This document shows positions 1 through 64,000 of a DNA stretch of 64,000 nucleotides, piece after piece. Each line of letters opens with the position of its first letter. The first letter of the stretch is position 1. Both the position numbers and the translations under genes were made by a program. The notes beneath the pieces were generated by a model. It saw only the letters and a program-made list of their open reading frames with translations, was not told where the DNA came from and did not search any database. The DNA is from Brevibacillus brevis NBRC 100599 (GTDB lineage: Bacteria; Bacillota; Bacilli; Brevibacillales; Brevibacillaceae). Location: the NCBI RefSeq assembly GCF_000010165.1, contig NC_012491.1:419501-483500 (forward strand). The letters run 5' to 3'.

Positions 1-336
1 ACGGGCCAGCAGTTCCGCAGGGCTAAACGGCTTGGAGACGTAATCGTCCGCCCCGAATTCGAGACCCATGACTTTGTCCAGCTCCTGGCTTTTCGCCGTC
101 AACATAATGATCCCGAGACGCGGATATTTTTTTCGTAGCTGCCCACATACTTCGAAGCCATCAATGCCGGGGAGCATGACGTCGAGAATTGCGATGACGA
201 TGTCCGTTTGTTGATCTGCGAGATCAAGTGCTTCTTCTCCGGTGCCAGCCTCGATCACCTCATAGCCCTCGCGTTTGAGATTGATGCGCACAAAATCCCG
301 GATGGATTTCTCGTCTTCCAGTAATAGAACCTTCAT
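1..336 (-). CDS. Response regulator, receiver domain (partial)
   Basis: This is the N-terminal part of a two-component response regulator; its C-terminal output domain lies beyond the left edge. The 112 visible residues form a complete CheY-like receiver domain. The acidic pair is E7/D8, the phospho-acceptor is D52 in LDVMLPG, the conserved Thr is T80 in MLTAK, and the conserved Lys is K102 in the SKPFSP loop. The protein starts MKVLLLEDE, with an AAGGAGATTTG ribosome site just upstream. The [17 protein letters not shown] ending is typical of the OmpR/PhoB class, so a winged-helix DNA-binding domain is expected next; that is inference. The partner kinase is not in the window. Confidence 0.9.
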
Positions 337-373
337 TGGGCAAATCTCCTTGATAAGGATTTACTATTTCACT

Positions 374-1738
374 TTATTCCCGGTTCGTCATCGGTTTGTA
401 GAGCTGACGAATCTCCTCCGCGGTAAGCTGCATGGATCGATATTCCGCGAGAGCAGCCTTTCCAAGGGTAGGGGTTGTTTGCGGTAAAATGGCGATCAAA
501 ACTTGTTTGCCCTCTTCCTTCAGCAAAATGTAGGGAACTTGCTTTTGCTTCAATCCGCTCTCAAATTTGATCCATTCGTTTTGTGGAATGCTTTGCAGCG
601 TTAGTAATTCCGCCTTATTTTTCCCATTCGCACCGTAATATTGGAATCGGACTAGAAGTGGATTCGTATCATGGTTGATGGAGATGGTGTACTTTTCGCC
701 CCATTTTGCCGGAATCTTGAGGTCAAAGCCCTGTGAGTAATTTTGATAATGATCCTCGATGTGTTTCAAGCCCGTTTTCCCGTCCCATTGGAAGTAGGAG
801 GAGACCCAAGGGATTTCTGCCATGGCTAAATCCTCTGTCCCAGCGGGTTGTATCTTTGTGCCGATCTCGATGATGCCATCACCGTTGATATCTTCACTTT
901 CCAAAGAATACGGCTTGAAGGTCAGGTCCATCTCTCCTTCTATTTTTGCCAAAGGGTTGGACAGTTGTCCATTGTCCCAGAGGAGTAGTTCAGTGGAAGC
1001 AGAGTGAGCACCTAATCCAGCATCAATAAATAGTCCGTTTCGGGTTGGTGATGCTTTTCCGATGATAGCCTGATAGTAGCCATTCACATATCCGTCAAGG
1101 GCTAGCTCCGTCTTTTTGGCGATTGTGCCGTTCGCCGCCCCATACAGCTCGGCTTTGGATGTGAAGTTATTTTTATCGAGAACAACGAGAGCGAGATCCT
1201 CCTGATTATCTCCTGTCAAATCGCCTACGGCCATAATGGTATAGGGCTGCTTCATCAATTCCTGGGTCATATTATTCGCTAGCGAATAAACGGAGAGCTC
1301 CTTGTTCAAATCTTCGCCGCCGCCCATTCCAATCAGCATTTCTGGAATTTTGTCCCCTGTGAGATCTTGAAAGGAGACGTAATCCAATTCACTGCCGACA
1401 CCCGTAAAGGAGGAGAGCTTTTCCCAGTTTCCTTGCTTTTGGGTAAGCACAAGCACACCGATTTCATAATCGGTTTTTTCGGTTTTGTAAAAAGCGACGA
1501 CCTCTGCAACCCCATCTCCGTTTAGGTCCTGTAGGGAGACGGCACTGGCTTCTGCGGGATGAAGAGGAACAGATAATTGTGACCCAGCCGGCAAAAATTG
1601 CATGACGGCCTGATTGATCGATTTTTGATCGCCGTCTGCTGACGGGGCGCGCATCAATTCATTGGGTGTATCTGTGAGTCCGCAACCGCTAACAAGCGAG
1701 GCGCAGAGTGCTGTCGTTACGAGCCAAGCCTTTTTCAT
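374..1738 (-). CDS. Lipoprotein with FG-GAP/VCBS-like repeats
   Basis: A 454-residue exported lipoprotein. The N terminus has a Lys pair, a hydrophobic core and the lipobox LVSGC (Cys 19), so it should be anchored on the outer face of the membrane. At least four Ca-binding-like loops of the form D-x-N/T-G-D-x-x-x-E/D are visible (DLNGDGVAEV, DLTGDKIPEM, DLTGDNQEDL, DINGDGIIEI), as in FG-GAP/VCBS beta-propeller proteins. The substrate or partner is unknown. It lies 37 bases downstream of the response regulator on the same strand and could be co-transcribed or merely adjacent. The next gene, on the opposite strand, encodes another exported protein with such a loop. Confidence 0.75.
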   Translation of the reverse strand: MKKAWLVTTALCASLVSGCGLTDTPNELMRAPSADGDQKSINQAVMQFLPAGSQLSVPLHPAEASAVSLQDLNGDGVAEVVAFYKTEKTDYEIGVLVLTQKQGNWEKLSSFTGVGSELDYVSFQDLTGDKIPEMLIGMGGGEDLNKELSVYSLANNMTQELMKQPYTIMAVGDLTGDNQEDLALVVLDKNNFTSKAELYGAANGTIAKKTELALDGYVNGYYQAIIGKASPTRNGLFIDAGLGAHSASTELLLWDNGQLSNPLAKIEGEMDLTFKPYSLESEDINGDGIIEIGTKIQPAGTEDLAMAEIPWVSSYFQWDGKTGLKHIEDHYQNYSQGFDLKIPAKWGEKYTISINHDTNPLLVRFQYYGANGKNKAELLTLQSIPQNEWIKFESGLKQKQVPYILLKEEGKQVLIAILPQTTPTLGKAALAEYRSMQLTAEEIRQLYKPMTNRE

Positions 1739-1992
1739 TTCAAATGTTCCTTTCTATTGCTGCATCCATTTGACTATATTGTAGCTTGCCCATCCCGCAA
1801 ATTTGTTGCAAAACGGTAAAAAAACCCGTTTTTGAGCTTTTCATGAACGAACGAACATGCTCTAAGCTACCTTATACAGGAAAAAAGTGCGAGAGAACAG
1901 GGAACATTGTACTAGCAACAATTGACCTAGCAAATTCGTTTAAAAATGTAGGATAGGAGTTGGATGTTATCTATACGAAGGAGGAGAATAGG

Positions 1993-2949
1993 ATGAAAGC
2001 ATGGCATAAAACAATGGCGGCAGTTCTTTGCAGCGGCACGGTTCTCATGGCTTCGGGTGTTGGGGCTGACCCAGTTCAAGCGACGGGCACCCAATCACAA
2101 GCATTTGCGCCGGTAGTCTTATTGCAACCAGAGCAAAATATCCCGTTCACCATACAATTTGTCGATGGATTTGTGGCAAAAGTAACGAACACAAAAACAA
2201 AAGCGACGAGTACAGTAGATATATCGGACAATAAGGCTACGTACGTGAAGCAAGGGATTTATCATGCCAATGGAAAGCTGCAAAAGGCAACCAATGGATA
2301 TACAGAAAAGCTGGTGGAGCTGGTGCCCTTCCGGGATGCGAAAGGCAACCTGCGTTACATGGGCAAGCAAATCCTGCATGGACTGAACACAGAGGATCGT
2401 TTAGCAGTGGCGACAAGTGTGTGGAACGTCGTTGACAAACAACCGCAGCTTTTACAGGTAACGGTTCAAAAAGCAGACTGGGACAATATGCCGTCGACAG
2501 ATGTGACGATCAATAGCGGCTTCAGTATGAGCAGCGATAGTACCTTTGTCCTCGACACGAAGTATGCAGACGTGACAGGGGACAACATCAAGGATCACAT
2601 TTTCCTTGTAGGCGATAAGATGGGCGTATCGATGAATCAGACGGCCCATAACCTGCGTGTCGTGGTTCGGGAAGGGAAGGATAATCAGCAGACGTTTATC
2701 TCTGTAGGAAAGCACGACAGTGGTATTCTTCCGAAGCTCGCCATTACAGATGGTAATGCCGATCAGGTGAAAGACATCCTCGTCACAATGCCGACTGCGA
2801 CAGGTCATGTGTATAGTCAGCTTACGTGGAAAGAAAATCGCCCGCAGCCAGTCGTCGACCAGGGGAAATTAAATGATCGTCAGGCGTACCAGCCAGTCAT
2901 TGGGGTTTATGGTGAAGCGGTTGGGATGAATAAGGCAAAAAAACAATAG
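1993..2949 (+). CDS. Secreted protein with an FG-GAP-like loop
   Basis: A 318-residue exported protein. The start MKAWHKTMAAV is chosen over an in-frame ATG 33 bases upstream because AAGGAGGAGAATAGG directly precedes it. The N terminus is a signal peptide with a probable cleavage site near ADPVQA. Because no lipobox Cys is present it is probably released or wall-associated. One D-x-T-G-D-N loop (DVTGDNIKDHIFLVGD) and a later DGNADQVKDILV segment resemble FG-GAP repeats. Many Bacillales carry such secreted proteins with no assigned function. It is divergent from the lipoprotein at 374-1738. Confidence 0.65.
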   Translation: MKAWHKTMAAVLCSGTVLMASGVGADPVQATGTQSQAFAPVVLLQPEQNIPFTIQFVDGFVAKVTNTKTKATSTVDISDNKATYVKQGIYHANGKLQKATNGYTEKLVELVPFRDAKGNLRYMGKQILHGLNTEDRLAVATSVWNVVDKQPQLLQVTVQKADWDNMPSTDVTINSGFSMSSDSTFVLDTKYADVTGDNIKDHIFLVGDKMGVSMNQTAHNLRVVVREGKDNQQTFISVGKHDSGILPKLAITDGNADQVKDILVTMPTATGHVYSQLTWKENRPQPVVDQGKLNDRQAYQPVIGVYGEAVGMNKAKKQ

Positions 2950-3010
2950 GAGAGTAGGCGTGGACGAAATCAGTCAGAGTGAAATCTGGCTGATTTTTCT
3001 TCAGTTTATT

Positions 3011-3091
3011 AAATCGTAATAATTACGTTTTGTGTTGACTCTGGATATTTCGATGCGTTATGATAACCATCAAATCGTAATAATTACGTTT
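3011..3091 (+). promoter_or_regulatory. Two Zur boxes flanking a sigma-A promoter
   Basis: The 20-base sequence AAATCGTAATAATTACGTTT occurs twice, at 3011-3030 and 3072-3091. It contains the TCGTAATNATTACG core of the Bacillus Zur (zinc uptake repressor) operator. Between the copies lies a promoter: TTGACT at 3035-3040, an 18-base spacer, and TATGAT at 3059-3064. Zur with zinc bound at both sites would block transcription of the COG0523 GTPase and rpmG genes downstream. The match is direct; regulation is inferred from the known B. subtilis regulon. Confidence 0.9.
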
Positions 3092-3118
3092 TGAGAAAAC
3101 TGAAAAGGAGAACCTAGC

Positions 3119-4333
3119 ATGAACATGATTGAAAAGAAAATCCCTGTCACAGTCCTGAGCGGGTACTTGGGAGCGGGCAAAACAACGATACTGAACCATG
3201 TCCTGAACAATCGGGATGGGCTACGAGTCGCCGTGATCGTTAACGACTTGAGCGAAGTAAATGTAGACGCTTCTCTTATTATTTCGGGTAGTGGTCTTTC
3301 ACGCGTGGATGAAAAGGTCGTAGAGCTGTCGAATGGCTGCATTTGCTGCACCTTGCGAGAGGATTTGCTGACGGAGGTAGAGCGTCTGGCTTTGGAAGGA
3401 CGGTATGATTACATACTGATTGAATCGACGGGAGTAGGCGAGCCGGTTCCTGTCGCCCAGACTTTCACATACGTAGACGAAGAAAATGGCATCAATTTAT
3501 CGTCCCTATGCCGCTTGGACACGATGGTGACCGTAGTAGATGCGTACCGCTTTTGGCATGACTTTTCGTCCGGCGAAAACCTTTTGGACAGAGGGCAGGC
3601 AGTTGGTGAAGAGGATATTCGTGAGGTAGCGGATCTGTTGATCGACCAGATTGAATTCTGTGATGTGTTGATTCTGAACAAATGTGATCGCGTTGCTCCA
3701 GATGATTTAATCCAGCTGGAAGCGATTCTGCGCAAGCTACAGCCACATGCTCGCTTCATCCGTGCTGTTCGTGGACAGGTGGACCCGCAAGCAATTTTGA
3801 ATACCCATCTGTTCGATTTCGAGACTGCCAGTCAATCAGCGGGATGGCTTGCTGAGCTCCAGAAGGAAGTGCATACACCTGAGACGGACGAGTACGGAAT
3901 TTCCTCCTTCGTGTATCGCAGTCGCAGGCCGTTTCATCCAGCCCGTTTCGAAAAGTGGTTGGAGGATTGGCCAGAGGAGATTGTACGTGCCAAAGGATTT
4001 TTCTGGTTGGCGACACGAAATGACGTGGCGATGACACTCAGTCAGGCGGGGCCATCCATCGAAATCGGAACGGCAGGCTATTGGACAGCGGCGTTATCGG
4101 CAGAAGAGCAACAAGCCATTCTGGTAGAAGAGCCGGATTGGCAGCAAACATGGCATCCCGTACATGGGGATCGAACCACAGAGCTCGTGTTTATCGGAAT
4201 TGATCTGAGCCAGGAGCAAATCGTGAAGCATCTCGATGCATGTCTCCTGACCGATGAGGAATACGAGGCAGACTGGAGTAACTTGCCCGATCCACTCCCA
4301 ACAGCAGATGCTGTTATCGAGACGACCTTGTAA
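3119..4333 (+). CDS. Zinc-regulated COG0523/CobW GTPase (ZagA/YciC type)
   Basis: A 404-residue G3E-family P-loop GTPase, probably a metallochaperone that delivers zinc under starvation. The P loop is [10 protein letters not shown] near residue 15. The family metal-binding motif CxCC is seen as NGCICC near residue 74. The switch region IESTGVGEP and the NKCD base-recognition motif follow. The C-terminal CobW_C domain covers roughly residues 260-380. The ATG has an AAAAGGAG site. The two Zur boxes upstream are the strongest functional clue, since B. subtilis zagA (yciC) is controlled the same way. It is followed 24 bases later by a cysteine-poor L33 gene, probably in one operon. Confidence 0.9.
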
Positions 4334-4357
4334 ACAAAAAAGAGGAGGCTGACATCC

Positions 4358-4507
4358 ATGCGTGTGAACATTACTCTGCAATGCACCGAAACCGGAGATC
4401 GCAACTATATCACATCCAAAAACAAACGGAATCATCCCGAGCGATTGGAACTGAAAAAGTACTCCCCGCGACTAAAGCGCTATACCCTTCATAGGGAAAC
4501 AAAGTAA
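4358..4507 (+). CDS. rpmG: Ribosomal protein L33, zinc-independent (C-minus) form
   Basis: A 49-residue protein beginning [17 protein letters not shown] and ending YTLHRETK, with the L33 signature [20 protein letters not shown]. Zinc-binding L33 has two CxxC pairs. This copy has one Cys (residue 9), so it cannot form the zinc ribbon. It has an AGAGGAGG ribosome site and lies just after the COG0523 GTPase, behind the same Zur-box promoter. Known biology: under zinc limitation, bacteria replace zinc-binding ribosomal proteins with C-minus paralogues and recycle the metal. Its stop sits one base from the stop of the convergent glycerate kinase gene. Confidence 0.92.
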
Positions 4508-4508
4508 T

Positions 4509-5666
4509 TCAAAAGATACGGTTAACAGAATGCTGGAGCGGGATAGTAGCAATCCGCATAACCTGCTCGGCTGTCTGCTCCAAAAGCGAGGCAGCTTCGA
4601 GCATCGATTGATCCAGCGTCATCGGTTTGTTGGTGATGCTGACAACGGCAGAAACGCCTTTTTCATAAAGGGTGTCGATGCCATTTCCAATGGAGCCAGC
4701 GAGGACGATGACGGGAATGCCGTATCGTTGCGCGACTTGGGCGACTCCACATGGCGTCTTTCCTTGGGCAGTCTGGAAGTCGACTTGGCCCTCGCCTGTG
4801 ATCACAAGATTGGCTTTGTCCATGGCTTCAGCGAGTCCGGTTGTCTCAATCACAATTTCAATACCGGAACGCAGCTGACCATTTAGAAAAGCGAGAAGGG
4901 CACCAGCGACACCACCCGCAGCACCCGTTCCAGGCAGATCGTGAATGGCGATGCCGCGGGTCTTTTCAATCAAGTCAGCGAAATGGCGCAAATAATCATC
5001 CAATTGCAGCACCATTTCGGGTGTAGCTCCTTTTTGCGGGCCAAAAACGTGAGAAGCGCCATTGGGTCCAACAAAAGGATTGGTGACATCACATGCGATG
5101 ACGAAGTGACAGTCAGTCAGCCGCTTATCAACCTGACTGGTATCAATACGGCTCAGTCGTGATAATTCCCCCCCTCCAAAAGAGAGTGGCTGATCGTTTT
5201 GATCGAGAAGCACATATCCGAGGGCTTGGAGCATACCAGCGCCTCCATCATTGGTAGCACTGCCACCCAGTCCCAGAATGAACTTGCGGCAGCCTTGATC
5301 CAGTCCAGCCGTAATCAACTGACCAAAGCCATAGGTCGTCGTGACAAACGGGTCGCGATCTGCGGCAGAAATCAAGTAAAGGCCAGATGCAGCAGCCATT
5401 TCGATCACACAGGTTACACCGTCACCCAAAATACCGAATTCAGCAGAAATGTCCTCTCCAAGCGGGTTTTTTACGGTGGCGGTCAGTATTCTGCCATCTG
5501 TGGCATCGACCAGGCATTGAATAGTACCTTCGCCGCCGTCAGCCATCGGTTTCACGATGAGTTCACTTTGCGGGAGTGCGCGTTGAATCCCTGAGCGAAT
5601 AGCTTCGCCCACCTGTTTGGCAGTCAGGCTGCCTTTAAAGGAATCCGGAGCGATTACAATTTTCAT
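4509..5666 (-). CDS. Glycerate kinase (GlxK/GarK family)
   Basis: A 385-residue class II glycerate kinase, phosphorylating D-glycerate (usually to 2-phosphoglycerate). The start MKIVIAPDSFKGSLTA is chosen because an AGGAGGAACACC site precedes it and it matches the canonical family N terminus; an upstream in-frame extension would overlap the antiporter gene. Family motifs include KPMADGGEGT, the ILGLGGSATNDGGAGML glycine-rich segment and VITGEGQVDFQT near the C terminus. It lies downstream of the antiporter gene on the same strand, but a terminator hairpin separates them, so it probably has its own promoter or depends on read-through. Confidence 0.9.
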   Translation of the reverse strand: MKIVIAPDSFKGSLTAKQVGEAIRSGIQRALPQSELIVKPMADGGEGTIQCLVDATDGRILTATVKNPLGEDISAEFGILGDGVTCVIEMAAASGLYLISAADRDPFVTTTYGFGQLITAGLDQGCRKFILGLGGSATNDGGAGMLQALGYVLLDQNDQPLSFGGGELSRLSRIDTSQVDKRLTDCHFVIACDVTNPFVGPNGASHVFGPQKGATPEMVLQLDDYLRHFADLIEKTRGIAIHDLPGTGAAGGVAGALLAFLNGQLRSGIEIVIETTGLAEAMDKANLVITGEGQVDFQTAQGKTPCGVAQVAQRYGIPVIVLAGSIGNGIDTLYEKGVSAVVSITNKPMTLDQSMLEAASLLEQTAEQVMRIATIPLQHSVNRIF

Positions 5667-5711
5667 GACGGTGTTCCTCCTATCAGGTAGGGTGTTTTTA
5701 CCATAATAAAA

Positions 5712-5748
5712 AAGACTGTCTCCCGCGTCTATGGCGAGAAACAGTCTT
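5712..5748 (-). terminator. Rho-independent terminator after the antiporter gene
   Basis: The arms AAGACTGT (5712-5719) and ACAGTCTT (5741-5748) form a perfect 8-bp stem, extended by CTC/GAG. On the minus strand it is followed by TTTTTTATTATGG. It lies just past the stop of the antiporter gene. Confidence 0.8.
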
Positions 5749-5755
5749 GGTTGTG

Positions 5756-6919
5756 TTAGGCGTTCTTTTTCAATGCCATTTCTTCTGGCTGTGTCGTTTT
5801 CGAGAAGAACCATTTCATCATTGGTGGAGTGACGATAGTGGTTAAGAGTACGACGACAATCAGGACGGCAAACATGTCTTGCGTGAGCAAATTGTTCTCC
5901 AAACCAATGGCGGCGATAATGAGTGCCACTTCTCCACGCGATACCATGGCAGCACCAATGGCCATTGAGTTTTTCCATGGGAAGCCTGTGATTTTTGCAC
6001 CAAAAGCACCACCGATGAGCTTGGAGACAATCGCGATGACGCTCAAGAGCACAATCAATCCGAGATTTTCCAAGATGCCAGAGAACTGTGCCGTTACCCC
6101 GATCGAGGTGAAGAAGACTGGCACGAAAACCGCGTAGCTGATAGTTTCGACCTTGTGCGTTACTTCTGTCTTGTAATTGGTTAAGCTGATGGCTACACCG
6201 GCGATGTAGGAACCGATGATGGCGGCAACCCCTGTGTATTCAGCAAAATAAGCGAACAGGAAACAGATAATGAGTGCTGCGGAAATGACCGATTCTGTAA
6301 CCTGCAACGGAGCAAATTTTTTCAAAACCCAAGGGACAACCTTCCAGGAAAGAGCGATGACGATGGCAAAAAACGCGACCTTTTTCAATACCACCATGCC
6401 GAGATTTACGTCCCCGCCAGCAAAGCTCATCAAGAAAGCGAGCGCGAGGATGACCAAAACGTCATCAATGACAGCAGCTCCCATGATCGTTGCGCCTTCT
6501 CTTGATTTTAGCTTGCCCAATTCCTTCAACGTTTGTACGGAAATACTCACACTGGTAGCAGAGAGCAGCAGGCCCAGGAAGATCGCTTCAATATTGGAGA
6601 GACCAATCGCAATCCCGGCACCATAACCGAGTGCAAGTGGCATGACAATTCCTGCGATCCCTACGCTGGTTGAAGACTTGGCAGTGCGTTTGAACTCATC
6701 AATATCGGTCTCCAAGCCTGCGATAAACATGAGAAGGATAACCCCGATTTGACTAATTTCCTTGAGGATTTCTGTGTCTGTGACTAGCCCGAGAACGGTA
6801 GGACCTAGAACGATACCGATGAGCAGTTTCCCCAAAACGGATGGCTGTCCCAGCCGTACGCTGATATCACCAGCGATTTTGGAGGCAATCAAAATGACAG
6901 CCAGCTGAAAAATAAGCAT
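5756..6919 (-). CDS. Cation:proton antiporter (CPA2, NapA/Kef-like)
   Basis: A 387-residue integral membrane protein with about 12 hydrophobic segments and no C-terminal TrkA-N domain, typical of the short CPA2 antiporters exchanging Na+ or K+ for H+. Recognisable blocks are GQPSVLGKLLIGIVLGP near residue 24, the LLMFIAGLETD motif, and AAVIDDVLVI near residue 150, which carries the paired acidic residues associated with ion transport in this family. The ion cannot be read from sequence. The gene has its own promoter and a ~130-nt leader with a long hairpin, suggesting regulation by attenuation. The start is preceded by AAAAGGGGG. Confidence 0.88.
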   Translation of the reverse strand: MLIFQLAVILIASKIAGDISVRLGQPSVLGKLLIGIVLGPTVLGLVTDTEILKEISQIGVILLMFIAGLETDIDEFKRTAKSSTSVGIAGIVMPLALGYGAGIAIGLSNIEAIFLGLLLSATSVSISVQTLKELGKLKSREGATIMGAAVIDDVLVILALAFLMSFAGGDVNLGMVVLKKVAFFAIVIALSWKVVPWVLKKFAPLQVTESVISAALIICFLFAYFAEYTGVAAIIGSYIAGVAISLTNYKTEVTHKVETISYAVFVPVFFTSIGVTAQFSGILENLGLIVLLSVIAIVSKLIGGAFGAKITGFPWKNSMAIGAAMVSRGEVALIIAAIGLENNLLTQDMFAVLIVVVLLTTIVTPPMMKWFFSKTTQPEEMALKKNA

Positions 6920-6943
6920 GTGGTTTCCCCCTTTTTACAAAAT

Positions 6944-7018
6944 AAAAAAGAGCCCGCAATCACAGCTTTCTTTTTGTCGGCTAAAAAAAGACAAAAAGAA
7001 CCCTATGATGACAGGCTC
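6944..7018 (-). promoter_or_regulatory. Long leader hairpin/attenuator upstream of the antiporter
   Basis: Between the promoter at 7059-7087 and the antiporter start lies a 69-base hairpin (6950-7018). It has three stacked paired blocks: GAGCC/GGCTC at the base, a 7-bp ATCATAG/CTGTGAT block, and an 11-bp TTCTTTTTGTC/GACAAAAAGAA apical stem. Its 3' side is directly followed by TTTTTTATTTTG. This has the form of an intrinsic terminator inside a 5' leader. No known riboswitch aptamer was recognised, so attenuation is inferred from position only. Confidence 0.6.
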
Positions 7019-7058
7019 CTCCAGTTGCGAATCAAATATTCACTTATCGTACACAAAT

Positions 7059-7087
7059 ATTATAACAAAGCCAGCAGAAAAAGTAAA
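7059..7087 (-). promoter_or_regulatory. Sigma-A promoter for the antiporter
   Basis: On the minus strand, TTTACT (7082-7087) and TATAAT (7059-7064) are separated by 17 bases. Transcription would begin near 7052, giving a leader of about 130 nt that includes the hairpin at 6950-7018. Confidence 0.75.
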
Positions 7088-7149
7088 CACTTGGTGACAA
7101 ATGCTCCTCAGCGTGTGAAGATAGAGCAAAAACTGGAGGAGGAACAGAC

Positions 7150-7494
7150 ATGGCGAAAATCAGCAAAGAGAATGCAGAGCATTATCATTGGGGAGATCAA
7201 TGTGATGGCTGGCATCTGGTCAAAGGCCAAGAGCTCAGCGTCATTCATGAGCGGATGCCAGGAAATACAGCAGAAGTTCGCCATTATCACGAGAGGTCGC
7301 GACAGTTTTTCTTCGTGCTGTCAGGACAGGCTATGCTCGAAGTGGATGGCGTTCGTAATGTGATCAACAGGCAGGAAGGGGTAGAAGTGCCTCCGGGAGT
7401 CAAACACCAGATGAAAAACGAGGGAGCAGAGGATGTGGAATTTCTTGTGATCTCGCAGCCGACAACAAGAGGAGACCGCATCCAGGAAAATTAA
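7150..7494 (+). CDS. Small cupin-domain protein
   Basis: A 114-residue single-domain cupin. Cupin motif 1 is seen as RHYHERSRQFFFVLSGQA, with His residues positioned to bind a metal. Motif 2 is EVPPGVKHQMKN, contributing another His. The role is unknown; such proteins may be sugar-binding, dioxygenase-like or regulatory. A CTGGAGGAGG ribosome site precedes the ATG. It is divergent from the antiporter gene and followed by a strong hairpin terminator. Confidence 0.8.
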   Translation: MAKISKENAEHYHWGDQCDGWHLVKGQELSVIHERMPGNTAEVRHYHERSRQFFFVLSGQAMLEVDGVRNVINRQEGVEVPPGVKHQMKNEGAEDVEFLVISQPTTRGDRIQEN

Positions 7495-7497
7495 AGA

Positions 7498-7529
7498 AAG
7501 CCTGACCGTCAAAGGATGCGGTCAGGCTT
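7498..7529. terminator. Bidirectional terminator
   Basis: The arms AAGCCTGACCG (7498-7508) and CGGTCAGGCTT (7519-7529) form a perfect 11-bp stem. It is followed by a short T run on the plus strand and by TTCTTTAATTTT on the minus strand. It sits between the convergent cupin and small-protein genes. Confidence 0.85.
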
Positions 7530-7544
7530 TTGTATGTGTCATGC

Positions 7545-7679
7545 TTATTTGAAATTGGTAAAATCGGATACTTGCGCGAAGAAATCTGCCAATGCATGTA
7601 TTCCTTCGAATGTTTGGTAAGCAAAAATAGGCAGACCCACAATAAACAACAAAGCTTCTCCGATATATTTGGCGATCAT
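7545..7679 (-). CDS. Small hydrophobic hypothetical protein (44 aa)
   Basis: A 44-residue open frame beginning MIAKYIGEALLFIVGL and ending VSDFTNFK. It has one probable membrane-spanning segment (about residues 4-22) and an amphipathic tail. It is supported by a good AAAAGGAGG ribosome site and by its position 26 bases after another small gene on the same strand, ahead of a terminator. No family is recognised. A single-pass regulator, holin-like or toxin-like peptide are all possible; nothing decides among them. Confidence 0.6.
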   Translation of the reverse strand: MIAKYIGEALLFIVGLPIFAYQTFEGIHALADFFAQVSDFTNFK

Positions 7680-7705
7680 ATGATCAACCTCCTTTTGGAT
7701 GTTCG

Positions 7706-7996
7706 TTACGCTACGCGATCCAAAACAAAGGAACCATATGTATCCATTTCGCTGTCTGTATGCTGCATGCGCCTGAATAAGCGAAGGCGCTGCGGTTGCC
7801 TTGCCGCCATTGGATAAGTCTCAACCAACAATGTGTTAATAGGAGGTCGGTACATATCCGTGACGTTCTGAGGTAGAGCCCGGTTTTGCAGGCAACACTG
7901 TCTGAGACAAAAAGCAGAAGTGAAGCATCCTACAAAAATCGCGACCAAGGCGAAGAAATCTTCCAGCGAAAACAGCAATAACAGCATATCTTCCAT
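7706..7996 (-). CDS. Hypothetical 96-aa protein with N-terminal hydrophobic segment
   Basis: It has a 96-residue frame starting MEDMLLLLFSLEDFF, with a strong AAAGGAGGAGAATC ribosome site. One hydrophobic helix covers about residues 3-30. A Cys-rich patch follows (CLRQCCLQN), then a basic arginine-rich tail. No domain is recognised. It forms a likely two-gene unit with the 44-aa hydrophobic protein downstream. The frame is short, so a shorter true protein or non-coding origin cannot be excluded. Confidence 0.5.
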   Translation of the reverse strand: MEDMLLLLFSLEDFFALVAIFVGCFTSAFCLRQCCLQNRALPQNVTDMYRPPINTLLVETYPMAARQPQRLRLFRRMQHTDSEMDTYGSFVLDRVA

Positions 7997-8094
7997 GGCG
8001 ATTCTCCTCCTTTCGTATTCCTCATTCTACTCTTGTTCACAAAATCGTGCAATCTTAAAAATTTATGAGAGCGAATACATTGACAAACTACCAA

Positions 8095-8508
8095 CTATTT
8101 CAATTTGTTAATCGATAGGTTGACACGGTAGTTCCCAAAAGGAAGCAAGGCATCTAAAAAATGATTGAGGGCCTCTTGATCTTGAACATGTACCACCATG
8201 GAATAGCAGCCTTCTCCGCTAATGCGATGTGCTTGGACGATCTCGCTGCGACTTTTTATAAAACGCGTGAAGAGAGAATGATCGGTAGTGGTCATGAACA
8301 TAGTGACCAGAGCAGTGAGGAAAGGGGCAATTTTAGCTTCATCAATGAGCGTCGTGTAGCCTTGAATAATCCCTTGCTGCTCCATCCGTCTAATGCGGTT
8401 GCCCACGGCTTGACCGCTTAGATGGACCTGTTCGCCGATGTCCTTCCACTGCAAGCGGCTGTTTTTGCGTAGCAAGGCAAGGATGGAGAGATCAATTTGG
8501 TCTAGCAT
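8095..8508 (-). CDS. Lrp/AsnC family transcriptional regulator
   Basis: A 137-residue regulator. The N-terminal winged helix begins LDQIDLSILALLRKNSR and contains the recognition helix LSGQAVGNRIRRMEQQGII near residues 30-48. The C-terminal RAM-type ligand/oligomerisation domain covers about residues 65-137 and contains AHRISGEGCYSMVVHV. Lrp-family proteins respond to amino acids or other small ligands. It is divergent from the metallo-beta-lactamase-fold hydrolase gene, with about 120 bases between the starts, so that gene is a plausible target. Confidence 0.9.
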   Translation of the reverse strand: MLDQIDLSILALLRKNSRLQWKDIGEQVHLSGQAVGNRIRRMEQQGIIQGYTTLIDEAKIAPFLTALVTMFMTTTDHSLFTRFIKSRSEIVQAHRISGEGCYSMVVHVQDQEALNHFLDALLPFGNYRVNLSINKLK

Positions 8509-8626
8509 GCGTAACTCCTTTCACGGCGAAAGTGGGAAGCCAGCAATCGTTTCGCGGCAACCGTTCACGGCCTTATACAATAAACGTACATCCATTATAG
8601 CGATAACGAGGAAAGGAAGAAATGAT

Positions 8627-9385
8627 ATGCAGATTCAGCTTGTACGACATGCTACCTTGCGTGTGGAATATGCAGGGCAGACATTTTTGGTCGATCCGAT
8701 GTTTAGCTCCAAGGGCGAATTGCCAGCCGTACCAAATACGCCGAATCAGCGCCCGAATCCAGGAGTAGAATTGCCCATATCCGTGGAGGAAGTACTCGCT
8801 GGCGTGGACGCCGTCTTGGTGACGCATACCCATTTTGATCATCTCGATGAAGCGGCCATCCGACTTCTCCCGAAGCATTTGCCTGTATTTTGCCAGCCAC
8901 CTGATCGAGAAAAGCTGGTGCAGCATGGCCTCGAACAAGTCATTGCCATCGAAGAGGCGTATACATGGCAAGGTATTCACCTGCATCGGACAGGTGGTCA
9001 ACACGGAACAGGGGAAATTGGACAGCAAATGGGGCAAGTATCTGGCTTCGTTCTACAGCGAGCTGGTGAGCAGACGCTGTATGTGGCGGGGGATACGATT
9101 TGGTGTGAGGAAGTGGAACAGGCCATCGCTGAATATCGTCCGGATACGATCGTTGTTTTCGCAGGTGCGGCCCGGTTCTTGACGGGAGACCCGATCACGA
9201 TGACGAAGGAGGATATCGTCCATGTCGCAAATGCCGTACCCGACAGCCGAATTCTCGTTGCCCACATGGAGACGTGGAACCATTGCTTGCTCAGCCGCCG
9301 GGAATTGAATGAATGTTTGCAGGAAAAACAGCTGTCTGGACGTGTACATGTTCCGCAGGATGGCGAAATCATCTCTTTTCAATGA
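8627..9385 (+). CDS. MBL-fold metallo-hydrolase (UlaG-like)
   Basis: A 252-residue metallo-beta-lactamase-fold hydrolase. The start MQIQLVRHATLRVEY is chosen because GAAAGGAAG precedes it and the beta-strand that begins the fold starts there; an upstream frame overlaps the divergent lrp-type gene. The metal site motif is THTHFDHLDE near residue 67. The later conserved segments GGQHGTG, YVAGDTIW and LVAHMETWNH supply the remaining ligands. Closest by pattern are the L-ascorbate-6-phosphate lactonase-like/YtkL group. The substrate is not known. It is followed by a strong terminator. Confidence 0.85.
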   Translation: MQIQLVRHATLRVEYAGQTFLVDPMFSSKGELPAVPNTPNQRPNPGVELPISVEEVLAGVDAVLVTHTHFDHLDEAAIRLLPKHLPVFCQPPDREKLVQHGLEQVIAIEEAYTWQGIHLHRTGGQHGTGEIGQQMGQVSGFVLQRAGEQTLYVAGDTIWCEEVEQAIAEYRPDTIVVFAGAARFLTGDPITMTKEDIVHVANAVPDSRILVAHMETWNHCLLSRRELNECLQEKQLSGRVHVPQDGEIISFQ

Positions 9386-9408
9386 CGAACCGAATCGTAA
9401 TAAAAAAC

Positions 9409-9438
9409 AAAAGCTCCGCAGGCTATAGCGGGGCTTTT
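9409..9438 (+). terminator. Rho-independent terminator
   Basis: AAAAGCTCCGC (9409-9419) pairs with GCGGGGCTTTT (9428-9438) through 11 bp with one G-U pair. The arm itself ends in the T run. It lies downstream of the MBL-fold gene. Confidence 0.8.
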
Positions 9439-9469
9439 GACGTTGTCGAAAAAAAGGCTTAACCATCAT

Positions 9470-9508
9470 TTGACAAACAAAAATGAACGTAATAAACTAT
9501 TTTTACGT
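9470..9508 (+). promoter_or_regulatory. Promoter with inverted-repeat operator over the -10
   Basis: TTGACA (9470-9475), a 17-base spacer and TAAACT (9493-9498) form a promoter for the HTH regulator gene. An inverted repeat ACGTAA-N10-TTACGT (9487-9508) straddles the -10 element. The position suggests autoregulation by the adjacent HTH protein; that is inference. Confidence 0.6.
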
Positions 9509-9535
9509 AAATGATTAATGTCATGAGGTGTTGTT

Positions 9536-10129
9536 GTGGCGCACGAACAACTGGAAACATATGTAGTCGAGAAGCCGGAACAGGCGATGGCGCTATTGAA
9601 CCCGCTCCGTGCCGAGATTTTAAGCCGTTTGGCAGAGCCTGCTTCAGCAGCAGAAGTAGCGCGTGGTATCAATGAAATCCCGCAGCGTGTCAATTATCAC
9701 TTGAAGGCCTTGGAAAAGGTTGGATTGGTTAGGCGGGTAGGGAGTCGACAGGTGCGCAATCTCGTCGAGGTGCTTTATTTGGCGATTGCGCGGACGTATG
9801 TGCTCTCGGAAGGACTGAACTGGGGCAATGATACCGTTCAGCAAATGAAGGATCAAGGGTCGCTGTCTCATCTGGTCCAGACAGCAGAACGAATCAAGCG
9901 GGATGCCATGCTCTTGCTGGAGCGCTCCGATCAAGAGGTGGAGGTTCCGAGCGCCTCACTGAATGCGAGCATTCAGCTAGCCAGTGCGGAACAGCGCAGT
10001 GCTTTTGTAGAGGAATACGTCCAACTGGTGAATCAGCTTGTGGCGAAGTATCAGCCAAAAGAAAAAGGACAAGAGACGTATCAGGTCGTTCTTGCGGTTT
10101 ATCCAAAACAAGGAGGAGACGAGGCATGA
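9536..10129 (+). CDS. ArsR-like winged-helix transcriptional regulator
   Basis: A 197-residue protein starting at GTG, with GAGGTG upstream. The N-terminal winged helix (about residues 15-85) includes LNPLRAEILSRLAEPASAAEVARGI and the recognition helix IPQRVNYHLKALEKVGLVRRV. This resembles the ArsR/HTH_20 type that senses through its C-terminal half. The C-terminal half (about 90-197) is helical and carries no cysteine metal site. Its stop overlaps the next start (ATGA), so it is translationally coupled to the 85-aa gene, and ClpP follows 35 bases later. Confidence 0.8.
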   Translation: MAHEQLETYVVEKPEQAMALLNPLRAEILSRLAEPASAAEVARGINEIPQRVNYHLKALEKVGLVRRVGSRQVRNLVEVLYLAIARTYVLSEGLNWGNDTVQQMKDQGSLSHLVQTAERIKRDAMLLLERSDQEVEVPSASLNASIQLASAEQRSAFVEEYVQLVNQLVAKYQPKEKGQETYQVVLAVYPKQGGDEA

Positions 10130-10383
10130 AGGCACACGTTGTGGAGTCAAACAAGTCCAAACCCGTAATCGTTTGGGAAAATCGTATCCAGCCACAATCT
10201 GATCAGGTCATTGCCATGCCGAGCCGAAACGGAAATGGAGTTGTGGTCGAAAGAGAAGCTGCTGTTCAGACATGGTCAGTGGGTCCGGCGAGTAATCCGG
10301 CAGTGGTGACGCAGGTTTCATCTGGATTTAACAAAAAATCAATGGCGGTTCCACAAGCAACCAGCATGCGAATGGCAGCGTAA
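10126..10383 (+). CDS. Hypothetical 85-aa protein
   Basis: An 85-residue soluble frame starting MKAHVVESNKSKPVIVWENR. It overlaps the upstream regulator gene by four bases, which supports translation. No domain, signal peptide or membrane segment is visible, and the C-terminal half is Ser/Val/Ala-rich and probably flexible. It could be a partner of the regulator or a substrate of the ClpP gene that follows; neither is shown. Confidence 0.55.
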   Translation: MKAHVVESNKSKPVIVWENRIQPQSDQVIAMPSRNGNGVVVEREAAVQTWSVGPASNPAVVTQVSSGFNKKSMAVPQATSMRMAA

Positions 10384-10418
10384 AAAGTTGAGCGTAAACA
10401 AACGAAGGAGGGTTTTTC

Positions 10419-11000
10419 ATGAATCTCATTCCGGTAGTAGTCGAGCAAACGAGTTATGGAGAGAGGTCCTATGACATTTACTCCCGGTTGTTGAAGGATC
10501 GCATCATTTTTCTCGGAAGTGCCATCGATGATCAGGTAGCCAATGCAGTCGTAGCTCAGTTGCTGTTCCTAGCAGCAGAGGACCCGAAAAAAGACATTCA
10601 CTTATATATCAATTCGCCCGGAGGCTCTGTCACAGCAGGGATGGCGATTATCGATACGATGAAGTTTGTGGCACCTGATGTGTCCACGATCTGCACTGGA
10701 ATGGCAGCGTCTATGGGCGCGATGCTTCTCGTAGCAGGAGCGCCCGGCAAACGGTACGCGCTGCCCAATGCAGAAGTCATGCTCCACCAGCCGTGGGGAG
10801 GCAGTCAAGGACAGGCGAGCGATATTAAGATCGCAGCAGATCGTATCATGCGACATCGCCACATGCTGTATACGATCATCTCGGAGCGGACGGGAAAAAC
10901 AGTCGAGCAAATCGAAAAAGATGCAGACCGCGACTATTTCCTTACCGCCGCAGAGGCGCTTGAATACGGCTTGATTGATAAAGTGATCGAAAAATTATAG
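10419..11000 (+). CDS. clpP: ATP-dependent Clp protease proteolytic subunit
   Basis: A 193-residue ClpP, the serine peptidase barrel that partners with Clp ATPases in the cytoplasm. The catalytic triad is visible: Ser in [11 protein letters not shown] near residue 98, His in [10 protein letters not shown] near 123, and Asp in [10 protein letters not shown] near 172. The family blocks [17 protein letters not shown]-like and [11 protein letters not shown] are present. Length is normal. The ATG has AAGGAGGG upstream. It follows the HTH regulator and 85-aa gene in the same direction and may be co-transcribed. Many Bacillales carry more than one clpP, so it may not be the main housekeeping copy. 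Confidence 0.95.
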
Positions 11001-11061
11001 AGATGGGGATAGAGGGTAAAGTGGCTTTTAAGCTTGGAGTTTAGCGTACCGAATGTTTGAA

Positions 11062-11114
11062 CCGTCAGGGATTTTTCCTGACGTTTTTTTCTGCATACGA
11101 ACGTGTTTAAAGGA
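11062..11114 (+). repeat. Left imperfect direct repeat flanking the lipoprotein gene
   Basis: This 53-base stretch starts CCGTCAGGGATTTTTCCTG and ends GTGTTTAAAGGA. It matches 11853-11906 in the same orientation, about three quarters identical by eye and identical at both ends. The left copy contains a working clpP terminator and stops exactly at the lipoprotein stop codon. Confidence 0.65.
11063..11083 (+). terminator. Rho-independent terminator after clpP
   Basis: CGTCAGG (11063-11069) pairs with CCTGACG (11077-11083), followed by seven Ts. This hairpin is part of the left direct repeat described at 11062-11114. Confidence 0.8.
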
Positions 11115-11750
11115 TTAAGTTTTACCGACTTGTTCTAGGAAGTTGTTCAATTGCTCCATAGCGTTGTTAACATTCATAAAAAAGATATCGATATCCGTAA
11201 CGGTATACTTTTCAAGTAATTTCTCAGGTTTCGTAATTAATGTGTATAGATTTATACCTGTCTCATCCTGCTCTTGCTCAGGGTATACATAGATGAGTAG
11301 ATCGTCAATTCGCTCTCTTAGCTCAATGATTTCATTTGCGGTGAGTTTTGCAGCTATATGTTCTTCTGTCAACAAATCATTAAGCTGCCTTGTGAGTTGG
11401 GTCAATTTGCGATTCGCGTCAAATAATTTTGCGATGGTTTGCTCGTTGTAGTGTTTTGCAAGGTAGAGCGAGATGATATTTTCTACACTTTCATAAATTT
11501 TCATCCTGCTATTTCCTTGTTTATACCCATTAACATACATTTGAAGTGATTCTAATGTGATTTCTTTTCCATTGGCATTACCTAAAAAATCACTGATAGA
11601 TCCTACGTATCTATAGTTATTAAATACATTTTCTGAGTAGGTGTATGCAAGCATGCGGATTTCATCTTCACTGATGTCGGCTGCATCCTTATTGCATCCG
11701 GAGGTCACCAACACTAGCATCAAGGATAGCATGATTAGTATCTTTTTCAT
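11115..11750 (-). CDS. Hypothetical lipoprotein (211 aa)
   Basis: A 211-residue protein with a lipoprotein signal: MKKILIMLSLMLVLVTSGCNK, lipobox TSGC with Cys 19. The mature part is predicted mostly helical, with a possible coiled coil around residues 105-150. No family is recognised. The TTTAGGAGGCGAC ribosome site is good. The gene is more AT-rich than its neighbours and is bracketed by imperfect direct repeats at 11062-11114 and 11853-11906, which suggests a later insertion between clpP and the chemoreceptor gene. Confidence 0.75.
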   Translation of the reverse strand: MKKILIMLSLMLVLVTSGCNKDAADISEDEIRMLAYTYSENVFNNYRYVGSISDFLGNANGKEITLESLQMYVNGYKQGNSRMKIYESVENIISLYLAKHYNEQTIAKLFDANRKLTQLTRQLNDLLTEEHIAAKLTANEIIELRERIDDLLIYVYPEQEQDETGINLYTLITKPEKLLEKYTVTDIDIFFMNVNNAMEQLNNFLEQVGKT

Positions 11751-11852
11751 GATTTGTCGCCTCCTAAAAATAAAAAGATGACAAAGAGCATCAATTTTCT
11801 GACCAGTTTAACACCTTCATTTTAACATCACTTTGCCCCGATATTTGCCAGC

Positions 11853-11906
11853 CCGTCAGGATTTTTCCTGGCGGTCTTTTGTTTGCACATCAAAGTGTTT
11901 AAAGGA
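11853..11906 (+). repeat. Right imperfect direct repeat flanking the lipoprotein gene
   Basis: This copy starts CCGTCAGGATTTTTCCTG and ends GTGTTTAAAGGA. The hairpin CCGTCAGG/CCTGGCGG survives, but the T run is degenerate (TCTTTTG), so it looks like an eroded copy of the clpP terminator region. Confidence 0.6.
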
Positions 11907-11956
11907 AAGAGGAGCCGGGTATGAACAAGAGTATCAGATGACGGGAGGCACATCTT

Positions 11957-13642
11957 GTGAAAATCAGAACAAAAATCATCCTGGCTTTTGGTGTCATATT
12001 GGCAGTCATGTTCGGTTCAGGTACGTATATGCACCTGCAAATGCTAGCAATGAAGGCATCCTACACCCAGATTATCGAAGAGGAAAAATTATTGACGGAT
12101 CTGCGTGAAATGCAGTTTATCATGACAGGTCGAAATAATGACGAAAGAGCCTACTTGTTAACAGGCGATGAAGAATTTCGGAAGGAATTGAAGGGAAAGG
12201 CAGCAAAGGTGGACAGCTTGTTTGCCAAAATGAACAGTACTCTAGAGTCTTCTCACCATCGTGAAAAAATGGAGGAGGCAATGGGACTGTACAAGTCCTT
12301 TCTGGAGTCGAGTGATAAAGCGGTAGAGGCACAGGATAATGGGCTACATAAAGAAGCTATCGCGCATCATTTCGGCCAGGAGCGGCAATCGAGAATAACA
12401 CTGGATTCGGTTGTGAGTGGACTGGTCGAAGAGGTGCGTAATGAAATCGAAGTAGATAGACAGGAGCTGGAGGAGAACGAAGGAATTTCGGCTATGATCC
12501 AGTTGTTTTTTAATGCAGTGGGAATTCTCGTCGCGATTGTGGTCGGCGGTTTTCTAATTCGATCGATTGTGGCACCGCTGCATCGGGTGAACAAACAGCT
12601 ACATGAGATCGCTGATGGAAAAGGAGATTTGACGCAAGAGTTGACCGTCTTTTCCAAAGACGAGATTGGACAGTTGGCAGGCTCATTCAACCGGATGCTA
12701 GCCAATTTACGAGAGCTGATTTCTCAGGTTCGTGGACATGCCCAACAGGTTGCAGCCGCGGCTGAACAATTGACAGCGAGCTCGAAGCAAACGAGCCAAG
12801 CTACAGAACAGATCGCCATCACGATCCAGGAAATGACGGAAGGAACGGACAGACAATCCCAAAACGTAGAAGAGAGTCAGCAAGAAGTCGAGGAAATATC
12901 CGCAGGAATTGAAAAAATTGCGGAACGTGCCCAAAGCGTGTCTGCTGCGGCTGCCAGTACCTCAGAGCTGGCGACAGAGGGGGATCGAACCATCCAGCAG
13001 TCGGTTTCCCAGATGAACGGGATCGGAGAAACGATGGAGAATTTGACTGCACTGGTAGGTGGCTTGGGAAAACGCTCCGAGCAAATCGGTCAAATCGTCG
13101 AAGTCATTACGCAAATTTCAGGTCAGACGAATCTATTGGCATTGAATGCCGCCATCGAAGCGGCGAGGGCTGGCGAACATGGCAGAGGCTTTGCTGTCGT
13201 GGCGGATGAAGTACGAAAGCTGGCAGAGCAGGCATCTGCATCAGCACAAGAAATCTCCCAACTGGTAGCGTCGATCCAGATGGAGACGACCAACGCAGTC
13301 CTCACGATGGAAAAAGGCTCTCAAGAAGTAGCAGATGGGATGGGTGGCGTCGCAAGAGCAGGAGAAGCGTTCTCTCAAATTCGCGATGCTGTTGTAGGCG
13401 TGACGAATGAAATTCAAGAGGTATCGATTGCTGCACATACTCTTACGGAAAGTACAGGCAAGGTCGGACAATCGATGCAGATGATCGCGACTGTCGCGCA
13501 ATCGGCAGTCTCTCACTCGGTGGAAGTCTCGTCAGCTACAGAAGAACAGCTTGCTTCGATGGAGGAAATCTACGCCTCGGCGGCATCACTTGCGAGCCTC
13601 GCGGATGATTTGGAAAAACTGATAGGCCATTTCAAGGTATAA
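11957..13642 (+). CDS. Methyl-accepting chemotaxis protein
   Basis: A 561-residue transmembrane chemoreceptor. The GTG start is supported by GGGAGG upstream. Order of parts: TM1 (about 5-25); a helical extracellular sensor (about 30-175) of the four-helix-bundle/CHASE3 type; TM2 (about 180-205); a HAMP domain (about 206-260); and the cytoplasmic signalling domain. The hairpin tip motif is [23 protein letters not shown] near residue 395. It signals through CheW/CheA, not present here, and adaptation is by methylation of Glu/Gln residues. The ligand is unknown. A strong terminator follows. Confidence 0.95.
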
Positions 13643-13658
13643 AGCTTCGTCACAGGAT

Positions 13659-13696
13659 ACACCCCTTAGAATCGACAGAAAGATTCTGAGGGGTGT
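13659..13696 (+). terminator. Rho-independent terminator after the chemoreceptor
   Basis: ACACCCC (13659-13665) pairs with GGGGTGT (13690-13696), with an inner TTAGAATC/GATTCTGA block, followed by TTTTTT. Confidence 0.85.
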
Positions 13697-13822
13697 TTTT
13701 TCGTTTACGCCAATTTCCACAAAGCCAATCTTCGATACACGAGAAAAACCACGAGATTCACTGCTTAGCTTGGCGAAAGTGGGGGATGAAGCTGCTCTGG
13801 GAAGTAAGGGCTTTGTTGCTTT

Positions 13823-13862
13823 TTGAGTTAAATTTCTCGATATTTTTATAGAACATATGTTC
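13823..13862 (+). promoter_or_regulatory. Candidate LexA/DinR (SOS) box with promoter
   Basis: GAACATATGTTC (13851-13862) is a perfect palindrome matching the GAAC-N4-GTTC core of the Bacillus LexA/DinR operator. It abuts a plausible promoter, TTGAGT (13823-13828), 17 bases, TTATAG (13846-13851). The 150 bases before it hold no convincing gene. The first clear genes downstream encode a cupin and a YdjM-like protein, so SOS control of these is inferred. Confidence 0.55.
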
Positions 13863-13989
13863 TTATTGTGGTAAACTCTTCCTGTGTGGAGGTCATCGCC
13901 ATACTCTGTAATCGTGGAAGATGAGTCTGTCACAGCGCCTCTAGTTGCGCTATGATAAGGCTTACGCGTTAAAAGGCGGAGGGGAAAGT

Positions 13990-14352
13990 ATGAAACGATT
14001 CCGATTTGATCAGCAAGTAGGCAAAATAATTGATCGCTATAATTCCGTCCAGGCGACGATTTCTCGTGTCATGCGCACACCTGATTCCGTTTCAATAGGA
14101 TGTATCCATTTGGAGGCAGGCGGGATTGTCGGTTATCATCCGGCGACTTGCCCTCAGCTTTTTCTCGTGGTGAATGGTGAAGGCTGGGTACGCGGTGAAG
14201 GTACAGAGCGTATCCCGATCCAGAGTGGTCAGGCGGCATTCTGGATCACAGGTGAAGGGCACGAATCAGGCAGTGAAACCGGAATGACTGCCATTGTGAT
14301 CGAAGGAGATGGGCTCGATCCGGAGAGCTTCATGTCCTTGTTGGAGACATAA
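13990..14352 (+). CDS. Small cupin-like protein
   Basis: A 120-residue protein with a cupin-like beta-barrel pattern: GCIHLEAGGIVGYHPATCPQ, LFLVVNGEGWVRGE and PIQSGQAAFWITGEGHESG. Potential metal-binding His residues are present, but the motif 1 spacing is looser than in classical cupins. The start MKRFRFDQQVG is chosen because GGCGGAGGGG precedes it. It lies about 130 bases downstream of the SOS-like box and 89 bases before the YdjM-like gene in the same direction. Confidence 0.75.
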   Translation: MKRFRFDQQVGKIIDRYNSVQATISRVMRTPDSVSIGCIHLEAGGIVGYHPATCPQLFLVVNGEGWVRGEGTERIPIQSGQAAFWITGEGHESGSETGMTAIVIEGDGLDPESFMSLLET

Positions 14353-14441
14353 CGCTTGTATGTATGATGGTACTGGTTTGCCATTCCACCAACCGTACAT
14401 AAGCTCCCAAGACTCCCCAAGAAAGACGGTGTGAAAGGCAA

Positions 14442-14876
14442 ATGACATGGAAAACACATATGGTACTCGGTGCCATTGCAGGCTACTGTGCCTATCCTTC
14501 GTGGAAGGGTAGTGTCATTGGTGCAACGATGGCACTTGTACCCGATATCGATCAAGCAAATAGCAAGCTCGGAAACTTGATGGGACCTTTGTCCAAAATG
14601 CTGCAAAAAGGATTCGGTCATCGTACGGTGACACATTCATGGGTGATTTTATTCCTTCCGTTCCTGCTGTTCGGCGATTCTTTGGCTGCCATGGCAGCGC
14701 TTTGGGGGATTTTGTCCCATCTGGTCAGTGATATGTTGGTGGGACGCATTCAGTTATTGTGGCCGTTGCGAGTGGGATGGCTCGGCATTCCGGTGTCCAA
14801 GTCGATGTATCGGACTGTGGATCGGATCGTTTTCTATGTAGCGATTGTGTATATCGTAATCAAGGGTTATCAGTAA
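14442..14876 (+). CDS. YdjM-like membrane metal-dependent hydrolase (DUF457)
   Basis: A 144-residue membrane protein of the YdjM/DUF457 family. The conserved pattern is clear: THMVLGAIAGY at the start, ALVPDIDQANSKLG, FGHRTVTHSW near residue 66, LSHLVSDMLV near 91 and LLWPLRV. The His/Asp residues likely bind metal, and several hydrophobic segments suggest an inner-membrane location. E. coli ydjM is a known LexA-regulated gene of unknown role, so the SOS-like box about 590 bases upstream is notable. The ribosome site (GAAAGG) is modest. Confidence 0.82.
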   Translation: MTWKTHMVLGAIAGYCAYPSWKGSVIGATMALVPDIDQANSKLGNLMGPLSKMLQKGFGHRTVTHSWVILFLPFLLFGDSLAAMAALWGILSHLVSDMLVGRIQLLWPLRVGWLGIPVSKSMYRTVDRIVFYVAIVYIVIKGYQ

Positions 14877-14895
14877 GAAGAAGGACATGGAGAAA

Positions 14896-14916
14896 GGACC
14901 TCCCATCTAGAGGTCC
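14896..14916 (+). terminator. Terminator hairpin after the ydjM-like gene
   Basis: GGACCTC (14896-14902) pairs with GAGGTCC (14910-14916), followed by CTCTCTTTC. The T run is imperfect. Confidence 0.55.
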
Positions 14917-14967
14917 CTCTCTTTCATATATTTGTAATATTCAGCACGGTTTGTGGTTTTAATAAAA

Positions 14968-14999
14968 AAGCTGACACCGGTTTTGACCGATGCCAGCTT
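14968..14999 (-). terminator. Terminator for the minus-strand anchored-protein gene
   Basis: AAGCTG (14968-14973) pairs with CAGCTT (14994-14999), with an inner CGGT/ACCG block. On the minus strand it is followed by TTTTTTATT. Confidence 0.75.
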
Positions 15000-15041
15000 G
15001 CTAGTAATGATTATAAGCGGATTCTTCTTATCACGAAACAA

Positions 15042-16691
15042 TTAAGGCCCCATGAACTGTTGCACGAGCTCAGCATGTTCATTCATGAACTTATCTGCGT
15101 TTTGCATGACTTCTTGTTGCGCTTCCATCATTTGTTGGTCAGACACTGTAACGAAATTGATGGAGTTGTCAGCAGTCATAGCTGGAATTTCCAGTGCTTT
15201 GCCGAATTCTGCTTTGGACTTCAGCTTGAAGCTAAAGCCTTTTGGCATATCCGGAGTAGGGTTCGAGAAGTTCACTTTTACCGTGCCGTCAGAATCTACA
15301 CCATTGTCCGTCTTCGTTTCGTTCACAGTAACATTACCGGTCAGAGCAACAGGGTTAGAGGAGTATTCGTCTGCCGCTACGAGTGCAAAGTCATACTTTC
15401 CGGTTGTTTTCTTGTCTTGCTTAGTTGTATCGAAAGTAGTCGAGAGGTCCAGAATTGGCTGGTCGGTCTCCTTCATCAGGATGCTGAACTTGCCCTTTGT
15501 CTTGTCTTTTTCTTTTGTCGCTCTGTAGGTGAAAGACATTTCGCCATTTTGCTGATCAGACAGGTTGTGCAGGGAGTAACGGTAGTACGTTTCTGCGCCT
15601 TTATCGTAAGAAACACTGTTGTAGACCAATTGATCTTTTTTCCCTTTGTCGTCGACCAAGAGTTTGCGGGACAAGATTTGATGATCGCTATTCACAAGCA
15701 CGACCATCTTCAATTGCTCAGTTGATTTGGCGTTTGTATCTTCTGTATCCTTGATGATGTCATCGAAGGCTTGCTCGTAATCCTTCTTGAATTCTTCTTT
15801 GCTGATTTCTTCTACTTTGTAGCCACTGTCGAGCATCAGTGTAGCCACATTGTGGTAGCGGCTGTAGATCAGGTCAAACAGCTTCTGGTCTGCTTTTGCT
15901 TTCTCGGCAATTTGCTTCGTCAGAGCCGCGCCTTCTTGGGCGTTAAAGGTAACAGTGATCTCTCGTGCATCTTCCTTGAGACCTTCTTCAGAGAAAGAAA
16001 CGTCTTTTTTGATGCTTACCTGGCTGTCTTTGATGCTGTCAGCATACAGCAAGGCATATGGAGTCATGACTGTTTTGAGTTCATCTTGGTTAAAATTGAT
16101 CGCTTCATTTAAATCGCTATAGCGTACGAAGCGCTTTGGCAGTTCCTCGCCGCCCAGCTTTTGCTTAAGTGCATCGCGATCTTTCAGGTCCATATAAGCG
16201 TATTTAGAGTAAAACTCCGGTAGCTTGAAGCCCATAACAGAATCATTCATGAAGTACTCTAGAGAAGCCAGCTTTTTATCTTGTAGGTGAACTTCCAGGT
16301 TCCCCGATTGTTGATTTTTCTGTTCATCGATGTTGCTTTGCATCACGATCTTCGCTTTGCCCAGCATGTCGAGAATTTTTTGCGCCTGTGGGTCTGGGAT
16401 GGTTGCATCTAGGGCAATGTCACTCAACTCAGTGGTGGAGTGAACTGGTTTTTCCAAGTACGGCTTCATGTAGTCTTGGTATTCCCCGTAAGCTTTGGAT
16501 ACGTCGCTAGAAAACTTCATCATGCTCTCCGCTTCCGCTTGCAGGTAAATCGTTTTTGCACTCTTAAACAAGTCGTACTTTGCATAGGCTGTTCCTAAAC
16601 CACCCAGCACAACGACAGCCGCTGCCCCCGCGATCAGCCATGCTTTTTTCTTGCTTTTGCGCGGTGGGTTCACGTTTGTTGCAGTTTCCAT
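15042..16691 (-). CDS. Large membrane-anchored hypothetical protein
   Basis: It encodes 549 residues. The start METATNVNPPRKSKKKAW is preferred over an upstream in-frame ATG because GGGGAGAGAAAAG precedes it. A basic stretch (RKSKKK) and one transmembrane helix (about residues 15-37, AWLIAGAAAVVVLGGLGTAYA) anchor it. The long remainder is extracytoplasmic, hydrophilic and beta/alpha mixed, with repeated LSDxAL and FSFKLKSKAEFG-type segments. It may belong to a DUF6583-like family, but I am not certain. No catalytic motif is visible, so a cell-surface structural or sensory role is only a guess. Confidence 0.7.
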   Translation of the reverse strand: METATNVNPPRKSKKKAWLIAGAAAVVVLGGLGTAYAKYDLFKSAKTIYLQAEAESMMKFSSDVSKAYGEYQDYMKPYLEKPVHSTTELSDIALDATIPDPQAQKILDMLGKAKIVMQSNIDEQKNQQSGNLEVHLQDKKLASLEYFMNDSVMGFKLPEFYSKYAYMDLKDRDALKQKLGGEELPKRFVRYSDLNEAINFNQDELKTVMTPYALLYADSIKDSQVSIKKDVSFSEEGLKEDAREITVTFNAQEGAALTKQIAEKAKADQKLFDLIYSRYHNVATLMLDSGYKVEEISKEEFKKDYEQAFDDIIKDTEDTNAKSTEQLKMVVLVNSDHQILSRKLLVDDKGKKDQLVYNSVSYDKGAETYYRYSLHNLSDQQNGEMSFTYRATKEKDKTKGKFSILMKETDQPILDLSTTFDTTKQDKKTTGKYDFALVAADEYSSNPVALTGNVTVNETKTDNGVDSDGTVKVNFSNPTPDMPKGFSFKLKSKAEFGKALEIPAMTADNSINFVTVSDQQMMEAQQEVMQNADKFMNEHAELVQQFMGP

Positions 16692-16905
16692 CTTTTCTCT
16701 CCCCTTTTGTTCTCTCTCTTTGGTGAGTCCAATGTGCGTAATGATTTTGCGCACTCGATTTTGTATTGTACCATAAGGGGGAAAAAGGAGAACGATTTCC
16801 AGTAAATTTCTTCAAAAATGAGGAAGAAAGACCCAAAAAGTTGCATTCTTCCTACTTTTGTATGCATATAGAACACAGAAAAAGCGACAGCAGGGGGGAG
16901 ATCAC

Positions 16906-17820
16906 GTGGATTTTCGCGTGCTGCAAACGTTTATGGTCGCGGCCACGACAGAAAATTTTCACCAGACAGCAGAAGCGTTGTTCATTGCGCAGCCTACTGT
17001 CAGCCAGCATATACGTCAATTGGAAAAGGAATTGGGGATCAAGCTGTTTGAACGGGTTGGCAAACGCGTTCGGTTAACGGCTGCGGGCAAACGCTACTTG
17101 CCACATGCAAAAGGACTTCTTCAACAGTGGCATAGCAGTATGGAGGACTTGCAGGCTTGGAGACAGGGCTATCGGGAGAAGCTGCAACTGGCTGTTTCCC
17201 CGATTATTGCCCGTGCTCGTTTTTCCCATTTGCTGCACCGTTACACCAAGCTCTGTCCCGATGTAGATATCTCGATTAAAATTGTCGACTCCGTGGAAAT
17301 TGGCCCACTGGTGCAAAATGGACAGGCTGATCTGGGCCTGACCCGGATGGTGCCAGGGGAATTCCAGTTGTCTACTTATCTTTTGTACGAAGATCCTATT
17401 GTCTTTGCAGTCCCTCACAGCGGCGGAGATATGGAGGCGCCCTTGCCTGATTGGGAGCAAGAGGTGCAAGCGAACCGTCTGCTGACCCATAATCACCCGG
17501 GCTATTGGGATGAGTTGCTGTTGCTTTTGCGTCAGAGGGGGCTTTCCTTGCGTACGATGGCTGTTTCGCAGGTAGACATTACAAAGCGATTCATCGAGGA
17601 TGGGTTGGGTGTTTCCTTTTTGCCTCGGACGGCTGTCGATCGGGATTTGTTTGAAAACCGTTTTATTGAACTACCCACACCAGGCCTTGTTTTGCCGAAG
17701 GTCGCTTCTTATTTGCTGGTACCTAAAGCAGGAATTAGCGAGCCAGCGCAGCATTTTATGGAAATCTTGCATTCCTTGTATCCACCGATGCCGCTTGTTC
17801 AGCCGGGTGGACGGACATAG
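16906..17820 (+). CDS. LysR-family regulator, CitR-like
   Basis: A 304-residue LysR-type regulator. The GTG start (MDFRVLQTF) is set by GGGGGGAG just upstream. The N-terminal winged helix includes the recognition segment ALFIAQPTVSQHIRQLEKELG. The co-factor domain contains LQLAVSPIIA, LLTHNHPGYWDELL and ITKRFIEDGLGVSFLP, blocks that, from memory, resemble B. subtilis CitR, the repressor of the minor citrate synthase gene citA. A citrate synthase gene two positions downstream supports this. Here all genes point the same way, whereas B. subtilis citR and citA are divergent. Confidence 0.8.
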   Translation: MDFRVLQTFMVAATTENFHQTAEALFIAQPTVSQHIRQLEKELGIKLFERVGKRVRLTAAGKRYLPHAKGLLQQWHSSMEDLQAWRQGYREKLQLAVSPIIARARFSHLLHRYTKLCPDVDISIKIVDSVEIGPLVQNGQADLGLTRMVPGEFQLSTYLLYEDPIVFAVPHSGGDMEAPLPDWEQEVQANRLLTHNHPGYWDELLLLLRQRGLSLRTMAVSQVDITKRFIEDGLGVSFLPRTAVDRDLFENRFIELPTPGLVLPKVASYLLVPKAGISEPAQHFMEILHSLYPPMPLVQPGGRT

Positions 17821-17926
17821 AAGATAACAAGCCTGTAAGGTAGAGGTAAGGTGAATCAATAGTTTTGATGAGTATATGTATGCTACACTGAACCCTGCTT
17901 AAAGACAGCAGGAGGGAATGACGAAT

Positions 17927-19006
17927 ATGCAGGCGGAACCAATCACACAGAAGGATCGGATTTATTCTATTGATATTGTAAGGGGATTGGCATTGTTCGG
18001 GATTTTGCTAGTGAACTTGCCTAGCTTTATCATGTATTCGGAAGACGTTCGTATGCCAATAGAGGCAGGGATCGATGCATGGATTCGCTTGAGCTATGAT
18101 TTATTCATTCAAACGAAGTTTTTCGGGATTTTTTCGTTTCTGTTTGGCTTGGGTTTTTACATTTTCATGTCACGGGCTGAACAACGTGGACAAAAAGTAT
18201 TTCGTCTCTTCAGCAGACGGTTGTTCGCGATGTTTTTCATTGGTGTGATTCACGTTATTTTGTGGTTTGGAGATATTTTGACGGTGTATGCGCTTCTCGG
18301 CTTTTTACTGATGCCTTTTTATCGAAGAAAGTCTTCTACGATTCTAGCATGGGCAGCCAGTCTGGGAGGAGTGTACATGCTCACTCAAGGCGTGGCACTT
18401 GTACAGACGCTTAATGGTCAAGAAGTATATCCATTTGTAGCATCACTCCAGACGACACTGATACCGATCTTTGTGATGTTCCTGTTTGGTTTGTACGCGG
18501 GAAAACGCGGTTTCATTGCTCAAATTCGCGAGCATAAACCGTTGTTAAAACGAATCGCTACTACAACTCTGGCAATCAGTCTTCCAATCGCAGCAGGGAT
18601 TGTGTGCGCGAGCGGTGTCGTCTTTGGTTCAAAGCTTGAACAAGTGAATAAAATATTGGTTGACCTGAGTACACTGCCTATGGCGCTGTGCTTGATAGCC
18701 AGCTTGTTTCTGTTGCTGGATCGAGAGTCGGCAAGGAAGGTTCTCCAGCCATTTGCCTACACAGGACAAATGGGGTTAACGACTTATTTGGGTCAGACAG
18801 TCATCATGACCATTCTGATTCCTTTGTTCGGTATTACGGCCATGCCGCTCTCTTCTTGGCTTTTGCTCGCGCTTCCGATCTATGCGTTTCAATTACTCGC
18901 AAGCTGGTTGTGGCTGAAGCGTTTTAATCGAGGTCCGATGGAAAAGCTGTGGCGCTTCCTGACGTACGGACGTAAAAAGAAGGCAGTTCCAGCTCCTGCT
19001 AACTGA
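17927..19006 (+). CDS. DUF418 membrane protein (YeiB/YxaH type)
   Basis: A 359-residue polytopic membrane protein of the DUF418/YeiB family. The second in-frame ATG is preferred because the AGGAGGG site lies 10 bases before it, while the first ATG (17918) has almost no spacing. Conserved features are DRIYSIDIVRGLALFGILLVN at the N terminus, FSFLFGLGFYIF near residue 70, and the C-terminal DUF418 block with YTGQMGLTTYL near residue 285 and PMEKLWRFLTYG near the end. About ten membrane helices are visible. The function is not known; an acyl-transferase-like transport role has been suggested for the family. It lies between the CitR-like and citrate synthase genes. Confidence 0.85.
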   Translation: MQAEPITQKDRIYSIDIVRGLALFGILLVNLPSFIMYSEDVRMPIEAGIDAWIRLSYDLFIQTKFFGIFSFLFGLGFYIFMSRAEQRGQKVFRLFSRRLFAMFFIGVIHVILWFGDILTVYALLGFLLMPFYRRKSSTILAWAASLGGVYMLTQGVALVQTLNGQEVYPFVASLQTTLIPIFVMFLFGLYAGKRGFIAQIREHKPLLKRIATTTLAISLPIAAGIVCASGVVFGSKLEQVNKILVDLSTLPMALCLIASLFLLLDRESARKVLQPFAYTGQMGLTTYLGQTVIMTILIPLFGITAMPLSSWLLLALPIYAFQLLASWLWLKRFNRGPMEKLWRFLTYGRKKKAVPAPAN

Positions 19007-19105
19007 TTGTAAAACGTGATCAAAAATCCGGTTTTCTTTTATTTCCCTTCACGATTATGAATCGATTATACTGAAGAGAAAAGAGACGAAAATGGAGTGG
19101 TGATG

Positions 19106-20209
19106 ATGACAAAACAACATCCTTTGGCTATCGGCTTGGATGGTATCGCCGTAGCAGAAACAGACCTTAGTTTGGTGGATGGAATTAATGGACTGCTGGT
19201 GTACCGCGGTCATTGGGCGCGTGATTTGGCTATTCACCACACATTTGAGGAAGTGGCACACCTGCTCTGGTTCGGACATTTGCCGAGCGAGCAGGAGCTG
19301 ACGGATTTAAAAGATAAGCTCAAAGCAAACCGTGAGCTGCCGGAGCATGTAAAAGGAATTTTGAAGCTGATCCCAGCAGATGTAGATATGATGAGTGTCC
19401 TGCGTACAGGCGTTTCGGCCCTGGGTAGTTCCTCGCACGGCTTCCCGCCAACCATCGATGAGGTGATTGCGCTGGCTGCCAAGATGCCAACAATCGTTGC
19501 GTATCGTTTTGCTTGTCTGGAGGGCCTCGAGCCGCTGGCACCGAATCCAGAGCTGGATCATACAGCGAACTATCTGTATATGCTCAAGGGCGTAAAGCCG
19601 AATGCGGCACATGTACGTGCACTCGATGCATACCTGATTTTGACACAGGAGCATGGCATGAATGCATCGACATTCTCCGGTCGTGTCGTGAGCTCGACTG
19701 AATCTGATCTGATTTCTTCCATTACGGCAGCTATCGGAACCCTAAAAGGGCCGTTGCACGGCGGAGCACCATCCGAAGTGACGGAGATGATCGAGGCGAT
19801 CGGCACGAAGGAAAATGCAGAGCCGTGGCTGCGCAACAAGCTGGAGAGCGGCGGACGTTTGATGGGCTTCGGACACCGTGTCTATAAAACGATCGATCCG
19901 CGTGCAACTGCTCTGCGCGTCGTTGCATCCGAGCTGTCGTCCAACGATCCGTGGTTCGATCTGGCGACACACGTAGAAAAAGTAGGCTTGCAGCTGCTGG
20001 AAGAGTACAAACCAGGCCGCAAGCTGAATACAAACGTAGAGTTTTTTGCCGCAGCTGTCATGCGCGCAGTTGGCTTGGATGACAATTTGTTTACACCGAC
20101 ATTTGCTGTGAGCCGTGTGGTTGGCTGGAGTGCGCACATTCTGGAGCAGGCAGGCAATAACCGCATCATTCGCCCGCAATCCAATTACATTGGCACGATG
20201 CCAGAATAA
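19106..20209 (+). CDS. Citrate synthase / 2-methylcitrate synthase family
   Basis: A 367-residue citrate synthase condensing acetyl-CoA (or propionyl-CoA) with oxaloacetate in the cytoplasm. Conserved blocks are GINGLLVYRGH, LGSSSHGFPPTIDEV, MNASTFSGRV, the active-site His in LKGPLHGGAPSEV, and the second His in GFGHRVYKTIDPRA. The third catalytic position, usually Asp in NVDF, is Glu here (NTNVEFFAAAV). GTG-GTG-ATG-ATG all lie in frame; the last ATG fits the GGAG site best. The CitR-like regulator upstream suggests a citA-type, carbon-regulated enzyme. A methylcitrate synthase is possible. Confidence 0.88.
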   Translation: MTKQHPLAIGLDGIAVAETDLSLVDGINGLLVYRGHWARDLAIHHTFEEVAHLLWFGHLPSEQELTDLKDKLKANRELPEHVKGILKLIPADVDMMSVLRTGVSALGSSSHGFPPTIDEVIALAAKMPTIVAYRFACLEGLEPLAPNPELDHTANYLYMLKGVKPNAAHVRALDAYLILTQEHGMNASTFSGRVVSSTESDLISSITAAIGTLKGPLHGGAPSEVTEMIEAIGTKENAEPWLRNKLESGGRLMGFGHRVYKTIDPRATALRVVASELSSNDPWFDLATHVEKVGLQLLEEYKPGRKLNTNVEFFAAAVMRAVGLDDNLFTPTFAVSRVVGWSAHILEQAGNNRIIRPQSNYIGTMPE

Positions 20210-20225
20210 TAAAGACGTTAATTAT

Positions 20226-20256
20226 AAAAGCTATCCGTTATGCGGATGGCTTTTTT
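20226..20256 (+). terminator. Rho-independent terminator after citrate synthase
   Basis: AAAAGCTATCCG pairs with CGGATGGCTTTT around a TTATG loop, followed by a run of Ts. Confidence 0.85.
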
Positions 20257-20273
20257 TCGTGGTTTATAAATGT

Positions 20274-20771
20274 GGCTGTGGTGGAGAGAAGAATATTTCC
20301 AGTCTAGGCTCCAGGCTCCGTCCCGCTGAGGGCTGAGACTGTCCGCTCCGAAGGGATTCGCGGGGAAACGCAAAAGTGGTAGCCGCTACGTCGCATGGGC
20401 ACGGTTGCGTTTCTTTTGCCCGCGAATCCCTTCTCCGCTCGGTCGGACTCCACAAGTCGCTACGTCTGGAAATATTCTTCTCTGTCGTAACAGATTACAT
20501 CCTTATATTCTTTTAAGTCTTTTTAAAACCCGTTTAAGCAGGAAAAGCTCGTAGAGGAAACAGGAGAAAACAGCGAAGATCTTAGGGACACCGACCGAGA
20601 CGCAATGCAAAAAGGGAAACACGCCCTTAAGCGTCCACCTCTGATACACATCCTTGAAGATACCACTTTGGACGCGGTTTCGCTTTTTGCATGAAGTCGT
20701 ACAGTCAATCCCACAGCGGGTGGCCCTAGAATCTGAGCGTTTTCTCCTGTTTCCTCCCCACCACTACAGCC
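20274..20771. repeat. ~500-bp structured intergenic repeat, copy A
   Basis: The element is bounded by imperfect terminal inverted repeats GGCTGTGGTGG (20274-20284) and CCACCACTACAGCC (20758-20771). Lobe 1 (20285-20483) is closed by an 18-bp perfect stem, AGAGAAGAATATTTCCAG with its complement at 20466-20483. Inside are AAGGGATTCGCGGG/CCCGCGAATCCCTT (14 bp) and GAAACGCAA/TTGCGTTTC. Lobe 2 is closed by GAGGAAACAGGAGAAAAC (20554-20571) with its complement at 20739-20756, and contains nested GCGTCCA/TGGACGC. A diverged AT-rich linker joins the lobes. It has no coding signal. A second copy lies at 44633-45131. Confidence 0.9.
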
Positions 20772-20860
20772 GGAAAAATTGTTTTAACAAAGTGCAACTT
20801 GGGATTGCAGAACATGCTTACTTTTGGCATGATAATGAAAAAAAGTAAGGAGTGGAGCAA

Positions 20861-21889
20861 ATGGCGTTGTTGTCTACCCCGTTTCAGTTTAAAGGACTTA
20901 GCTTGAAAAATCGGATTGTCATGCCGCCGATGTGCCAATACTCCGTGGATGCACACGATGGAACACCAACGGACTGGCATTTTGTTCATTACGTTTCTCG
21001 TGCAGTAGGCGGAACAGGTCTGATCATCGTGGAAATGACCGATGTCGAGCCGGATGGCAGAATTTCCAACGGCGATTTGGGCTTGTGGTCTGACGAGCAG
21101 ATTCCGGCGTATGCGCGGATCGTCTCCGAGGTTCATAAGTATGGGGCTAAAATTGGCATACAGATTGCTCATGCGGGCCGCAAAGCGGAAGACGCAGAAG
21201 TGCCTGTATCATCGTCCGCGATTGCTTTCCCAGGGGGACGCTACAAAACGCCACGGGCGTTGACGACAGAAGAGGTCAAACAAATGGTCGTCAAGTTCCA
21301 GGACTCAGCGAGACGTGCGGTGGAAGCAGGGTTTGATACCATTGAAATCCACGGTGCGCACGGATATTTGGTTCACCAGTTCCACTCTCCTTTGACAAAT
21401 CAGCGAGATGATGAGTACGGGCGGGATAAAGCGCTGTTTGGCGTAGAAATTATTCAGGCAATCAAAGAGGTCATTCCAGCTGACATGCCGCTGATCATGC
21501 GCGTCTCAGCGGTTGAGTACGTAGATGGTGGATATGGGCTGGATTACAGCACGGAGCTGTGCCGACGTTACAAGGAAGCAGGCGTGGATATTTTCCATAT
21601 ATCCAGCGGCGGGGAAGGTCCAATTGGTTCAGCAGGCCGTCCAGGTGTTCATCCTGGCTATCAAGTACCATTGGCACGCGCGATTAAGCAGGCACTGGAT
21701 GTCCCAGTCATTGCAGTCGGCAACCTCGATGATCCACAAGTGGCGGAAGCGTCGATTGGCAATGGTGATACGGATTTGGTAGCAGTCGGTCGCGGCATGC
21801 TGCGAGATCCTTATTGGGCACTGCATGCGATTCATGAGCTGTCGGCGGATGAGCTGCAGCCACCGAAGCAATATTCAAGAGCGTTTTAA
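20861..21889 (+). CDS. namA: NADPH dehydrogenase, Old Yellow Enzyme family (YqjM/NamA)
   Basis: A 342-residue FMN-dependent ene reductase that reduces activated C=C bonds using NADPH. The start MALLSTPFQFKG is chosen because TAAGGAG lies 8 bases upstream. YqjM-class signatures are present: MPPMCQYS with the FMN-tuning Cys near residue 25, the catalytic/substrate-binding pair in IEIHGAHGYLVHQFHSPLTNQR, and the C-terminal DLVAVGRGMLRDPYW FMN-phosphate site. It may be induced by electrophiles. It is preceded by structured repeat A and followed by a terminator and a tetR gene. Confidence 0.92.
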   Translation: MALLSTPFQFKGLSLKNRIVMPPMCQYSVDAHDGTPTDWHFVHYVSRAVGGTGLIIVEMTDVEPDGRISNGDLGLWSDEQIPAYARIVSEVHKYGAKIGIQIAHAGRKAEDAEVPVSSSAIAFPGGRYKTPRALTTEEVKQMVVKFQDSARRAVEAGFDTIEIHGAHGYLVHQFHSPLTNQRDDEYGRDKALFGVEIIQAIKEVIPADMPLIMRVSAVEYVDGGYGLDYSTELCRRYKEAGVDIFHISSGGEGPIGSAGRPGVHPGYQVPLARAIKQALDVPVIAVGNLDDPQVAEASIGNGDTDLVAVGRGMLRDPYWALHAIHELSADELQPPKQYSRAF

Positions 21890-21907
21890 TCAGGTAAAAG
21901 AGCGATG

Positions 21908-21941
21908 GGCTTTCCTTTCGACTGTATCGTCGGGGAGAGCC
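21908..21941 (+). terminator. Terminator after namA
   Basis: GGCTTTCC pairs with GGGGAGAGCC, with G-U pairs, followed by TTTTTT. Confidence 0.7.
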
Positions 21942-21959
21942 TTTTTTACTTTGTGCCCC

Positions 21960-22009
21960 TTGACACTTATTGGCAGTAGATTTAAGATGAATGTCAGTCA
22001 GTACTGACA
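21960..22009 (+). promoter_or_regulatory. tetR promoter with 18-bp palindromic operator
   Basis: The promoter is TTGACA (21960-21965), a 17-base spacer, and TAAGAT (21983-21988). Immediately downstream lies TGTCAGTCAGTACTGACA (21992-22009), an inverted repeat TGTCAGT-N4-ACTGACA. The identical 18-mer recurs at 22643-22660, so this is a probable TetR operator. Confidence 0.85.
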
Positions 22010-22034
22010 ATCACTTCCGGGGATGAGGATAGCA

Positions 22035-22625
22035 ATGAGCAGCAGCAAAAGTCTTACAAGTAGCGAAAAACTGATGATAGCCGCAATCGATCTCATAGCG
22101 GAAAGAGGCTACAACGGCGTAACTACGCAAGAAATTGCCACTATGGCAGGATTGAGCGAGAAGACGTTATTTCGTCACTTCGGCAGCAAACGGAATTTGC
22201 TGGAGAGTGCCTTTGACCGTTTTCATTACACGGAAGGACTGACAAAGCTTTTCGCGGAGAAGCTTACGTGGAATTTGCGTGAGGATTTGCTTTTAATCAG
22301 CCGAACGTATCACGAAATGATGAACCGCAATCGGAAAATGATTTTGATTAGCATAAAGGATGAGGCCCATTTGCCCGGATTCCGTGAGCGGACCCAAAAG
22401 CACCCGCAACAGTTAATGGTACTTTTTACAGATTACTTCAAAGAGATGGGCAAAAAAGGCAAGATGATCCAAACGAATCCCGAGGCACAGGCAACTGCTT
22501 TTATGGTCATGAATTTCGGGGCGTTTTTGAACGATCTGGATGGCACTAGCAATTTTTCAGGGGTATCCCTAGATGCATTTATCGAAGAGAGTGTAGAGGT
22601 TTTCGCTAGGGGATTGACTCCCTAG
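22035..22625 (+). CDS. TetR/AcrR family transcriptional regulator
   Basis: A 196-residue repressor. The start MSSSKSLTSSEKLM is preferred over an ATG 12 bases upstream because GAGG lies at proper spacing. The N-terminal TetR HTH includes LIAERGYNGVTTQEIATMAGLSEKTLFRHFGSKRNLL, with the recognition helix near residues 42-60. The C-terminal domain is helical and would bind an effector. Identical palindromes upstream of this gene and of the MFS gene point to autoregulation and control of the efflux pump. Confidence 0.93.
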   Translation: MSSSKSLTSSEKLMIAAIDLIAERGYNGVTTQEIATMAGLSEKTLFRHFGSKRNLLESAFDRFHYTEGLTKLFAEKLTWNLREDLLLISRTYHEMMNRNRKMILISIKDEAHLPGFRERTQKHPQQLMVLFTDYFKEMGKKGKMIQTNPEAQATAFMVMNFGAFLNDLDGTSNFSGVSLDAFIEESVEVFARGLTP

Positions 22626-22642
22626 TTTTTTTATCAACCAAA

Positions 22643-22660
22643 TGTCAGTCAGTACTGACA
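22643..22660 (+). promoter_or_regulatory. Second TetR operator, upstream of the MFS gene
   Basis: The 18-mer TGTCAGTCAGTACTGACA is identical to that at 21992-22009 and sits 40 bases before the MFS start. No clear consensus promoter was found for the MFS gene alone. Confidence 0.8.
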
Positions 22661-22699
22661 GTCAAAGTGTGAATAACAAAGTGAAGGGGAAGATACGGC

Positions 22700-24079
22700 A
22701 TGGAAGCGACAAAAACGCAGCAAAACAGGGACATATTAATCCGAATCTTGATGTTTACCTTGGTCATATCCTCCATGAGTGCCTTGGTGTTTAACATTGC
22801 ACTCCCCCAAATTAGCAAGGAGTTTGGTTTGAGCATAGCGCAAGTGAGCTGGCTATCGACCGCATATGGATTGTTATACGCGATCGGAACCGTGACGTAT
22901 GGCAAGCTGGCGGATCGATACAAGCTCAAGAATTTGCTGACGTTTGGACTCTTGGTGTTTACGGCTGGTTCGTTTTTCGGTTTGGTCTCCGATTCTTTTG
23001 CGATGGCTCTCTTCGGAAGATGCTTGCAGGCAGTAGGGGCGGCTGTCATTCCGGCCACTGCGATGCTGATTCCTTTGCGATACTTCCCGCCGGAGAGCAG
23101 GGGTTCTGTTTTAGGAAGAACGGCAGTAGGATTGGCTCTTGGCGGTGCACTCGGTCCTGTGGTCGCGGCGTTAATCGTCAGCTTTGCCCATTGGCGTTGG
23201 CTGTTTTCCATCCCGCTCCTGATCTTGCTTACGCTGCCGTTTTACCGTAAATATTTGGAGGATGAAGAGATCGCGTCTGGTGGGAAGTTTGATTGGGTGG
23301 GTGGCTCCTTACTGGCGATCAGCGTGACGTCACTGCTTTTGGGAGTAACGAATGGATCCTGGTGGTTTGCATTGGGCAGCTTGGTTACTTTGCTTCTGTT
23401 CGTTTTACGAATTCGTTCGGTAGCTGATCCGTTTGTACAGCCGAAGGTTTTTGCCAACAAGCCGTATACAATCGGGATTTTGATGGCATTTCTCATAAAT
23501 GGAATGGGAATATCGCTTTATTACCTCAGTCCGCTGCTCTTGGCCCAGGTGCAGCAGCTATCGACGAGCTGGATCGGCTTTGTGATGGTTCCAGCGGCTA
23601 TCGCTTCGGCTTTGCTTGGTCGTGTGGGAGGGAAGCTCGCGGACAGGCGGGGGAATGTTTTTCTGTATTTCGTTGCGTCTAGCTTACTGATTGGCTGCTT
23701 TGGCTTGCTGTCTACTTTCACTAGCGCCTCGGTTATAGGCATTGCGCTCTTCTTAATACTGGGTAACGTGGGACAGTCTTTTATGCAAATCTCGATGGCG
23801 AACTCGATCTCGAGGACGTTGACGAAGGAGCAAGCGGGAGTAGGCATGGGAATCTTCTCGATGCTGAGCTTCATTTCCATGGGGATTGCGTCTGCGGTAT
23901 ACAGTAAGGTGATCGATCTTGGCGCGACTACCATTTGGAACCCGTTAAATCCTTATACGAGCGGTCTCATTTACAGCAATATTTATTGGATGATGACCCT
24001 GATGCACGTGTGTCTTATGGTCTTCTACTACTTTCAGTTCGGTAAGGCTAAGAGACAAAGCCTTCTGGCGGATAGCTGA
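22700..24079 (+). CDS. MFS efflux transporter (DHA2/Tet(L)-like)
   Basis: A 459-residue proton-coupled efflux transporter with 12-14 hydrophobic segments. Family motifs are WLSTAYGLLYAIGTVTYGKLADRYKLK (motif A region, about residues 52-78) and GRCLQAVGAAVIPATAML followed by LGGALGPVVAALI (motif C, antiporter type). The pattern resembles the 14-helix drug:H+ antiporters. It should export a toxic compound that also induces the TetR protein. GAAGGGGAAG is its ribosome site. The substrate cannot be read. Confidence 0.9.
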   Translation: MEATKTQQNRDILIRILMFTLVISSMSALVFNIALPQISKEFGLSIAQVSWLSTAYGLLYAIGTVTYGKLADRYKLKNLLTFGLLVFTAGSFFGLVSDSFAMALFGRCLQAVGAAVIPATAMLIPLRYFPPESRGSVLGRTAVGLALGGALGPVVAALIVSFAHWRWLFSIPLLILLTLPFYRKYLEDEEIASGGKFDWVGGSLLAISVTSLLLGVTNGSWWFALGSLVTLLLFVLRIRSVADPFVQPKVFANKPYTIGILMAFLINGMGISLYYLSPLLLAQVQQLSTSWIGFVMVPAAIASALLGRVGGKLADRRGNVFLYFVASSLLIGCFGLLSTFTSASVIGIALFLILGNVGQSFMQISMANSISRTLTKEQAGVGMGIFSMLSFISMGIASAVYSKVIDLGATTIWNPLNPYTSGLIYSNIYWMMTLMHVCLMVFYYFQFGKAKRQSLLADS

Positions 24080-24150
24080 CCTTTTGTTCATTCAGGCTTA
24101 CTATTATATGTGGTAGACTAAAACAAAAAAAGGAAGGGGGTTCCTGTCCG

Positions 24151-25536
24151 GTGCGAGAGCTTTCGGCCATTCGTTTTACAGAGGGAGAGCCATTGTTCAT
24201 CCAAATCTATCACTTTATCAAAGACGAAATATTGCGTAACCAAATTACGTATGAAGAGTTTCTCCCCTCGATCAGAAGCTGTGCGCAATCGCTTGCTGTC
24301 AGCAAAAACACGGTGGAAGTTGCTTATCAGCTACTGGTATCGGAAGGGTACGTCACTAGCATTCCGAAAAAAGGATATCAGGTGACGTACAAGGCAGGAC
24401 TTCCTTCCAGGCGGCATGTAACAGAACGAGAAGACTCTAGTATACCGCAGATTCGCTATGACTTTCGCTATGGCAACATCGAATTGGGGACATTCCCTTT
24501 TCATCCGTGGAATAAGCTGCGCAACAAGCTTATTTCCTACCATCAGCGCACGTATATGGTGGAGGGGCTGGCTCAGGGAGAGTACATCTTGCGAAAAGAA
24601 CTCTCGAAATTGCTGCATGAAACAAGAGGAGTCCTCGCCACGCCGGAGCAGATCATTATTGGAGCCACCCCGCAACAGTTGGTGTCGATTGTCGTCCAGC
24701 TTCTGGACAGAGAGAAGCATGTGATCGGCGTAGAAAATCCGGGCTATGATGGTGCGAGAAATACGTTTCTCAACGGTGGCTACCGGGTACACGGTATTTC
24801 CTTGGACGCAGATGGTGTATCGATCGAAGAACTGAGACAAAGCGGGGCAAGCGTCATGTACGTGAGTCCTTCCCAGCAATTCATCAACAAAATGAGGATG
24901 CCTCTGGAGAAAAGAAACCAATTGACTCTGTGGGCGCAATCCTTATCGCATTTTTATTTGGTGGAGGATGATTACGAATGGGAGTTCAAATATCAAGAGA
25001 GCTACATCCCTTCGATCCAGAGTCTGTCTCCCCAAAAGGTTGTTTACATTGGGCGGCTCTCCAAAGCATTACTGCCGCTCATAAACGTCAGCTACGTCGT
25101 CCTTCCTTACGAGCTGTTATCGCGTTTTCACCAGCGCGTGCCTGAATACGATCAGCCTGTTTCCCGTTTGGACCAGTTGACGCTAGCGGCGTATTTGTCC
25201 GATGGCTATTGGCATAGGCATTTGCAGCACATGCGAAAAAACTACGGGGAGAAGCGAGAGGTGTTTCTTCAAGCAGTCGCGCGTTACATGGATGGACGTG
25301 TGGAAATAGAAGGGAAGGATACGGGGCTGCATGTATTTTTGACCGTAAAAAGTCAGTGTACAGAAGCGGAACTCATGGAACGTGCCTATCAAAAAGGCGT
25401 AAAAGTCTACGGAACTGCCCGATACTGGCTCCATGATACAAGGGAGCAGCCGACGGTATTGCTAGGGTACGGAGCATTGACCCCCGACGATATTCAGGAG
25501 GGCATTCGCTTGTTGGCTAGCGCCTGGTTCGAGTAA
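24151..25536 (+). CDS. MocR/PdxR-type regulator (GntR HTH plus aminotransferase fold)
   Basis: A 461-residue chimeric regulator starting at GTG. The N-terminal GntR winged helix (about 1-75) contains LPSIRSCAQSLAVSKNTVEVAYQLLVSEGYV. The C-terminal fold-type I aminotransferase domain (about 100-455) keeps NPGYDGARNTF, the Asp in YLVEDDYEWEF, and the PLP Lys in YIGRLSKALLPLINVSY. Such proteins usually sense pyridoxal phosphate or an amino acid. It is close to the HAD and M24 genes but separated by about 100 bases. Its target is unknown. Confidence 0.9.
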   Translation: MRELSAIRFTEGEPLFIQIYHFIKDEILRNQITYEEFLPSIRSCAQSLAVSKNTVEVAYQLLVSEGYVTSIPKKGYQVTYKAGLPSRRHVTEREDSSIPQIRYDFRYGNIELGTFPFHPWNKLRNKLISYHQRTYMVEGLAQGEYILRKELSKLLHETRGVLATPEQIIIGATPQQLVSIVVQLLDREKHVIGVENPGYDGARNTFLNGGYRVHGISLDADGVSIEELRQSGASVMYVSPSQQFINKMRMPLEKRNQLTLWAQSLSHFYLVEDDYEWEFKYQESYIPSIQSLSPQKVVYIGRLSKALLPLINVSYVVLPYELLSRFHQRVPEYDQPVSRLDQLTLAAYLSDGYWHRHLQHMRKNYGEKREVFLQAVARYMDGRVEIEGKDTGLHVFLTVKSQCTEAELMERAYQKGVKVYGTARYWLHDTREQPTVLLGYGALTPDDIQEGIRLLASAWFE

Positions 25537-25638
25537 CAGATCAGTTTCTGTCCCACTCATCTTGAACGATCTGTCCCTTTGGCCACGAATGGCTATCCAT
25601 TACGATGGACAGGACAGCAATTAGAAAGGGTGGGAAAA

Positions 25639-26412
25639 ATGAAATTTATTTTTGATCTGGACGGGACGATCTGCTTCAAGGGTCAGCCGATCTCAACGAA
25701 CATTTTGGATAGCCTGCTTGCACTCGAACAGGCGGGACATACTGTAGGTTTCGCCTCCGCAAGACCGTGCCGTGACATGTTGCCTGTCCTCGATGAGCGG
25801 TTTGCCAACCATCTCCTCATTGGCGCGAATGGAGCGATGACACATCACCGAGGGAGCTTGCAGGGCAGCATGCCAATCCCGGATCGTTTGGCACATGAAA
25901 TCATCAGCATTCTCGATGATTATCGCGCGCAGTATTTCATCGATGACTCGTGGAATTACGCACATAATTGTGTGTCGGCACATCCTTTTTTGAGCTATAT
26001 CGATCCCAATCGGACAGCCAGCCGTGTGGACGTGGATCAACTGAATGCCGTGCTGAAAATCCTGATTTTATCGTGTGACCGCTATGAAGAATTGGTGGCG
26101 AGAATCAGGGAACTCGACGTTACGCTGCATTACCATTCCGCAGAAGGCATTCTCGACCTTACTTATCGGGGAGTGAATAAATGGGCTGCCCTGAATCGGT
26201 TCGATGTGGCAGGGGAGCCGTTCATTTGCTTTGGCAATGACATGAATGATTTACCGCTGTTTGAAAAAGCGCATCATTCCGTATTGGTTGGCGAGTATGA
26301 ACCGCTGCTTGCATTAGCGAAGGAAAAAATCGCCATGGATGATTATGTAGAGCAATCCATTATTGCAAAATTGCGAGAGTTGGGCGAGAGGTATGAGTTA
26401 GCTCTTCCGTAA
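25639..26412 (+). CDS. HAD-IIB family hydrolase (Cof-like)
   Basis: A 257-residue phosphatase-like protein. The start MKFIFDLDGTICFKG is set by GAAAGGGTGGG upstream. Motif I is FDLDGT with the nucleophile Asp. Motif II is the Ser in GFASARPCRD. The motif III Lys is likely in RGVNKWAAL. Motif IV is FGNDMNDLPLFEKA, giving the metal-binding Asp pair. The inserted C2B cap lies about residues 80-180. The substrate is probably a sugar phosphate or nucleotide. It is 23 bases upstream of the M24 peptidase gene and likely co-transcribed. Confidence 0.88.
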   Translation: MKFIFDLDGTICFKGQPISTNILDSLLALEQAGHTVGFASARPCRDMLPVLDERFANHLLIGANGAMTHHRGSLQGSMPIPDRLAHEIISILDDYRAQYFIDDSWNYAHNCVSAHPFLSYIDPNRTASRVDVDQLNAVLKILILSCDRYEELVARIRELDVTLHYHSAEGILDLTYRGVNKWAALNRFDVAGEPFICFGNDMNDLPLFEKAHHSVLVGEYEPLLALAKEKIAMDDYVEQSIIAKLRELGERYELALP

Positions 26413-26435
26413 ACGGAAAAGGAGGCTATTAAACG

Positions 26436-27128
26436 ATGAATCCCTTATTGGAGAAGAGACATCAGGCACTGCGCGAAGCAGAGACCAAAGCTGAGTTTTT
26501 ATTTACAACCATCGAAGAAAAGGGCATTATTCGTAGCGGTGTGACGGAAAAAGAGATCAACAAGGAGATTTACGAGCTGGCCTTTCAATTGTTCGGGATC
26601 AAAAAATATTGGCATAAGCGGATTGTGCGAGCGGGCAAAAACACGCTGTATCCCTACAGAGAAAGCCCACCGAATTTGACTGTCGCTCCCGAAGATATTG
26701 TCTTTCTCGATTTCGGGCCCATTTTTGAGGACTGGGAAGCTGATCTTGGTCGGACGTATGTGCTTGGAAATGATCCGGTAAAACAAAAGCTGCGCGACGA
26801 TATTGAAAAAGCGTGGGACGAGGGCAAGGCTTACTTTTTGTCCAAGCCGGATATTACGAGCAGCGAGCTGTTTGCCTACATGTGCGAGCTCGCCAAAGCA
26901 TACGGTTGGGAGTACGGCGGCCCACACGCAGGTCATCTCATCGGCGAATTCCCGCATGAAAAAATTCAAGGGGATGATATCGTCAACTATATTCACCCAG
27001 ACAATCACAAGCCGATGAGAGAGCCGGACCATAACGGGCACCCGCGCGATTGGATTTTGGAGGTTCATTTTGTTGATCGGGAACGGGAAATCGGGGGATT
27101 TGTGGAGAAGCTGTTGACGGTGGAGTAA
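26436..27128 (+). CDS. M24 family metallopeptidase
   Basis: A 230-residue pita-bread-fold protein, the compact catalytic domain without the N-terminal domain of aminopeptidase P. All five metal ligand positions are recognisable: Asp in VFLDFGPIF, Asp in WEADLGRTYVLG, His in AGHLIGEFPHEKI, Glu in ILEVHFVD, and Glu in GFVEKLLTV. It should be a two-metal Xaa-Pro or methionine-type aminopeptidase, or a related non-peptidase enzyme. AAAGGAGG precedes the ATG. Its upstream neighbour is the HAD hydrolase. Confidence 0.88.
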   Translation: MNPLLEKRHQALREAETKAEFLFTTIEEKGIIRSGVTEKEINKEIYELAFQLFGIKKYWHKRIVRAGKNTLYPYRESPPNLTVAPEDIVFLDFGPIFEDWEADLGRTYVLGNDPVKQKLRDDIEKAWDEGKAYFLSKPDITSSELFAYMCELAKAYGWEYGGPHAGHLIGEFPHEKIQGDDIVNYIHPDNHKPMREPDHNGHPRDWILEVHFVDREREIGGFVEKLLTVE

Positions 27129-27307
27129 GGAAAGCGCTCATAGCGTTGAGTCGATAAGCTAGCCGTTGGTTCGTCAGAAATCACGGCAACTCAGACATTC
27201 AAAAGTTCTGTTGATATCATGCTTGCATCTTGCCATGACGGATTGACCTCCAGCATGGCTGTTTTCATTTATAAGGTGCTAGGTGCTAACCTAAGTGGTG
27301 GGAGCGT

Positions 27308-27889
27308 TCAAAGGCCTTTACTTAAATTGAGTTCTAAATCAATTTGCTTTTTTAACCATACCCCATAATCCTCCACTCGATAAATTTTCCATTCTTTTAG
27401 TTTCTGTGGGTTTTGAACGCCAACAAAGGCAGCATTAGGAGTGGTAGGTTCCAAGAAAAGCACGATGTCCTTTCTAGGGAATTCGTTGACTCCCACTTCT
27501 GGAATAAAGGGCTCTCTGACCAATCGAATATACGTATGGTCTTGCGTGCTTTCTCCCTCATCTAGACTTCCTTGGAGATAAGGTTGGCTCTCTTGTAAAA
27601 AAGGTAGCTCCTTCTCATCTTTTGTGCCTATCAGCTTGCCATCCCTCCGATAAGCAACGGTGTACAAATCCATCGAGTTTTCGAGAAGCCCATCGCAAAT
27701 AGGGGAAACGCCCGAGACAAATATTTCCTTTCCTCTCTGGATGATAATTTTGCTTACTTCTGGATGTTTTTTTGGAGCCTCGGAATCAACAATCGGGGTG
27801 TTTTGCTGGTGTATTTCTTGACCTTGAGTGGCAAATCCGCATCCGGATAATAGTCCAATACAAACAACACTAAAAAATAGTCGTTTCAT
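27308..27889 (-). CDS. Hypothetical lipoprotein (193 aa)
   Basis: A 193-residue lipoprotein starting MKRLFFSVVCIGLLSGCGF, lipobox LSGC, with GGAGGTCTTC as ribosome site; an upstream in-frame ATG is rejected. The mature part contains VSKIIIQRGKEIFVSG and a mixed alpha/beta body, with no known domain. The 178 bases between the M24 gene and this gene hold nothing recognisable. Confidence 0.75.
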   Translation of the reverse strand: MKRLFFSVVCIGLLSGCGFATQGQEIHQQNTPIVDSEAPKKHPEVSKIIIQRGKEIFVSGVSPICDGLLENSMDLYTVAYRRDGKLIGTKDEKELPFLQESQPYLQGSLDEGESTQDHTYIRLVREPFIPEVGVNEFPRKDIVLFLEPTTPNAAFVGVQNPQKLKEWKIYRVEDYGVWLKKQIDLELNLSKGL

Positions 27890-28037
27890 GAAGACCTCCA
27901 ACTGAACAATATGATAGTGGGGATTTAAAATTCCCGTACCGATTCGATATATCATTTTACTTATGAGACGGGAATGTATGGAAAAAGGTTTCGCTTGGAT
28001 GTCATAGGGATCAACTCCTTACGCGAAAAGTATGAGA

Positions 28038-28070
28038 AAACGCCTTTTCCAATCAGGAAAGGGCGCTTTT
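28038..28070. terminator. Hairpin terminator
   Basis: AAACGCCTTTTCC pairs with GGAAAGGGCGCTTT around AATCA, with one mismatch-type pair, and ends in TTTT. On the minus strand it is followed by GTTTTCTC. It could end transcripts from either side. Confidence 0.6.
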
Positions 28071-28191
28071 GGATTTCGTCGCTTGATTCCCTTTTTTATA
28101 CCGATAATAGGTGAAAAATGACAGCCTGCTCTTTGCGCTTCAAACCCAATATAATGTGCTTCCTAGGATGAATAAGAAAAGAGGGAAGGCG

Positions 28192-28373
28192 ATGAGTACA
28201 ACGATTTTTTCTCATACGATGGCCGAAATGACGTGGGTACGCATGGCATATATGTCACTGGACGTTGGTTTTATGAAATCACATTGGGTCGCCAATGAAT
28301 GGGGCTGGGAGCCAGAGGAACCAAGGCAAAAGAACTGGCTCCACAAGGCTACCTCGTCAATCCTGCCGGGTAA
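28192..28373 (+). pseudogene. Possible frameshifted gene remnant
   Basis: An ATG with GAGGGAAGG upstream opens a frame, MSTTIFSHTMAEMTWVR, that reads sensibly for about 44 residues, to NEWGWEPEE. In that frame it then runs into the convergent ABC permease gene. Shifting frame near 28320 gives KAKELAPQGYLVNPAG and a stop at 28371-28373. This could be a small gene with a frameshift or chance. No family is recognised. The rest of 27890-28438 contains only a terminator hairpin. Confidence 0.25.
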
Positions 28374-28438
28374 GCACAGGCTCTGGCTGCCCCTGACTTT
28401 GTCGAATGTTTCGCCGATTTTATCGTTTTCCACCGTAC

Positions 28439-29254
28439 TTAATACATCACCATGTTCCCCGTCTTTTTCATATGCTTCTCCGCCAGCTTCAACAACACGA
28501 CAGTCGCCGTCACCAGCACCAGCAAGACAGCGGCGAGAAGTCCCATACTCGGCAGCATTGCTTGTAATGTTGCTCCCTCCATCAGCAGCTCGCGAATCAA
28601 CTGAAGCGCGTAGGTCAGGGGAAAGCAAAAGGAAATGACCTTGGCCCAAACCGGAAAGGCCATCGGGGGCAGACGGACACCAGAAAAGATTAGCATCGGC
28701 TCATCCAGGACGGTGTACAGAAAGCTCGCGTCGCGTGAAAACAGAAAGAGCACACAGAGAAAGCCGCCCCAGACGATGGCCGATACCAGCAAAATGAGGA
28801 AGGCGAGTGGAGGTGCCCACCAGCCACTCAATTGAATGCCATCGACAAAAAACAAGGCTAACAGGACAAAACAAAAGAACAGCCAGACTCCCTCGATCAG
28901 CGAGGAAAGCGAACGCCCATACAGAAAAGCGAGCCGGTTGACCGGACTGATGAAGATCATTTCCATGGTTCCCGCTTGCCGTTCAAAGCTCATTTGCCAG
29001 GACGACTGCACCAGGCACCAATAAAAAATGTAGCCTAGATAGCCAGTCAACAGGAACAACGGCAACTGCTCGTAGCTGATGAACCGGGCTAGAGGGGAAT
29101 CCGCTCCCATCTGGAACGGGGCAAATGAATAATACGCGGTCACGAAATTAATGACAGGCCAGACCAAGAGCGAGAAGTAGATCATTTTGCTGTGAAACGA
29201 ATGGCGATGCTCCTTGATGATTTCTGCCAAAAGCAGGCTACCCAGCTGTTTCAT
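28439..29254 (-). CDS. ABC-2 type transporter permease
   Basis: A 271-residue permease with about six membrane helices. It begins MKQLGSLLLAEIIKEHRHSFHSK and carries the ABC-2 pattern GTMEMIFISPVNRLAFLYGRS near residue 95 and FLLFPLTY-like CFPLTYALQLIRELL near residue 220. It overlaps the ATPase gene by four bases (ATGA), so the two are translationally coupled. With the second permease it would form the channel of an exporter of unknown substrate. Confidence 0.88.
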   Translation of the reverse strand: MKQLGSLLLAEIIKEHRHSFHSKMIYFSLLVWPVINFVTAYYSFAPFQMGADSPLARFISYEQLPLFLLTGYLGYIFYWCLVQSSWQMSFERQAGTMEMIFISPVNRLAFLYGRSLSSLIEGVWLFFCFVLLALFFVDGIQLSGWWAPPLAFLILLVSAIVWGGFLCVLFLFSRDASFLYTVLDEPMLIFSGVRLPPMAFPVWAKVISFCFPLTYALQLIRELLMEGATLQAMLPSMGLLAAVLLVLVTATVVLLKLAEKHMKKTGNMVMY

Positions 29255-30237
29255 GCCCCCCTCCGATCTGCCATGTGCAGGATAACGTCCTCCAATGATG
29301 GCTGTTGGGTGGAGAGATGCAAGACGGGGGATTGGTGAGCAGCCAAGAGGGAAAGCAGCGGAGTTGTCATATCCGTTTTTCCCCGTAATGTCACTTCCCA
29401 GGTCTGCTCGTCTGTTTCTGCGATTTCACGCGAGCCGTCGTAATCTTGAGCCAGCTGGCGCAGATCGTAATCGAGCGAGTCGGAGAGAGAGGGGATCACT
29501 ACCTGTAAGGCTGTATCCAGGTGGAGCGATTTGATCAGGTGCTCCGGTGTATCATGCGCCACGAGTCTTCCTTTATCGATGATGTATACCTCGTCGCAAA
29601 GCTCTTCTACCTCATGAATGTAGTGGCTGGTCAGCAGAATGGCTTTTCCATGCTGAGAAGCGAGCTCACTTACATGCTTGCGAAGCTGCCGGGCGATGGG
29701 GGCGTCCAAGCCGAGAGTCGGTTCGTCCAGGAACAGGTAACGCGGATCATTGATCAGGCCGCGGGCAATTTGCAGTCGTTGCTTCATACCTTTGGAATAG
29801 CGCTCGACAGGGGTGTTGGCAGCCTCATACAGGCCAACCTGCAAGAGCAATGAATCGATCCGATTACGCAGTTCATGCCCTTGCAAACCGTATAGACTTC
29901 CGAAATATTGCAGGTTTTCCCGCCCTGTCAGCCGCCAGTACAGCATGCGTTCTCCCCCTGCGATCATATTGACCTTGGCTTTGACGAACCGATCGTCTTT
30001 TACCGCGTCATATCCGTCTACCGTGATCGTGCCACTGGTTGGGGTGAGCAGTGTGGAGCACATCTTGATCGTTGTTGTTTTTCCTGCACCATTAATGCCT
30101 AACAATCCAATAATTTTGCCGGGTACCATTCGAAAAGAGAGATCAGCAACTGCCTCGACCTCTGTCCATTGCTGGCGAAACCAGCCTTTTTTCTCCTTCA
30201 CCCGGTATACCTTCCGTAAATTCTCTGCGATCAGCAT
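29251..30237 (-). CDS. ABC transporter ATP-binding protein
   Basis: A 328-residue ATPase. Walker A is LGINGAGKTTT near residue 48, the signature is ERYSKGMKQRLQIARGL near 143, Walker B is YLFLDEPTLGLD near 169, and the switch His is in LLTSHYIHEVEEL. The C-terminal ~100 residues form the extension seen in ABC-2 exporters of the Nod-factor/drug/antibiotic type. It lies between two permease genes in an operon headed by an ArsR-type regulator. Confidence 0.93.
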   Translation of the reverse strand: MLIAENLRKVYRVKEKKGWFRQQWTEVEAVADLSFRMVPGKIIGLLGINGAGKTTTIKMCSTLLTPTSGTITVDGYDAVKDDRFVKAKVNMIAGGERMLYWRLTGRENLQYFGSLYGLQGHELRNRIDSLLLQVGLYEAANTPVERYSKGMKQRLQIARGLINDPRYLFLDEPTLGLDAPIARQLRKHVSELASQHGKAILLTSHYIHEVEELCDEVYIIDKGRLVAHDTPEHLIKSLHLDTALQVVIPSLSDSLDYDLRQLAQDYDGSREIAETDEQTWEVTLRGKTDMTTPLLSLLAAHQSPVLHLSTQQPSLEDVILHMADRRGA

Positions 30238-30258
30238 GATTATTGACCTCCTCGTTCG

Positions 30259-31068
30259 TTATCCGAAAATCGATTCCATAACGCGTTTTTCCATCCGACG
30301 TATGCCCCACACCCCCATGACGAGATAGACGAGAGACAAGGCTGTCATATGAAACAGCTGTGGGGAAACAGCATGCAGCGGCGCTCCTTGAATCACGCAT
30401 TGCCGAAAAGCATCCAGTGCAGGCGCGAGCGGCATGATGAGACCGAGTGGTTGCACCCATTCAGGCAAATACGGAATCGGAAACGTCACCCCACTGACAA
30501 AGGCCATCACAGCAAACAGCGTGTTTTGTGTGATGTACGTATCGCGGAACCACAGCATGAGACTGCCCAAAACGAGTGCCTGGCAAAAGAAAGCTCCTGT
30601 AGACAATATCCAGACTAGGACGGCGCTCCATACATTTGTTTGAGAGAGGGTGAGCCCAAACAACGCCCCTACCAGTACAATCACCGAAAATTCAAACAAA
30701 GTACGCATGAGCTGTTGGGCGACATTCCCCAAAAAGTACCCCCTGCGCAAGGAAGGGGTGAGCAAAACGGCCTCCAGGGTCCCTTCCCGAAGCTCCGTAA
30801 TGAGTGAGCGGCTGACATTCATCAAGGTAGAGACGGCAAACGCATAAAAAGCTCCGCCGAGGATGGCGTACGACAAGTAATCGGAAGAGCCGGCGAGATG
30901 TGCGAAATTTTCGTCCAACTGCCCGGCAAACACATAGTGATAGGCGAAGAAGGCAAACAGCACCGTATACACCCCGGAAAAAATGTGGCCGATGACAAAC
31001 GACCACGGATAGGCACGAATCATTACGCGGGTGTTGCGGATAAAGGTAGCTTTGGCGACATGAAACAC
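30259..31068 (-). CDS. ABC-2 type transporter permease
   Basis: A 269-residue permease with about six membrane helices. The GTG start (VFHVAKATFIRNTRVM) is chosen because GGAGGAAATAAC directly precedes it and an upstream frame runs back into the regulator gene. ELREGTLEAVLLTPSLRRGYFLG near residue 90 is the typical ABC-2 coupling-helix segment. It follows the ArsR-type regulator with almost no gap and precedes the ATPase gene, making the first structural gene of the exporter operon. Confidence 0.88.
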   Translation of the reverse strand: MFHVAKATFIRNTRVMIRAYPWSFVIGHIFSGVYTVLFAFFAYHYVFAGQLDENFAHLAGSSDYLSYAILGGAFYAFAVSTLMNVSRSLITELREGTLEAVLLTPSLRRGYFLGNVAQQLMRTLFEFSVIVLVGALFGLTLSQTNVWSAVLVWILSTGAFFCQALVLGSLMLWFRDTYITQNTLFAVMAFVSGVTFPIPYLPEWVQPLGLIMPLAPALDAFRQCVIQGAPLHAVSPQLFHMTALSLVYLVMGVWGIRRMEKRVMESIFG

Positions 31069-31069
31069 G

Positions 31070-32167
31070 TTATTTCCTCCGTTCTGGGGGATGTGATGAA
31101 GCAGGTGGAGAGACAAGTCCGGGAACAGGCATATCGATGAACTCATGCAGATCGACGGCGAGTTGTTCCAGCCGTGATGCAATCGCGCGGTAAAACACAT
31201 ACCGTCCCCGCCGTTCACTCCAGATAAAACCTGTGTCTACCAACAGATTCAAGTGTTTGTTGACGGCAGGCTCACTGATGTTGTGCAGGTCAGCCAACTG
31301 CTGCGTGCAGTAAGGATGAGCCAACAATGATTTGAGAATCGCAGTCCGTGTCGGGTCGCTGAACACCTTCATTTTGCTGATGAAGTCAGCGGGAATCACC
31401 GAGGTGGCTCTGGTGCCGGGAACGTCTACGGATAAGCACACAGAGATATGGTCGTCGTAAATGCCGAGCAACAAATGCGGCGCGACAAAAGTAGAGACAC
31501 GTAAATGGACACGGGCCAGCTCCGAATAGCCAAATGTGTACGTTTTTGCCTTATGAAATTGCAAGAAGTTCTCGTGCACCTTCAAGCGCGGGTGAACCTG
31601 CGACAAAAACGGAATCGGATCCAGCTTGATCTGCTCTTGTGCCTCATGTACGGCGCGGACGAGCCACGGTTCAATCCGCCGTTCTTCTTTCTGGAAAAAA
31701 GGCAGATAGTCGTAGCAAAACTCCAGAAAGCTTCGCTTGGTCGAGAGCGGATGGCGCAAAAACTCCCGATGCTCTGGTTTCAGCTCTTCAAAAATCTCGT
31801 CTGTACGTCCTTGCATCCAAGTGTGAAGTTGTCTGGGATGATAGACGGGACCAATCATGAGTTGGGCAAACTCGCCAGCATCCATCGCCTGTACACGCTC
31901 CAACGCGGCCTCAACAGAATGCTCAAAGCACTCCTCCCAAGGCGCTAAGAAGTCCATGGCATCGAGAAACTGATTGGACATGGAGCTAAAATAGTGAAGC
32001 TTTTTCAAGAGCGGGGCAGGTAAAGCAGTGAGCAACTCCTCCGCCCAATGCAAGCGGGAGGTGTGATGCTCTGGCTTTGCAAGCACGTGGAGACTTAAGA
32101 AAAACTCATAGCCGGGTATGTATGCGACATGAAGATGCTTACGCAGCCAGTCAGGCAAATCTTGCAC
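31070..32167 (-). CDS. ArsR-family regulator with large N-terminal domain
   Basis: A 365-residue regulator. The GTG start (VQDLPDWLRKH) is set by AAAGGAGG seven bases upstream. The winged helix is C-terminal (about 265-345): MKVFSDPTRTAILKSLLAHPYCTQQLADL and ISEPAVNKHLNLLVDTGF. The long N-terminal domain resembles the DUF5937-type ligand domain. It heads the ABC-2 exporter operon and probably controls it. A second regulator of the same architecture lies at 37050-38099 with an MFS transporter. Confidence 0.82.
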   Translation of the reverse strand: MQDLPDWLRKHLHVAYIPGYEFFLSLHVLAKPEHHTSRLHWAEELLTALPAPLLKKLHYFSSMSNQFLDAMDFLAPWEECFEHSVEAALERVQAMDAGEFAQLMIGPVYHPRQLHTWMQGRTDEIFEELKPEHREFLRHPLSTKRSFLEFCYDYLPFFQKEERRIEPWLVRAVHEAQEQIKLDPIPFLSQVHPRLKVHENFLQFHKAKTYTFGYSELARVHLRVSTFVAPHLLLGIYDDHISVCLSVDVPGTRATSVIPADFISKMKVFSDPTRTAILKSLLAHPYCTQQLADLHNISEPAVNKHLNLLVDTGFIWSERRGRYVFYRAIASRLEQLAVDLHEFIDMPVPGLVSPPASSHPPERRK

Positions 32168-32278
32168 GGAGCATCCTCCTTTCTCGTTCAATTAACCATC
32201 TGGTGAATTCATTTTGGGAGCGGGCAAAATTGAAAAAATTATGCCGGAGGGACTTCTCGATGTCAAGAGAAAAAGAAA

Positions 32279-32310
32279 ACAACCACGGCTAACGCATAGC
32301 ACGTGGTTGT
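32279..32310 (-). terminator. Terminator of the moxR-DUF58-DUF4129 operon
   Basis: ACAACCACG (32279-32287) pairs perfectly with CGTGGTTGT (32302-32310), with an inner GCT/AGC. On the minus strand it is followed by TTTCTTTTTCTC. Confidence 0.75.
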
Positions 32311-32319
32311 GGAGAGGTA

Positions 32320-33648
32320 TTATGTCTCAGAGAAACGAGCGCCGAGCGTCTGCACGGCTTGCTGCATCGCTGTCAAATCCGCTTCGGGAAGCGCCTTTTC
32401 CTGATAGCGATATTGCTGATAGTAACGGGTGATGCGAGCGACTGCATCCAGCTGACCTGCATCTAGCAAGGGATGTTCGCGCAGGCGATTGAAAAACTCT
32501 TGGGGTGTCTCATGCAACTCGATTGGCACTCCTTGCTTCTCCATGAGGACAAGGAATTGATAGTAGGCGTATCGGGTGGGATCATCCTCTGGGCCGACTG
32601 GCTGTTTGAACCATTTGGCAGAGCCATTTTCTGCGCTTTCTTCACGGGAGGAGGGCGGGACAGTGGTCAATATGGTGTTTTGTGCAGCCGCCACTTCTTT
32701 TTCCAGCGTAATCGTCCCCTTGAAGCGCCTTTTCCATATGTATCGGCCGAGCAGGATCACACAGACGAGGATGAAGGCAATGATTAAGTACGGCTGCAGA
32801 ATAGAAAAGAGTGATTCTCCGAGCTGTATCTGTACCACAGGATGATCTGCTTTTTGCCCGGTACTTTCCATGAGTACCTTCATGCCTGCCTGTTTTTGGT
32901 TCGCCTTCTCGTACAATTGCTCAAACAATTCCACAATGAAAATAAGCACTGGCTCAAAGAGCGTATACAGCCCATCGCTGACAGGCCCTTTTATCCAACT
33001 CCAGATCCAATAGATGAGACCAAGTATGATAGAGCTGACAGCCAAATAGCCTGCGATTAAAAGAAAACGTGTGCCGAGCACTTGACTGCCTAGTAGCAAG
33101 CTGATGCGAGCAGGTAGCCTCGTAGGGAGTGATCCTTCCCGCAGCACGAACGCCACAATCGCCACCAACATATAGCTGAGAGTGATGAAGACAAGCATGG
33201 AAAAAGAGGCTGCGAGTGTATAGGAACCTGGGTCAGCGATGGAGGTGTAGAGTACTGCTATCACGAGCTGCATGAGGCCCGCCATCAGTGCCAGAACAAA
33301 TCTGCGTTGCAGACTGTCATGTCGATACCCTTTTGATGCAGCGCTTTGTACTCTCCAAAAATAAACAGCAGCCAGTACAAGCGCGATGAACCAAGAATCG
33401 TAGAGATAGAAGCTGCCCATTCCGATGAAAAACACAAGGGGATACAGCAACAGATGGAGCATAAATCGACCGCCACCACCATAGTACAACCAGCCCCCCG
33501 CCATGAGGAGGGTCGCTGCGACTAGGCAAAACGTGAGCAGTTGACCAAAGCCTGCTGTCATATACCCAAACAATACCAGGAAAACGCCCGTCAGCATGGC
33601 CTCCAGCCAAAACGCGAGCGTCCAGCGGCCTATCAACGAGAGTGTCAT
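32320..33648 (-). CDS. DUF4129 membrane protein
   Basis: A 442-residue membrane protein with about seven helices in the first ~290 residues and a cytoplasmic C-terminal DUF4129 domain (about 370-440: RYAYYQFLVLMEKQG, PQEFFNRLREHPLL, ITRYYQQYRY). In related operons this domain is fused to or sits beside a transglutaminase; no transglutaminase motif is present here. It overlaps the DUF58 gene by four bases and is the last gene of the moxR operon. The function is unknown, probably membrane-protein quality control or cell-envelope related. Confidence 0.82.
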   Translation of the reverse strand: MTLSLIGRWTLAFWLEAMLTGVFLVLFGYMTAGFGQLLTFCLVAATLLMAGGWLYYGGGGRFMLHLLLYPLVFFIGMGSFYLYDSWFIALVLAAVYFWRVQSAASKGYRHDSLQRRFVLALMAGLMQLVIAVLYTSIADPGSYTLAASFSMLVFITLSYMLVAIVAFVLREGSLPTRLPARISLLLGSQVLGTRFLLIAGYLAVSSIILGLIYWIWSWIKGPVSDGLYTLFEPVLIFIVELFEQLYEKANQKQAGMKVLMESTGQKADHPVVQIQLGESLFSILQPYLIIAFILVCVILLGRYIWKRRFKGTITLEKEVAAAQNTILTTVPPSSREESAENGSAKWFKQPVGPEDDPTRYAYYQFLVLMEKQGVPIELHETPQEFFNRLREHPLLDAGQLDAVARITRYYQQYRYQEKALPEADLTAMQQAVQTLGARFSET

Positions 33649-34835
33649 CCCATCATCACGCTCCTTTTTTTCAGGCGAGCATGCTGGAAGCGCTGGATGA
33701 TGACAGGGTCAGAAGAAACGTCCAGTACCGCAACCTGATGACCGCATTGAATAAGGCGCTCCGCAGAGGCTTGTACGGATGGATCCATTCGTGGTGTCAC
33801 AATGAGAATGGCTTCCTTCCCATGCGCTCCCTCTAATCGGCGAAGAACAGGCGCCAGTGGCGTTGTCACAAAATGGTGGATTTGCGCCAGCTGGGTCATG
33901 ACGTGCAAGTGGTGTGTCTTGCCACTTCCCGCGGGCAAATGAAAATGCTCACGTCCTCGTTGCTTCACGGTGAGGTACAGCTCGTATCCGACTGATTTTC
34001 TCCTGCACAGGCCAGCCAAAGCCGCAAGACAGGAGATCGTCCGTTCATTGGTGATATCGTTATACTTCTGCATCATGGGTTCATAGGAGGGCAGGATATG
34101 CCCGACGATTCGCCAGTTTGGATGGGCTGTAAACTCGAAAAGACGCGTCTCGAGCGAGCCTGTTTTGGCGGTTGCCTTCCAATGGATGTGCTTGAAACGG
34201 TCGCCTGGCATGTACGACCGAATACCACGCTGAAAAGTGACATCATCCTGTTGGCGCTGACGAGAAAGCCGATTCCCGTCCGGCTCCGATTCAGCAAGTA
34301 CGACGGGAGAAAGCGCAAGAGGCAGCGGATAGACCAGCAAGGAAAAGGAAACCGACAGTGTCATGGCGGTAGGCTCCTCGCCCAATAATGGCAATGTCTC
34401 GGATTGCACATCCGTCAGCCAGACTGTGCCTCGTTTGTTTGGGATGAGAGTCAAGGTGCGTGTGGCACTTTGTCGCATCGGCAGATCAAATCGAAGGCGA
34501 ACGCTCGTCCGATGATTGAGGATTCGCACCTCGTCTGCACCTTCCACTGAGACATGCTCCGGCAGTGTGAAGCGAAGCCAGGTAGCAGGCAAAGGCAGCC
34601 ACGAACGATTGTGCAGGCGAACTGTAATGTGCACAGGTGTCCCTGACAGGACGCGCGTTTGATCACTGGACCATTCGAGCGACACCCATTTGGACATCGA
34701 CTTGGCCCACCAGTCTTGTGCAGCAGGGAGAAAAAAGAAAAAGCCCCCAAACAGAAAGAAAAACCAATGCCCGGAAAAAACGGCGAAGAGCAGTAAGACA
34801 AAACCGATTACGTGAAAGGTTTGCTTGGTGATCAT
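33645..34835 (-). CDS. DUF58 domain protein
   Basis: It encodes 396 residues. Two N-terminal hydrophobic segments (about 8-36) anchor it. The DUF58 signature is GIRSYMPGDRFKHIHWKATAKTG near residue 212, followed by a vWA-like region (ERTISCLAALAGL onward). DUF58 proteins are regular partners of MoxR ATPases. It starts five bases after the MoxR stop and overlaps the DUF4129 gene. Confidence 0.88.
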   Translation of the reverse strand: MITKQTFHVIGFVLLLFAVFSGHWFFFLFGGFFFFLPAAQDWWAKSMSKWVSLEWSSDQTRVLSGTPVHITVRLHNRSWLPLPATWLRFTLPEHVSVEGADEVRILNHRTSVRLRFDLPMRQSATRTLTLIPNKRGTVWLTDVQSETLPLLGEEPTAMTLSVSFSLLVYPLPLALSPVVLAESEPDGNRLSRQRQQDDVTFQRGIRSYMPGDRFKHIHWKATAKTGSLETRLFEFTAHPNWRIVGHILPSYEPMMQKYNDITNERTISCLAALAGLCRRKSVGYELYLTVKQRGREHFHLPAGSGKTHHLHVMTQLAQIHHFVTTPLAPVLRRLEGAHGKEAILIVTPRMDPSVQASAERLIQCGHQVAVLDVSSDPVIIQRFQHARLKKRSVMMG

Positions 34836-34839
34836 CGCA

Positions 34840-35778
34840 CTACACGCTTTCTTCGACGGGAGCGGGGACGCTGGTCAAGATTTGCTCCACGACTTCCTGC
34901 TCCGTCACGTGCAGCTCTGCTTCCATGGAGAGGCGGATGCGGTGAGCTGTCAGACTTGGGAACACCACTTTTACATCATCCGGCAAGACATAAGTACGAC
35001 CAGAAACGAACGCGTAAGCTTGGGCGGATCGCAGCAGGGCGAGCATGGCGCGTGGACTGATGCCCACCTCAACCGAGCGATGCTGGCGAGTAGCTTCCGT
35101 CAGGTCGATGATATAGTCTTCCACCGGTTGGCTGAGGTGAACAGTCGTTACCTCGCGTTGCAGAGCCGCAATTTGGTCGACAGTGATGACCGGCTCGACC
35201 GCCTCTAATGGGGAGCCGCTGCGGAACCTCCGCAAAATTTCTTTGGCATCCTCTCGTGTACCGTAGCCAAGAGACAGCTTGAAAAGGAAGCGGTCCAACT
35301 GTGCTTCCGGCAGCGGATAGGTCCCTTCCGATTCAATCGGATTTTGGGTAGCAATGACCAGCATGGTCGATGGGAGTGGCAGGGTGACGCCTTCAATCGT
35401 AACCTGGCGTTCCTCCATGCATTCCAGCAAACCGGATTGAGTCCTGGGAGTGGCCCGGTTTATTTCATCTGCGAGCAAGACATCCGCAAAAACAGGTCCC
35501 TTTCGTAGTTCGAATTCACTTGTTCGTTGATTGAATACGTGAAGACCGACGACATCGGATGGCAGCAGATCCGCGGTGAATTGTAGGCGGTTGTAAGAGC
35601 CGCCAATCGCTTGCGCCAATGTTTTGGCAAGCACGGTTTTTCCCATTCCGGGCAAGTCCTCCAGCAATACGTGACCACGGGCAAGCAAGGCCGTTACTAA
35701 TAGACGGATCTGACTTTCCTTGCCCACGATGACGCTACTGATAGCATGCTGAAGGTTATCCAATGTCGGATGTATCAT
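34840..35778 (-). CDS. MoxR-family AAA+ ATPase
   Basis: A 312-residue AAA+ ATPase of the MoxR/RavA group, likely acting as a chaperone that inserts a cofactor or remodels the vWA partner. Walker A is LPGMGKTVLAKTLAQ near residue 40, Walker B is LLADEINRATPRTQ near 105, sensor 1 is IATQNPIESEG, and a C-terminal AAA lid contains ISPRAMLALLRSAQ. The start MIHPTLDNL is preferred because AAAGGAG precedes it. It is the first gene of a moxR-DUF58-DUF4129 operon. Confidence 0.92.
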   Translation of the reverse strand: MIHPTLDNLQHAISSVIVGKESQIRLLVTALLARGHVLLEDLPGMGKTVLAKTLAQAIGGSYNRLQFTADLLPSDVVGLHVFNQRTSEFELRKGPVFADVLLADEINRATPRTQSGLLECMEERQVTIEGVTLPLPSTMLVIATQNPIESEGTYPLPEAQLDRFLFKLSLGYGTREDAKEILRRFRSGSPLEAVEPVITVDQIAALQREVTTVHLSQPVEDYIIDLTEATRQHRSVEVGISPRAMLALLRSAQAYAFVSGRTYVLPDDVKVVFPSLTAHRIRLSMEAELHVTEQEVVEQILTSVPAPVEESV

Positions 35779-35826
35779 GAATATTCTCCTTTTCTCATTC
35801 AAAATTGCGGAGTCATACGATTTTTA

Positions 35827-37053
35827 TTATATATGGAATATCCTGTTAGTTACAAATTTTCGAAATAATAATCCCGTAAGCGCGGCGAGCACGATGACGG
35901 CCCCTACAGAGATGTAAAGAGGGCGAATCCCTACCTGATCGCTTAGCTGTCCGCCTAGCCAAATACCGACGGGCATCGTCGCACGCACGATGAGCAAGCG
36001 GACAGACAGTACACGCCCCATTAGCTCGGAAGGAACGTGAAGCTGATACAGGCTTGTGCTGTGTACCTGGAAAAAGGGAGCAAACAGACCAGCCAGTAGT
36101 TCGATGGTGATTGCAAGCCAGATGTCATGGGTAAAGCCTATTGCAACAAAGCTCAAGCCTCCTAGTACCAGTGACCCCAACATGATCAGGGGCTGTCCAA
36201 GGCTGCTACGGAAGCGAGGCACGAGCAATGAGCCGAAGAAATATCCCAACGGATAGCCAGCCAAAAACAAGCCTACATAAAACGAGGTGCCTTGCAGCTC
36301 GCCGGCTACAAAAGGCAGGTTTAGTACGAGTGTGACTCCGACAGCAAATTGGACGAGAGCCGAGTACAGACCGAGCCAGAGTAAAAGAGGCTTCTCCCAA
36401 AAAACCGCAAGACCAGCCTTAAACATGACGTACCACGATTGCTTCTTGTTGGCGGTATCCGCTGGGGCGAGTGGACAAAGAACCAGAAAGAAACCGCTGA
36501 GCGCATAGCTGATCGCGACCAACGCGAGTACGGACTCACCGCCGATACTCGCCACGAGAATCCCAGCCAAAGGCGGACCTGTAATCAAGGCAATGCGCAG
36601 GACACTATCCAAATAGGCATTGGCTTGGAGGAGCTGCTCTCTTTTGACCAGAGCAGGGAGGAGCGACTGGCTGGCTGGCACATACAGCGGTTGAACGAGA
36701 CCGTTGATTAAGGCTGTAAAATACAGCGGCCAGAGCGATTCTGTCCCGGAAGTAATGACCGCAAAGGACAAACAAAAGGCAGCAGCTCGCATCCATTGAG
36801 AAAAAAGCATGACACGCTTCTTATCGAATCGGTCGATGTACGGTCCGGCTACCAACTGAATAGCGAGTGACGGCACGAAATATAGCAGCCACATCTGTCC
36901 GACCGCACCTTGTGAGCCTGTTGCCTGATAGATTAACCAGCTATTGGCGAGGGTACCGAGTGAGGCGCCTAGTTCTGAAATGAGCTGACCGAAAACAATC
37001 CAACGATAAGAACGCTGCTGCCAGACAGAGGCTTGTACAGCGGTTTGGCTCAT
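35827..37053 (-). CDS. MFS transporter
   Basis: A 408-residue major facilitator with about 12 helices. Features are YRWIVFGQLISELGASLGTLA at the start, and VAGPYIDRFDKKRVMLFSQWMRA, which is motif A of the drug/enterobactin-exporter-like group. Its start overlaps the stop of the preceding ArsR-type regulator gene (ATGA), so the two are coupled. This suggests a regulated efflux system of unknown substrate. Confidence 0.88.
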   Translation of the reverse strand: MSQTAVQASVWQQRSYRWIVFGQLISELGASLGTLANSWLIYQATGSQGAVGQMWLLYFVPSLAIQLVAGPYIDRFDKKRVMLFSQWMRAAAFCLSFAVITSGTESLWPLYFTALINGLVQPLYVPASQSLLPALVKREQLLQANAYLDSVLRIALITGPPLAGILVASIGGESVLALVAISYALSGFFLVLCPLAPADTANKKQSWYVMFKAGLAVFWEKPLLLWLGLYSALVQFAVGVTLVLNLPFVAGELQGTSFYVGLFLAGYPLGYFFGSLLVPRFRSSLGQPLIMLGSLVLGGLSFVAIGFTHDIWLAITIELLAGLFAPFFQVHSTSLYQLHVPSELMGRVLSVRLLIVRATMPVGIWLGGQLSDQVGIRPLYISVGAVIVLAALTGLLFRKFVTNRIFHI

Positions 37054-38099
37054 GGGGTGCTCCTGTCCAGGAATTCATCCCATAACAGGGGAAGCTTGTC
37101 CAGCGTATGACGGCGGAGTCTGTAACGGGAGCCTGCTATTTCAACGAGATGGGCAGACCGCAGCATGGACAGATGATGGTGTACTGTCGATTTCGCCATA
37201 GAGAGTTGATCGGTTATCTCTTGCAGGCTCAGGTCCTTTTCCGCGAGCATTTTGACCATGCGCAGCCTGTGCTCATCTCCGAGTGCTTTTAAGGCTTGCA
37301 CCAGTGAAGGGGGTGGCTGATAAGGATCTACAGCATCGTGCAAATTTTCGTCGGCAACAGGGTAATAAAAAATTTTCGTACCGACAGCATCGGCCTGTAC
37401 GGTCCACGGGCGGTAGATCGCTTGCGGAATCAGCAGTACGCGTGTCACGGCAGGCTCTGGGAGGTAGCTCGATCCCGTCGCATACTCCACAAAGGCTTCG
37501 GGGTTGAGCTTTCCTAGCTTGCTTTGTTTTTGCGACCAATCCCGTTCTAGCATGCGAACGATTTTTTCCTCATGTGGCTTGATGTGAGTGGTATACCAGC
37601 CTTCCATCAATCCGAGAATATGACTCCGCAGCACTTCTCCATCAACGGAAGTAATATGTTCGATATACGATTCAAAAAAGAGATGTGCGCTGCACGCTTC
37701 CTGTAAAGCGGCGCAATCATCCTTGCTTCCTTGTGCAGCCTTCCGCCGTGCTTCCTGCCTATTTTCACCGAGGTAAGGGAGGGCTTCGTATCGGAGCTGT
37801 TCGATTGAGAGCTCTCTGACATACGAGAGAAAGGAATCCAGATCAGCGAAAGGGCAAAGATCGAGCAGTTGCAAAAGCGTCTTCCACGTGTTGTGCTCCT
37901 TCGCATAGTTGACCTCTTGTCGTACAGAAGGTGATAGCTCGTCCAACAGTTGACGCCAGTAGGTAGGAGGGTGCTCCATCGTGTGATGCAATTGGTCGTA
38001 GGTAGCGGCAGCGATTCCCAAGGCAGCTTCGAATAAAGGAGAATACGAGAGCTCAACCCGATAGGTCGTTCGTTCACTGCCAATGTTCAAAATCTTCAT
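37050..38099 (-). CDS. ArsR-family regulator with large N-terminal domain (second)
   Basis: A 349-residue regulator. The start MKILNIGSERTTYRVELSYSP is chosen because AAGGATGATCAC precedes it. The N-terminal ~250 residues are a DUF5937-like domain. The C-terminal winged helix (about 265-335) includes ALKALGDEHRLRMVKMLAEKDLSLQEI and MAKSTVHHHLSMLRSAHLV. It overlaps the MFS gene and is its likely regulator. The architecture parallels 31070-32167, where a similar protein heads an ABC exporter operon. Confidence 0.82.
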   Translation of the reverse strand: MKILNIGSERTTYRVELSYSPLFEAALGIAAATYDQLHHTMEHPPTYWRQLLDELSPSVRQEVNYAKEHNTWKTLLQLLDLCPFADLDSFLSYVRELSIEQLRYEALPYLGENRQEARRKAAQGSKDDCAALQEACSAHLFFESYIEHITSVDGEVLRSHILGLMEGWYTTHIKPHEEKIVRMLERDWSQKQSKLGKLNPEAFVEYATGSSYLPEPAVTRVLLIPQAIYRPWTVQADAVGTKIFYYPVADENLHDAVDPYQPPPSLVQALKALGDEHRLRMVKMLAEKDLSLQEITDQLSMAKSTVHHHLSMLRSAHLVEIAGSRYRLRRHTLDKLPLLWDEFLDRSTP

Positions 38100-38191
38100 G
38101 TGATCATCCTTCCAAAATTTGTACATAATTATGTATTTTATAAAATACGAATTTAAAATTCAATATTTTTCGAACGAAATGAGAAAAGGAA

Positions 38192-38238
38192 AAGAAGAAT
38201 CACAAATCTCTATCCAAAGAGATCATGTGATTCTTCTT
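38192..38238 (-). terminator. Terminator of metY
   Basis: AAGAAGAATCACA pairs with TGTGATTCTTCTT, with an inner ATCTCT/AGAGAT block. On the minus strand it is followed by TCCTTTTCTC. Confidence 0.75.
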
Positions 38239-38253
38239 TCTGTAAAGGTATGG

Positions 38254-39585
<1,332 letters not shown>

Positions 39586-39601
39586 TCAGCGAATAAAAAA
39601 A

Positions 39602-39633
39602 CGGAGCATTCTCCTGAGAAGAAGAAGGCTCCG
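39602..39633 (-). terminator. SAM-I riboswitch expression-platform terminator
   Basis: On the minus strand CGGAGC pairs with GCTCCG, with an inner CTTCTTCTC/GAGAA-type pairing, followed directly by TTTTTTT. It sits between the aptamer and metY. Confidence 0.85.
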
Positions 39634-39652
39634 ATCATGCACGGGCTTGTGT

Positions 39653-39753
39653 TCATCTCTCAGAATCACTGGATTCTGCAGGAATTGGCACCATGCAGCT
39701 AGTCTGCTGGTTGCCGGGCTTCGTAGGGCCTGTCCCTCCACCGCTCTTGATGA
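39653..39753 (-). ncRNA. SAM-I (S-box) riboswitch for metY
   Basis: The minus strand carries the S-box consensus in order: AAGAG, CGGTGGAGGGA, CAGGCCC, GAAGCCCGGCAACC, then a variable arm, GGTGCCAATTCC, and the closing P1 strand. P1 forms from TCATC and GATGA. With SAM bound, the downstream terminator at 39602-39633 should form and stop metY transcription. Confidence 0.95.
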
Positions 39754-39770
39754 TAATAATTGTTGTCGTA

Positions 39771-39799
39771 ATTGTATGAAAATAAGTCCGTGCTGTCAA
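39771..39799 (-). promoter_or_regulatory. Sigma-A promoter for metY
   Basis: On the minus strand TTGACA (39794-39799), 17 bases, and TACAAT (39771-39776) lie just upstream of the riboswitch. The 270 bases from here to the rhodanese gene hold nothing else recognisable. Confidence 0.8.
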
Positions 39800-40067
39800 T
39801 GTGGAATATACAGTTATCAGGGAGGTTTTTATGTATATATGAATGAAGGTGGCTTACTCATGCCATTAATTTGTAACGGTTTTGTCTCAAGCTGTTCACA
39901 TCCCGTGTGGCTACTGCCGCAGCGAAATAGGAGATAATGGTAGAAAATAGGGAGCATCAATGCAGGGTGAAGCCAAGTGCTCCTCGCGTTAGAAAAGTAA
40001 AAAAGCGTGTGATATCATGGAGGTGGTTACAACTGATCTGATCGTACATATAGGAGGATAAATAGCG

Positions 40068-40379
40068 ATGAGCCATGGAGTAAAGGAAATGACACCACAA
40101 GAGCTGTTGGAAAAGCTGGAAGCCAAAGAGGAACTGCAAGTCATTGATGTACGTGAAGTGGATGAGTGGAATGCAGGTCACATTAAAGAGGCAAAGCTGA
40201 TCCCGCTTGGCTTTTTGCCACATCGTATCGATGAGCTGGATAAGAACATTCCGATTGTGATGGTTTGCCGCAGTGGTGCCAGAAGCAATACAGCTACAGA
40301 GTATTTGAGTGCACAAGGGTATGACGTGGCGAATATGGTTGGCGGCATGCTCGCATGGCCAGGTGAAGTGGAACAATAA
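40068..40379 (+). CDS. Rhodanese-like domain protein
   Basis: A 103-residue single rhodanese domain, a sulfurtransferase that carries persulfide on a Cys. It begins MSHGVKEMTPQELLEKL and has IDVREVDEWNAGHIKEA (CH2-type motif), with the active-site loop VCRSGARS and Cys near residue 67. TAGGAGG precedes the ATG. It probably acts in sulfur delivery or detoxification. It is upstream of a SCO gene in the same direction but 80 bases away. Confidence 0.92.
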   Translation: MSHGVKEMTPQELLEKLEAKEELQVIDVREVDEWNAGHIKEAKLIPLGFLPHRIDELDKNIPIVMVCRSGARSNTATEYLSAQGYDVANMVGGMLAWPGEVEQ

Positions 40380-40459
40380 ACGAGATAGAACCAGTGTGAA
40401 TGCCTCCCGCGTGTAATCAGGAGGCATCACACATGGGACAAGCAGGGAGGAAGCAACCG

Positions 40460-41086
40460 ATGAGTGAAGGAGCACAATTGCAGCAGGAATCTGCAATGAA
40501 GAAACATTGGTTTCCTGTGTTAGCTGGTATTATCATTTTAGCTATCGTCGGAGTATTTGGTTATAATTACATGACAAAAGAGAAGATCGAGGTATTGAAG
40601 CCGATTGCAGACTTCACCTTAGACAACAGTGACGGAACAACCTATACATTTCATTCAAGTGCTGGCAAGGTACGACTGGTAGAGTTTATGTTTACCAAGT
40701 GCCCGGATATTTGTCCGGCGACTACGTTCAACATGGCCAAGCTGCAAGATCAGTTGAAGGAAAAGGGACTGTTCGGAGACAAAGTGGAGTTTGTTTCCAT
40801 TTCCTTTGATCCTGATAACGATACGCCGGAAGTCTTGCAGGACTATGCAGCCAAGTTCAAGGCAGATCAGAGTGGCTGGAAGTTCCTGCGTGGGGACGCA
40901 CAGGCGGTAGAGAAAGTAACGAAGGATTTTGGTCTGATGGTCATTAAGCAGCCAGATGGTTCTTATGCCCATACGGCTCGCATGTTCCTTGTGGATGGAG
41001 ATGGAAACATGCGTCGCGCGTACGGGATGGCAGCTAACATGGAACTGGAAGTCATGATGAAAGAAATGGTACAGCTCGCTGACTAG
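40460..41086 (+). CDS. SCO1/SenC family copper chaperone
   Basis: A 208-residue thioredoxin-fold protein anchored by one N-terminal helix (about residues 15-35, WFPVLAGIIILAIVGVFGYN). The copper motif CxxxC is seen in FTKCPDICPATT, and the distal His in SYAHTARMFLVD, so all three copper ligands are present. It should mature the CuA site of cytochrome c oxidase outside the membrane. The start MSEGAQLQQ is set by GGGAGGAAGCAACCG. Its stop overlaps the convergent gene's stop. Confidence 0.9.
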   Translation: MSEGAQLQQESAMKKHWFPVLAGIIILAIVGVFGYNYMTKEKIEVLKPIADFTLDNSDGTTYTFHSSAGKVRLVEFMFTKCPDICPATTFNMAKLQDQLKEKGLFGDKVEFVSISFDPDNDTPEVLQDYAAKFKADQSGWKFLRGDAQAVEKVTKDFGLMVIKQPDGSYAHTARMFLVDGDGNMRRAYGMAANMELEVMMKEMVQLAD

Positions 41087-41421
41087 CGGGTCTCCTCATA
41101 GGAGATGTTTACGACCTCTTCTGTTTGATTCACGAATTCAATATGAACGAGTAACGCCCACCTGCGATTGCTTTCTTGAAGCAAGAGCTTAAACGTCTCT
41201 TCTGACGTGGTGGGCGTTTTTTGTTTTCGTCCGACATGCAGGTAGTCCACAATTTGAGCGTTTGGATATCGTTTCATCGTTTCCTGCATCGCGAGCCTGC
41301 CCCATTTTGCATAGGGAGGCTCGGCATAGGTAGGGAACGGTTGAAAGATGAGCAGGAAAAGGACGGTGGAGAGAAGGGGCATCATGTTCCGATAGCGAAA
41401 TAGGCGACGAGCTGTTTGCAC
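41083..41421 (-). CDS. YqzG/DUF3889 family secreted protein
   Basis: A 112-residue exported protein starting at GTG; an internal ATG pair about 12 codons later is an alternative start that would leave a normal signal peptide (MMPLLSTVLFLLIFQ). The mature part has KWGRLAMQETMKRYPNAQIVDYLHVGR, the DUF3889/YqzG pattern of small exported Bacillus proteins. The function is unknown. Its stop overlaps that of the SCO gene, so the two genes are tail to tail. Confidence 0.72.
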   Translation of the reverse strand: MQTARRLFRYRNMMPLLSTVLFLLIFQPFPTYAEPPYAKWGRLAMQETMKRYPNAQIVDYLHVGRKQKTPTTSEETFKLLLQESNRRWALLVHIEFVNQTEEVVNISYEETR

Positions 41422-41523
41422 TTGCTATTCCCTCTCTTTTTCCAATGGTTTGCCATGTATTTTGAAGACTTTTCGGAATATCATTCGTAGAAAATAATGA
41501 CAATGAAGTACGGGGGGTATTCG

Positions 41524-42294
41524 ATGCATTACTTGCTCATTCCCTTATTTGGCGTTCCTGTTTTGGTGGGGGTTCTTACGGCGATTTTTCAAAAGCCTCC
41601 TTTCTGGAAAAAATGGGGGCTGACGATTGCTTCAGCCGTATTGATTTACGGAGGCTGCTTTGCCGCGAATGTATATTGGCAAGTGAAGTATGGCATTCCC
41701 GTGTTACCTACAGAGTCCGATTTAGAGGTCTTTTTCTATTTTTGTATCCTGTTGGTGTTTGTTTGTATTCTCCTGTATATTGGCTTTTTGATCACGATGA
41801 GAAAACAGTTTTGGAAGATGAACCTCGTTTTTCTATGCACAGCTTTTGGTTTGTTTAGTTTTTTTGCTGCTGCCTTTTTAGGGATGGGTCCCTTTTTGAA
41901 GAAAGCGGAGTACGTGATCGTCGTACAAAAAGCAAAAGACCAGTGGAAAGAGGCCAAGATGGACAACGAGAAGCCTATTGATCTCGCCCTCGTATACAGC
42001 AGACAAGAGTGTACCAAAAATTGTGTCGGGTATCCGTATTCAAGTCTCATCCTGGTACGAAATCAGTCGGACCAGCGGGTGGAGATCGATCTAAAGCTGC
42101 GATTGAAAAACAAAAGCGGCAACGTATTAAAAGAGGTCGAGGCCATACCGTTAAAGCTCGCTTCAGGAGAAATAACGGAGGTATGGACGGGGGATTCTTA
42201 TGCGAAGCACGATTTCTGGGCGAGAGCTAGTGCCGTTACCGATGAACGAGTTGCCGATTTGGAGTATCAGTATTCGATTATTGACCGAAGATGA
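41524..42294 (+). CDS. Hypothetical membrane protein (256 aa)
   Basis: The start MHYLLIPLFGVPVLVG is chosen because GGGGGGTATTCG precedes it. Four hydrophobic helices lie in the first ~135 residues. A soluble domain (about 140-256) follows with GYPYSSLILVRNQSDQRVEIDLKLRL, resembling a beta-sandwich surface domain. Two Cys in RQECTKNCVGYP could form a disulfide. No family is recognised. It is upstream of the RNase J gene, which has its own promoter. Confidence 0.7.
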   Translation: MHYLLIPLFGVPVLVGVLTAIFQKPPFWKKWGLTIASAVLIYGGCFAANVYWQVKYGIPVLPTESDLEVFFYFCILLVFVCILLYIGFLITMRKQFWKMNLVFLCTAFGLFSFFAAAFLGMGPFLKKAEYVIVVQKAKDQWKEAKMDNEKPIDLALVYSRQECTKNCVGYPYSSLILVRNQSDQRVEIDLKLRLKNKSGNVLKEVEAIPLKLASGEITEVWTGDSYAKHDFWARASAVTDERVADLEYQYSIIDRR

Positions 42295-42339
42295 ATGTGT
42301 GGAATAGACAAGACTGGGTGAAACGAACGTCTTACGTTG

Positions 42340-42348
42340 TGATATAAT
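42340..42348 (+). promoter_or_regulatory. Extended -10 promoter for RNase J
   Basis: TGATATAAT is a perfect extended -10 (TG-N-TATAAT) about 60 bases before the RNase J start. No good -35 is visible. Confidence 0.6.
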
Positions 42349-42410
42349 AAGAATGGCATGCTTGGTTCGGATTCCCATAATCATGCACGACGATGTTAGG
42401 AGGAAAGAGA

Positions 42411-44063
42411 TTGAGCGACGTTAAGATTTTCGCGATGGGCGGCCTCGGCGAGATCGGAAAAAATATGTACTGCGTCGAGTATGAGGACGAAATCATCATC
42501 ATTGACTGCGGGGTGAAATTCCCCGAGAATGAAATGTTTGGTATTGATCTGGTTATCCCGGATATTTCTTATCTGAAGGATAACCAGCACAAGATCAAAG
42601 CACTTTTGTTAACGCACGGACATGAGGATCACATTGGTGCGATTCCTTATATTTTACGGCAAATTAAGGTGCCGATCTACGGTGGTCGTCTGACCCTGGG
42701 CTTGGTCAAGGCGAAGCTGGAAGAGCACCGTTTGCAAAATGAAGTGAAGCTGATTCCAATTTCGGAAGATACGGAAATTCCTTTTGCCAAGCTGAAGGCG
42801 ACATTCTTCCGTACGAACCACAGTATTCCGGATTCCCTGGGAGTTGTGCTCTATACACCAGAGGGAATGGTCATTCACACGGGTGACTTCAAGTTTGACA
42901 TGACACCAGTCGGACAAACAACGGAGTACGGAAAAATTGCACGCATTGGTGCGAGTGGAGACGTCTTGGCGCTTTTGTCCGACAGTACGAACAGTGAGCG
43001 TCCTGGATTTACGATGTCGGAGAGAACGGTAGGGGAAGGGATTCTCGATGTGGTACGCAAAGCGCGTGGACGCATCATCCTGGCTACCTTTGCTTCCAAC
43101 GTGCATCGCCTGCAACAGGTGGTAGACGCTGCCGAGCAATGCAATCGCAAAGTGGCGGTTATTGGCCGCAGTATGGAAAAGGTTTTCTTGATTGGACAAG
43201 AGCTGGGTTACATCCAAATGCCAGAGGGCATGTTGATTGATATTAAGCACATCGACAACTACGCGGACAACCAAGTGCTTATTATTTGCACGGGTAGTCA
43301 AGGTGAGCCGATGGCAGCGTTGACCCGAATTGCTTCCGGATCGCACCGTACTGTTTCCATTTATCCAGAAGATACGGTTATCATTTCCGCATCCCCGATT
43401 CCTGGGAACACAATCAACGTCAGTCGCACGATAGACAAGCTGTACCGTGCAGGTGCCAACGTGGTATTGAGTCATGCGTTTGACATCCACGCATCTGGAC
43501 ATGGCAGCAGTGAAGAATTGAAGCTCATGCTCAACTTCATTCGTCCGAAATATTTCATCCCGATCCACGGGGAATACCGGATGCTCAAGACTCACTCCAA
43601 GCTGGCCCAACAGGTTGGGATCGAGGAGAGCAACATCTTTATTATGGACAACGGCGAAGTGCTGAATTGCAACCGCGAAAAAGCGTGGCTCAGCAAAGTA
43701 CAAGCAGGGATTGTCCTCATTGATGGCAGCGGTGTAGGCGACGTCGGCAATATCGTTCTGCGCGATCGCAAGCATTTGGCAGAGGATGGCTTGATGGTTG
43801 TAGTTGTCAGCCTGGATATGAAGAACTTCAAAATTTTGACGGGCCCAGATATCGTGAGCCGCGGGTTCGTATACGTACGCGGTTCAGAATCCTTGATTCA
43901 GGAAGCGACACAGCTCGTTCGTGGGCGTCTGCAAGAAGCGTTGGATAAGAAAATCAAGGAATGGTCTGAGTTGAAGTCACAGATTAATGAAGTGATCAAG
44001 CCGTTCATTTATGAAAAAACAGGCCGTAACCCAATGATTCTTACCATTTTGATGGAAGTGTAG
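42411..44063 (+). CDS. rnjA: Ribonuclease J
   Basis: A 550-residue metallo-beta-lactamase/beta-CASP ribonuclease with 5'-3' exonuclease and endonuclease activity in mRNA decay and rRNA processing. TAGGAGGAAAGAGA fits the TTG start at 42411; an ATG at 42393 would lie on top of that site. The catalytic motif is THGHEDHIGAIPY near residue 72. Other blocks are TGDFKFDMTP, GSQGEPMAAL, and GHGSSEELKLM with PIHGEYRM. The intact HxHxDH argues for an active J1-type enzyme. Some segments resemble RNase J2, so the paralogue name is uncertain. Confidence 0.93.
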   Translation: MSDVKIFAMGGLGEIGKNMYCVEYEDEIIIIDCGVKFPENEMFGIDLVIPDISYLKDNQHKIKALLLTHGHEDHIGAIPYILRQIKVPIYGGRLTLGLVKAKLEEHRLQNEVKLIPISEDTEIPFAKLKATFFRTNHSIPDSLGVVLYTPEGMVIHTGDFKFDMTPVGQTTEYGKIARIGASGDVLALLSDSTNSERPGFTMSERTVGEGILDVVRKARGRIILATFASNVHRLQQVVDAAEQCNRKVAVIGRSMEKVFLIGQELGYIQMPEGMLIDIKHIDNYADNQVLIICTGSQGEPMAALTRIASGSHRTVSIYPEDTVIISASPIPGNTINVSRTIDKLYRAGANVVLSHAFDIHASGHGSSEELKLMLNFIRPKYFIPIHGEYRMLKTHSKLAQQVGIEESNIFIMDNGEVLNCNREKAWLSKVQAGIVLIDGSGVGDVGNIVLRDRKHLAEDGLMVVVVSLDMKNFKILTGPDIVSRGFVYVRGSESLIQEATQLVRGRLQEALDKKIKEWSELKSQINEVIKPFIYEKTGRNPMILTILMEV

Positions 44064-44142
44064 CTTCTGCTTTCTCGGGTAGGCGCAGTCGGGGTATAAT
44101 AATAAGTAAGTTGAACACGTGATACAAAGGAGAGATTGCCCA

Positions 44143-44571
44143 ATGATGTCTTATGAAGCATATATGAGCCAAGTAATTCAACCAATGCGCGATGAGTTGA
44201 CACGCAACGGTTTTCAAGAGCTTCGCACTGCTGAAGAAGTAGAGCAAGCACTGCCAAATGCAAAAGGCCTGACACTTGTTGTTGTGAACTCGGTTTGTGG
44301 CTGTGCAGCAGGACTCGCTCGTCCAGCGGTTGTACATTCCTTGAATCACGCTACAAAACCGGATAACATCTTCACGGTATTCGCAGGTCAAGACAAGGAA
44401 GCGACAGCAAAAGCTCGTGAGTATTTCGAAGGCTATGCACCGTCTTCCCCATCCTTCGCGATCATGAAAGACGGCAAAATCATGACCATGATCGAGCGTC
44501 ATCAAATCGAGAACAACGAACTGGCAACAATCGCTGGCTTGTTGACCAACGCTTACGACACTTACAAATAA
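44143..44571 (+). CDS. Bacilliredoxin (BrxA/BrxB family)
   Basis: A 142-residue thioredoxin-like protein that removes bacillithiol from proteins after oxidative stress. The start MMSYEAYMSQVI is preferred because AAAGGAGAG lies upstream. The family CGC active site is in VNSVCGCAAGLARPA near residue 54. A TATAAT (44095-44100) lies just upstream, suggesting its own promoter. It is followed by a strong terminator and then repeat B. Confidence 0.93.
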   Translation: MMSYEAYMSQVIQPMRDELTRNGFQELRTAEEVEQALPNAKGLTLVVVNSVCGCAAGLARPAVVHSLNHATKPDNIFTVFAGQDKEATAKAREYFEGYAPSSPSFAIMKDGKIMTMIERHQIENNELATIAGLLTNAYDTYK

Positions 44572-44590
44572 GAAAGTACGAAACATCACG

Positions 44591-44612
44591 AGGCGCCCGG
44601 TAACGGGCGTCT
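44591..44612 (+). terminator. Terminator after the bacilliredoxin gene
   Basis: AGGCGCCCG (44591-44599) pairs with CGGGCGTCT (44604-44612) around GTAA with one G-U, followed by seven Ts. Confidence 0.88.
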
Positions 44613-44632
44613 TTTTTTACAGACTTGAAATG

Positions 44633-45131
44633 GGGCTGTAGTGAAGAGAAGAATATTTCCAGTCTAGGCTCTAGGCTCCGTCCATATGAGGGTTAAGACT
44701 GTCCGCTCCGAAGGGATTCGCGGGGAAACGCAAAAGTGGTAGCCGCTACGCCGTATGGGCACGGTTGCGTTTCTGTTGCCCGCGAATCCCTTCTCCGCTC
44801 GGTAGGACTCCACAAGTCGCTACGCCTGGAAATATTCTTCACTGTCGTTACTGAGGACATTTCTTCATTCTTTCAAAGCTTTAAAAAGCGGGGTAAACAC
44901 GGAAAGCTCGTAGAGGAAACAGGAGAAAACAGCGAAGATCTTAGGGACACCGACCGAGACGCAATGCAAAAAGCGAAACACGCCCTTAAGCGTCCACCTC
45001 TGAAAGCACATCCTGAAAGGACCACTTTGGACGCGGTTTCGCTTTTTGCATGGAGTCGGGCAGTCAATCCCCCAGTGGGTGGACCTAGAATCTGAGCGTT
45101 TTCTCCTGTTTCCTCCCCACCACTACAGCCC
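44633..45131. repeat. ~500-bp structured intergenic repeat, copy B
   Basis: This copy is in the same orientation as 20274-20771. Its terminal inverted repeats are perfect over 11 bp: GGGCTGTAGTG (44633-44643) and CACTACAGCCC (45121-45131). Lobe 1 keeps GAAGAATATTTCCAG/CTGGAAATATTCTTC, the 14-bp AAGGGATTCGCGGG stem and GAAACGCAA/TTGCGTTTC. Lobe 2 keeps GAGGAAACAGGAGAAAAC with its complement and a 16-bp ATGCAAAAAGCGAAAC stem, which is more perfect than in copy A. By eye lobe 1 is about 93% identical between copies, while the linker is much less conserved. It sits between a terminator and the SDR promoter. Confidence 0.9.
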
Positions 45132-45150
45132 AAACTCAAATCTCTTGGGA

Positions 45151-45179
45151 TTGATTTCCTTTTGTTATTATACTAAAAT
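45151..45179 (+). promoter_or_regulatory. Sigma-A promoter for the SDR gene
   Basis: TTGATT (45151-45156), 17 bases, and TAAAAT (45174-45179) begin 20 bases after the end of repeat B. Confidence 0.65.
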
Positions 45180-45213
45180 ATTTAATAAGTATAATAATGG
45201 AGGGGGAGAGAAA

Positions 45214-45921
45214 ATGAACAAGCTGGTAGTGATTACAGGCGTGACACGTGGTTTGGGCAGGGAAATGGTCGAGCGTTTTCACGAAGCAGGCTGGACAGTT
45301 GCAGGCTGCGGTCGTTCGGAAAAAGAGGTGCAAGGATTGCGAGAGCAATTCGGAGAACAGCATCATTTTTCTGTCGTCGACGTTTCGGTCATGGAGCAAG
45401 TGGAAAAGTGGGCAGAGGAAGTCAGAGCCGAGGTGGGCGTTCCCGATCTGTTGATTAACAATGCTTCTATTATAAACCGGAACAGCCCAGTCATTGGTCT
45501 TGAGGCAAATGAGTTTTCGAGAGTCATGGACATCAACGTGAATGGTGTTTTCTATGTAATTCGCGCCTTTTTACCGTTTATGGTTCAGCGCGCAAATGGA
45601 GGAGTCGTCGTCAATATCAGCTCATACTGGGGAAGATATGGGGAAGCGTTTTTATCGCCATACTGCGCTTCGAAGTTCGCCATCGAAGGATTGACGCAAT
45701 CATTGGCAGCCGAATTGCCTGAGGGAATGGCCGCCGTGACGCTTGATCCAGGAGGCAGTATCGATACTGCCATGCTCCGTTCATGCTCGCCAGAAGATGT
45801 GGACAGCGCACCAAATCCGGTAGAGTGGAGCCGTGTGGCGGTACCGTACATCATCGGCCTTGGTCCGCAAGACAATGGAAAGTCGCTTACCTGCCCACCC
45901 GTGAGAAAAAGAACTAACTGA
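45214..45921 (+). CDS. Short-chain dehydrogenase/reductase
   Basis: A 235-residue Rossmann-fold SDR. The start MNKLVVITGVTRGLG is set by GGAGGGGGAG. The NAD(P)-binding glycine motif is TGVTRGLG near residue 8, the NNAS motif is near 84, and catalytic Ser/Tyr/Lys are in NISSYWGRYGEAFLSPYCASK (YxxxK as YCASK). The proline-glycine segment after it is LDPGGSIDTAML. The substrate is unknown. A bidirectional terminator separates it from the convergent MFS gene. Confidence 0.9.
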   Translation: MNKLVVITGVTRGLGREMVERFHEAGWTVAGCGRSEKEVQGLREQFGEQHHFSVVDVSVMEQVEKWAEEVRAEVGVPDLLINNASIINRNSPVIGLEANEFSRVMDINVNGVFYVIRAFLPFMVQRANGGVVVNISSYWGRYGEAFLSPYCASKFAIEGLTQSLAAELPEGMAAVTLDPGGSIDTAMLRSCSPEDVDSAPNPVEWSRVAVPYIIGLGPQDNGKSLTCPPVRKRTN

Positions 45922-45981
45922 ATATCGTTGCCATTGTTTTATTAGCTGTCGAGAATGCCCTCGACAGATTGAGTTCAACCA

Positions 45982-46022
45982 AAAAGCCGCTCGTTCCTGT
46001 AAAAGGATCAGGCGGCTTTTTT
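45982..46022. terminator. Bidirectional terminator
   Basis: AAAAAGCCGC (45982-45991) pairs with GCGGCTTTTT from 46013 onward, with inner TCCT/AGGA. T runs occur on both strands. It lies between convergent SDR and MFS genes. Confidence 0.88.
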
Positions 46023-46032
46023 GCAATTGAAA

Positions 46033-47262
46033 TCAGTATTTAGCAACCTCTGCTCGATTTTCCCGATGAAAATAAGCGTGTAACAGACAGAGCAGGACCG
46101 AACCCGCAGAGACAAGCGTTGCCAAGAACAAAGTTGGATGAATGCCACCATGGTCATACATGAACCCCATAGCCAGCGGCCCCAAGAGCCTTCCACCAGT
46201 TGTAATCGCCCCTACGACCCCCAAATAAAAGGGTGCATTCTCTCCGGTTTTTTCCGATATAAAAGTAGGGATAGTTGGCGAGATGAGCATTTCTCCAAAC
46301 GTAGTGATAACCATTCCGACAACAAATGCGTAATAACTACCGTGGTAGACAAGCATACACCCAAAACCGACAGCATACGCGATGGCACTGACGACGAGTT
46401 GGGCAGACAAGCTCTGATTCAACAGCCGCTTGATCCAGGAAGTGATGGGCTGCCCGGCAAAAATGATAATCCCGTTGATCGTCCACAGCCAGCTATACGA
46501 AGACAGCGGCATGCCTTGTTCGGTAATATAAGGAGCAACGCCGGTGTTCCATACCGTATTCGAAAAGAAAATCAATGCTGCGCCCAATGCCATAAACAAG
46601 TACAATTGGTAGCGGAATAGCAGGGTAAAGCTGTTTTTTACGTGATGCTTTTGCTGTTCTTCCAGGTTTTCTCCGACCAGCTCCTGATGGGATATATTCT
46701 TCATAAAAAGGAAGAAGAACAAGGCAAACAATAAGGTGCTCGTGCTGTTGAACCAAAAAGTAAGCTGGAAGGATAAAGTGGCAATGACGCCAGCCAACGC
46801 GGTTCCGATTGCCATCCCCAAATTATTGCCGACGTAGACGATGTTAAATAATTCACGACGCTGCTCCTTCCAGCGGAAACCAATAAATGCCTGAATCGCT
46901 GGAAACGACAGGTTGAAGGTAAAACCAAGCCCCATCATGAGAATCAGGTAGGCAGGCCAACTCTGAACGAAAGGAATAGAAAATTGAATAAGACCTTGAA
47001 AGATCAATGCGCCGACAATAAGCCGCTTGGCACCTAGTCGATGAAACAACGATCCGCCGATGAATTGGCCGAAGATGCCAGCGAGAGATTGGATCATCAG
47101 GACGAATCCGGCTTCCGTCATCGAGCGTTGCAAAATGGTATGTACGTATAAGGTAGTAAGTGGCCACATAAAAGCGCTCCCGGAGGAGTTAATAAAGCTG
47201 GCGATGAGGAAGAAAATGGCCTCACGTGGATAGCGATTGAGGAAAACTGACGGTGATATCAC
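46033..47262 (-). CDS. MFS transporter
   Basis: A 409-residue transporter with about 12 helices, starting at GTG with AAGGGGTG upstream. It begins ISPSVFLNRYPREAIFF. LAGIFGQFIGGSLFHRLGAKR contains motif A. The helix pattern resembles the MdtH/YqgE-like multidrug exporters. The substrate is unknown. It is divergent from the LCP-family gene. Confidence 0.85.
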   Translation of the reverse strand: MISPSVFLNRYPREAIFFLIASFINSSGSAFMWPLTTLYVHTILQRSMTEAGFVLMIQSLAGIFGQFIGGSLFHRLGAKRLIVGALIFQGLIQFSIPFVQSWPAYLILMMGLGFTFNLSFPAIQAFIGFRWKEQRRELFNIVYVGNNLGMAIGTALAGVIATLSFQLTFWFNSTSTLLFALFFFLFMKNISHQELVGENLEEQQKHHVKNSFTLLFRYQLYLFMALGAALIFFSNTVWNTGVAPYITEQGMPLSSYSWLWTINGIIIFAGQPITSWIKRLLNQSLSAQLVVSAIAYAVGFGCMLVYHGSYYAFVVGMVITTFGEMLISPTIPTFISEKTGENAPFYLGVVGAITTGGRLLGPLAMGFMYDHGGIHPTLFLATLVSAGSVLLCLLHAYFHRENRAEVAKY

Positions 47263-47295
47263 GCGAATGCACCCCTTATCAGTAAGGATAAGAAC

Positions 47296-47324
47296 AGTAT
47301 AGCGAATATTCTAAACTTTGTAAA
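47296..47324 (-). promoter_or_regulatory. Sigma-A promoter for the MFS gene
   Basis: On the minus strand TTTACA (47319-47324), 17 bases, and TATACT (47296-47301) lie 34 bases before the MFS start. A TATAAT on the plus strand at 47335-47340 may serve the divergent LCP gene. Confidence 0.7.
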
Positions 47325-47448
47325 ATGAAATGTTTATAATGTCACAGGTACCCAAATAAAGGCTGCTCCACTTTCCGCAAATTCGAGTATACTAATCAAA
47401 GTGGAGAGATGACATCAACTGAGGATAGAGAGAATAAAGGTGGACTTT

Positions 47449-48435
47449 ATGAAAATATGGAAACGAGTGTTGCTTCTTTTGCTTGTCGTGATAGCTACGA
47501 CAGCTGGATATTACGGATACTCTTTTTATCAATTTGCTCAAAATATTCAAGAGCCCAATATCGCACCGCCTAGTGGTGGGAATTCCACCAAAGCCGCGGA
47601 AATACCAGAGTGGGATGGCAAGGAACGTGTCAATATTCTGCTGATGGGAGTAGACCGCAGAGGGATGAAAAATAACGGGCTGCCTCGTTCTGACTCTATG
47701 ATGCTGGTCAGCATCGATCCTACGGGGAAACGTTATGACATGTTTTCAATTCTGCGTGATACGTATGTAGATATTCCCGGTAGAGGTAGCTCGCGGATCA
47801 ACTCTGCGATTGTAGAAGGTGGACCTGAGCTGGCAATGGAAACGGTTAGTCAGTTCACTGGACTTCAAGTAGATCGTTACGTCATTACTGACTTTGAAGG
47901 TTTCAAGGCTTTGATTGATGCAGTAGGTGGAGTCCAGATCGATGTAGAAAAAAACATGTATTATCATGACCCGACAGACAAAGGTGTCTACGATATTAAT
48001 CTGAAAAAAGGTCTGCAAAAGCTGAATGGAGACAAAGCTTTGCAATATGTTCGTTTCCGCCATGATGCGACCTCCGATTATACACGGACGGAGCGTCAGC
48101 GGAAATTAATGACGGCAGTCGTGGATCAGATGAAAAATGGTACGACGCTGATGCAGCTTCCTACCATTTTGAAGGAAGTAACACCGTATGTTCAAACCAA
48201 TATTAGCTCAGTGGACATGCTGAAGCTGTCTGCACTCGGATTAAAATTGAATACGTTAGAACCAGGTAACTATCAATTGCCACCAATGGGGATGTTCCGT
48301 GAGTCCCACCGTGCAGGTTCAGTTCTGGTTCCGGATGTCGATCAGGTTCAGTCGTTTATCCAAGAAAAAATCGCACCTCCTACCGAAGCATCAGATCAAC
48401 CTGTGGGAGAAAAGAAAAGCAGCACGCAAAACTAA
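47449..48435 (+). CDS. LytR-CpsA-Psr (LCP) family cell-wall glycopolymer ligase
   Basis: A 328-residue membrane-anchored enzyme that attaches teichoic acid or other glycopolymers to peptidoglycan. The start MKIWKRVLLLLL is preferred because AAAGGTGG is six bases away. One N-terminal transmembrane helix is followed by the LCP domain (about 60-230): NILLMGVDRRG, the Arg/Asp residues in RSDSMMLVSIDP, SILRDTYVDIPG with the catalytic Arg, and KALQYVRFRHDATSDYTRTERQ. A terminator overlaps the stop. Confidence 0.93.
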   Translation: MKIWKRVLLLLLVVIATTAGYYGYSFYQFAQNIQEPNIAPPSGGNSTKAAEIPEWDGKERVNILLMGVDRRGMKNNGLPRSDSMMLVSIDPTGKRYDMFSILRDTYVDIPGRGSSRINSAIVEGGPELAMETVSQFTGLQVDRYVITDFEGFKALIDAVGGVQIDVEKNMYYHDPTDKGVYDINLKKGLQKLNGDKALQYVRFRHDATSDYTRTERQRKLMTAVVDQMKNGTTLMQLPTILKEVTPYVQTNISSVDMLKLSALGLKLNTLEPGNYQLPPMGMFRESHRAGSVLVPDVDQVQSFIQEKIAPPTEASDQPVGEKKSSTQN

Positions 48436-48443
48436 GCGTGCTG
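48420..48443 (+). terminator. Terminator overlapping the LCP stop codon
   Basis: CAGCACGC (48420-48427) pairs perfectly with GCGTGCTG (48436-48443), followed by seven Ts. The stop codon lies in the loop. Confidence 0.9.
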
Positions 48444-48505
48444 TTTTTTTGTATTTTTTAGGAAAGACTAACCATGATTTTCTAAGTGCTGAGGTGACAG
48501 TGTAG

Positions 48506-49957
48506 ATGGATCGGGAGAGTGCACGTAATTGGTTTACACATACAAGCGACTTGGTCACTGAACATATCGATGAACCTGAAGGCCGCGTGCGACTTTTCTA
48601 TTTATCGACCATGGCAGATGCCAAGGTTGTTTACAGCGAGCTCATCCCGAAGCTGCGCGAGATTTGTTTGGAAGAAAGCGAAATTGCAGTGATTGCTCAG
48701 CATCTAGGAGTGTCTAGCAGCAACCGAGTCTTCGATGATGGGGAAGCCATTGAGCGTTTACTCAGCGGCCATATTGTTATTCAAGTAGAGGAATCGTCCT
48801 ATGGCTTGGCGTTCCCCAGTGATGGCACAGTTGGCAGAAACATTCAAGCGCCGGAAATCGAAACAGTTGTACTCGGCCCACAGATCGCCTTTGTAGAAGA
48901 GCTGAATGTGAACATCTGTATCATTCGCAAATATATGTCTACCCCAAGACTGTTCCATGAACGATTGAGCGTGGGGAAAACCATACCGATGAATGTGTCG
49001 ATGCTGTATTTGAGTGGGACGGCCGATGAGGAAAATGTGAATACGGTACGTCAACGGATTAATGATCTGGAATTAGACACCAGTCTGGATTCCACCATAC
49101 TGGCTCAGCATATCGCGGACAATGAGAAATCATTATTTCCTACGCTTCAGCAAACAGAGCGTCCAGACCGTGCTATACACGGTTTGCGACAAGGGCAGAT
49201 TGCCATACTCGTGGAGGGGAGCCCATTCGCTCTGCTCGGGCCTACCACCCTGTTGCAATTTTTTCAGTCACCAGATGACTATTACTTGCGTTGGAGTCTT
49301 GCTACCTTCAACAGGCTCATGCGCACCTTTGCCATGATTTTGTCCCTAATCCTCACGCCGATCTATGTGGCAGCCCTGACCTATCATTACGAGATGGTTC
49401 CAGCTGACCTCTTGCTTTCGCTCGCGCAATCACGCTCTCGGGTACCGTTCCCGCCGTTGTGGGAGGCCCTTTTGATGGAGCTGATTATTGAGCTTTTGCG
49501 GGAAGCGGGAGCGAGACTGCCGACCAAGGTCGGTCAGACGATTGGTATTGTGGGCGGTATTGTTATCGGACAAGCTATCGTTCAGGCCGGATTCACGAGC
49601 AATATTTTGATTATTATCGTTGCCCTCGGCGCTTTGTCATCCTTTATCGCGCCTAGCTATATGATCGGTTCTACGATCCGGGTGGTTCGTTTTCCGATGA
49701 TTTTTCTGGCAGGTGTGCTAGGTGCATTAGGCATTGTGGTCGGATTTAGTTTTTTGGCCAGTCACTTGCTTCGTCAGACCAGCTTGGGGCGTCCGTATAT
49801 GTATCCGATTTATCCCGTGCGATTTTCAGATTGGAAGGATGGCTTTATACGGGCTCCCTTATCCTCCCTTTCGGAACGTCTCAAGTTTTTTAACCCAAAA
49901 CGAATATCGCGCTTTGACAGGGATAGAGCCAAAGAGAAGAAAGACATTGACGAGTAA
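48506..49957 (+). CDS. Spore germination protein, GerA family A subunit
   Basis: A 483-residue germinant-receptor A subunit (GerAA/GerKA-like) of the spore inner membrane. The N-terminal soluble domain (about 1-260) has RVRLFYLSTMADAKVV, the ERPDRAIHGLRQGQIAILVEGSPFALLGPTT block and the following FFQSPDDYY. Then come about five helices, with PADLLLSLAQSRSRVPFPPLWEALLMELIIELLREAGARLP, the most conserved GerA segment. A GAGGTGACAG site precedes the ATG. It is first in a three-gene operon; the nutrient it senses cannot be read. Confidence 0.95.
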   Translation: MDRESARNWFTHTSDLVTEHIDEPEGRVRLFYLSTMADAKVVYSELIPKLREICLEESEIAVIAQHLGVSSSNRVFDDGEAIERLLSGHIVIQVEESSYGLAFPSDGTVGRNIQAPEIETVVLGPQIAFVEELNVNICIIRKYMSTPRLFHERLSVGKTIPMNVSMLYLSGTADEENVNTVRQRINDLELDTSLDSTILAQHIADNEKSLFPTLQQTERPDRAIHGLRQGQIAILVEGSPFALLGPTTLLQFFQSPDDYYLRWSLATFNRLMRTFAMILSLILTPIYVAALTYHYEMVPADLLLSLAQSRSRVPFPPLWEALLMELIIELLREAGARLPTKVGQTIGIVGGIVIGQAIVQAGFTSNILIIIVALGALSSFIAPSYMIGSTIRVVRFPMIFLAGVLGALGIVVGFSFLASHLLRQTSLGRPYMYPIYPVRFSDWKDGFIRAPLSSLSERLKFFNPKRISRFDRDRAKEKKDIDE

Positions 49958-49968
49958 GCGAGGCGGCC

Positions 49969-51093
49969 ATGAAGATCAACATCGATGTAAGTAAGGACAA
50001 TACGATAACGGCATTTCTTGCAGGGGTTCTTGTGCATGGCACGCAGATAGGGATGGGCATTTTGGGCTTCCAACGAATCATTGCCAAGGAGGCGGGGCAT
50101 GATGCTTGGATATCTGTCATACTCGCAGCTTTGTTTACTCATCTTACAGTGATGATCATTAACAAGACCTTGCAAAAATACCCTTCAGCCGATATTTACG
50201 GAATTCAGGAAGATGTGTTTGGAAAGTGGCTGGGAACAGGCATAAGCATCATTTATTTGACCTATTTTTTTGTGTCAGCTGGAGTCATTTTACGTACCTA
50301 CATTGAAGTTGTCCAAACCTGGATGTTTCCGAATTTACCAACGTGGGTTCTGTCAGGGATTATCCTGTTTCTAGCGTTTTACACAGTCGTAGGGGGGATA
50401 AGAGTCGTAGCAGGCTATGCGTTTTTTTCCTTTATGGTCACGATATGGATGATATTTGAGTTATATTTTCCTTTGAAATTTGCCAGGTGGGAATATTTGT
50501 TTCCTGTCATGGACACCAGCTTGGAGAACCTTTTCAATGGAATGATTGCCATGTCTTTGACCAGTGCCGGCTTTGAGATTCTCTACGTTGTCTATCCTTA
50601 TTTACAAAATAAAGAGAGGGTACACAAAAGTGTACAGTTGGCGGTGTTGGTGACGTATCTGATCTATTTGTTTGTCATGATTGTGGCACTGGTCTTTTTT
50701 AGTCAGGGTCAGCTCATGAGAACGATCTGGGCGACACTCAATATGCAAAAGATGGTGTACCTCCCTATTCTGGAAAGGTTTGAACTGGTTGTCATTTCGT
50801 TATGGCTTCTCGTGATCTTGCCGAATATTATGCTGTATTTGTGGGCTTCTGCCCGAGGTCTCAAGCGCTTGTTCGGATTCAATCTACGTCATTCGTTGTA
50901 TTGGATTATACCCGTGATCTATGTAGCCTCCTTGTCGCTGCTTTCCAGACAGCAGATGAGTCGGATGACGACTATTTACTCGCATATAACTCTGTACATT
51001 ATTTACGTGTACCCCTATTTTTTGTACCTGATGGTCTGGCTGAAGAAACGAAAGCAAAGGGTGAAACCAACCAGCAAAGGAGAGAGTGCCTGA
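49969..51093 (+). CDS. Spore germination protein, GerB family permease subunit
   Basis: A 374-residue B subunit with ten helices, related to amino-acid permeases (APC superfamily). It starts MKINIDVSKDNTITAFLAGV, with GVGLGIL-like GTQIGMGILGFQRIIAKEAGHDAWISVIL near residue 25. It probably forms the germinant-binding or ion-conducting part of the receptor. GCGAGGCGG precedes the ATG. Its stop overlaps the next start (TGATG). Confidence 0.94.
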   Translation: MKINIDVSKDNTITAFLAGVLVHGTQIGMGILGFQRIIAKEAGHDAWISVILAALFTHLTVMIINKTLQKYPSADIYGIQEDVFGKWLGTGISIIYLTYFFVSAGVILRTYIEVVQTWMFPNLPTWVLSGIILFLAFYTVVGGIRVVAGYAFFSFMVTIWMIFELYFPLKFARWEYLFPVMDTSLENLFNGMIAMSLTSAGFEILYVVYPYLQNKERVHKSVQLAVLVTYLIYLFVMIVALVFFSQGQLMRTIWATLNMQKMVYLPILERFELVVISLWLLVILPNIMLYLWASARGLKRLFGFNLRHSLYWIIPVIYVASLSLLSRQQMSRMTTIYSHITLYIIYVYPYFLYLMVWLKKRKQRVKPTSKGESA

Positions 51094-52226
51094 TGCTGCC
51101 TAAGCGTCTTTTGGCGTTGTGGTGTTCATGTATCCTTGTCCTGGCAGGCTGTTCAGATCGGCAAATTTTTGATGAGACAGGACTTGCCACGGCTGTCGGC
51201 TATGATCTGTTAAAGGATGGGGACGTTCGGGGGACAGCAATTATGCCTTCCATTAATCCAGAGGCGAAAGAAAAGATACAGGTTTTTTCAGCCATCGGTG
51301 AAACCAGCAAGGGAATTCGGGATCGGATAAATTTACAATCAGATAAAAGAGTATTGGGTGGGCAAATTCGTGTCGCACTCTACAATGAAAAATTGGCAAA
51401 GCGTGGACTTGGTAGTATCGTTGACACGTTGTATCGGGATTCCTCTATTTCCAGCAGGGTTTATCTTTGCTTATTTGAAGGCGAAACATATGATATGTTA
51501 ACGCATCCCTATTCTGAAGAAGGGAATATCGGAATCTATTTATACCGTATGATTGAGCAAAATATTGAAGGGGAAAAAATTCCGTCTTCCACTATGCATG
51601 AGTTTTTTCGGTCTTATTATGACAAAGGAATAGACCCGATCATGCCGTTCATTGCAAGAAAGGGAAATGAGCTGCAAATCAAGGGGATCGCATTATTTCG
51701 AGGGGAGCGTTATGTAGGGTGGATCACACCCAAGGAAGCCTTTTTAATCAAGCTCATGCATGGAAAATTCCGCATTGGCAGCTACGATACTTCTGTCCCT
51801 GCTCATATTTTTGGCGAGATGCCCAAGAATCGCGGAAGTAAAAAAGACCGTGTGCAGCTTGTCTTTGACACGATTTCCAGCCATTCAAAAATCGAGCTGA
51901 CCCAAGTATCTCCCCCGATCTTTGATATTCACATCCGATTAAATGCGCGGATTTTGGAATTAACCCTCCCGCTGAAGCTAGAGAATGCCAGGTTGATGAA
52001 AATCATGGAACATGCACTGGAAGAAGAGCTTGGAAAAGAACTGCAGAAAGTAGTGCATAAATTGCAGGACCTCAATGTCGATCCCGCTGGTTTCGGGATC
52101 GTGTATCGCTCAAATAGAAGGGGCAAGGCAAATATGACGCAGGCTGAATGGAGAAAGATGTTCAAAGAAGCGACATTTCGCTTCCACATAAAGTCAACCA
52201 TCATCCGCAACGGCGTCATGGATTAA
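51093..52226 (+). CDS. Spore germination lipoprotein, GerC family
   Basis: A 377-residue C subunit. The start MLPKRLLALWCSC overlaps the B-subunit stop and has AAAGGAGAG upstream; a longer in-frame ORF inside gerB is rejected. The lipobox is LVLAGC with Cys 20, anchoring it to the spore inner membrane. The family features GLATAVGYDLLKDG, LGGQIRVALYNEKLAKRG and the C-terminal LPVKIEN-like segment LTLPLKLENARLMKIMEHALEEELGKEL are present. It completes the ger receptor operon. Confidence 0.93.
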   Translation: MLPKRLLALWCSCILVLAGCSDRQIFDETGLATAVGYDLLKDGDVRGTAIMPSINPEAKEKIQVFSAIGETSKGIRDRINLQSDKRVLGGQIRVALYNEKLAKRGLGSIVDTLYRDSSISSRVYLCLFEGETYDMLTHPYSEEGNIGIYLYRMIEQNIEGEKIPSSTMHEFFRSYYDKGIDPIMPFIARKGNELQIKGIALFRGERYVGWITPKEAFLIKLMHGKFRIGSYDTSVPAHIFGEMPKNRGSKKDRVQLVFDTISSHSKIELTQVSPPIFDIHIRLNARILELTLPLKLENARLMKIMEHALEEELGKELQKVVHKLQDLNVDPAGFGIVYRSNRRGKANMTQAEWRKMFKEATFRFHIKSTIIRNGVMD

Positions 52227-52249
52227 AAAACTTTTTCCTGCTATTACTA

Positions 52250-52279
52250 TTGACGTGATATTTTCAAAAAGGATATAAT
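52250..52279 (+). promoter_or_regulatory. Sigma-A promoter for the metNIQ operon
   Basis: TTGACG (52250-52255), 18 bases, and TATAAT (52274-52279) lie about 55 bases before the riboswitch aptamer. Confidence 0.8.
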
Positions 52280-52335
52280 CCGTTTTGTATCATCAAGAAA
52301 TAGAAAAAACGAACATAATATACGTAGATATCTTT

Positions 52336-52447
52336 CTTATCAAGAGAGGCGGAGGGACAGGCCCTATGAAGCCCGGCAGCCGGTTCATTTTCGAATGAAC
52401 GTCGCGGTGCCAATTCCTACAGGATTTTTGGATCTTGTACAGATGAG
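52336..52447 (+). ncRNA. SAM-I (S-box) riboswitch for metNIQ
   Basis: It contains P1 strands CTTATC (52336-52341) and GATGAG (52442-52447), then AAGAGAGGCGGAGGGA, CAGGCCC, GAAGCCCGGCAGCC, a hairpin arm GTTCATTTTCGAATGAAC, GGTGCCAATTCC and a final arm. The pattern is a full S-box aptamer. It is followed by mutually exclusive hairpins and a terminator before metN. Confidence 0.96.
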
Positions 52448-52481
52448 AAGGGTGGATGCGAACGTATACATTGCGTTGCAG

Positions 52482-52512
52482 CCCCTTTTTCGTTTGTGAA
52501 AAAGGGGTTTTT
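52482..52512 (+). terminator. Riboswitch terminator before metN
   Basis: CCCCTTTTT pairs with AAAAAGGGG, followed by TTTTTA. An upstream GGGTGGATGC...GCAGCCCC pairing (from about 52450) shares the CCCC arm, so it is a candidate antiterminator. Confidence 0.85.
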
Positions 52513-52549
52513 ATATTTTTATCAAGATTATGGTCGGGAGGTGGATGCG

Positions 52550-53563
52550 TTGATCCAACTGCGTCATTTGCATAAAAGCTATCAAGTACAAGGTAAAACC
52601 ATCCCAGCGTTAACGGGGATCGACCTTTCCATAGAGCAAGGCGAAATATACGGGATTATCGGACACTCTGGTGCAGGGAAAAGTACGTTGATCCGGTGCA
52701 TCAATTTGCTAGAGCGCCCAACTTCGGGGGAAGTTATTGTGGACGGCGTCGATTTGACGAAGCTGGATGAAGGGAAGCTGCAAGAAAAGCGCCGCGCAAT
52801 CGGCATGATTTTTCAGCATTTCAACTTGCTGTCTTCTTCGACGGTCGGCGAAAATGTTGCTTTTCCGCTCAAGCTGGCAAAGCGTTCGAAGGCAGAGATT
52901 GATAAGAAAGTAAACGAGCTGCTGAAGCTGGTTGGCTTGGAGGCACATAAGGACAAATATCCGTCTCAGCTGTCTGGCGGACAGAAGCAGCGTGTCGGGA
53001 TCGCCCGTGCGCTCGCGAATGATCCAAAAGTGCTGCTCTGCGACGAAGCGACATCAGCTCTCGATCCGCAGACGACGAACTCCATTCTGGCACTGCTCTT
53101 GGACATCAACCGCAAGCTGGGCTTGACCATTGTGTTGATTACCCACGAGATGCACGTCATTCGCTCCATTTGTGATCGTGTCGGCGTGATTGATGGAGGA
53201 AAGATCGTCGAATCGGGTAACGTACTAGATGTATTCCTTCGTCCAAAGCATCCAACGACACAAGAATTCGTGGAGCAAGTAGCCGATTCTACAGAGCTGC
53301 GCGAAGCGGTCGAGCACGAAAAGGCTTCGGGGAACCGCACGATTGCTCGTGTCACCTTCCTCGGAGAAAAAACGTACCAGCCAATCCTTTTCCAAACGAT
53401 GCAAGAGACAGGTACGGTGTTTAGTATTTTGCAGGGAACGATTTCTCGCATGAAAGATACGCCGTATGGTCAGTTAGTGATCGAGCTGGAAGGCGATGTC
53501 GCACAGAATCAAAAGACCATCGAGACGCTGCGCCAACGTGGCTTGGAAGTAGAGGTGATATAA
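52550..53563 (+). CDS. metN: Methionine ABC transporter ATP-binding protein
   Basis: A 337-residue ATPase of the methionine importer. A TTG start (LIQLRHLHKSYQV) is set by GGGAGG eight bases upstream; other in-frame starts lie inside the terminator. Walker A is GHSGAGKST near residue 38, the signature is QLSGGQKQRVGIARAL, Walker B is LLCDEATSALDP, and the switch His is in ITHEM. The C-terminal NIL domain (about 265-337) contains VTFLGEKTYQPILF, the methionine-sensing domain. Its stop abuts the metI start. Confidence 0.95.
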   Translation: MIQLRHLHKSYQVQGKTIPALTGIDLSIEQGEIYGIIGHSGAGKSTLIRCINLLERPTSGEVIVDGVDLTKLDEGKLQEKRRAIGMIFQHFNLLSSSTVGENVAFPLKLAKRSKAEIDKKVNELLKLVGLEAHKDKYPSQLSGGQKQRVGIARALANDPKVLLCDEATSALDPQTTNSILALLLDINRKLGLTIVLITHEMHVIRSICDRVGVIDGGKIVESGNVLDVFLRPKHPTTQEFVEQVADSTELREAVEHEKASGNRTIARVTFLGEKTYQPILFQTMQETGTVFSILQGTISRMKDTPYGQLVIELEGDVAQNQKTIETLRQRGLEVEVI

Positions 53564-54229
53564 ATGGACTGGACATTCGAAAATGTGGATTGGGCTGAAA
53601 TCGGCGAAGGTACGATGGACACGCTCACGATGCTTGGCTTCTCCACTCTGTTTACCGTCCTGATTGGTTTGCCGTTGGGCATCATTTTGTTTTTGACTTC
53701 TCGCGGACAGCTTTTGCAAAACCGCACTTTTTATACCATTGCATCATTCGTTGTCAACGTATTGCGCTCGGTACCATTTATCATTCTGATGATCTTGCTG
53801 ATTCCAGTGACGAAAATGATCGTAGGGACTTCACTCGGCGTACTAGGTGCCATTCCGCCGCTCGTATTTGGTGCCGCTCCGTTTTTCGCACGTTTGGTGG
53901 AAACCTCTCTGCGTGAGATTGATAAGGGCGTGATTGAGGCCGCACAATCTATGGGTGCATCCAATTGGCAGATCGTCTGGAATGTCCTTTTGCCAGAGTC
54001 TAGATCCGGTTTGATCGCGGGTATTACGATCACGACGGTAACACTGGTCTCCTACACAGCAATGTCTGGGGTAATTGGCGGTGGTGGTTTGGGTGACTTG
54101 GCGATCCGATACGGTTATCAGCGTTTCCAAACCGATGTTATGGTTGTGACTGTTGTTATTTTGCTGGTGATGGTACAGATCTTACAGTCGCTGGGGGACC
54201 GTCTGGTTCTGAAATTCAGCCGTAAATAG
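53564..54229 (+). CDS. metI: Methionine ABC transporter permease
   Basis: A 221-residue permease with about five helices, immediately following metN. It begins MDWTFENVDWAEIGEGTMDTL. The EAA loop is seen in SLREIDKGVIEAAQSMGASNWQIVWNVLLPESRSGLIAG near residue 130. The length and TAMSGVIGGGGLGDLAIRYGYQRF are typical of MetI. Confidence 0.95.
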   Translation: MDWTFENVDWAEIGEGTMDTLTMLGFSTLFTVLIGLPLGIILFLTSRGQLLQNRTFYTIASFVVNVLRSVPFIILMILLIPVTKMIVGTSLGVLGAIPPLVFGAAPFFARLVETSLREIDKGVIEAAQSMGASNWQIVWNVLLPESRSGLIAGITITTVTLVSYTAMSGVIGGGGLGDLAIRYGYQRFQTDVMVVTVVILLVMVQILQSLGDRLVLKFSRK

Positions 54230-54289
54230 GATCTTTCCATATAGATTGTCAAAAAATAAAACGAAATACATGCAAGGGGGAAATCATTC

Positions 54290-55129
54290 ATGAAAAAGCT
54301 AGTCGTATCTGTACTTTCTACTGTATTGGCATTTTCTTTGGCAGCTTGCGGAGGCAAAACCGAAACAGCACCTGCTCCAGCTGAAGGCGGCGCACAAGGC
54401 GGAAAACAGGAAGTAACATTGAAGGTAGGCGCTTCTCCCGTTCCACATGCAGCAATCTTGAAGTTCATTCAACCAAAACTGAAAGAACAAGGCGTGAACT
54501 TGGTAGTCCAAGAGTTCACTGATTATGTACAACCTAACGTTCAAGTGAACGAGAAACAACTCGACGCAAACTTCTTCCAGCACAAGCCTTACCTGGAAGA
54601 CTTCAATAAAGGACAAAACATGAACCTGGTGCCAGTAGTGGCTGTACACATCGAGCCATTCGGCGCTTACAGCAAAAAAATTAAATCTGTAGATGAATTA
54701 GTTGATGGCGCAACAATCGCGCTGCCAAACGACCCGACAAACAGCGGTCGCGCACTCGCACTCTTGGAGAAAAACGGCTTGATCAAGCTGAAAGAAGGCG
54801 CTGGCATCAGCGGTACAGTGAAAGATGTTGTTGAGAACAAGAAAAACCTGAAATTCAAAGAAGTAGAAGCAGCAATGCTGCCACGCGTTCTGGAAGAAGT
54901 AGATTTGGCGCTGATCAACACGAACTACGCGCTGGAAGCAAAGCTTGTTCCCACCAAAGACGCTCTGTTTATTGAAGATAAAGATACGCCATACGCAAAC
55001 TTCTTGGTAGCTCGTCCTGACAACAAGGATTCCGAAGCCATTCAAAAGCTGGCAAAAGAACTGAACTCACCTGAAGTGAAAAAGTTCATTGAAGATGAAT
55101 ACAAAGGCGCGATTATTCCAGCGTTCTAA
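54290..55129 (+). CDS. metQ: Methionine-binding lipoprotein
   Basis: A 279-residue lipoprotein, the binding component of the methionine importer. The lipobox is LAACGG with Cys near residue 20. The family pattern is KVGASPVPHAAILKFIQPKLKEQG, NANFFQH-like DANFFQHKPYLEDFNK, NDPTNSGRALALLEKNGLIKL and DLALINTNYALEA. GCAAGGGGG precedes the ATG. A terminator follows. It is in one operon with metN and metI under the SAM-I riboswitch. Confidence 0.95.
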   Translation: MKKLVVSVLSTVLAFSLAACGGKTETAPAPAEGGAQGGKQEVTLKVGASPVPHAAILKFIQPKLKEQGVNLVVQEFTDYVQPNVQVNEKQLDANFFQHKPYLEDFNKGQNMNLVPVVAVHIEPFGAYSKKIKSVDELVDGATIALPNDPTNSGRALALLEKNGLIKLKEGAGISGTVKDVVENKKNLKFKEVEAAMLPRVLEEVDLALINTNYALEAKLVPTKDALFIEDKDTPYANFLVARPDNKDSEAIQKLAKELNSPEVKKFIEDEYKGAIIPAF

Positions 55130-55153
55130 TCTAGAAAAAATTGATCGATCAAC

Positions 55154-55188
55154 AAAAGCCCAACTGGCCGAAAAGCTGGTTGGGTTTT
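55154..55188 (+). terminator. Terminator after metQ
   Basis: AAAAGCCCAAC pairs with GTTGGGTTTT around an inner hairpin, followed by ACTTTTG. The T run is in the arm. Confidence 0.75.
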
Positions 55189-55197
55189 ACTTTTGTT

Positions 55198-55224
55198 TAT
55201 AATATAGTGAATTTTCATAAAATT
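55198..55224 (+). promoter_or_regulatory. -10 element with CodY box before the first oppA-like gene
   Basis: TATAAT (55198-55203) is followed by AATTTTCATAAAATT (55210-55224), which matches 14 of 15 positions of the CodY consensus AATTTTCWGAAAATT. It lies at the likely transcription start, a good place for repression. CodY commonly represses peptide-uptake genes in Bacillales. No good -35 is seen. Confidence 0.65.
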
Positions 55225-55317
55225 AAATGAAATCTATACTAACCCCGTTTTCAACCCAATTCCGGTCGCGTATATTGTGTTTGGAATGGAAAAATACAGA
55301 TAAGGGGGAATATTCTG

Positions 55318-56964
55318 ATGAAACAAAATCTCAAGTTGTTTCTTGGTGCGATGCTGGTCGCTGGAAGCGTGTTAGCTGGATGCTCCACGAGTACGCCATC
55401 GACGACAACCCCTCCAGCAGAGGGAAATGCAGCATCCGCTGAAAAGCCTGCAAATGCAAAGTCGCAGGTATTTCGGGCGAACATTGTGAGTGAGCCATCG
55501 ACTGCGGACCCTGGTCTTGCGAAGGATGCTACTTCGGGAGCGATCATTCGTGCTACTTTTGATGGCTTGACGCGCTTCGATGCAAACGCAAAGCCAGTGA
55601 ATTCAGTAGCATCCGATGTGAAGCTTTCAGATGACAAACTGGTGTATACGTTTACGCTCCGCGACTCCAAGTGGAGCAATGGAGACCCGGTAACTGCCCA
55701 TGACTTCGTATATGCATGGAAGCGTGCACTCGGCAAGACCTTTGGTGCCGAGTATGCCTATCAGCTGTACTACATCAAAAATGCGAAGCCGATTCACGAA
55801 GGCAAGGCGAACCCCGACGAACTCGGTGCGAGGGCAATCGATGACAAAACACTGGAAGTCACGCTGGAGAATCCAACGCCTTACTTTCTGGAGCTGACGG
55901 CTTTCTACACGTACTACCCAGTTAACCAAAAAGTAGTGGAGGCTAATCCAAAATGGGCAAACGAAGCGGCCACGCACGTAAGCAACGGTCCATTTAAGAT
56001 GACAGCGTGGGAGCACAAGAGCAAAATCGTGCTTGAAAAGAATGAGCACTACTGGGATAAAGACGTAGTAAAGCTCGATCGCATTGAGTTTGCGATGATC
56101 GAGGATGATAATACAGCGCTGTCCATGTTCGAGAACGGTGAGCTGGATTGGGCAGGCCAGCCACTCGGTGGACTTCCCACCGATGCGATTCCGACACTAA
56201 AAGAGGCGGGAAAACTCGTTGTTCATCCGAAAGCGACGATGTACTGGTACAAGATGAATACGACAAAAGGGCCGCTCAGCAATGTGAAAATTCGTAAAGC
56301 ATTGGCATACTCGGTAGATCGTCAAACTATCGTAGATAACATTACACAAGTCGGACAGGTGCCAACGATGGGGATGTTGCCGCAATCCATGATTATCAAA
56401 AAAGACGGATACTTCAAGGATAATGATGTAGAAACAGCGAAAAAGCTGCTGGAAGAAGGCATGAAAGAGCTCAACGTGACAACGCTGCCGCCGATCACCT
56501 TGTCTTACAATCCAAGCGACAGACATAAGAAAATTGCCGAAGCGATTCAGGACCAATGGAAACAAAAGCTGGGCATTGATATAAAGATCATGGTAAAGGA
56601 AGCTGCCGTTCATTTGCAGGATATGCATGAACTTAATTACGAGATGGGCCGTATCGGTTGGAATGCAGACTTTAATGATCCGATGAACTACCTGGAAATG
56701 TTCCGAGATGGCAAAACAGGCAACAACGACACGGGCTGGGAAGATCCGCGCTATCAAGAGCTGCTGAAACAGTCATCGGTAGAAACTGATCCAGAGAAAC
56801 GCAAGCAGCTGTTTGCAGAGGCTGAGCAAATCTTTATGGATGCCATGCCGTTGATTCCGCTGTTCACGGATGTGGATGTGTGGGTGCAAAGTGACAAGGT
56901 AAAAGGCGTTCAAGTAGATGGGCTCGGATTTATCGACCTCAAGTGGGCAGAAATGACGGAGTAA
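55318..56964 (+). CDS. Peptide ABC transporter substrate-binding lipoprotein (OppA-like 1)
   Basis: A 548-residue family 5 extracellular solute-binding protein. The lipobox is VLAGCS with Cys 22. The OppA/DppE core includes SEPSTADPGLAKDATSGAI, RDSKWSNGDPVTAHDFVYAWKR, NGPFKMTAWEHKSKIVLEKNEHYWD and PTMGMLPQSM. It binds oligopeptides outside the membrane and should feed an Opp/Dpp permease, which is not in the window. A CodY box precedes it. It is the first of four related genes and the most diverged of them. Confidence 0.92.
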   Translation: MKQNLKLFLGAMLVAGSVLAGCSTSTPSTTTPPAEGNAASAEKPANAKSQVFRANIVSEPSTADPGLAKDATSGAIIRATFDGLTRFDANAKPVNSVASDVKLSDDKLVYTFTLRDSKWSNGDPVTAHDFVYAWKRALGKTFGAEYAYQLYYIKNAKPIHEGKANPDELGARAIDDKTLEVTLENPTPYFLELTAFYTYYPVNQKVVEANPKWANEAATHVSNGPFKMTAWEHKSKIVLEKNEHYWDKDVVKLDRIEFAMIEDDNTALSMFENGELDWAGQPLGGLPTDAIPTLKEAGKLVVHPKATMYWYKMNTTKGPLSNVKIRKALAYSVDRQTIVDNITQVGQVPTMGMLPQSMIIKKDGYFKDNDVETAKKLLEEGMKELNVTTLPPITLSYNPSDRHKKIAEAIQDQWKQKLGIDIKIMVKEAAVHLQDMHELNYEMGRIGWNADFNDPMNYLEMFRDGKTGNNDTGWEDPRYQELLKQSSVETDPEKRKQLFAEAEQIFMDAMPLIPLFTDVDVWVQSDKVKGVQVDGLGFIDLKWAEMTE

Positions 56965-56976
56965 CGAATAGAAAAA

Positions 56977-57012
56977 AATCCCGAGGCCAACGAAATTGCT
57001 GGTCTCGGGATT
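56977..57012. terminator. Terminator between oppA-like 1 and the SRPBCC gene
   Basis: AATCCCGAG pairs with CTCGGGATT, with inner GCCA/TGGT-type pairing; T-rich on the plus side and TTTTTTTC on the minus side, so it can serve both convergent genes. Confidence 0.88.
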
Positions 57013-57020
57013 CTTTTGTA

Positions 57021-57470
57021 TTAGAATCCAAAATCAAGTGTCTTGCCTGTCTCCGCATACGTCTTGATCGACGAGAGCATCATCGGCCAATTGTTGCTGG
57101 CACTTGCGTGGGAGGGATGATTTTCTGTCCATTGATCCTGAATCAGCGTCAGCTTGGTGCAGCCGCCAACCGGTTCTAAGGTAATGGTGACACGAGACTG
57201 CAATTCCGCATGATTCTCGTAATAGGCAGGGCCAGGATGTTCAGTGAAACTGAAAATGTGATGAGGTTCGAACTGCAAAATTTTCCCGTAAACATGCACC
57301 GTGTCGTCACCAGCTTTTCCCGGCCCAACATAAGCCATCTCATCGCCTACTTGAAAAGTTGAGCGAATCGTACAGCCAAAGAAAGTGCTCTTTACGCCTT
57401 CATCGGAAGTAAGGGCATGCCAGACCTGCTCTGGCGTAGCACCAATGTAGAAATCGAAGCGAAGATCCAT
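57021..57470 (-). CDS. SRPBCC/AHSA1-domain protein
   Basis: A 149-residue START-like fold protein. It begins MDLRFDFYIGATPEQVWHAL, the usual first strand of AHSA1-type proteins, with FGCTIRSTFQVGDEMAYVGPG and PHHIFSFTEHPGPAYYENHA. It ends GYAE-like SIKTYAETGKTLDFGF. Such proteins bind hydrophobic ligands or assist Hsp90, but the role here is unknown. It is divergent from the AraC-type regulator gene, which may control it. Confidence 0.88.
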   Translation of the reverse strand: MDLRFDFYIGATPEQVWHALTSDEGVKSTFFGCTIRSTFQVGDEMAYVGPGKAGDDTVHVYGKILQFEPHHIFSFTEHPGPAYYENHAELQSRVTITLEPVGGCTKLTLIQDQWTENHPSHASASNNWPMMLSSIKTYAETGKTLDFGF

Positions 57471-57585
57471 CGTTTTACCCCCTCATTTTTTCATTTGGGA
57501 ATTGTAATCAAGTCTCCCAACTACTACTCTTACTATAAGAAGAAATCGGTAGTGTGTATTGTAAAAACACGACAGGAGGCGCACC

Positions 57586-58389
57586 TTGGAAAATCAGACT
57601 GCTAAGCTCCCAAAGGGTGTACTGCATGCCTTAATTGGACAGAAGAAATTTTCGCTGGCCAGATACGAGCCATCTGCTGGAATCAGCTACTTCGTGCAGC
57701 ATTACTGGGTCGTCCGGTGGGATTTGCGTACGGAACAACCTCACTTGCAAACCGTACTGGCTCATCCCAATGTGAATCTGGTGTTTGAAAAAGGAGCAAG
57801 TGGTATTTTTGGTGTAGCCCGCACGACTTCCTCGCATCTTTTAAAGGGACAAGGTCAGGTGTTCGGAGTAAAATTCAGGCCCGGAGGTTTTTATCCGTTT
57901 CTGAATGCCCCGATATCAAAGCTGAGCGGCACTTCTACCAGTCTGGAAGCCGTGTTTGGTGTTGCCACTGACCAGCTTGAGAAAGAAGTGCTAAGCCTGC
58001 CAAATGATGAGCAAATGATGAAAAGAGTAGAAGCCTTTCTATTCGAACATTTGCCGAAGCCTGACCCGAATGTTGCGCGCATTAGTGAAATCGTCAGGAT
58101 GATCCAGGCAGATCGATCCGTACTCAAGGTAGAGGATGCCGTACAGTTGACCGGTATGAACATGAGGACCATGCAGCGCTTGTTTGACCGTTATGTAGGG
58201 GTTAGCCCGAAGTCGGTCATCCAACGATACAGATTGCATGAAGCAGCGGAGCAGATTGACCAAGGAACGGTCCGGGATTGGCTGGACCTGTCTACCTCTC
58301 TAGGCTACTACGATCACTCTCACTTCATTCGAGATTTTCGAGCAATTGTCGGTGTAGCGCCGAACGAGTATCGACAAGCCCAAATTTAA
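57586..58389 (+). CDS. AraC-family transcriptional regulator
   Basis: A 267-residue regulator starting at TTG with CAGGAGGCG upstream. The N-terminal half (about 25-130) matches a DUF6597-like sensor pattern: ISYFVQHYWVVRWDL, HPNVNLVFEKG and GVKFRPGGFYPFL. The C-terminal AraC HTH pair (about 170-265) includes TGMNMRTMQRLFDRYVGVSPKSVIQRYRLHEAAE and LGYYDHSHFIRDFRAIVGVAPNEYR. It is divergent from the SRPBCC gene, the most likely target. Confidence 0.9.
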   Translation: MENQTAKLPKGVLHALIGQKKFSLARYEPSAGISYFVQHYWVVRWDLRTEQPHLQTVLAHPNVNLVFEKGASGIFGVARTTSSHLLKGQGQVFGVKFRPGGFYPFLNAPISKLSGTSTSLEAVFGVATDQLEKEVLSLPNDEQMMKRVEAFLFEHLPKPDPNVARISEIVRMIQADRSVLKVEDAVQLTGMNMRTMQRLFDRYVGVSPKSVIQRYRLHEAAEQIDQGTVRDWLDLSTSLGYYDHSHFIRDFRAIVGVAPNEYRQAQI

Positions 58390-58397
58390 TCATAGTG

Positions 58398-58426
58398 AAC
58401 CCCTTCGCCTTCTGGCTGGAGGGGTT
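58398..58426 (+). terminator. Terminator after the araC-type gene
   Basis: AACCCCTTC pairs with GGAGGGGTT, followed by GTTTCTTG. Confidence 0.65.
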
Positions 58427-58630
58427 GTTTCTTGCTGCATAAATTTTTATGTACGAGGCATACTTCATCATGATGAAACTACCAATTTTATTTCCTTTAA
58501 TAGAATTTGATGTTTGAATAAAACATAATTAATTTTACTTAAAATGTCTTCAATATTACTAAAAATGCAGTATATTTGTGGAGTAGCTTTCAAGGAATCT
58601 TTACCGATAGAAAAAGAGGGGGTCAACACC

Positions 58631-60256
58631 ATGAAAAAAAGCGTTTTTGCAGCAATGAGTTCTATCCTGGTTCTTAGTGCAGCGCTGGCTGGTTGTGGCG
58701 GCGGTGGTGAGAAAGCAGGCGAGCAAGGCGGTGCTTCTAAGGAGCAAACAAGCGGTCCTAAAGAATTGAGAATGAACATGATGTCCGAGCCACCAACTGC
58801 TGACCCTGCATTGGCTGAGGATTCTACTTCCAGTGCGGTTCTGCGTGCAACATTTGATGGTCTCACTCGTATTGGCGAAGATGGCAAACCACATCCATCT
58901 GTAGCAGAAAAAATTGACGTATCCGAAGATGGCCTTACTTATACATTCACCCTGCGTGACAGCAAATGGAGCAATGGAGAGCCAGTTACTGCAAAGGATT
59001 TTGAATACGCTTGGAAGCGAGCGCTCAATCCGAAGACAGCAGCTAACTACTCCTACCAATTGTATTACCTGAAAAATGCAGAAGAATACAACAAGGGTAA
59101 AGCAAAAGCTGATGATGTTGGCGTAAAAGCGAAAGACGATAAAACACTCGTCGTGACTTTGAAGAACCCAACACCATTCTTCTTGGAGCTGACTGCGTTC
59201 TATACGTACTACCCAGTTAACCAAAAAGTAGTAGAAGGCAGCGATAAATGGGCAGGCGAAGCAAAAACTCACGTGGGTAACGGTCCATTCAAAATGGAAA
59301 CATGGGAACATAAGAGCAAATTGGTTCTCGTGAAGAGCGATACTTACTGGGATAAAGACGCTGTAAAACTCGACAAGCTCAACTTCTCCATGGTTGAAGA
59401 TGCAAATACAGAGCTGTCCATGTTCGACAATGACGATTTGGATTGGTCCGGAGCGCCTCTGAGCTCACTTCCTACCGATGCGATTCCTGCATTGAAAGAA
59501 TCCGGTCAAATGCAAACACGCCCGATCGCGGGTACGTACTTGTACAAATTCAATACGGAAGTTCCGCCGTTCAACAACGCGAAAATCCGTAAGGCGTTTG
59601 CTTATGCTATCGATCGTAAATCGATCATCGACAACATCACGCAAGCAAACCAAGAGCCAGCTATGGGTCTGATCCCGCCAACAATGGCAGTGGCAACAAG
59701 CCCTTACTTCAAAGACGGCGATGTAGAAGCAGCGAAAAAGATGCTGGAAGAAGGTATGAAAGAAGAAGGCATTACCAAAATGCCTACCCTGACTCTTTCC
59801 TTCAACACGTCTGAAGGTCACAAGAAAATTGCTGAAGCTATCCAAGACCAATGGAAAAAAGCTCTCGGCGTAGACATTAAGCTGGAGAACAAGGAATGGA
59901 AAGTATTCTTGGAAGATGTGAACCAAGGTAAATTCCAAATCGCACGTTCCAGCTGGACTGGTGACTACAACGATCCATACACGTTCTTGGACCTGTTCAA
60001 GGACAAAGATGGCGGCAACAACGACACGAAATGGGAAAATCCGAAGTACAAAGAGCTGCTAAACCAATCTGCTCTGGAAAAGGACCCAGAAAAACGCAAA
60101 CAAATCCTGGCACAAGCAGAAGCTATTTTCATGGACGAAATGCCAGCAGCTCCAATCTACTACTACACACATTCTTATGTGAAAAAAGACAAAGTAAAAG
60201 GTGTAGTACTCGACGGTCTCGGTTTCGCAGACTGGAAATGGGCAGACATTCAGTAA
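58631..60256 (+). CDS. Peptide ABC transporter substrate-binding lipoprotein (OppA-like 2)
   Basis: A 541-residue family 5 solute-binding lipoprotein. The start MKKSVFAAMSSILVLSAALAG is set by GAGGGGGTCAACACC; an upstream frame into the AT-rich leader is rejected. The lipobox is ALAGCG with Cys 22. Core blocks are SEPPTADPALAEDSTSSAV, RDSKWSNGEPVTAKDFEYAWKR, NGPFKMETWEHKSKLVLVK and AIQDQWKKALGVDIKLENKEWKVFLEDV. It is closely related to the next two genes, suggesting recent tandem duplication. Confidence 0.92.
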   Translation: MKKSVFAAMSSILVLSAALAGCGGGGEKAGEQGGASKEQTSGPKELRMNMMSEPPTADPALAEDSTSSAVLRATFDGLTRIGEDGKPHPSVAEKIDVSEDGLTYTFTLRDSKWSNGEPVTAKDFEYAWKRALNPKTAANYSYQLYYLKNAEEYNKGKAKADDVGVKAKDDKTLVVTLKNPTPFFLELTAFYTYYPVNQKVVEGSDKWAGEAKTHVGNGPFKMETWEHKSKLVLVKSDTYWDKDAVKLDKLNFSMVEDANTELSMFDNDDLDWSGAPLSSLPTDAIPALKESGQMQTRPIAGTYLYKFNTEVPPFNNAKIRKAFAYAIDRKSIIDNITQANQEPAMGLIPPTMAVATSPYFKDGDVEAAKKMLEEGMKEEGITKMPTLTLSFNTSEGHKKIAEAIQDQWKKALGVDIKLENKEWKVFLEDVNQGKFQIARSSWTGDYNDPYTFLDLFKDKDGGNNDTKWENPKYKELLNQSALEKDPEKRKQILAQAEAIFMDEMPAAPIYYYTHSYVKKDKVKGVVLDGLGFADWKWADIQ

Positions 60257-60281
60257 GAAAAAGCGCATAGCTTGTTGTAAT

Positions 60282-60312
60282 AAAAGAAGGGTGCTACGGC
60301 ACTCTTCTTTTT
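60282..60312 (+). terminator. Terminator after oppA-like 2
   Basis: AAAAGAAGGGTGC pairs with GCACTCTTCTTTT around a short loop, followed by a T run. Confidence 0.88.
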
Positions 60313-60679
60313 TTTGCAAACCATTTTAAGAGAGAACAATGGAGCAGAGGATTGAAGGTGATAGTAGGAATTATAAAATTATAAATTAAATTACTATTGC
60401 CATTTTACTGAATGTGGATAAAATTGGGTGAACGAAAAAATATGTAAATAAATGAGGGGTGAATCCTCAACTCTGAAAAAGCTTGATTTTATGCGGTTTT
60501 TCTTAGAGATATCGAAAGAGGGATGTTCTGGAAATTTTATTTACCGATCAATTTGTTTTATAATTCATTAATTCTCTTTATAAATAAATAAAAATTTATT
60601 AAATCATTCTAAAACATATTTAAAAAATATATAAAACCATGTATATTGATAAAAGATTTAGAAAAGGGGGATTACTTGT
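60313..60679 (+). other. AT-rich leader region, no gene
   Basis: About 370 bases with no convincing gene. It is strongly AT-rich, particularly 60540-60660, which could act as an UP element or contain the promoter (TATAAT within TTGTTTTATAATTC near 60555). A partial CodY-like site, GATGTTCTGGAAATT (60522-60536), matches 12 of 15 consensus positions. It separates oppA-like 2 and 3. Confidence 0.4.
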
Positions 60680-62329
60680 ATGAAAAAGAATGTTTTCGTG
60701 GCAATGAGTTCTATCCTCGTTCTTGGCGCGGCACTCGCAGGATGCGGTGGCGGAAACCAGGCGGCACCGGCAGATAACAACGCTTCCGGAGCAAAGACAG
60801 AAAATTCTGCACCAGCTGGCTCTAAAGTACTGAAACTGAACCTGCACTCCGAGCCACCAACAGCTGACCCAGGTATCGCGGAAGATACAACTTCCAGCAC
60901 CATCATTACTGCTACCTTCGAAGGTCTGACTCGCGTTGGTAAAGACGGTAAATACAATCCAGCAGCAGCAGAGAGCTACACTGTTTCTGAAGACGGTAAA
61001 AAATATACATTCAAAATTCGTGATAACAAATGGAGCAATGGCGATCCAGTATCCGCAAAAGATTTCGAATATGCTTGGAAACGCGCTCTTAATCCAAAAA
61101 CAGCTTCCAACTATGCATACCAACTGTACTATGTGAAGGGCGCAGAAGCCTACAACAAGGGCAAAGGTAAAGTAGAAGACGTTGGCGTAAAAGCAATTGA
61201 CGATAAAACACTCGAAGTAGAATTGGCGAACCCAACTCCATTCTTCCTGGAGCTGGTTGCATTCAAAACATACTTCCCAGTTAATCCAAAAGTAGTGGAT
61301 GGCAACGAGAAATGGGCTACCGATGCGAAAACAGTTGTTGGTAACGGTCCATTCAAAATGGATTCTTGGGAGCACAAGAGCAAGCTCGTCGTTTCCAAAA
61401 ACGATAACTATTGGGATAAAGACAACGTAAAATTGGACAAAATCGAATTCTCCATGGTAGAAGATGAGAATACAGAGCTGTCCATGTTTGAAAACGGTGA
61501 ACTGCACTGGGCGGGATCTCCAACTTCTGCACTACCAACTGACGCGATTCCGGCTTTGAAAGATTCCGGCAAAATGACAACACAGCCAATCGCGGGTACT
61601 TACTTCTACCGTTTCAACACAGAAAAACCACCGTTTAACAATGCAAAAATCCGTAAAGCTTTTACGTACGCAATCGATCGTCAAAGCCTGATCGACAACA
61701 TCCTGCAAGCTGGTCAATTGCCTGCAACAGGCTATGTACCACCAAGCATGGCGCTGACCAAAGACGGCTTCTACAAGGATAACGACATCGAAGCAGCGAA
61801 GAAAATGCTCGAGGAAGGTATGAAAGAAGAGGGCCTCACCAAATTCCCGGCACTTACTCTTTCCTTCAACACTTCCGAAGGTCACAAAAAGATTGCTGAG
61901 GCAATCCAAGACCAATGGAAGAAAAACCTCGGCGTAGACGTGAAGCTCGAGAACAAAGAGTGGAAAGTATACCTGGATGATGTACACCAAGGTAAATACC
62001 AAGTGGCTCGTGCAGGCTGGTTGGGTGACTTCAACGATCCAATCAACTTCTTGGAAATGTTCAAGGAAAAAGACGGCGGAAACAACGATACTCGTTGGGA
62101 AAATCCGAAGTACAAAGAACTCCTGAACCAATCCGCTCTGGAGCAAGACCCAGAAAAACGTAAAGCAATCCTGGCTCAGGCAGAGCAAATCCTGATGGAT
62201 GAAATGCCGATTATGCCAATCTACTTCTATACTCAATCTTGGGTTAAGGACGACAGAGTACAAGATGTTATCATCGATGGTCTGGGTGCTGTAGACTACA
62301 AATACGCAGATTTCGTAGAAAAGAAATAA
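60680..62329 (+). CDS. Peptide ABC transporter substrate-binding lipoprotein (OppA-like 3)
   Basis: A 549-residue family 5 solute-binding lipoprotein. It begins MKKNVFVAMSSILVLGAALAG, lipobox ALAGCG with Cys 22, followed by a low-complexity linker. Core blocks are SEPPTADPGIAEDTTSSTI, IRDNKWSNGDPVSAKDFEYAWKR, NGPFKMDSWEHKSKLVVSK and QDQWKKNLGVDVKLENKEWKVYLDDVHQGKYQVARAGW. AGAAAAGGGGG precedes the start. It is very close to the fourth copy and separated from it by a terminator. Confidence 0.92.
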   Translation: MKKNVFVAMSSILVLGAALAGCGGGNQAAPADNNASGAKTENSAPAGSKVLKLNLHSEPPTADPGIAEDTTSSTIITATFEGLTRVGKDGKYNPAAAESYTVSEDGKKYTFKIRDNKWSNGDPVSAKDFEYAWKRALNPKTASNYAYQLYYVKGAEAYNKGKGKVEDVGVKAIDDKTLEVELANPTPFFLELVAFKTYFPVNPKVVDGNEKWATDAKTVVGNGPFKMDSWEHKSKLVVSKNDNYWDKDNVKLDKIEFSMVEDENTELSMFENGELHWAGSPTSALPTDAIPALKDSGKMTTQPIAGTYFYRFNTEKPPFNNAKIRKAFTYAIDRQSLIDNILQAGQLPATGYVPPSMALTKDGFYKDNDIEAAKKMLEEGMKEEGLTKFPALTLSFNTSEGHKKIAEAIQDQWKKNLGVDVKLENKEWKVYLDDVHQGKYQVARAGWLGDFNDPINFLEMFKEKDGGNNDTRWENPKYKELLNQSALEQDPEKRKAILAQAEQILMDEMPIMPIYFYTQSWVKDDRVQDVIIDGLGAVDYKYADFVEKK

Positions 62330-62342
62330 TAGCTGTGCATGT

Positions 62343-62379
62343 AAAAGAAGAGAGGTGCTATACTCGCCTTTCTTCTTTT
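62343..62379 (+). terminator. Terminator after oppA-like 3
   Basis: AAAAGAAG (62343-62350) pairs with CTTCTTTT (62372-62379), extended by AGAGG/CCTTT, then TTTAT. Confidence 0.8.
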
Positions 62380-62463
62380 TTTATCTATTTAATATCCAAA
62401 TTTTTACTTTTTATTGTATACTATTTTTGGAAGATTCTATCAGAGTTTATTGGAGGGTATATG

Positions 62464-64000
62464 ATGAAGAAGAGTGTTTTTGTGGTATTGAGTTCGGCCC
62501 TCGTTTTCGGCGGAATGATGACAGGGTACGAAGGCGCTGTCCAAGCTGCTGAGCCGAAGGTATTAAGGATGAATCTGCAATCGGAGCCGCCTACAGCAGA
62601 CCCAGGAATTGCGGAGGATACTACCTCTGGTACGATCATCACGGCTATATTCGAAGGTCTGACACGTCTCGGAAAAGACGGAGAGGTGCACCCGGCGGCG
62701 GCAGAGAGCTATACCGTTTCTAAGGATGGGAAGACTTATACATTTAAGATTCGTGAAGCAAAATGGAGCAACGGCGACCCAGTAACGGCACATGATTTCG
62801 AATATGCTTGGAAACGCGTGCTCGATCCAAAGATAGCTTCCAACTACGCCTACCAATTGTATTATGTGACAGGTGCTGAAGACTTCAACAAAGGGATCGG
62901 TAAAGCAGGAGACGTTGGTGTAAAGGCAATTGACGATAAGACGCTGGAAGTGGAGCTGACAAACCCGACACCATTTTTCCCGGAGCTGGTTGCTTTCAAA
63001 ACATACTTCCCGGTGAACAAGAAGGTAGTCGAAGGCAACAGAAAATGGGCTGACGAGGCAAAGACGGTTGTTAGCAACGGGCCATTCAAAATGGAAACAT
63101 GGGAACACAAGAGCAAGCTGTCTGTTGTAAAAAACGAGAAGTATTGGGATAAAGCCAATGTAAAATTGGATAAGATCGAATTCACCATGGTAGAGGATGA
63201 GAATACGGAATTGGCCATGTTTGATAACGACGAAATCGATTGGGCGGGTGCTCCAACGTCCGGGCTGCCAATGGACGCACTTCCGGTTTTGAGGGAAGCT
63301 GGCATCCTGAAGACACAGCCAATCGCCGGTGCCTACTTTTATCGTTTCAATACAGAGCAAGCACCGTTTACCAACGCAAAAATTCGTAAGGCGTTCGCCT
63401 ATGCAATTAATCGTGAAAGTATCACCGCCGATATCCTGCAAGCAGGTCAAGTACCGGCAACAGGCTATGTACCACCGAGCATGGCGTTGAACAAAGACGG
63501 TTACTTCAAAGACAGTGATCTTGAAGTTGCAAAGAAATTACTGGTAGAAGGTATGAAGGAAGAGGGTATCTCCAAACTCCCGCCAATTACACTCAGCTAC
63601 AACACATCCGAAGGTCATAAAAAGATCGCAAAAGAAATACAGGCTCAATGGAAGAAAAACCTCGGCGTAGATATCAAGCTCAAAAATTCAGAGTGGAAAG
63701 TATACTTAGATGACGTACACCAAGGTAATTATCAAATCGCTCGTGGAGGCTGGCTGGGTGACTTCAATGATCCCATCAACTTCTTGGAAATGTTCCAGGA
63801 AAAAGACGGCGGAAACAACGATACACGTTGGGAAAATCCAAAGTACAAGGAGCTCCTGAACCAATCCGCTCTGGAGCAAGACCCAGCGAAGCGCAAAGCA
63901 ATTCTCATGGAGGCTGAGCAAATCCTGATGGATGAAATGCCAATTATGCCAATCTACTTCTACGTGAACTCTTGGGTGCAAAACGAGAATCTGAAGGATG
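62464..64000 (+). CDS. Peptide-binding protein OppA-like 4, lipobox Cys lost (partial)
   Basis: An open frame to the right edge (about 512 residues so far; the C terminus is outside). It is a family 5 solute-binding protein very close to the previous gene: SEPPTADPGIAEDTTSGTI, WSNGDPVTAHDFEYAWKR, NGPFKMETWEHKSKLSVVK, WKVYLDDVHQGNYQIARGGW. Where the paralogues have AGCGGG the signal reads MTGYEGAVQAAEPK, so the lipidated Cys is Tyr; an AVQA-AE signal-peptidase-I-like site follows. It also lacks the usual linker after the Cys. Unless anchored otherwise it should be secreted. GGAGGG precedes the paired ATG. Confidence 0.9.
   Translation, partial: MKKSVFVVLSSALVFGGMMTGYEGAVQAAEPKVLRMNLQSEPPTADPGIAEDTTSGTIITAIFEGLTRLGKDGEVHPAAAESYTVSKDGKTYTFKIREAKWSNGDPVTAHDFEYAWKRVLDPKIASNYAYQLYYVTGAEDFNKGIGKAGDVGVKAIDDKTLEVELTNPTPFFPELVAFKTYFPVNKKVVEGNRKWADEAKTVVSNGPFKMETWEHKSKLSVVKNEKYWDKANVKLDKIEFTMVEDENTELAMFDNDEIDWAGAPTSGLPMDALPVLREAGILKTQPIAGAYFYRFNTEQAPFTNAKIRKAFAYAINRESITADILQAGQVPATGYVPPSMALNKDGYFKDSDLEVAKKLLVEGMKEEGISKLPPITLSYNTSEGHKKIAKEIQAQWKKNLGVDIKLKNSEWKVYLDDVHQGNYQIARGGWLGDFNDPINFLEMFQEKDGGNNDTRWENPKYKELLNQSALEQDPAKRKAILMEAEQILMDEMPIMPIYFYVNSWVQNENLKD

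Follow-up and report, generated by a model that had tools for sequence, protein, structure and literature searches.

The window analysed here is a 64,000-nucleotide stretch of the Brevibacillus brevis NBRC 100599 genome (C1:419501-483500 of G000, a single contig of 6,296,436 bases), and it holds two copies of a large hairpin element. Copy A occupies the spacer between a citrate synthase gene and a NADPH dehydrogenase NamA-like gene, and copy B follows a BrxA/BrxB family bacilliredoxin gene. The features of the two loci are as follows.

19097..20209, + strand: citrate synthase gene, upstream of copy A (best match TIGR01800, 382.5 bits, below the curated cut-off of 421.3)
20226..20257, + strand: intrinsic terminator 3′ of the citrate synthase gene, its T-run starting ~20 nt upstream of copy A
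20274..20771, + strand: copy A, whole element, 498 nt, read here as an inverted dimer of hairpin modules and aligned with 97 other full copies from 6 genomes
20274..20483, + strand: lobe 1, the left-hand module (fold; covariation in diverged relatives)
20285-20302 / 20466-20483, + strand: closing stem of lobe 1 (fold)
within 20350-20373 / 20405-20433, + strand: inner stems of lobe 1 (fold)
20486..20541, + strand: AT-rich linker (ortholog identity 0.772, a rate close to that of the flanking spacers, 0.73-0.79)
20542..20771, + strand: lobe 2, the right-hand module, homologous to the reverse complement of lobe 1
20554-20574 / 20737-20756, + strand: closing stem of lobe 2 (fold)
20605-20624 / 20674-20692, + strand: inner stem of lobe 2 (fold)
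20852..21889, + strand: NADPH dehydrogenase NamA-like gene, downstream of copy A (best match NF010047, 378.5 bits, below the cut-off of 431)
44119..44571, + strand: BrxA/BrxB family bacilliredoxin gene, upstream of copy B (TIGR04191, 211 bits, cut-off 100)
44590..44618, + strand: intrinsic terminator 3′ of the bacilliredoxin gene, upstream of copy B (terminator scan)
44634..45130, + strand: copy B, the second whole element of the window, ~90% identical to copy A

The bacilliredoxin match rules out sodA as the identity of the gene preceding copy B. Elsewhere in the window are two SAM riboswitches (39650-39756 on the − strand and 52334-52449 on the + strand), both above the Rfam gathering score, and four consecutive related genes at 55318-63941, whose 300-nt stretches are 65-76% identical to a reference copy and at least two of which have, by eye, lipoprotein-like starts.

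An initial sequence-only reading of this DNA had described the citrate synthase-namA spacer as non-coding and highly structured, and both descriptions hold. No open reading frame of at least 120 aa lies inside copy A, on which ground a coding function was rejected, and a mechanical minus-strand open reading frame (20726-21172) overlaps its final 46 nt. The two hairpin lobes and their stems are all found at the coordinates above: lobe 1 has an 18-bp closing stem and inner stems of 15 bp and 9 bp, and lobe 2 has an 18-bp closing stem enclosing nested stems. The AT-rich, diverged linker described between them is indeed the least conserved part of the element. Copy A also carries the enclosing terminal inverted repeat of that description (GGCTGTGGTGG / CCACTACAGCC, 11 nt, imperfect), but the outermost repeat pairs only loosely across the 98 aligned copies and makes more sense as a tag carried by each of two homologous modules in inverted orientation.

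The fold of copy A lies well beyond that of dinucleotide shuffles, with RNA folding energies of z -9.3 on the + strand and z -7.5 on the − strand (0 of 100 shuffles as low in each case) and ssDNA folding of its lobes at z -6.0 to -8.9 on both strands. Conserved structure of both lobes is strongly supported by the deep alignments, which after an 85% identity cut retained 18 lobe-1 sequences (from 135 unique ones) and 34 lobe-2 sequences (from 138 unique ones). The covariation score is 0.417 for lobe 1 (shuffled 0.155; slid controls at most 0.105) and 0.281 for lobe 2 (shuffled 0.108; slid controls at most 0.071); each structure was taken from the very alignment on which it was scored, which gives it an advantage over the slid controls, yet the gap in score is large, and 0 of 500 shuffles reached the score of either lobe. 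The check by covariance that the sequence-only reading had proposed therefore finds both lobes covarying far above controls. Pair counts were made on 17 lobe-1 and 32 lobe-2 sequences, after removal of one lobe-1 sequence that stood at a locus end and of the two lobe-2 sequences with the lowest scores. Changes on both sides occur at 30 of 55 pairs in lobe 1 and 28 of 50 in lobe 2, and in diverged sequences (<85% identity) standard pairs fill 94.7% of the cells in lobe 1 and 95.7% in lobe 2.

That reading had also staked its case on the existence of further copies, and these are plentiful. The host genome contains 63 matches to the element, of which 32 are full length, and a match occurs in every one of the 26 genus genomes searched (host included). 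The host matches assemble into 43 arrays or fragments, 23 of which contain both lobes; the 32 full copies occupy 21 of these two-lobe arrays, and the other two (at 564870 and 1636662) bear deletions. The largest arrays comprise four copies in G000 and five in G018. Outside the genus, 2 of 10 other family genomes and 0 of 24 further class genomes match the element, and an order-wide search with a distant-lobe query matched 27 of 39 genomes, including 25 of the 26 of the genus. One exact 33-mer of lobe 1 was found in 14 stretches of named records of B. porteri, B. formosus and B. fortis. The genus search scored 10 candidates per genome, so copy counts in relatives are lower bounds; longer match lists were compiled for eight genomes, and one of these lists again gives lower bounds. 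The full-copy alignment of 98 copies draws on six genomes (G000 32, G018 17, G002 14, G019 14, G012 11 and G014 10). Phage and plasmid collections gave no match to the element (distant mode, E 1e-5), and a phage or plasmid origin was rejected at that setting; no published description of this repeat was recognised among the literature matches listed. The host genome also contains a second hairpin family, whose lobe 1 differs in its interior and whose lobe 2 is shorter in some of the copies. Its loci (L067, L068, L072-L075, L077-L080) lie mostly behind terminators, and chimeras of both families stand at 383434 and 923867.

The two lobes were also compared with each other. The reverse-complement consensus of lobe 1 aligns to the lobe 2 consensus with a score of 39; shuffles score 21.8 +/- 3.5, and 2 in 1000 reach that value. 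Over all 18 x 34 lobe pairs, the mean reverse-complement score is 31.8, compared with 21.1 on the same strand and 21.5 +/- 0.41 for shuffles, the latter from a third of the sequences per set. Because lobe 1 resembles lobe 2 in reverse complement and stays at background on the same strand, the element is an inverted dimer of one ~210-nt hairpin module and not a single bipartite fold. The bipartite reading of the sequence was thus right about the two lobes and missed their homology in inverted orientation. The outer tags of both modules are close to GGCTGTAGTGG, which can be written GGCTG(T/C)(A/G)GTGG; at the left end, positions 5-8 are exactly GTAG in 28 of 98 copies and GYRG in 81 of 98, and the reversed 3′ end reads GCTGTAGT in 48 of 98. 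At outgroup loci, 15 adjacent module pairs lie <150 nt apart, seven as inverted (< >) and six as direct (> >) neighbours, three of the latter from one G006 array. All 11 neighbouring lobe-1-type matches <1500 nt apart in G007 are inverted, and lobe-2-type inverted pairs occur in G003 (L156, L157). Locus L158 of G006 differs from the inverted dimers elsewhere: its four lobe-1-type modules follow one another in direct tandem, separated by gaps of 73-75 nt.

The lobes and the linker have evolved at very different rates. Across 63 ortholog pairs of single-copy sites, identity is 0.955-0.998 in stems, 0.898-0.965 in internal loops, and 0.868 and 0.912 in the terminal repeats, compared with 0.772 in the linker and 0.834 at 4-fold sites of the upstream gene. 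The 20 nt on each side of the element show an ortholog identity of 0.73-0.79 with ~20% gaps, a gap fraction that may be inflated by the use of BLAST ends as flank boundaries. Since the stems far exceed both the linker and the 4-fold sites in identity, the lobes are under constraint at individual sites, and the linker is not. Copies in this clade are also old and mostly vertically inherited. Taking the whole element, the nearest neighbour is the ortholog for 0.63 of 80 copies (chance 0.05), which argues against conservation being due mainly to homogenisation within genomes. The argument is weaker for the lobes taken singly, where the fraction is only 0.25 for lobe 1 and 0.35 for lobe 2. Copies from different sites find their nearest relative within their own genome in 0.34 of cases against 0.19 expected. 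These low single-lobe fractions, together with the same-genome excess, make some gene conversion between copies possible.

Filled and empty sites were compared across genomes. The ortholog groups of sites number 17, each common to two to six genomes, and array size varies between genomes at one site. At the citrate synthase-namA site the element is present in 9 of 9 close species (G000, G002, G004, G005, G012, G013, G014, G018, G019), three of which have shorter spans; the site is empty in G003, G009 and G023, where the terminator is kept and 129-153 bp separate the genes, and G015 carries a lobe-2-type module. At the bacilliredoxin site at least part of the element is found in 8 of 9 close species, G018 being empty, and at a third site, next to what we take from its sequence to be a glutamate dehydrogenase gene, the element is found in 7 of 9. 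In 17 outgroup genomes the lobe models found nothing in the spans scanned at the latter two sites. The insertions at the compared sites are thus older than the split of the group. No target-site duplication was recognised by eye between filled and empty citrate synthase and bacilliredoxin sites, where the insertions are old. The proposal of a MITE-like mobile element therefore fares unevenly: dispersed copies and empty sites in some outgroups support a mobile origin, but no target duplication was recognised and the copies are old and mostly vertically inherited.

The position of the element was set against that of transcription terminators. A terminator-like hairpin with a T-run precedes 16 of the 23 two-lobe arrays and 11 of the 20 other host matches by no more than 50 nt, compared with 71 of 2000 random points (3.6%); seven two-lobe arrays have no terminator-like site within that distance, and four have a converging terminator downstream. 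Among the 16 two-lobe arrays with such a terminator upstream, the distance from the start of the T-run to the start of the element is 11-26 nt in 15. Junctions inside arrays are similarly regular, 26 of 27 measuring 23-25 nt, and junctions at unrelated sites share, by eye, a consensus close to AACAACTTGAGGTTCTTATGTATGT. Such fixed junctions fit either insertion at a set distance behind a hairpin or the spread of a pre-formed array. The gene directly upstream of the array at 862802 (L091, ~C1:862800, G000) presumably resembles a group II intron reverse transcriptase; if this is what it encodes, two element kinds may share one terminator target.

In addition to terminators, the element follows the direction of replication. 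With the replication arm taken from the contig midpoint and the origin assumed at the contig start, all 23 two-lobe arrays of the host genome are co-oriented with replication, as are 17 of 20 partial or second-family matches (three exceptions); the host background, from 20 sampled 20-kb regions, is 235 of 338 open reading frames and 91 of 143 terminator-like sites. In four other genomes 60 of 67 sites run with replication (G007 23/26, G008 14/14, G017 11/12, G001 12/15), counted as lobe-1-type class-a sites of at least 190 bits in G007 and G008 and as lobe-2 sites in G017 and G001, the last two each alone not significantly above 0.7 (p 0.085 and 0.30). Orientation counts used cut-offs of at least 105 bits in one match list and at least 86 bits in the other, and one 92-bit G017 match was left out. 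Pooled with the host genome, 83 of 90 sites are co-oriented (p 1.7e-7 against 0.695 and 1.3e-3 against 0.8), p values that are approximate because the 0.695 background comes from G000 only and some sites may be orthologous between lineages. Partner (class-b) sites run with replication in 12 of 14 cases in G007 and 6 of 8 in G008, without six matches of 150-180 bits. Among the matches listed for G012 and G014, all full-length rows do so (20/20 and 22/22), largely repeating the sites of the host genome.

Enzymes that might move the element were sought among known transposase families. PF01797, the Y1 transposase family, matches in 16 of the 26 genus genomes, a result that tells Y1 family and not RAYT membership, and has no match at E 0.001 in the carrier genomes G012, G013 and G014; a Y1 transposase was accordingly rejected as present mobiliser. 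No cleavage site or transposition intermediate of the element was identified. An IS1182-family insertion sequence of ~1.97 kb (400 bits, cut-off 270) carries one lobe-1-type module upstream of its transposase, in seven copies in G011 (L359, L361-L366) and one in G025 (L373) that are 98-100% identical; related copies occur in G028 (L367-L370, ~86-89% identical, rearranged) and at L374 in G025. By eye, six of the eight near-identical copies lie within intrinsic terminator loops and are flanked by short repeats. Such carriage is one way for modules to move, between genera as well, and does not show how the dimers spread: the insertion sequence carries a single lobe-1-type module and its ends differ from dimer ends, so IS1182 was rejected as their mobiliser.

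Several known systems share some of these properties. Group IIC introns target terminators, and the element likewise lies downstream of them in sense orientation, but it consists of palindromic lobes, not ribozyme domains, and no Rfam group II family matches it. The bcr1-type repeats of the Bacillus cereus group, ~155 bp long, are comparable, by description, as a dispersed repeat family in a Firmicutes group. REPINs and BIMEs are paired REP sequences moved by RAYT/TnpA_REP. The element resembles them in its two homologous inverted hairpins, its intergenic position and its occurrence also as single modules, tandem arrays and mixed dimers, and perhaps in its GTAG-like outer tag (28/98 exact, 81/98 as GYRG). 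It differs in its ~210-nt module with conserved internal loops, where a REP hairpin has roughly 20-65 nt (20-40 bp in one account, PMC3733652; 21-65 nt in another, PMC6006769). The three carrier genomes without a PF01797 match (G012, G013, G014) are a further difference, as are its terminator and replication polarity and its old copies under per-site constraint. GTAG repeats have been reported from Proteobacteria, Cyanobacteria, Chloroflexi and the PVC group, with Firmicutes unmentioned in the main text of that report (PMC3733652). The IS200/IS605 family is described as having hairpin ends and using the lagging-strand template (PMC6006769), and the element would be similar in both respects; unlike that family, it has no internal transposase gene, PF01797 has no match in three carriers, and the element body itself is a hairpin. 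The element is REPIN-like in layout, but not in the size of its hairpins or in the presence of a Y1 transposase in every carrier.

Whether the conserved structure acts as RNA or DNA was addressed through wobble pairs, with same-genus SAM riboswitches (17 of 52 sequences after the 85% identity cut) as control. Among pairs that are at least 60% Watson-Crick, the lobes have 51 G.U to 48 A.C and the riboswitches 15 to 2 (Fisher p 0.0066). Unfiltered, the counts are 51 to 18 in lobe 1, 38 to 30 in lobe 2 and 18 to 4 in the riboswitches, the lobe 1 count arising because three mid-helix pairs are mostly G.U on the + strand. Symmetrised over the folds of both strands, the control gives 35 to 25 and the lobes do not differ significantly from it (p 0.87 and 0.098). 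Since the signal is gone once the filter is removed, the wobble test was rejected as proof of DNA-level structure; the long stems look like DNA, and the lobe 1 mid-helix leaves room for RNA. No Rfam family matches the element at gathering scores in a scan of the window, and a scan of 20200-20850 at E up to 10 gave four weak matches, all far below gathering scores, and a known structured RNA was rejected on these scans; the group II intron covariance models had no match in either scan.

These observations bear on several explanations. We give an even chance to the view that the element is a giant REPIN-like DNA hairpin, inserted through single-stranded DNA in an ancestor, now immobile and held by selection on folded DNA. 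A somewhat unlikely alternative is a large structured RNA, made by terminator read-through or from an unseen promoter and acting as a 3′ UTR stabiliser, processing site or small RNA. Covariation with conserved internal loops is typical of such RNA, and the folding energy far under shuffles and the three mostly G.U pairs on the + strand of lobe 1 also speak for it; yet the 11-26 nt between T-run and element in 15 of 16 arrays leave little room for a promoter, and downstream genes in both orientations (by a crude ORF call) mean that the element is not a leader in general. The near-equal G.U and A.C of the filtered stems, unlike the SAM control, also count against RNA but fail to hold unfiltered, and no Rfam family is matched at gathering, with only weak sub-threshold matches. 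Of the structured RNA suggested by the sequence-only reading, then, the conserved structure of both lobes stands, and the wobble counts are split by the filter (51:48 filtered; 51:18 in lobe 1 unfiltered). It is unlikely that we are looking at a MITE-like element once moved by a DDE transposase, its orientation and terminator bias owed to insertion at the ends of genes that are mostly leading-strand, and its conservation to gene conversion between copies. Terminal inverted repeats, tens of dispersed copies and the same-genome enrichment among different-site copies agree with this, and IS1182-family carriage of a lobe-1-type module (G011, G025 and related G028) indicates that DDE elements can carry modules. 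However, no target-site duplication was recognised at the compared sites, the dimers have no IS1182-type ends, the orientation bias exceeds the ORF and terminator background of the host genome, and whole-element ortholog clustering speaks against strong conversion.

Template switching within hairpins during replication would correct mismatches and leave paired changes, and palindromes maintained by such mutation alone would mimic covariation, with fork polarity giving the orientation. The equal G.T and A.C of the filtered stems and the many pairs changed on both sides are as this process predicts, but it is quite improbable, leaving unexplained the near-invariant stem sequence, internal loops at 0.898-0.965 against 0.834 at 4-fold sites, and the placement behind terminators. 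It is highly improbable that the element belongs to the host chromosome, has no mobile ancestry and serves in replication, for example as a signal for a polar fork, the primosome or segregation: this view accords with the replication co-orientation and the conserved sites, but the empty sites in outgroups and G018, the varying array sizes, the chimeras and the IS carriage all look mobile. Among the remaining ideas raised from the sequence were a transcription barrier and a nucleoid or replication landmark; as to the latter, the links to replication direction (23/23; 83/90 pooled) and to terminators are real.

In the REPIN-like DNA-hairpin explanation, units would have been inserted in the ancestor of the B. 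brevis group by a single-stranded DNA route. The machinery would have recognised a hairpin in the lagging-strand template, which could be a terminator stem-loop or an earlier copy's end, and the unit would have gone in close by on the 3′ side of that hairpin; recognition of an earlier copy's end would then generate tandem arrays with the near-fixed 23-25 nt spacing. The units would now be essentially immobile in the clade, with selection keeping a folded DNA shape, a ssDNA hairpin or cruciform. Their role would most likely be that of a protein-binding or topology element at the 3′ ends of leading-strand genes, as proposed for REP/BIME. The dimer architecture, the covariation, the per-site constraint on the lobes, the position behind terminators and the replication co-orientation are established; the mobility mechanism and host function are our inference. 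A wider version is possible, and we put it forward tentatively: large DNA-hairpin modules, in a left-hand and a right-hand version of one fold, may be a genus-wide class whose insertion is directed by lagging-strand-template hairpins, the paired form having been recruited as a fork-polar gene-end element. Selection at tens of sites would then be keeping a DNA fold, and neither an RNA nor a protein.

REP and REPIN sequences are known as short hairpins, and here a Firmicutes genus shows the same layout built from modules of several times that size. With it come conserved internal loops, polarity with respect to terminators and replication, and a per-site constraint that can be measured. If the DNA-level reading is true, the Brevibacillus element would show with unusual clarity that selection acts on the folded form of chromosomal DNA, and would offer a tractable system for studying the targeting or use of single-stranded DNA hairpins at the replication fork.
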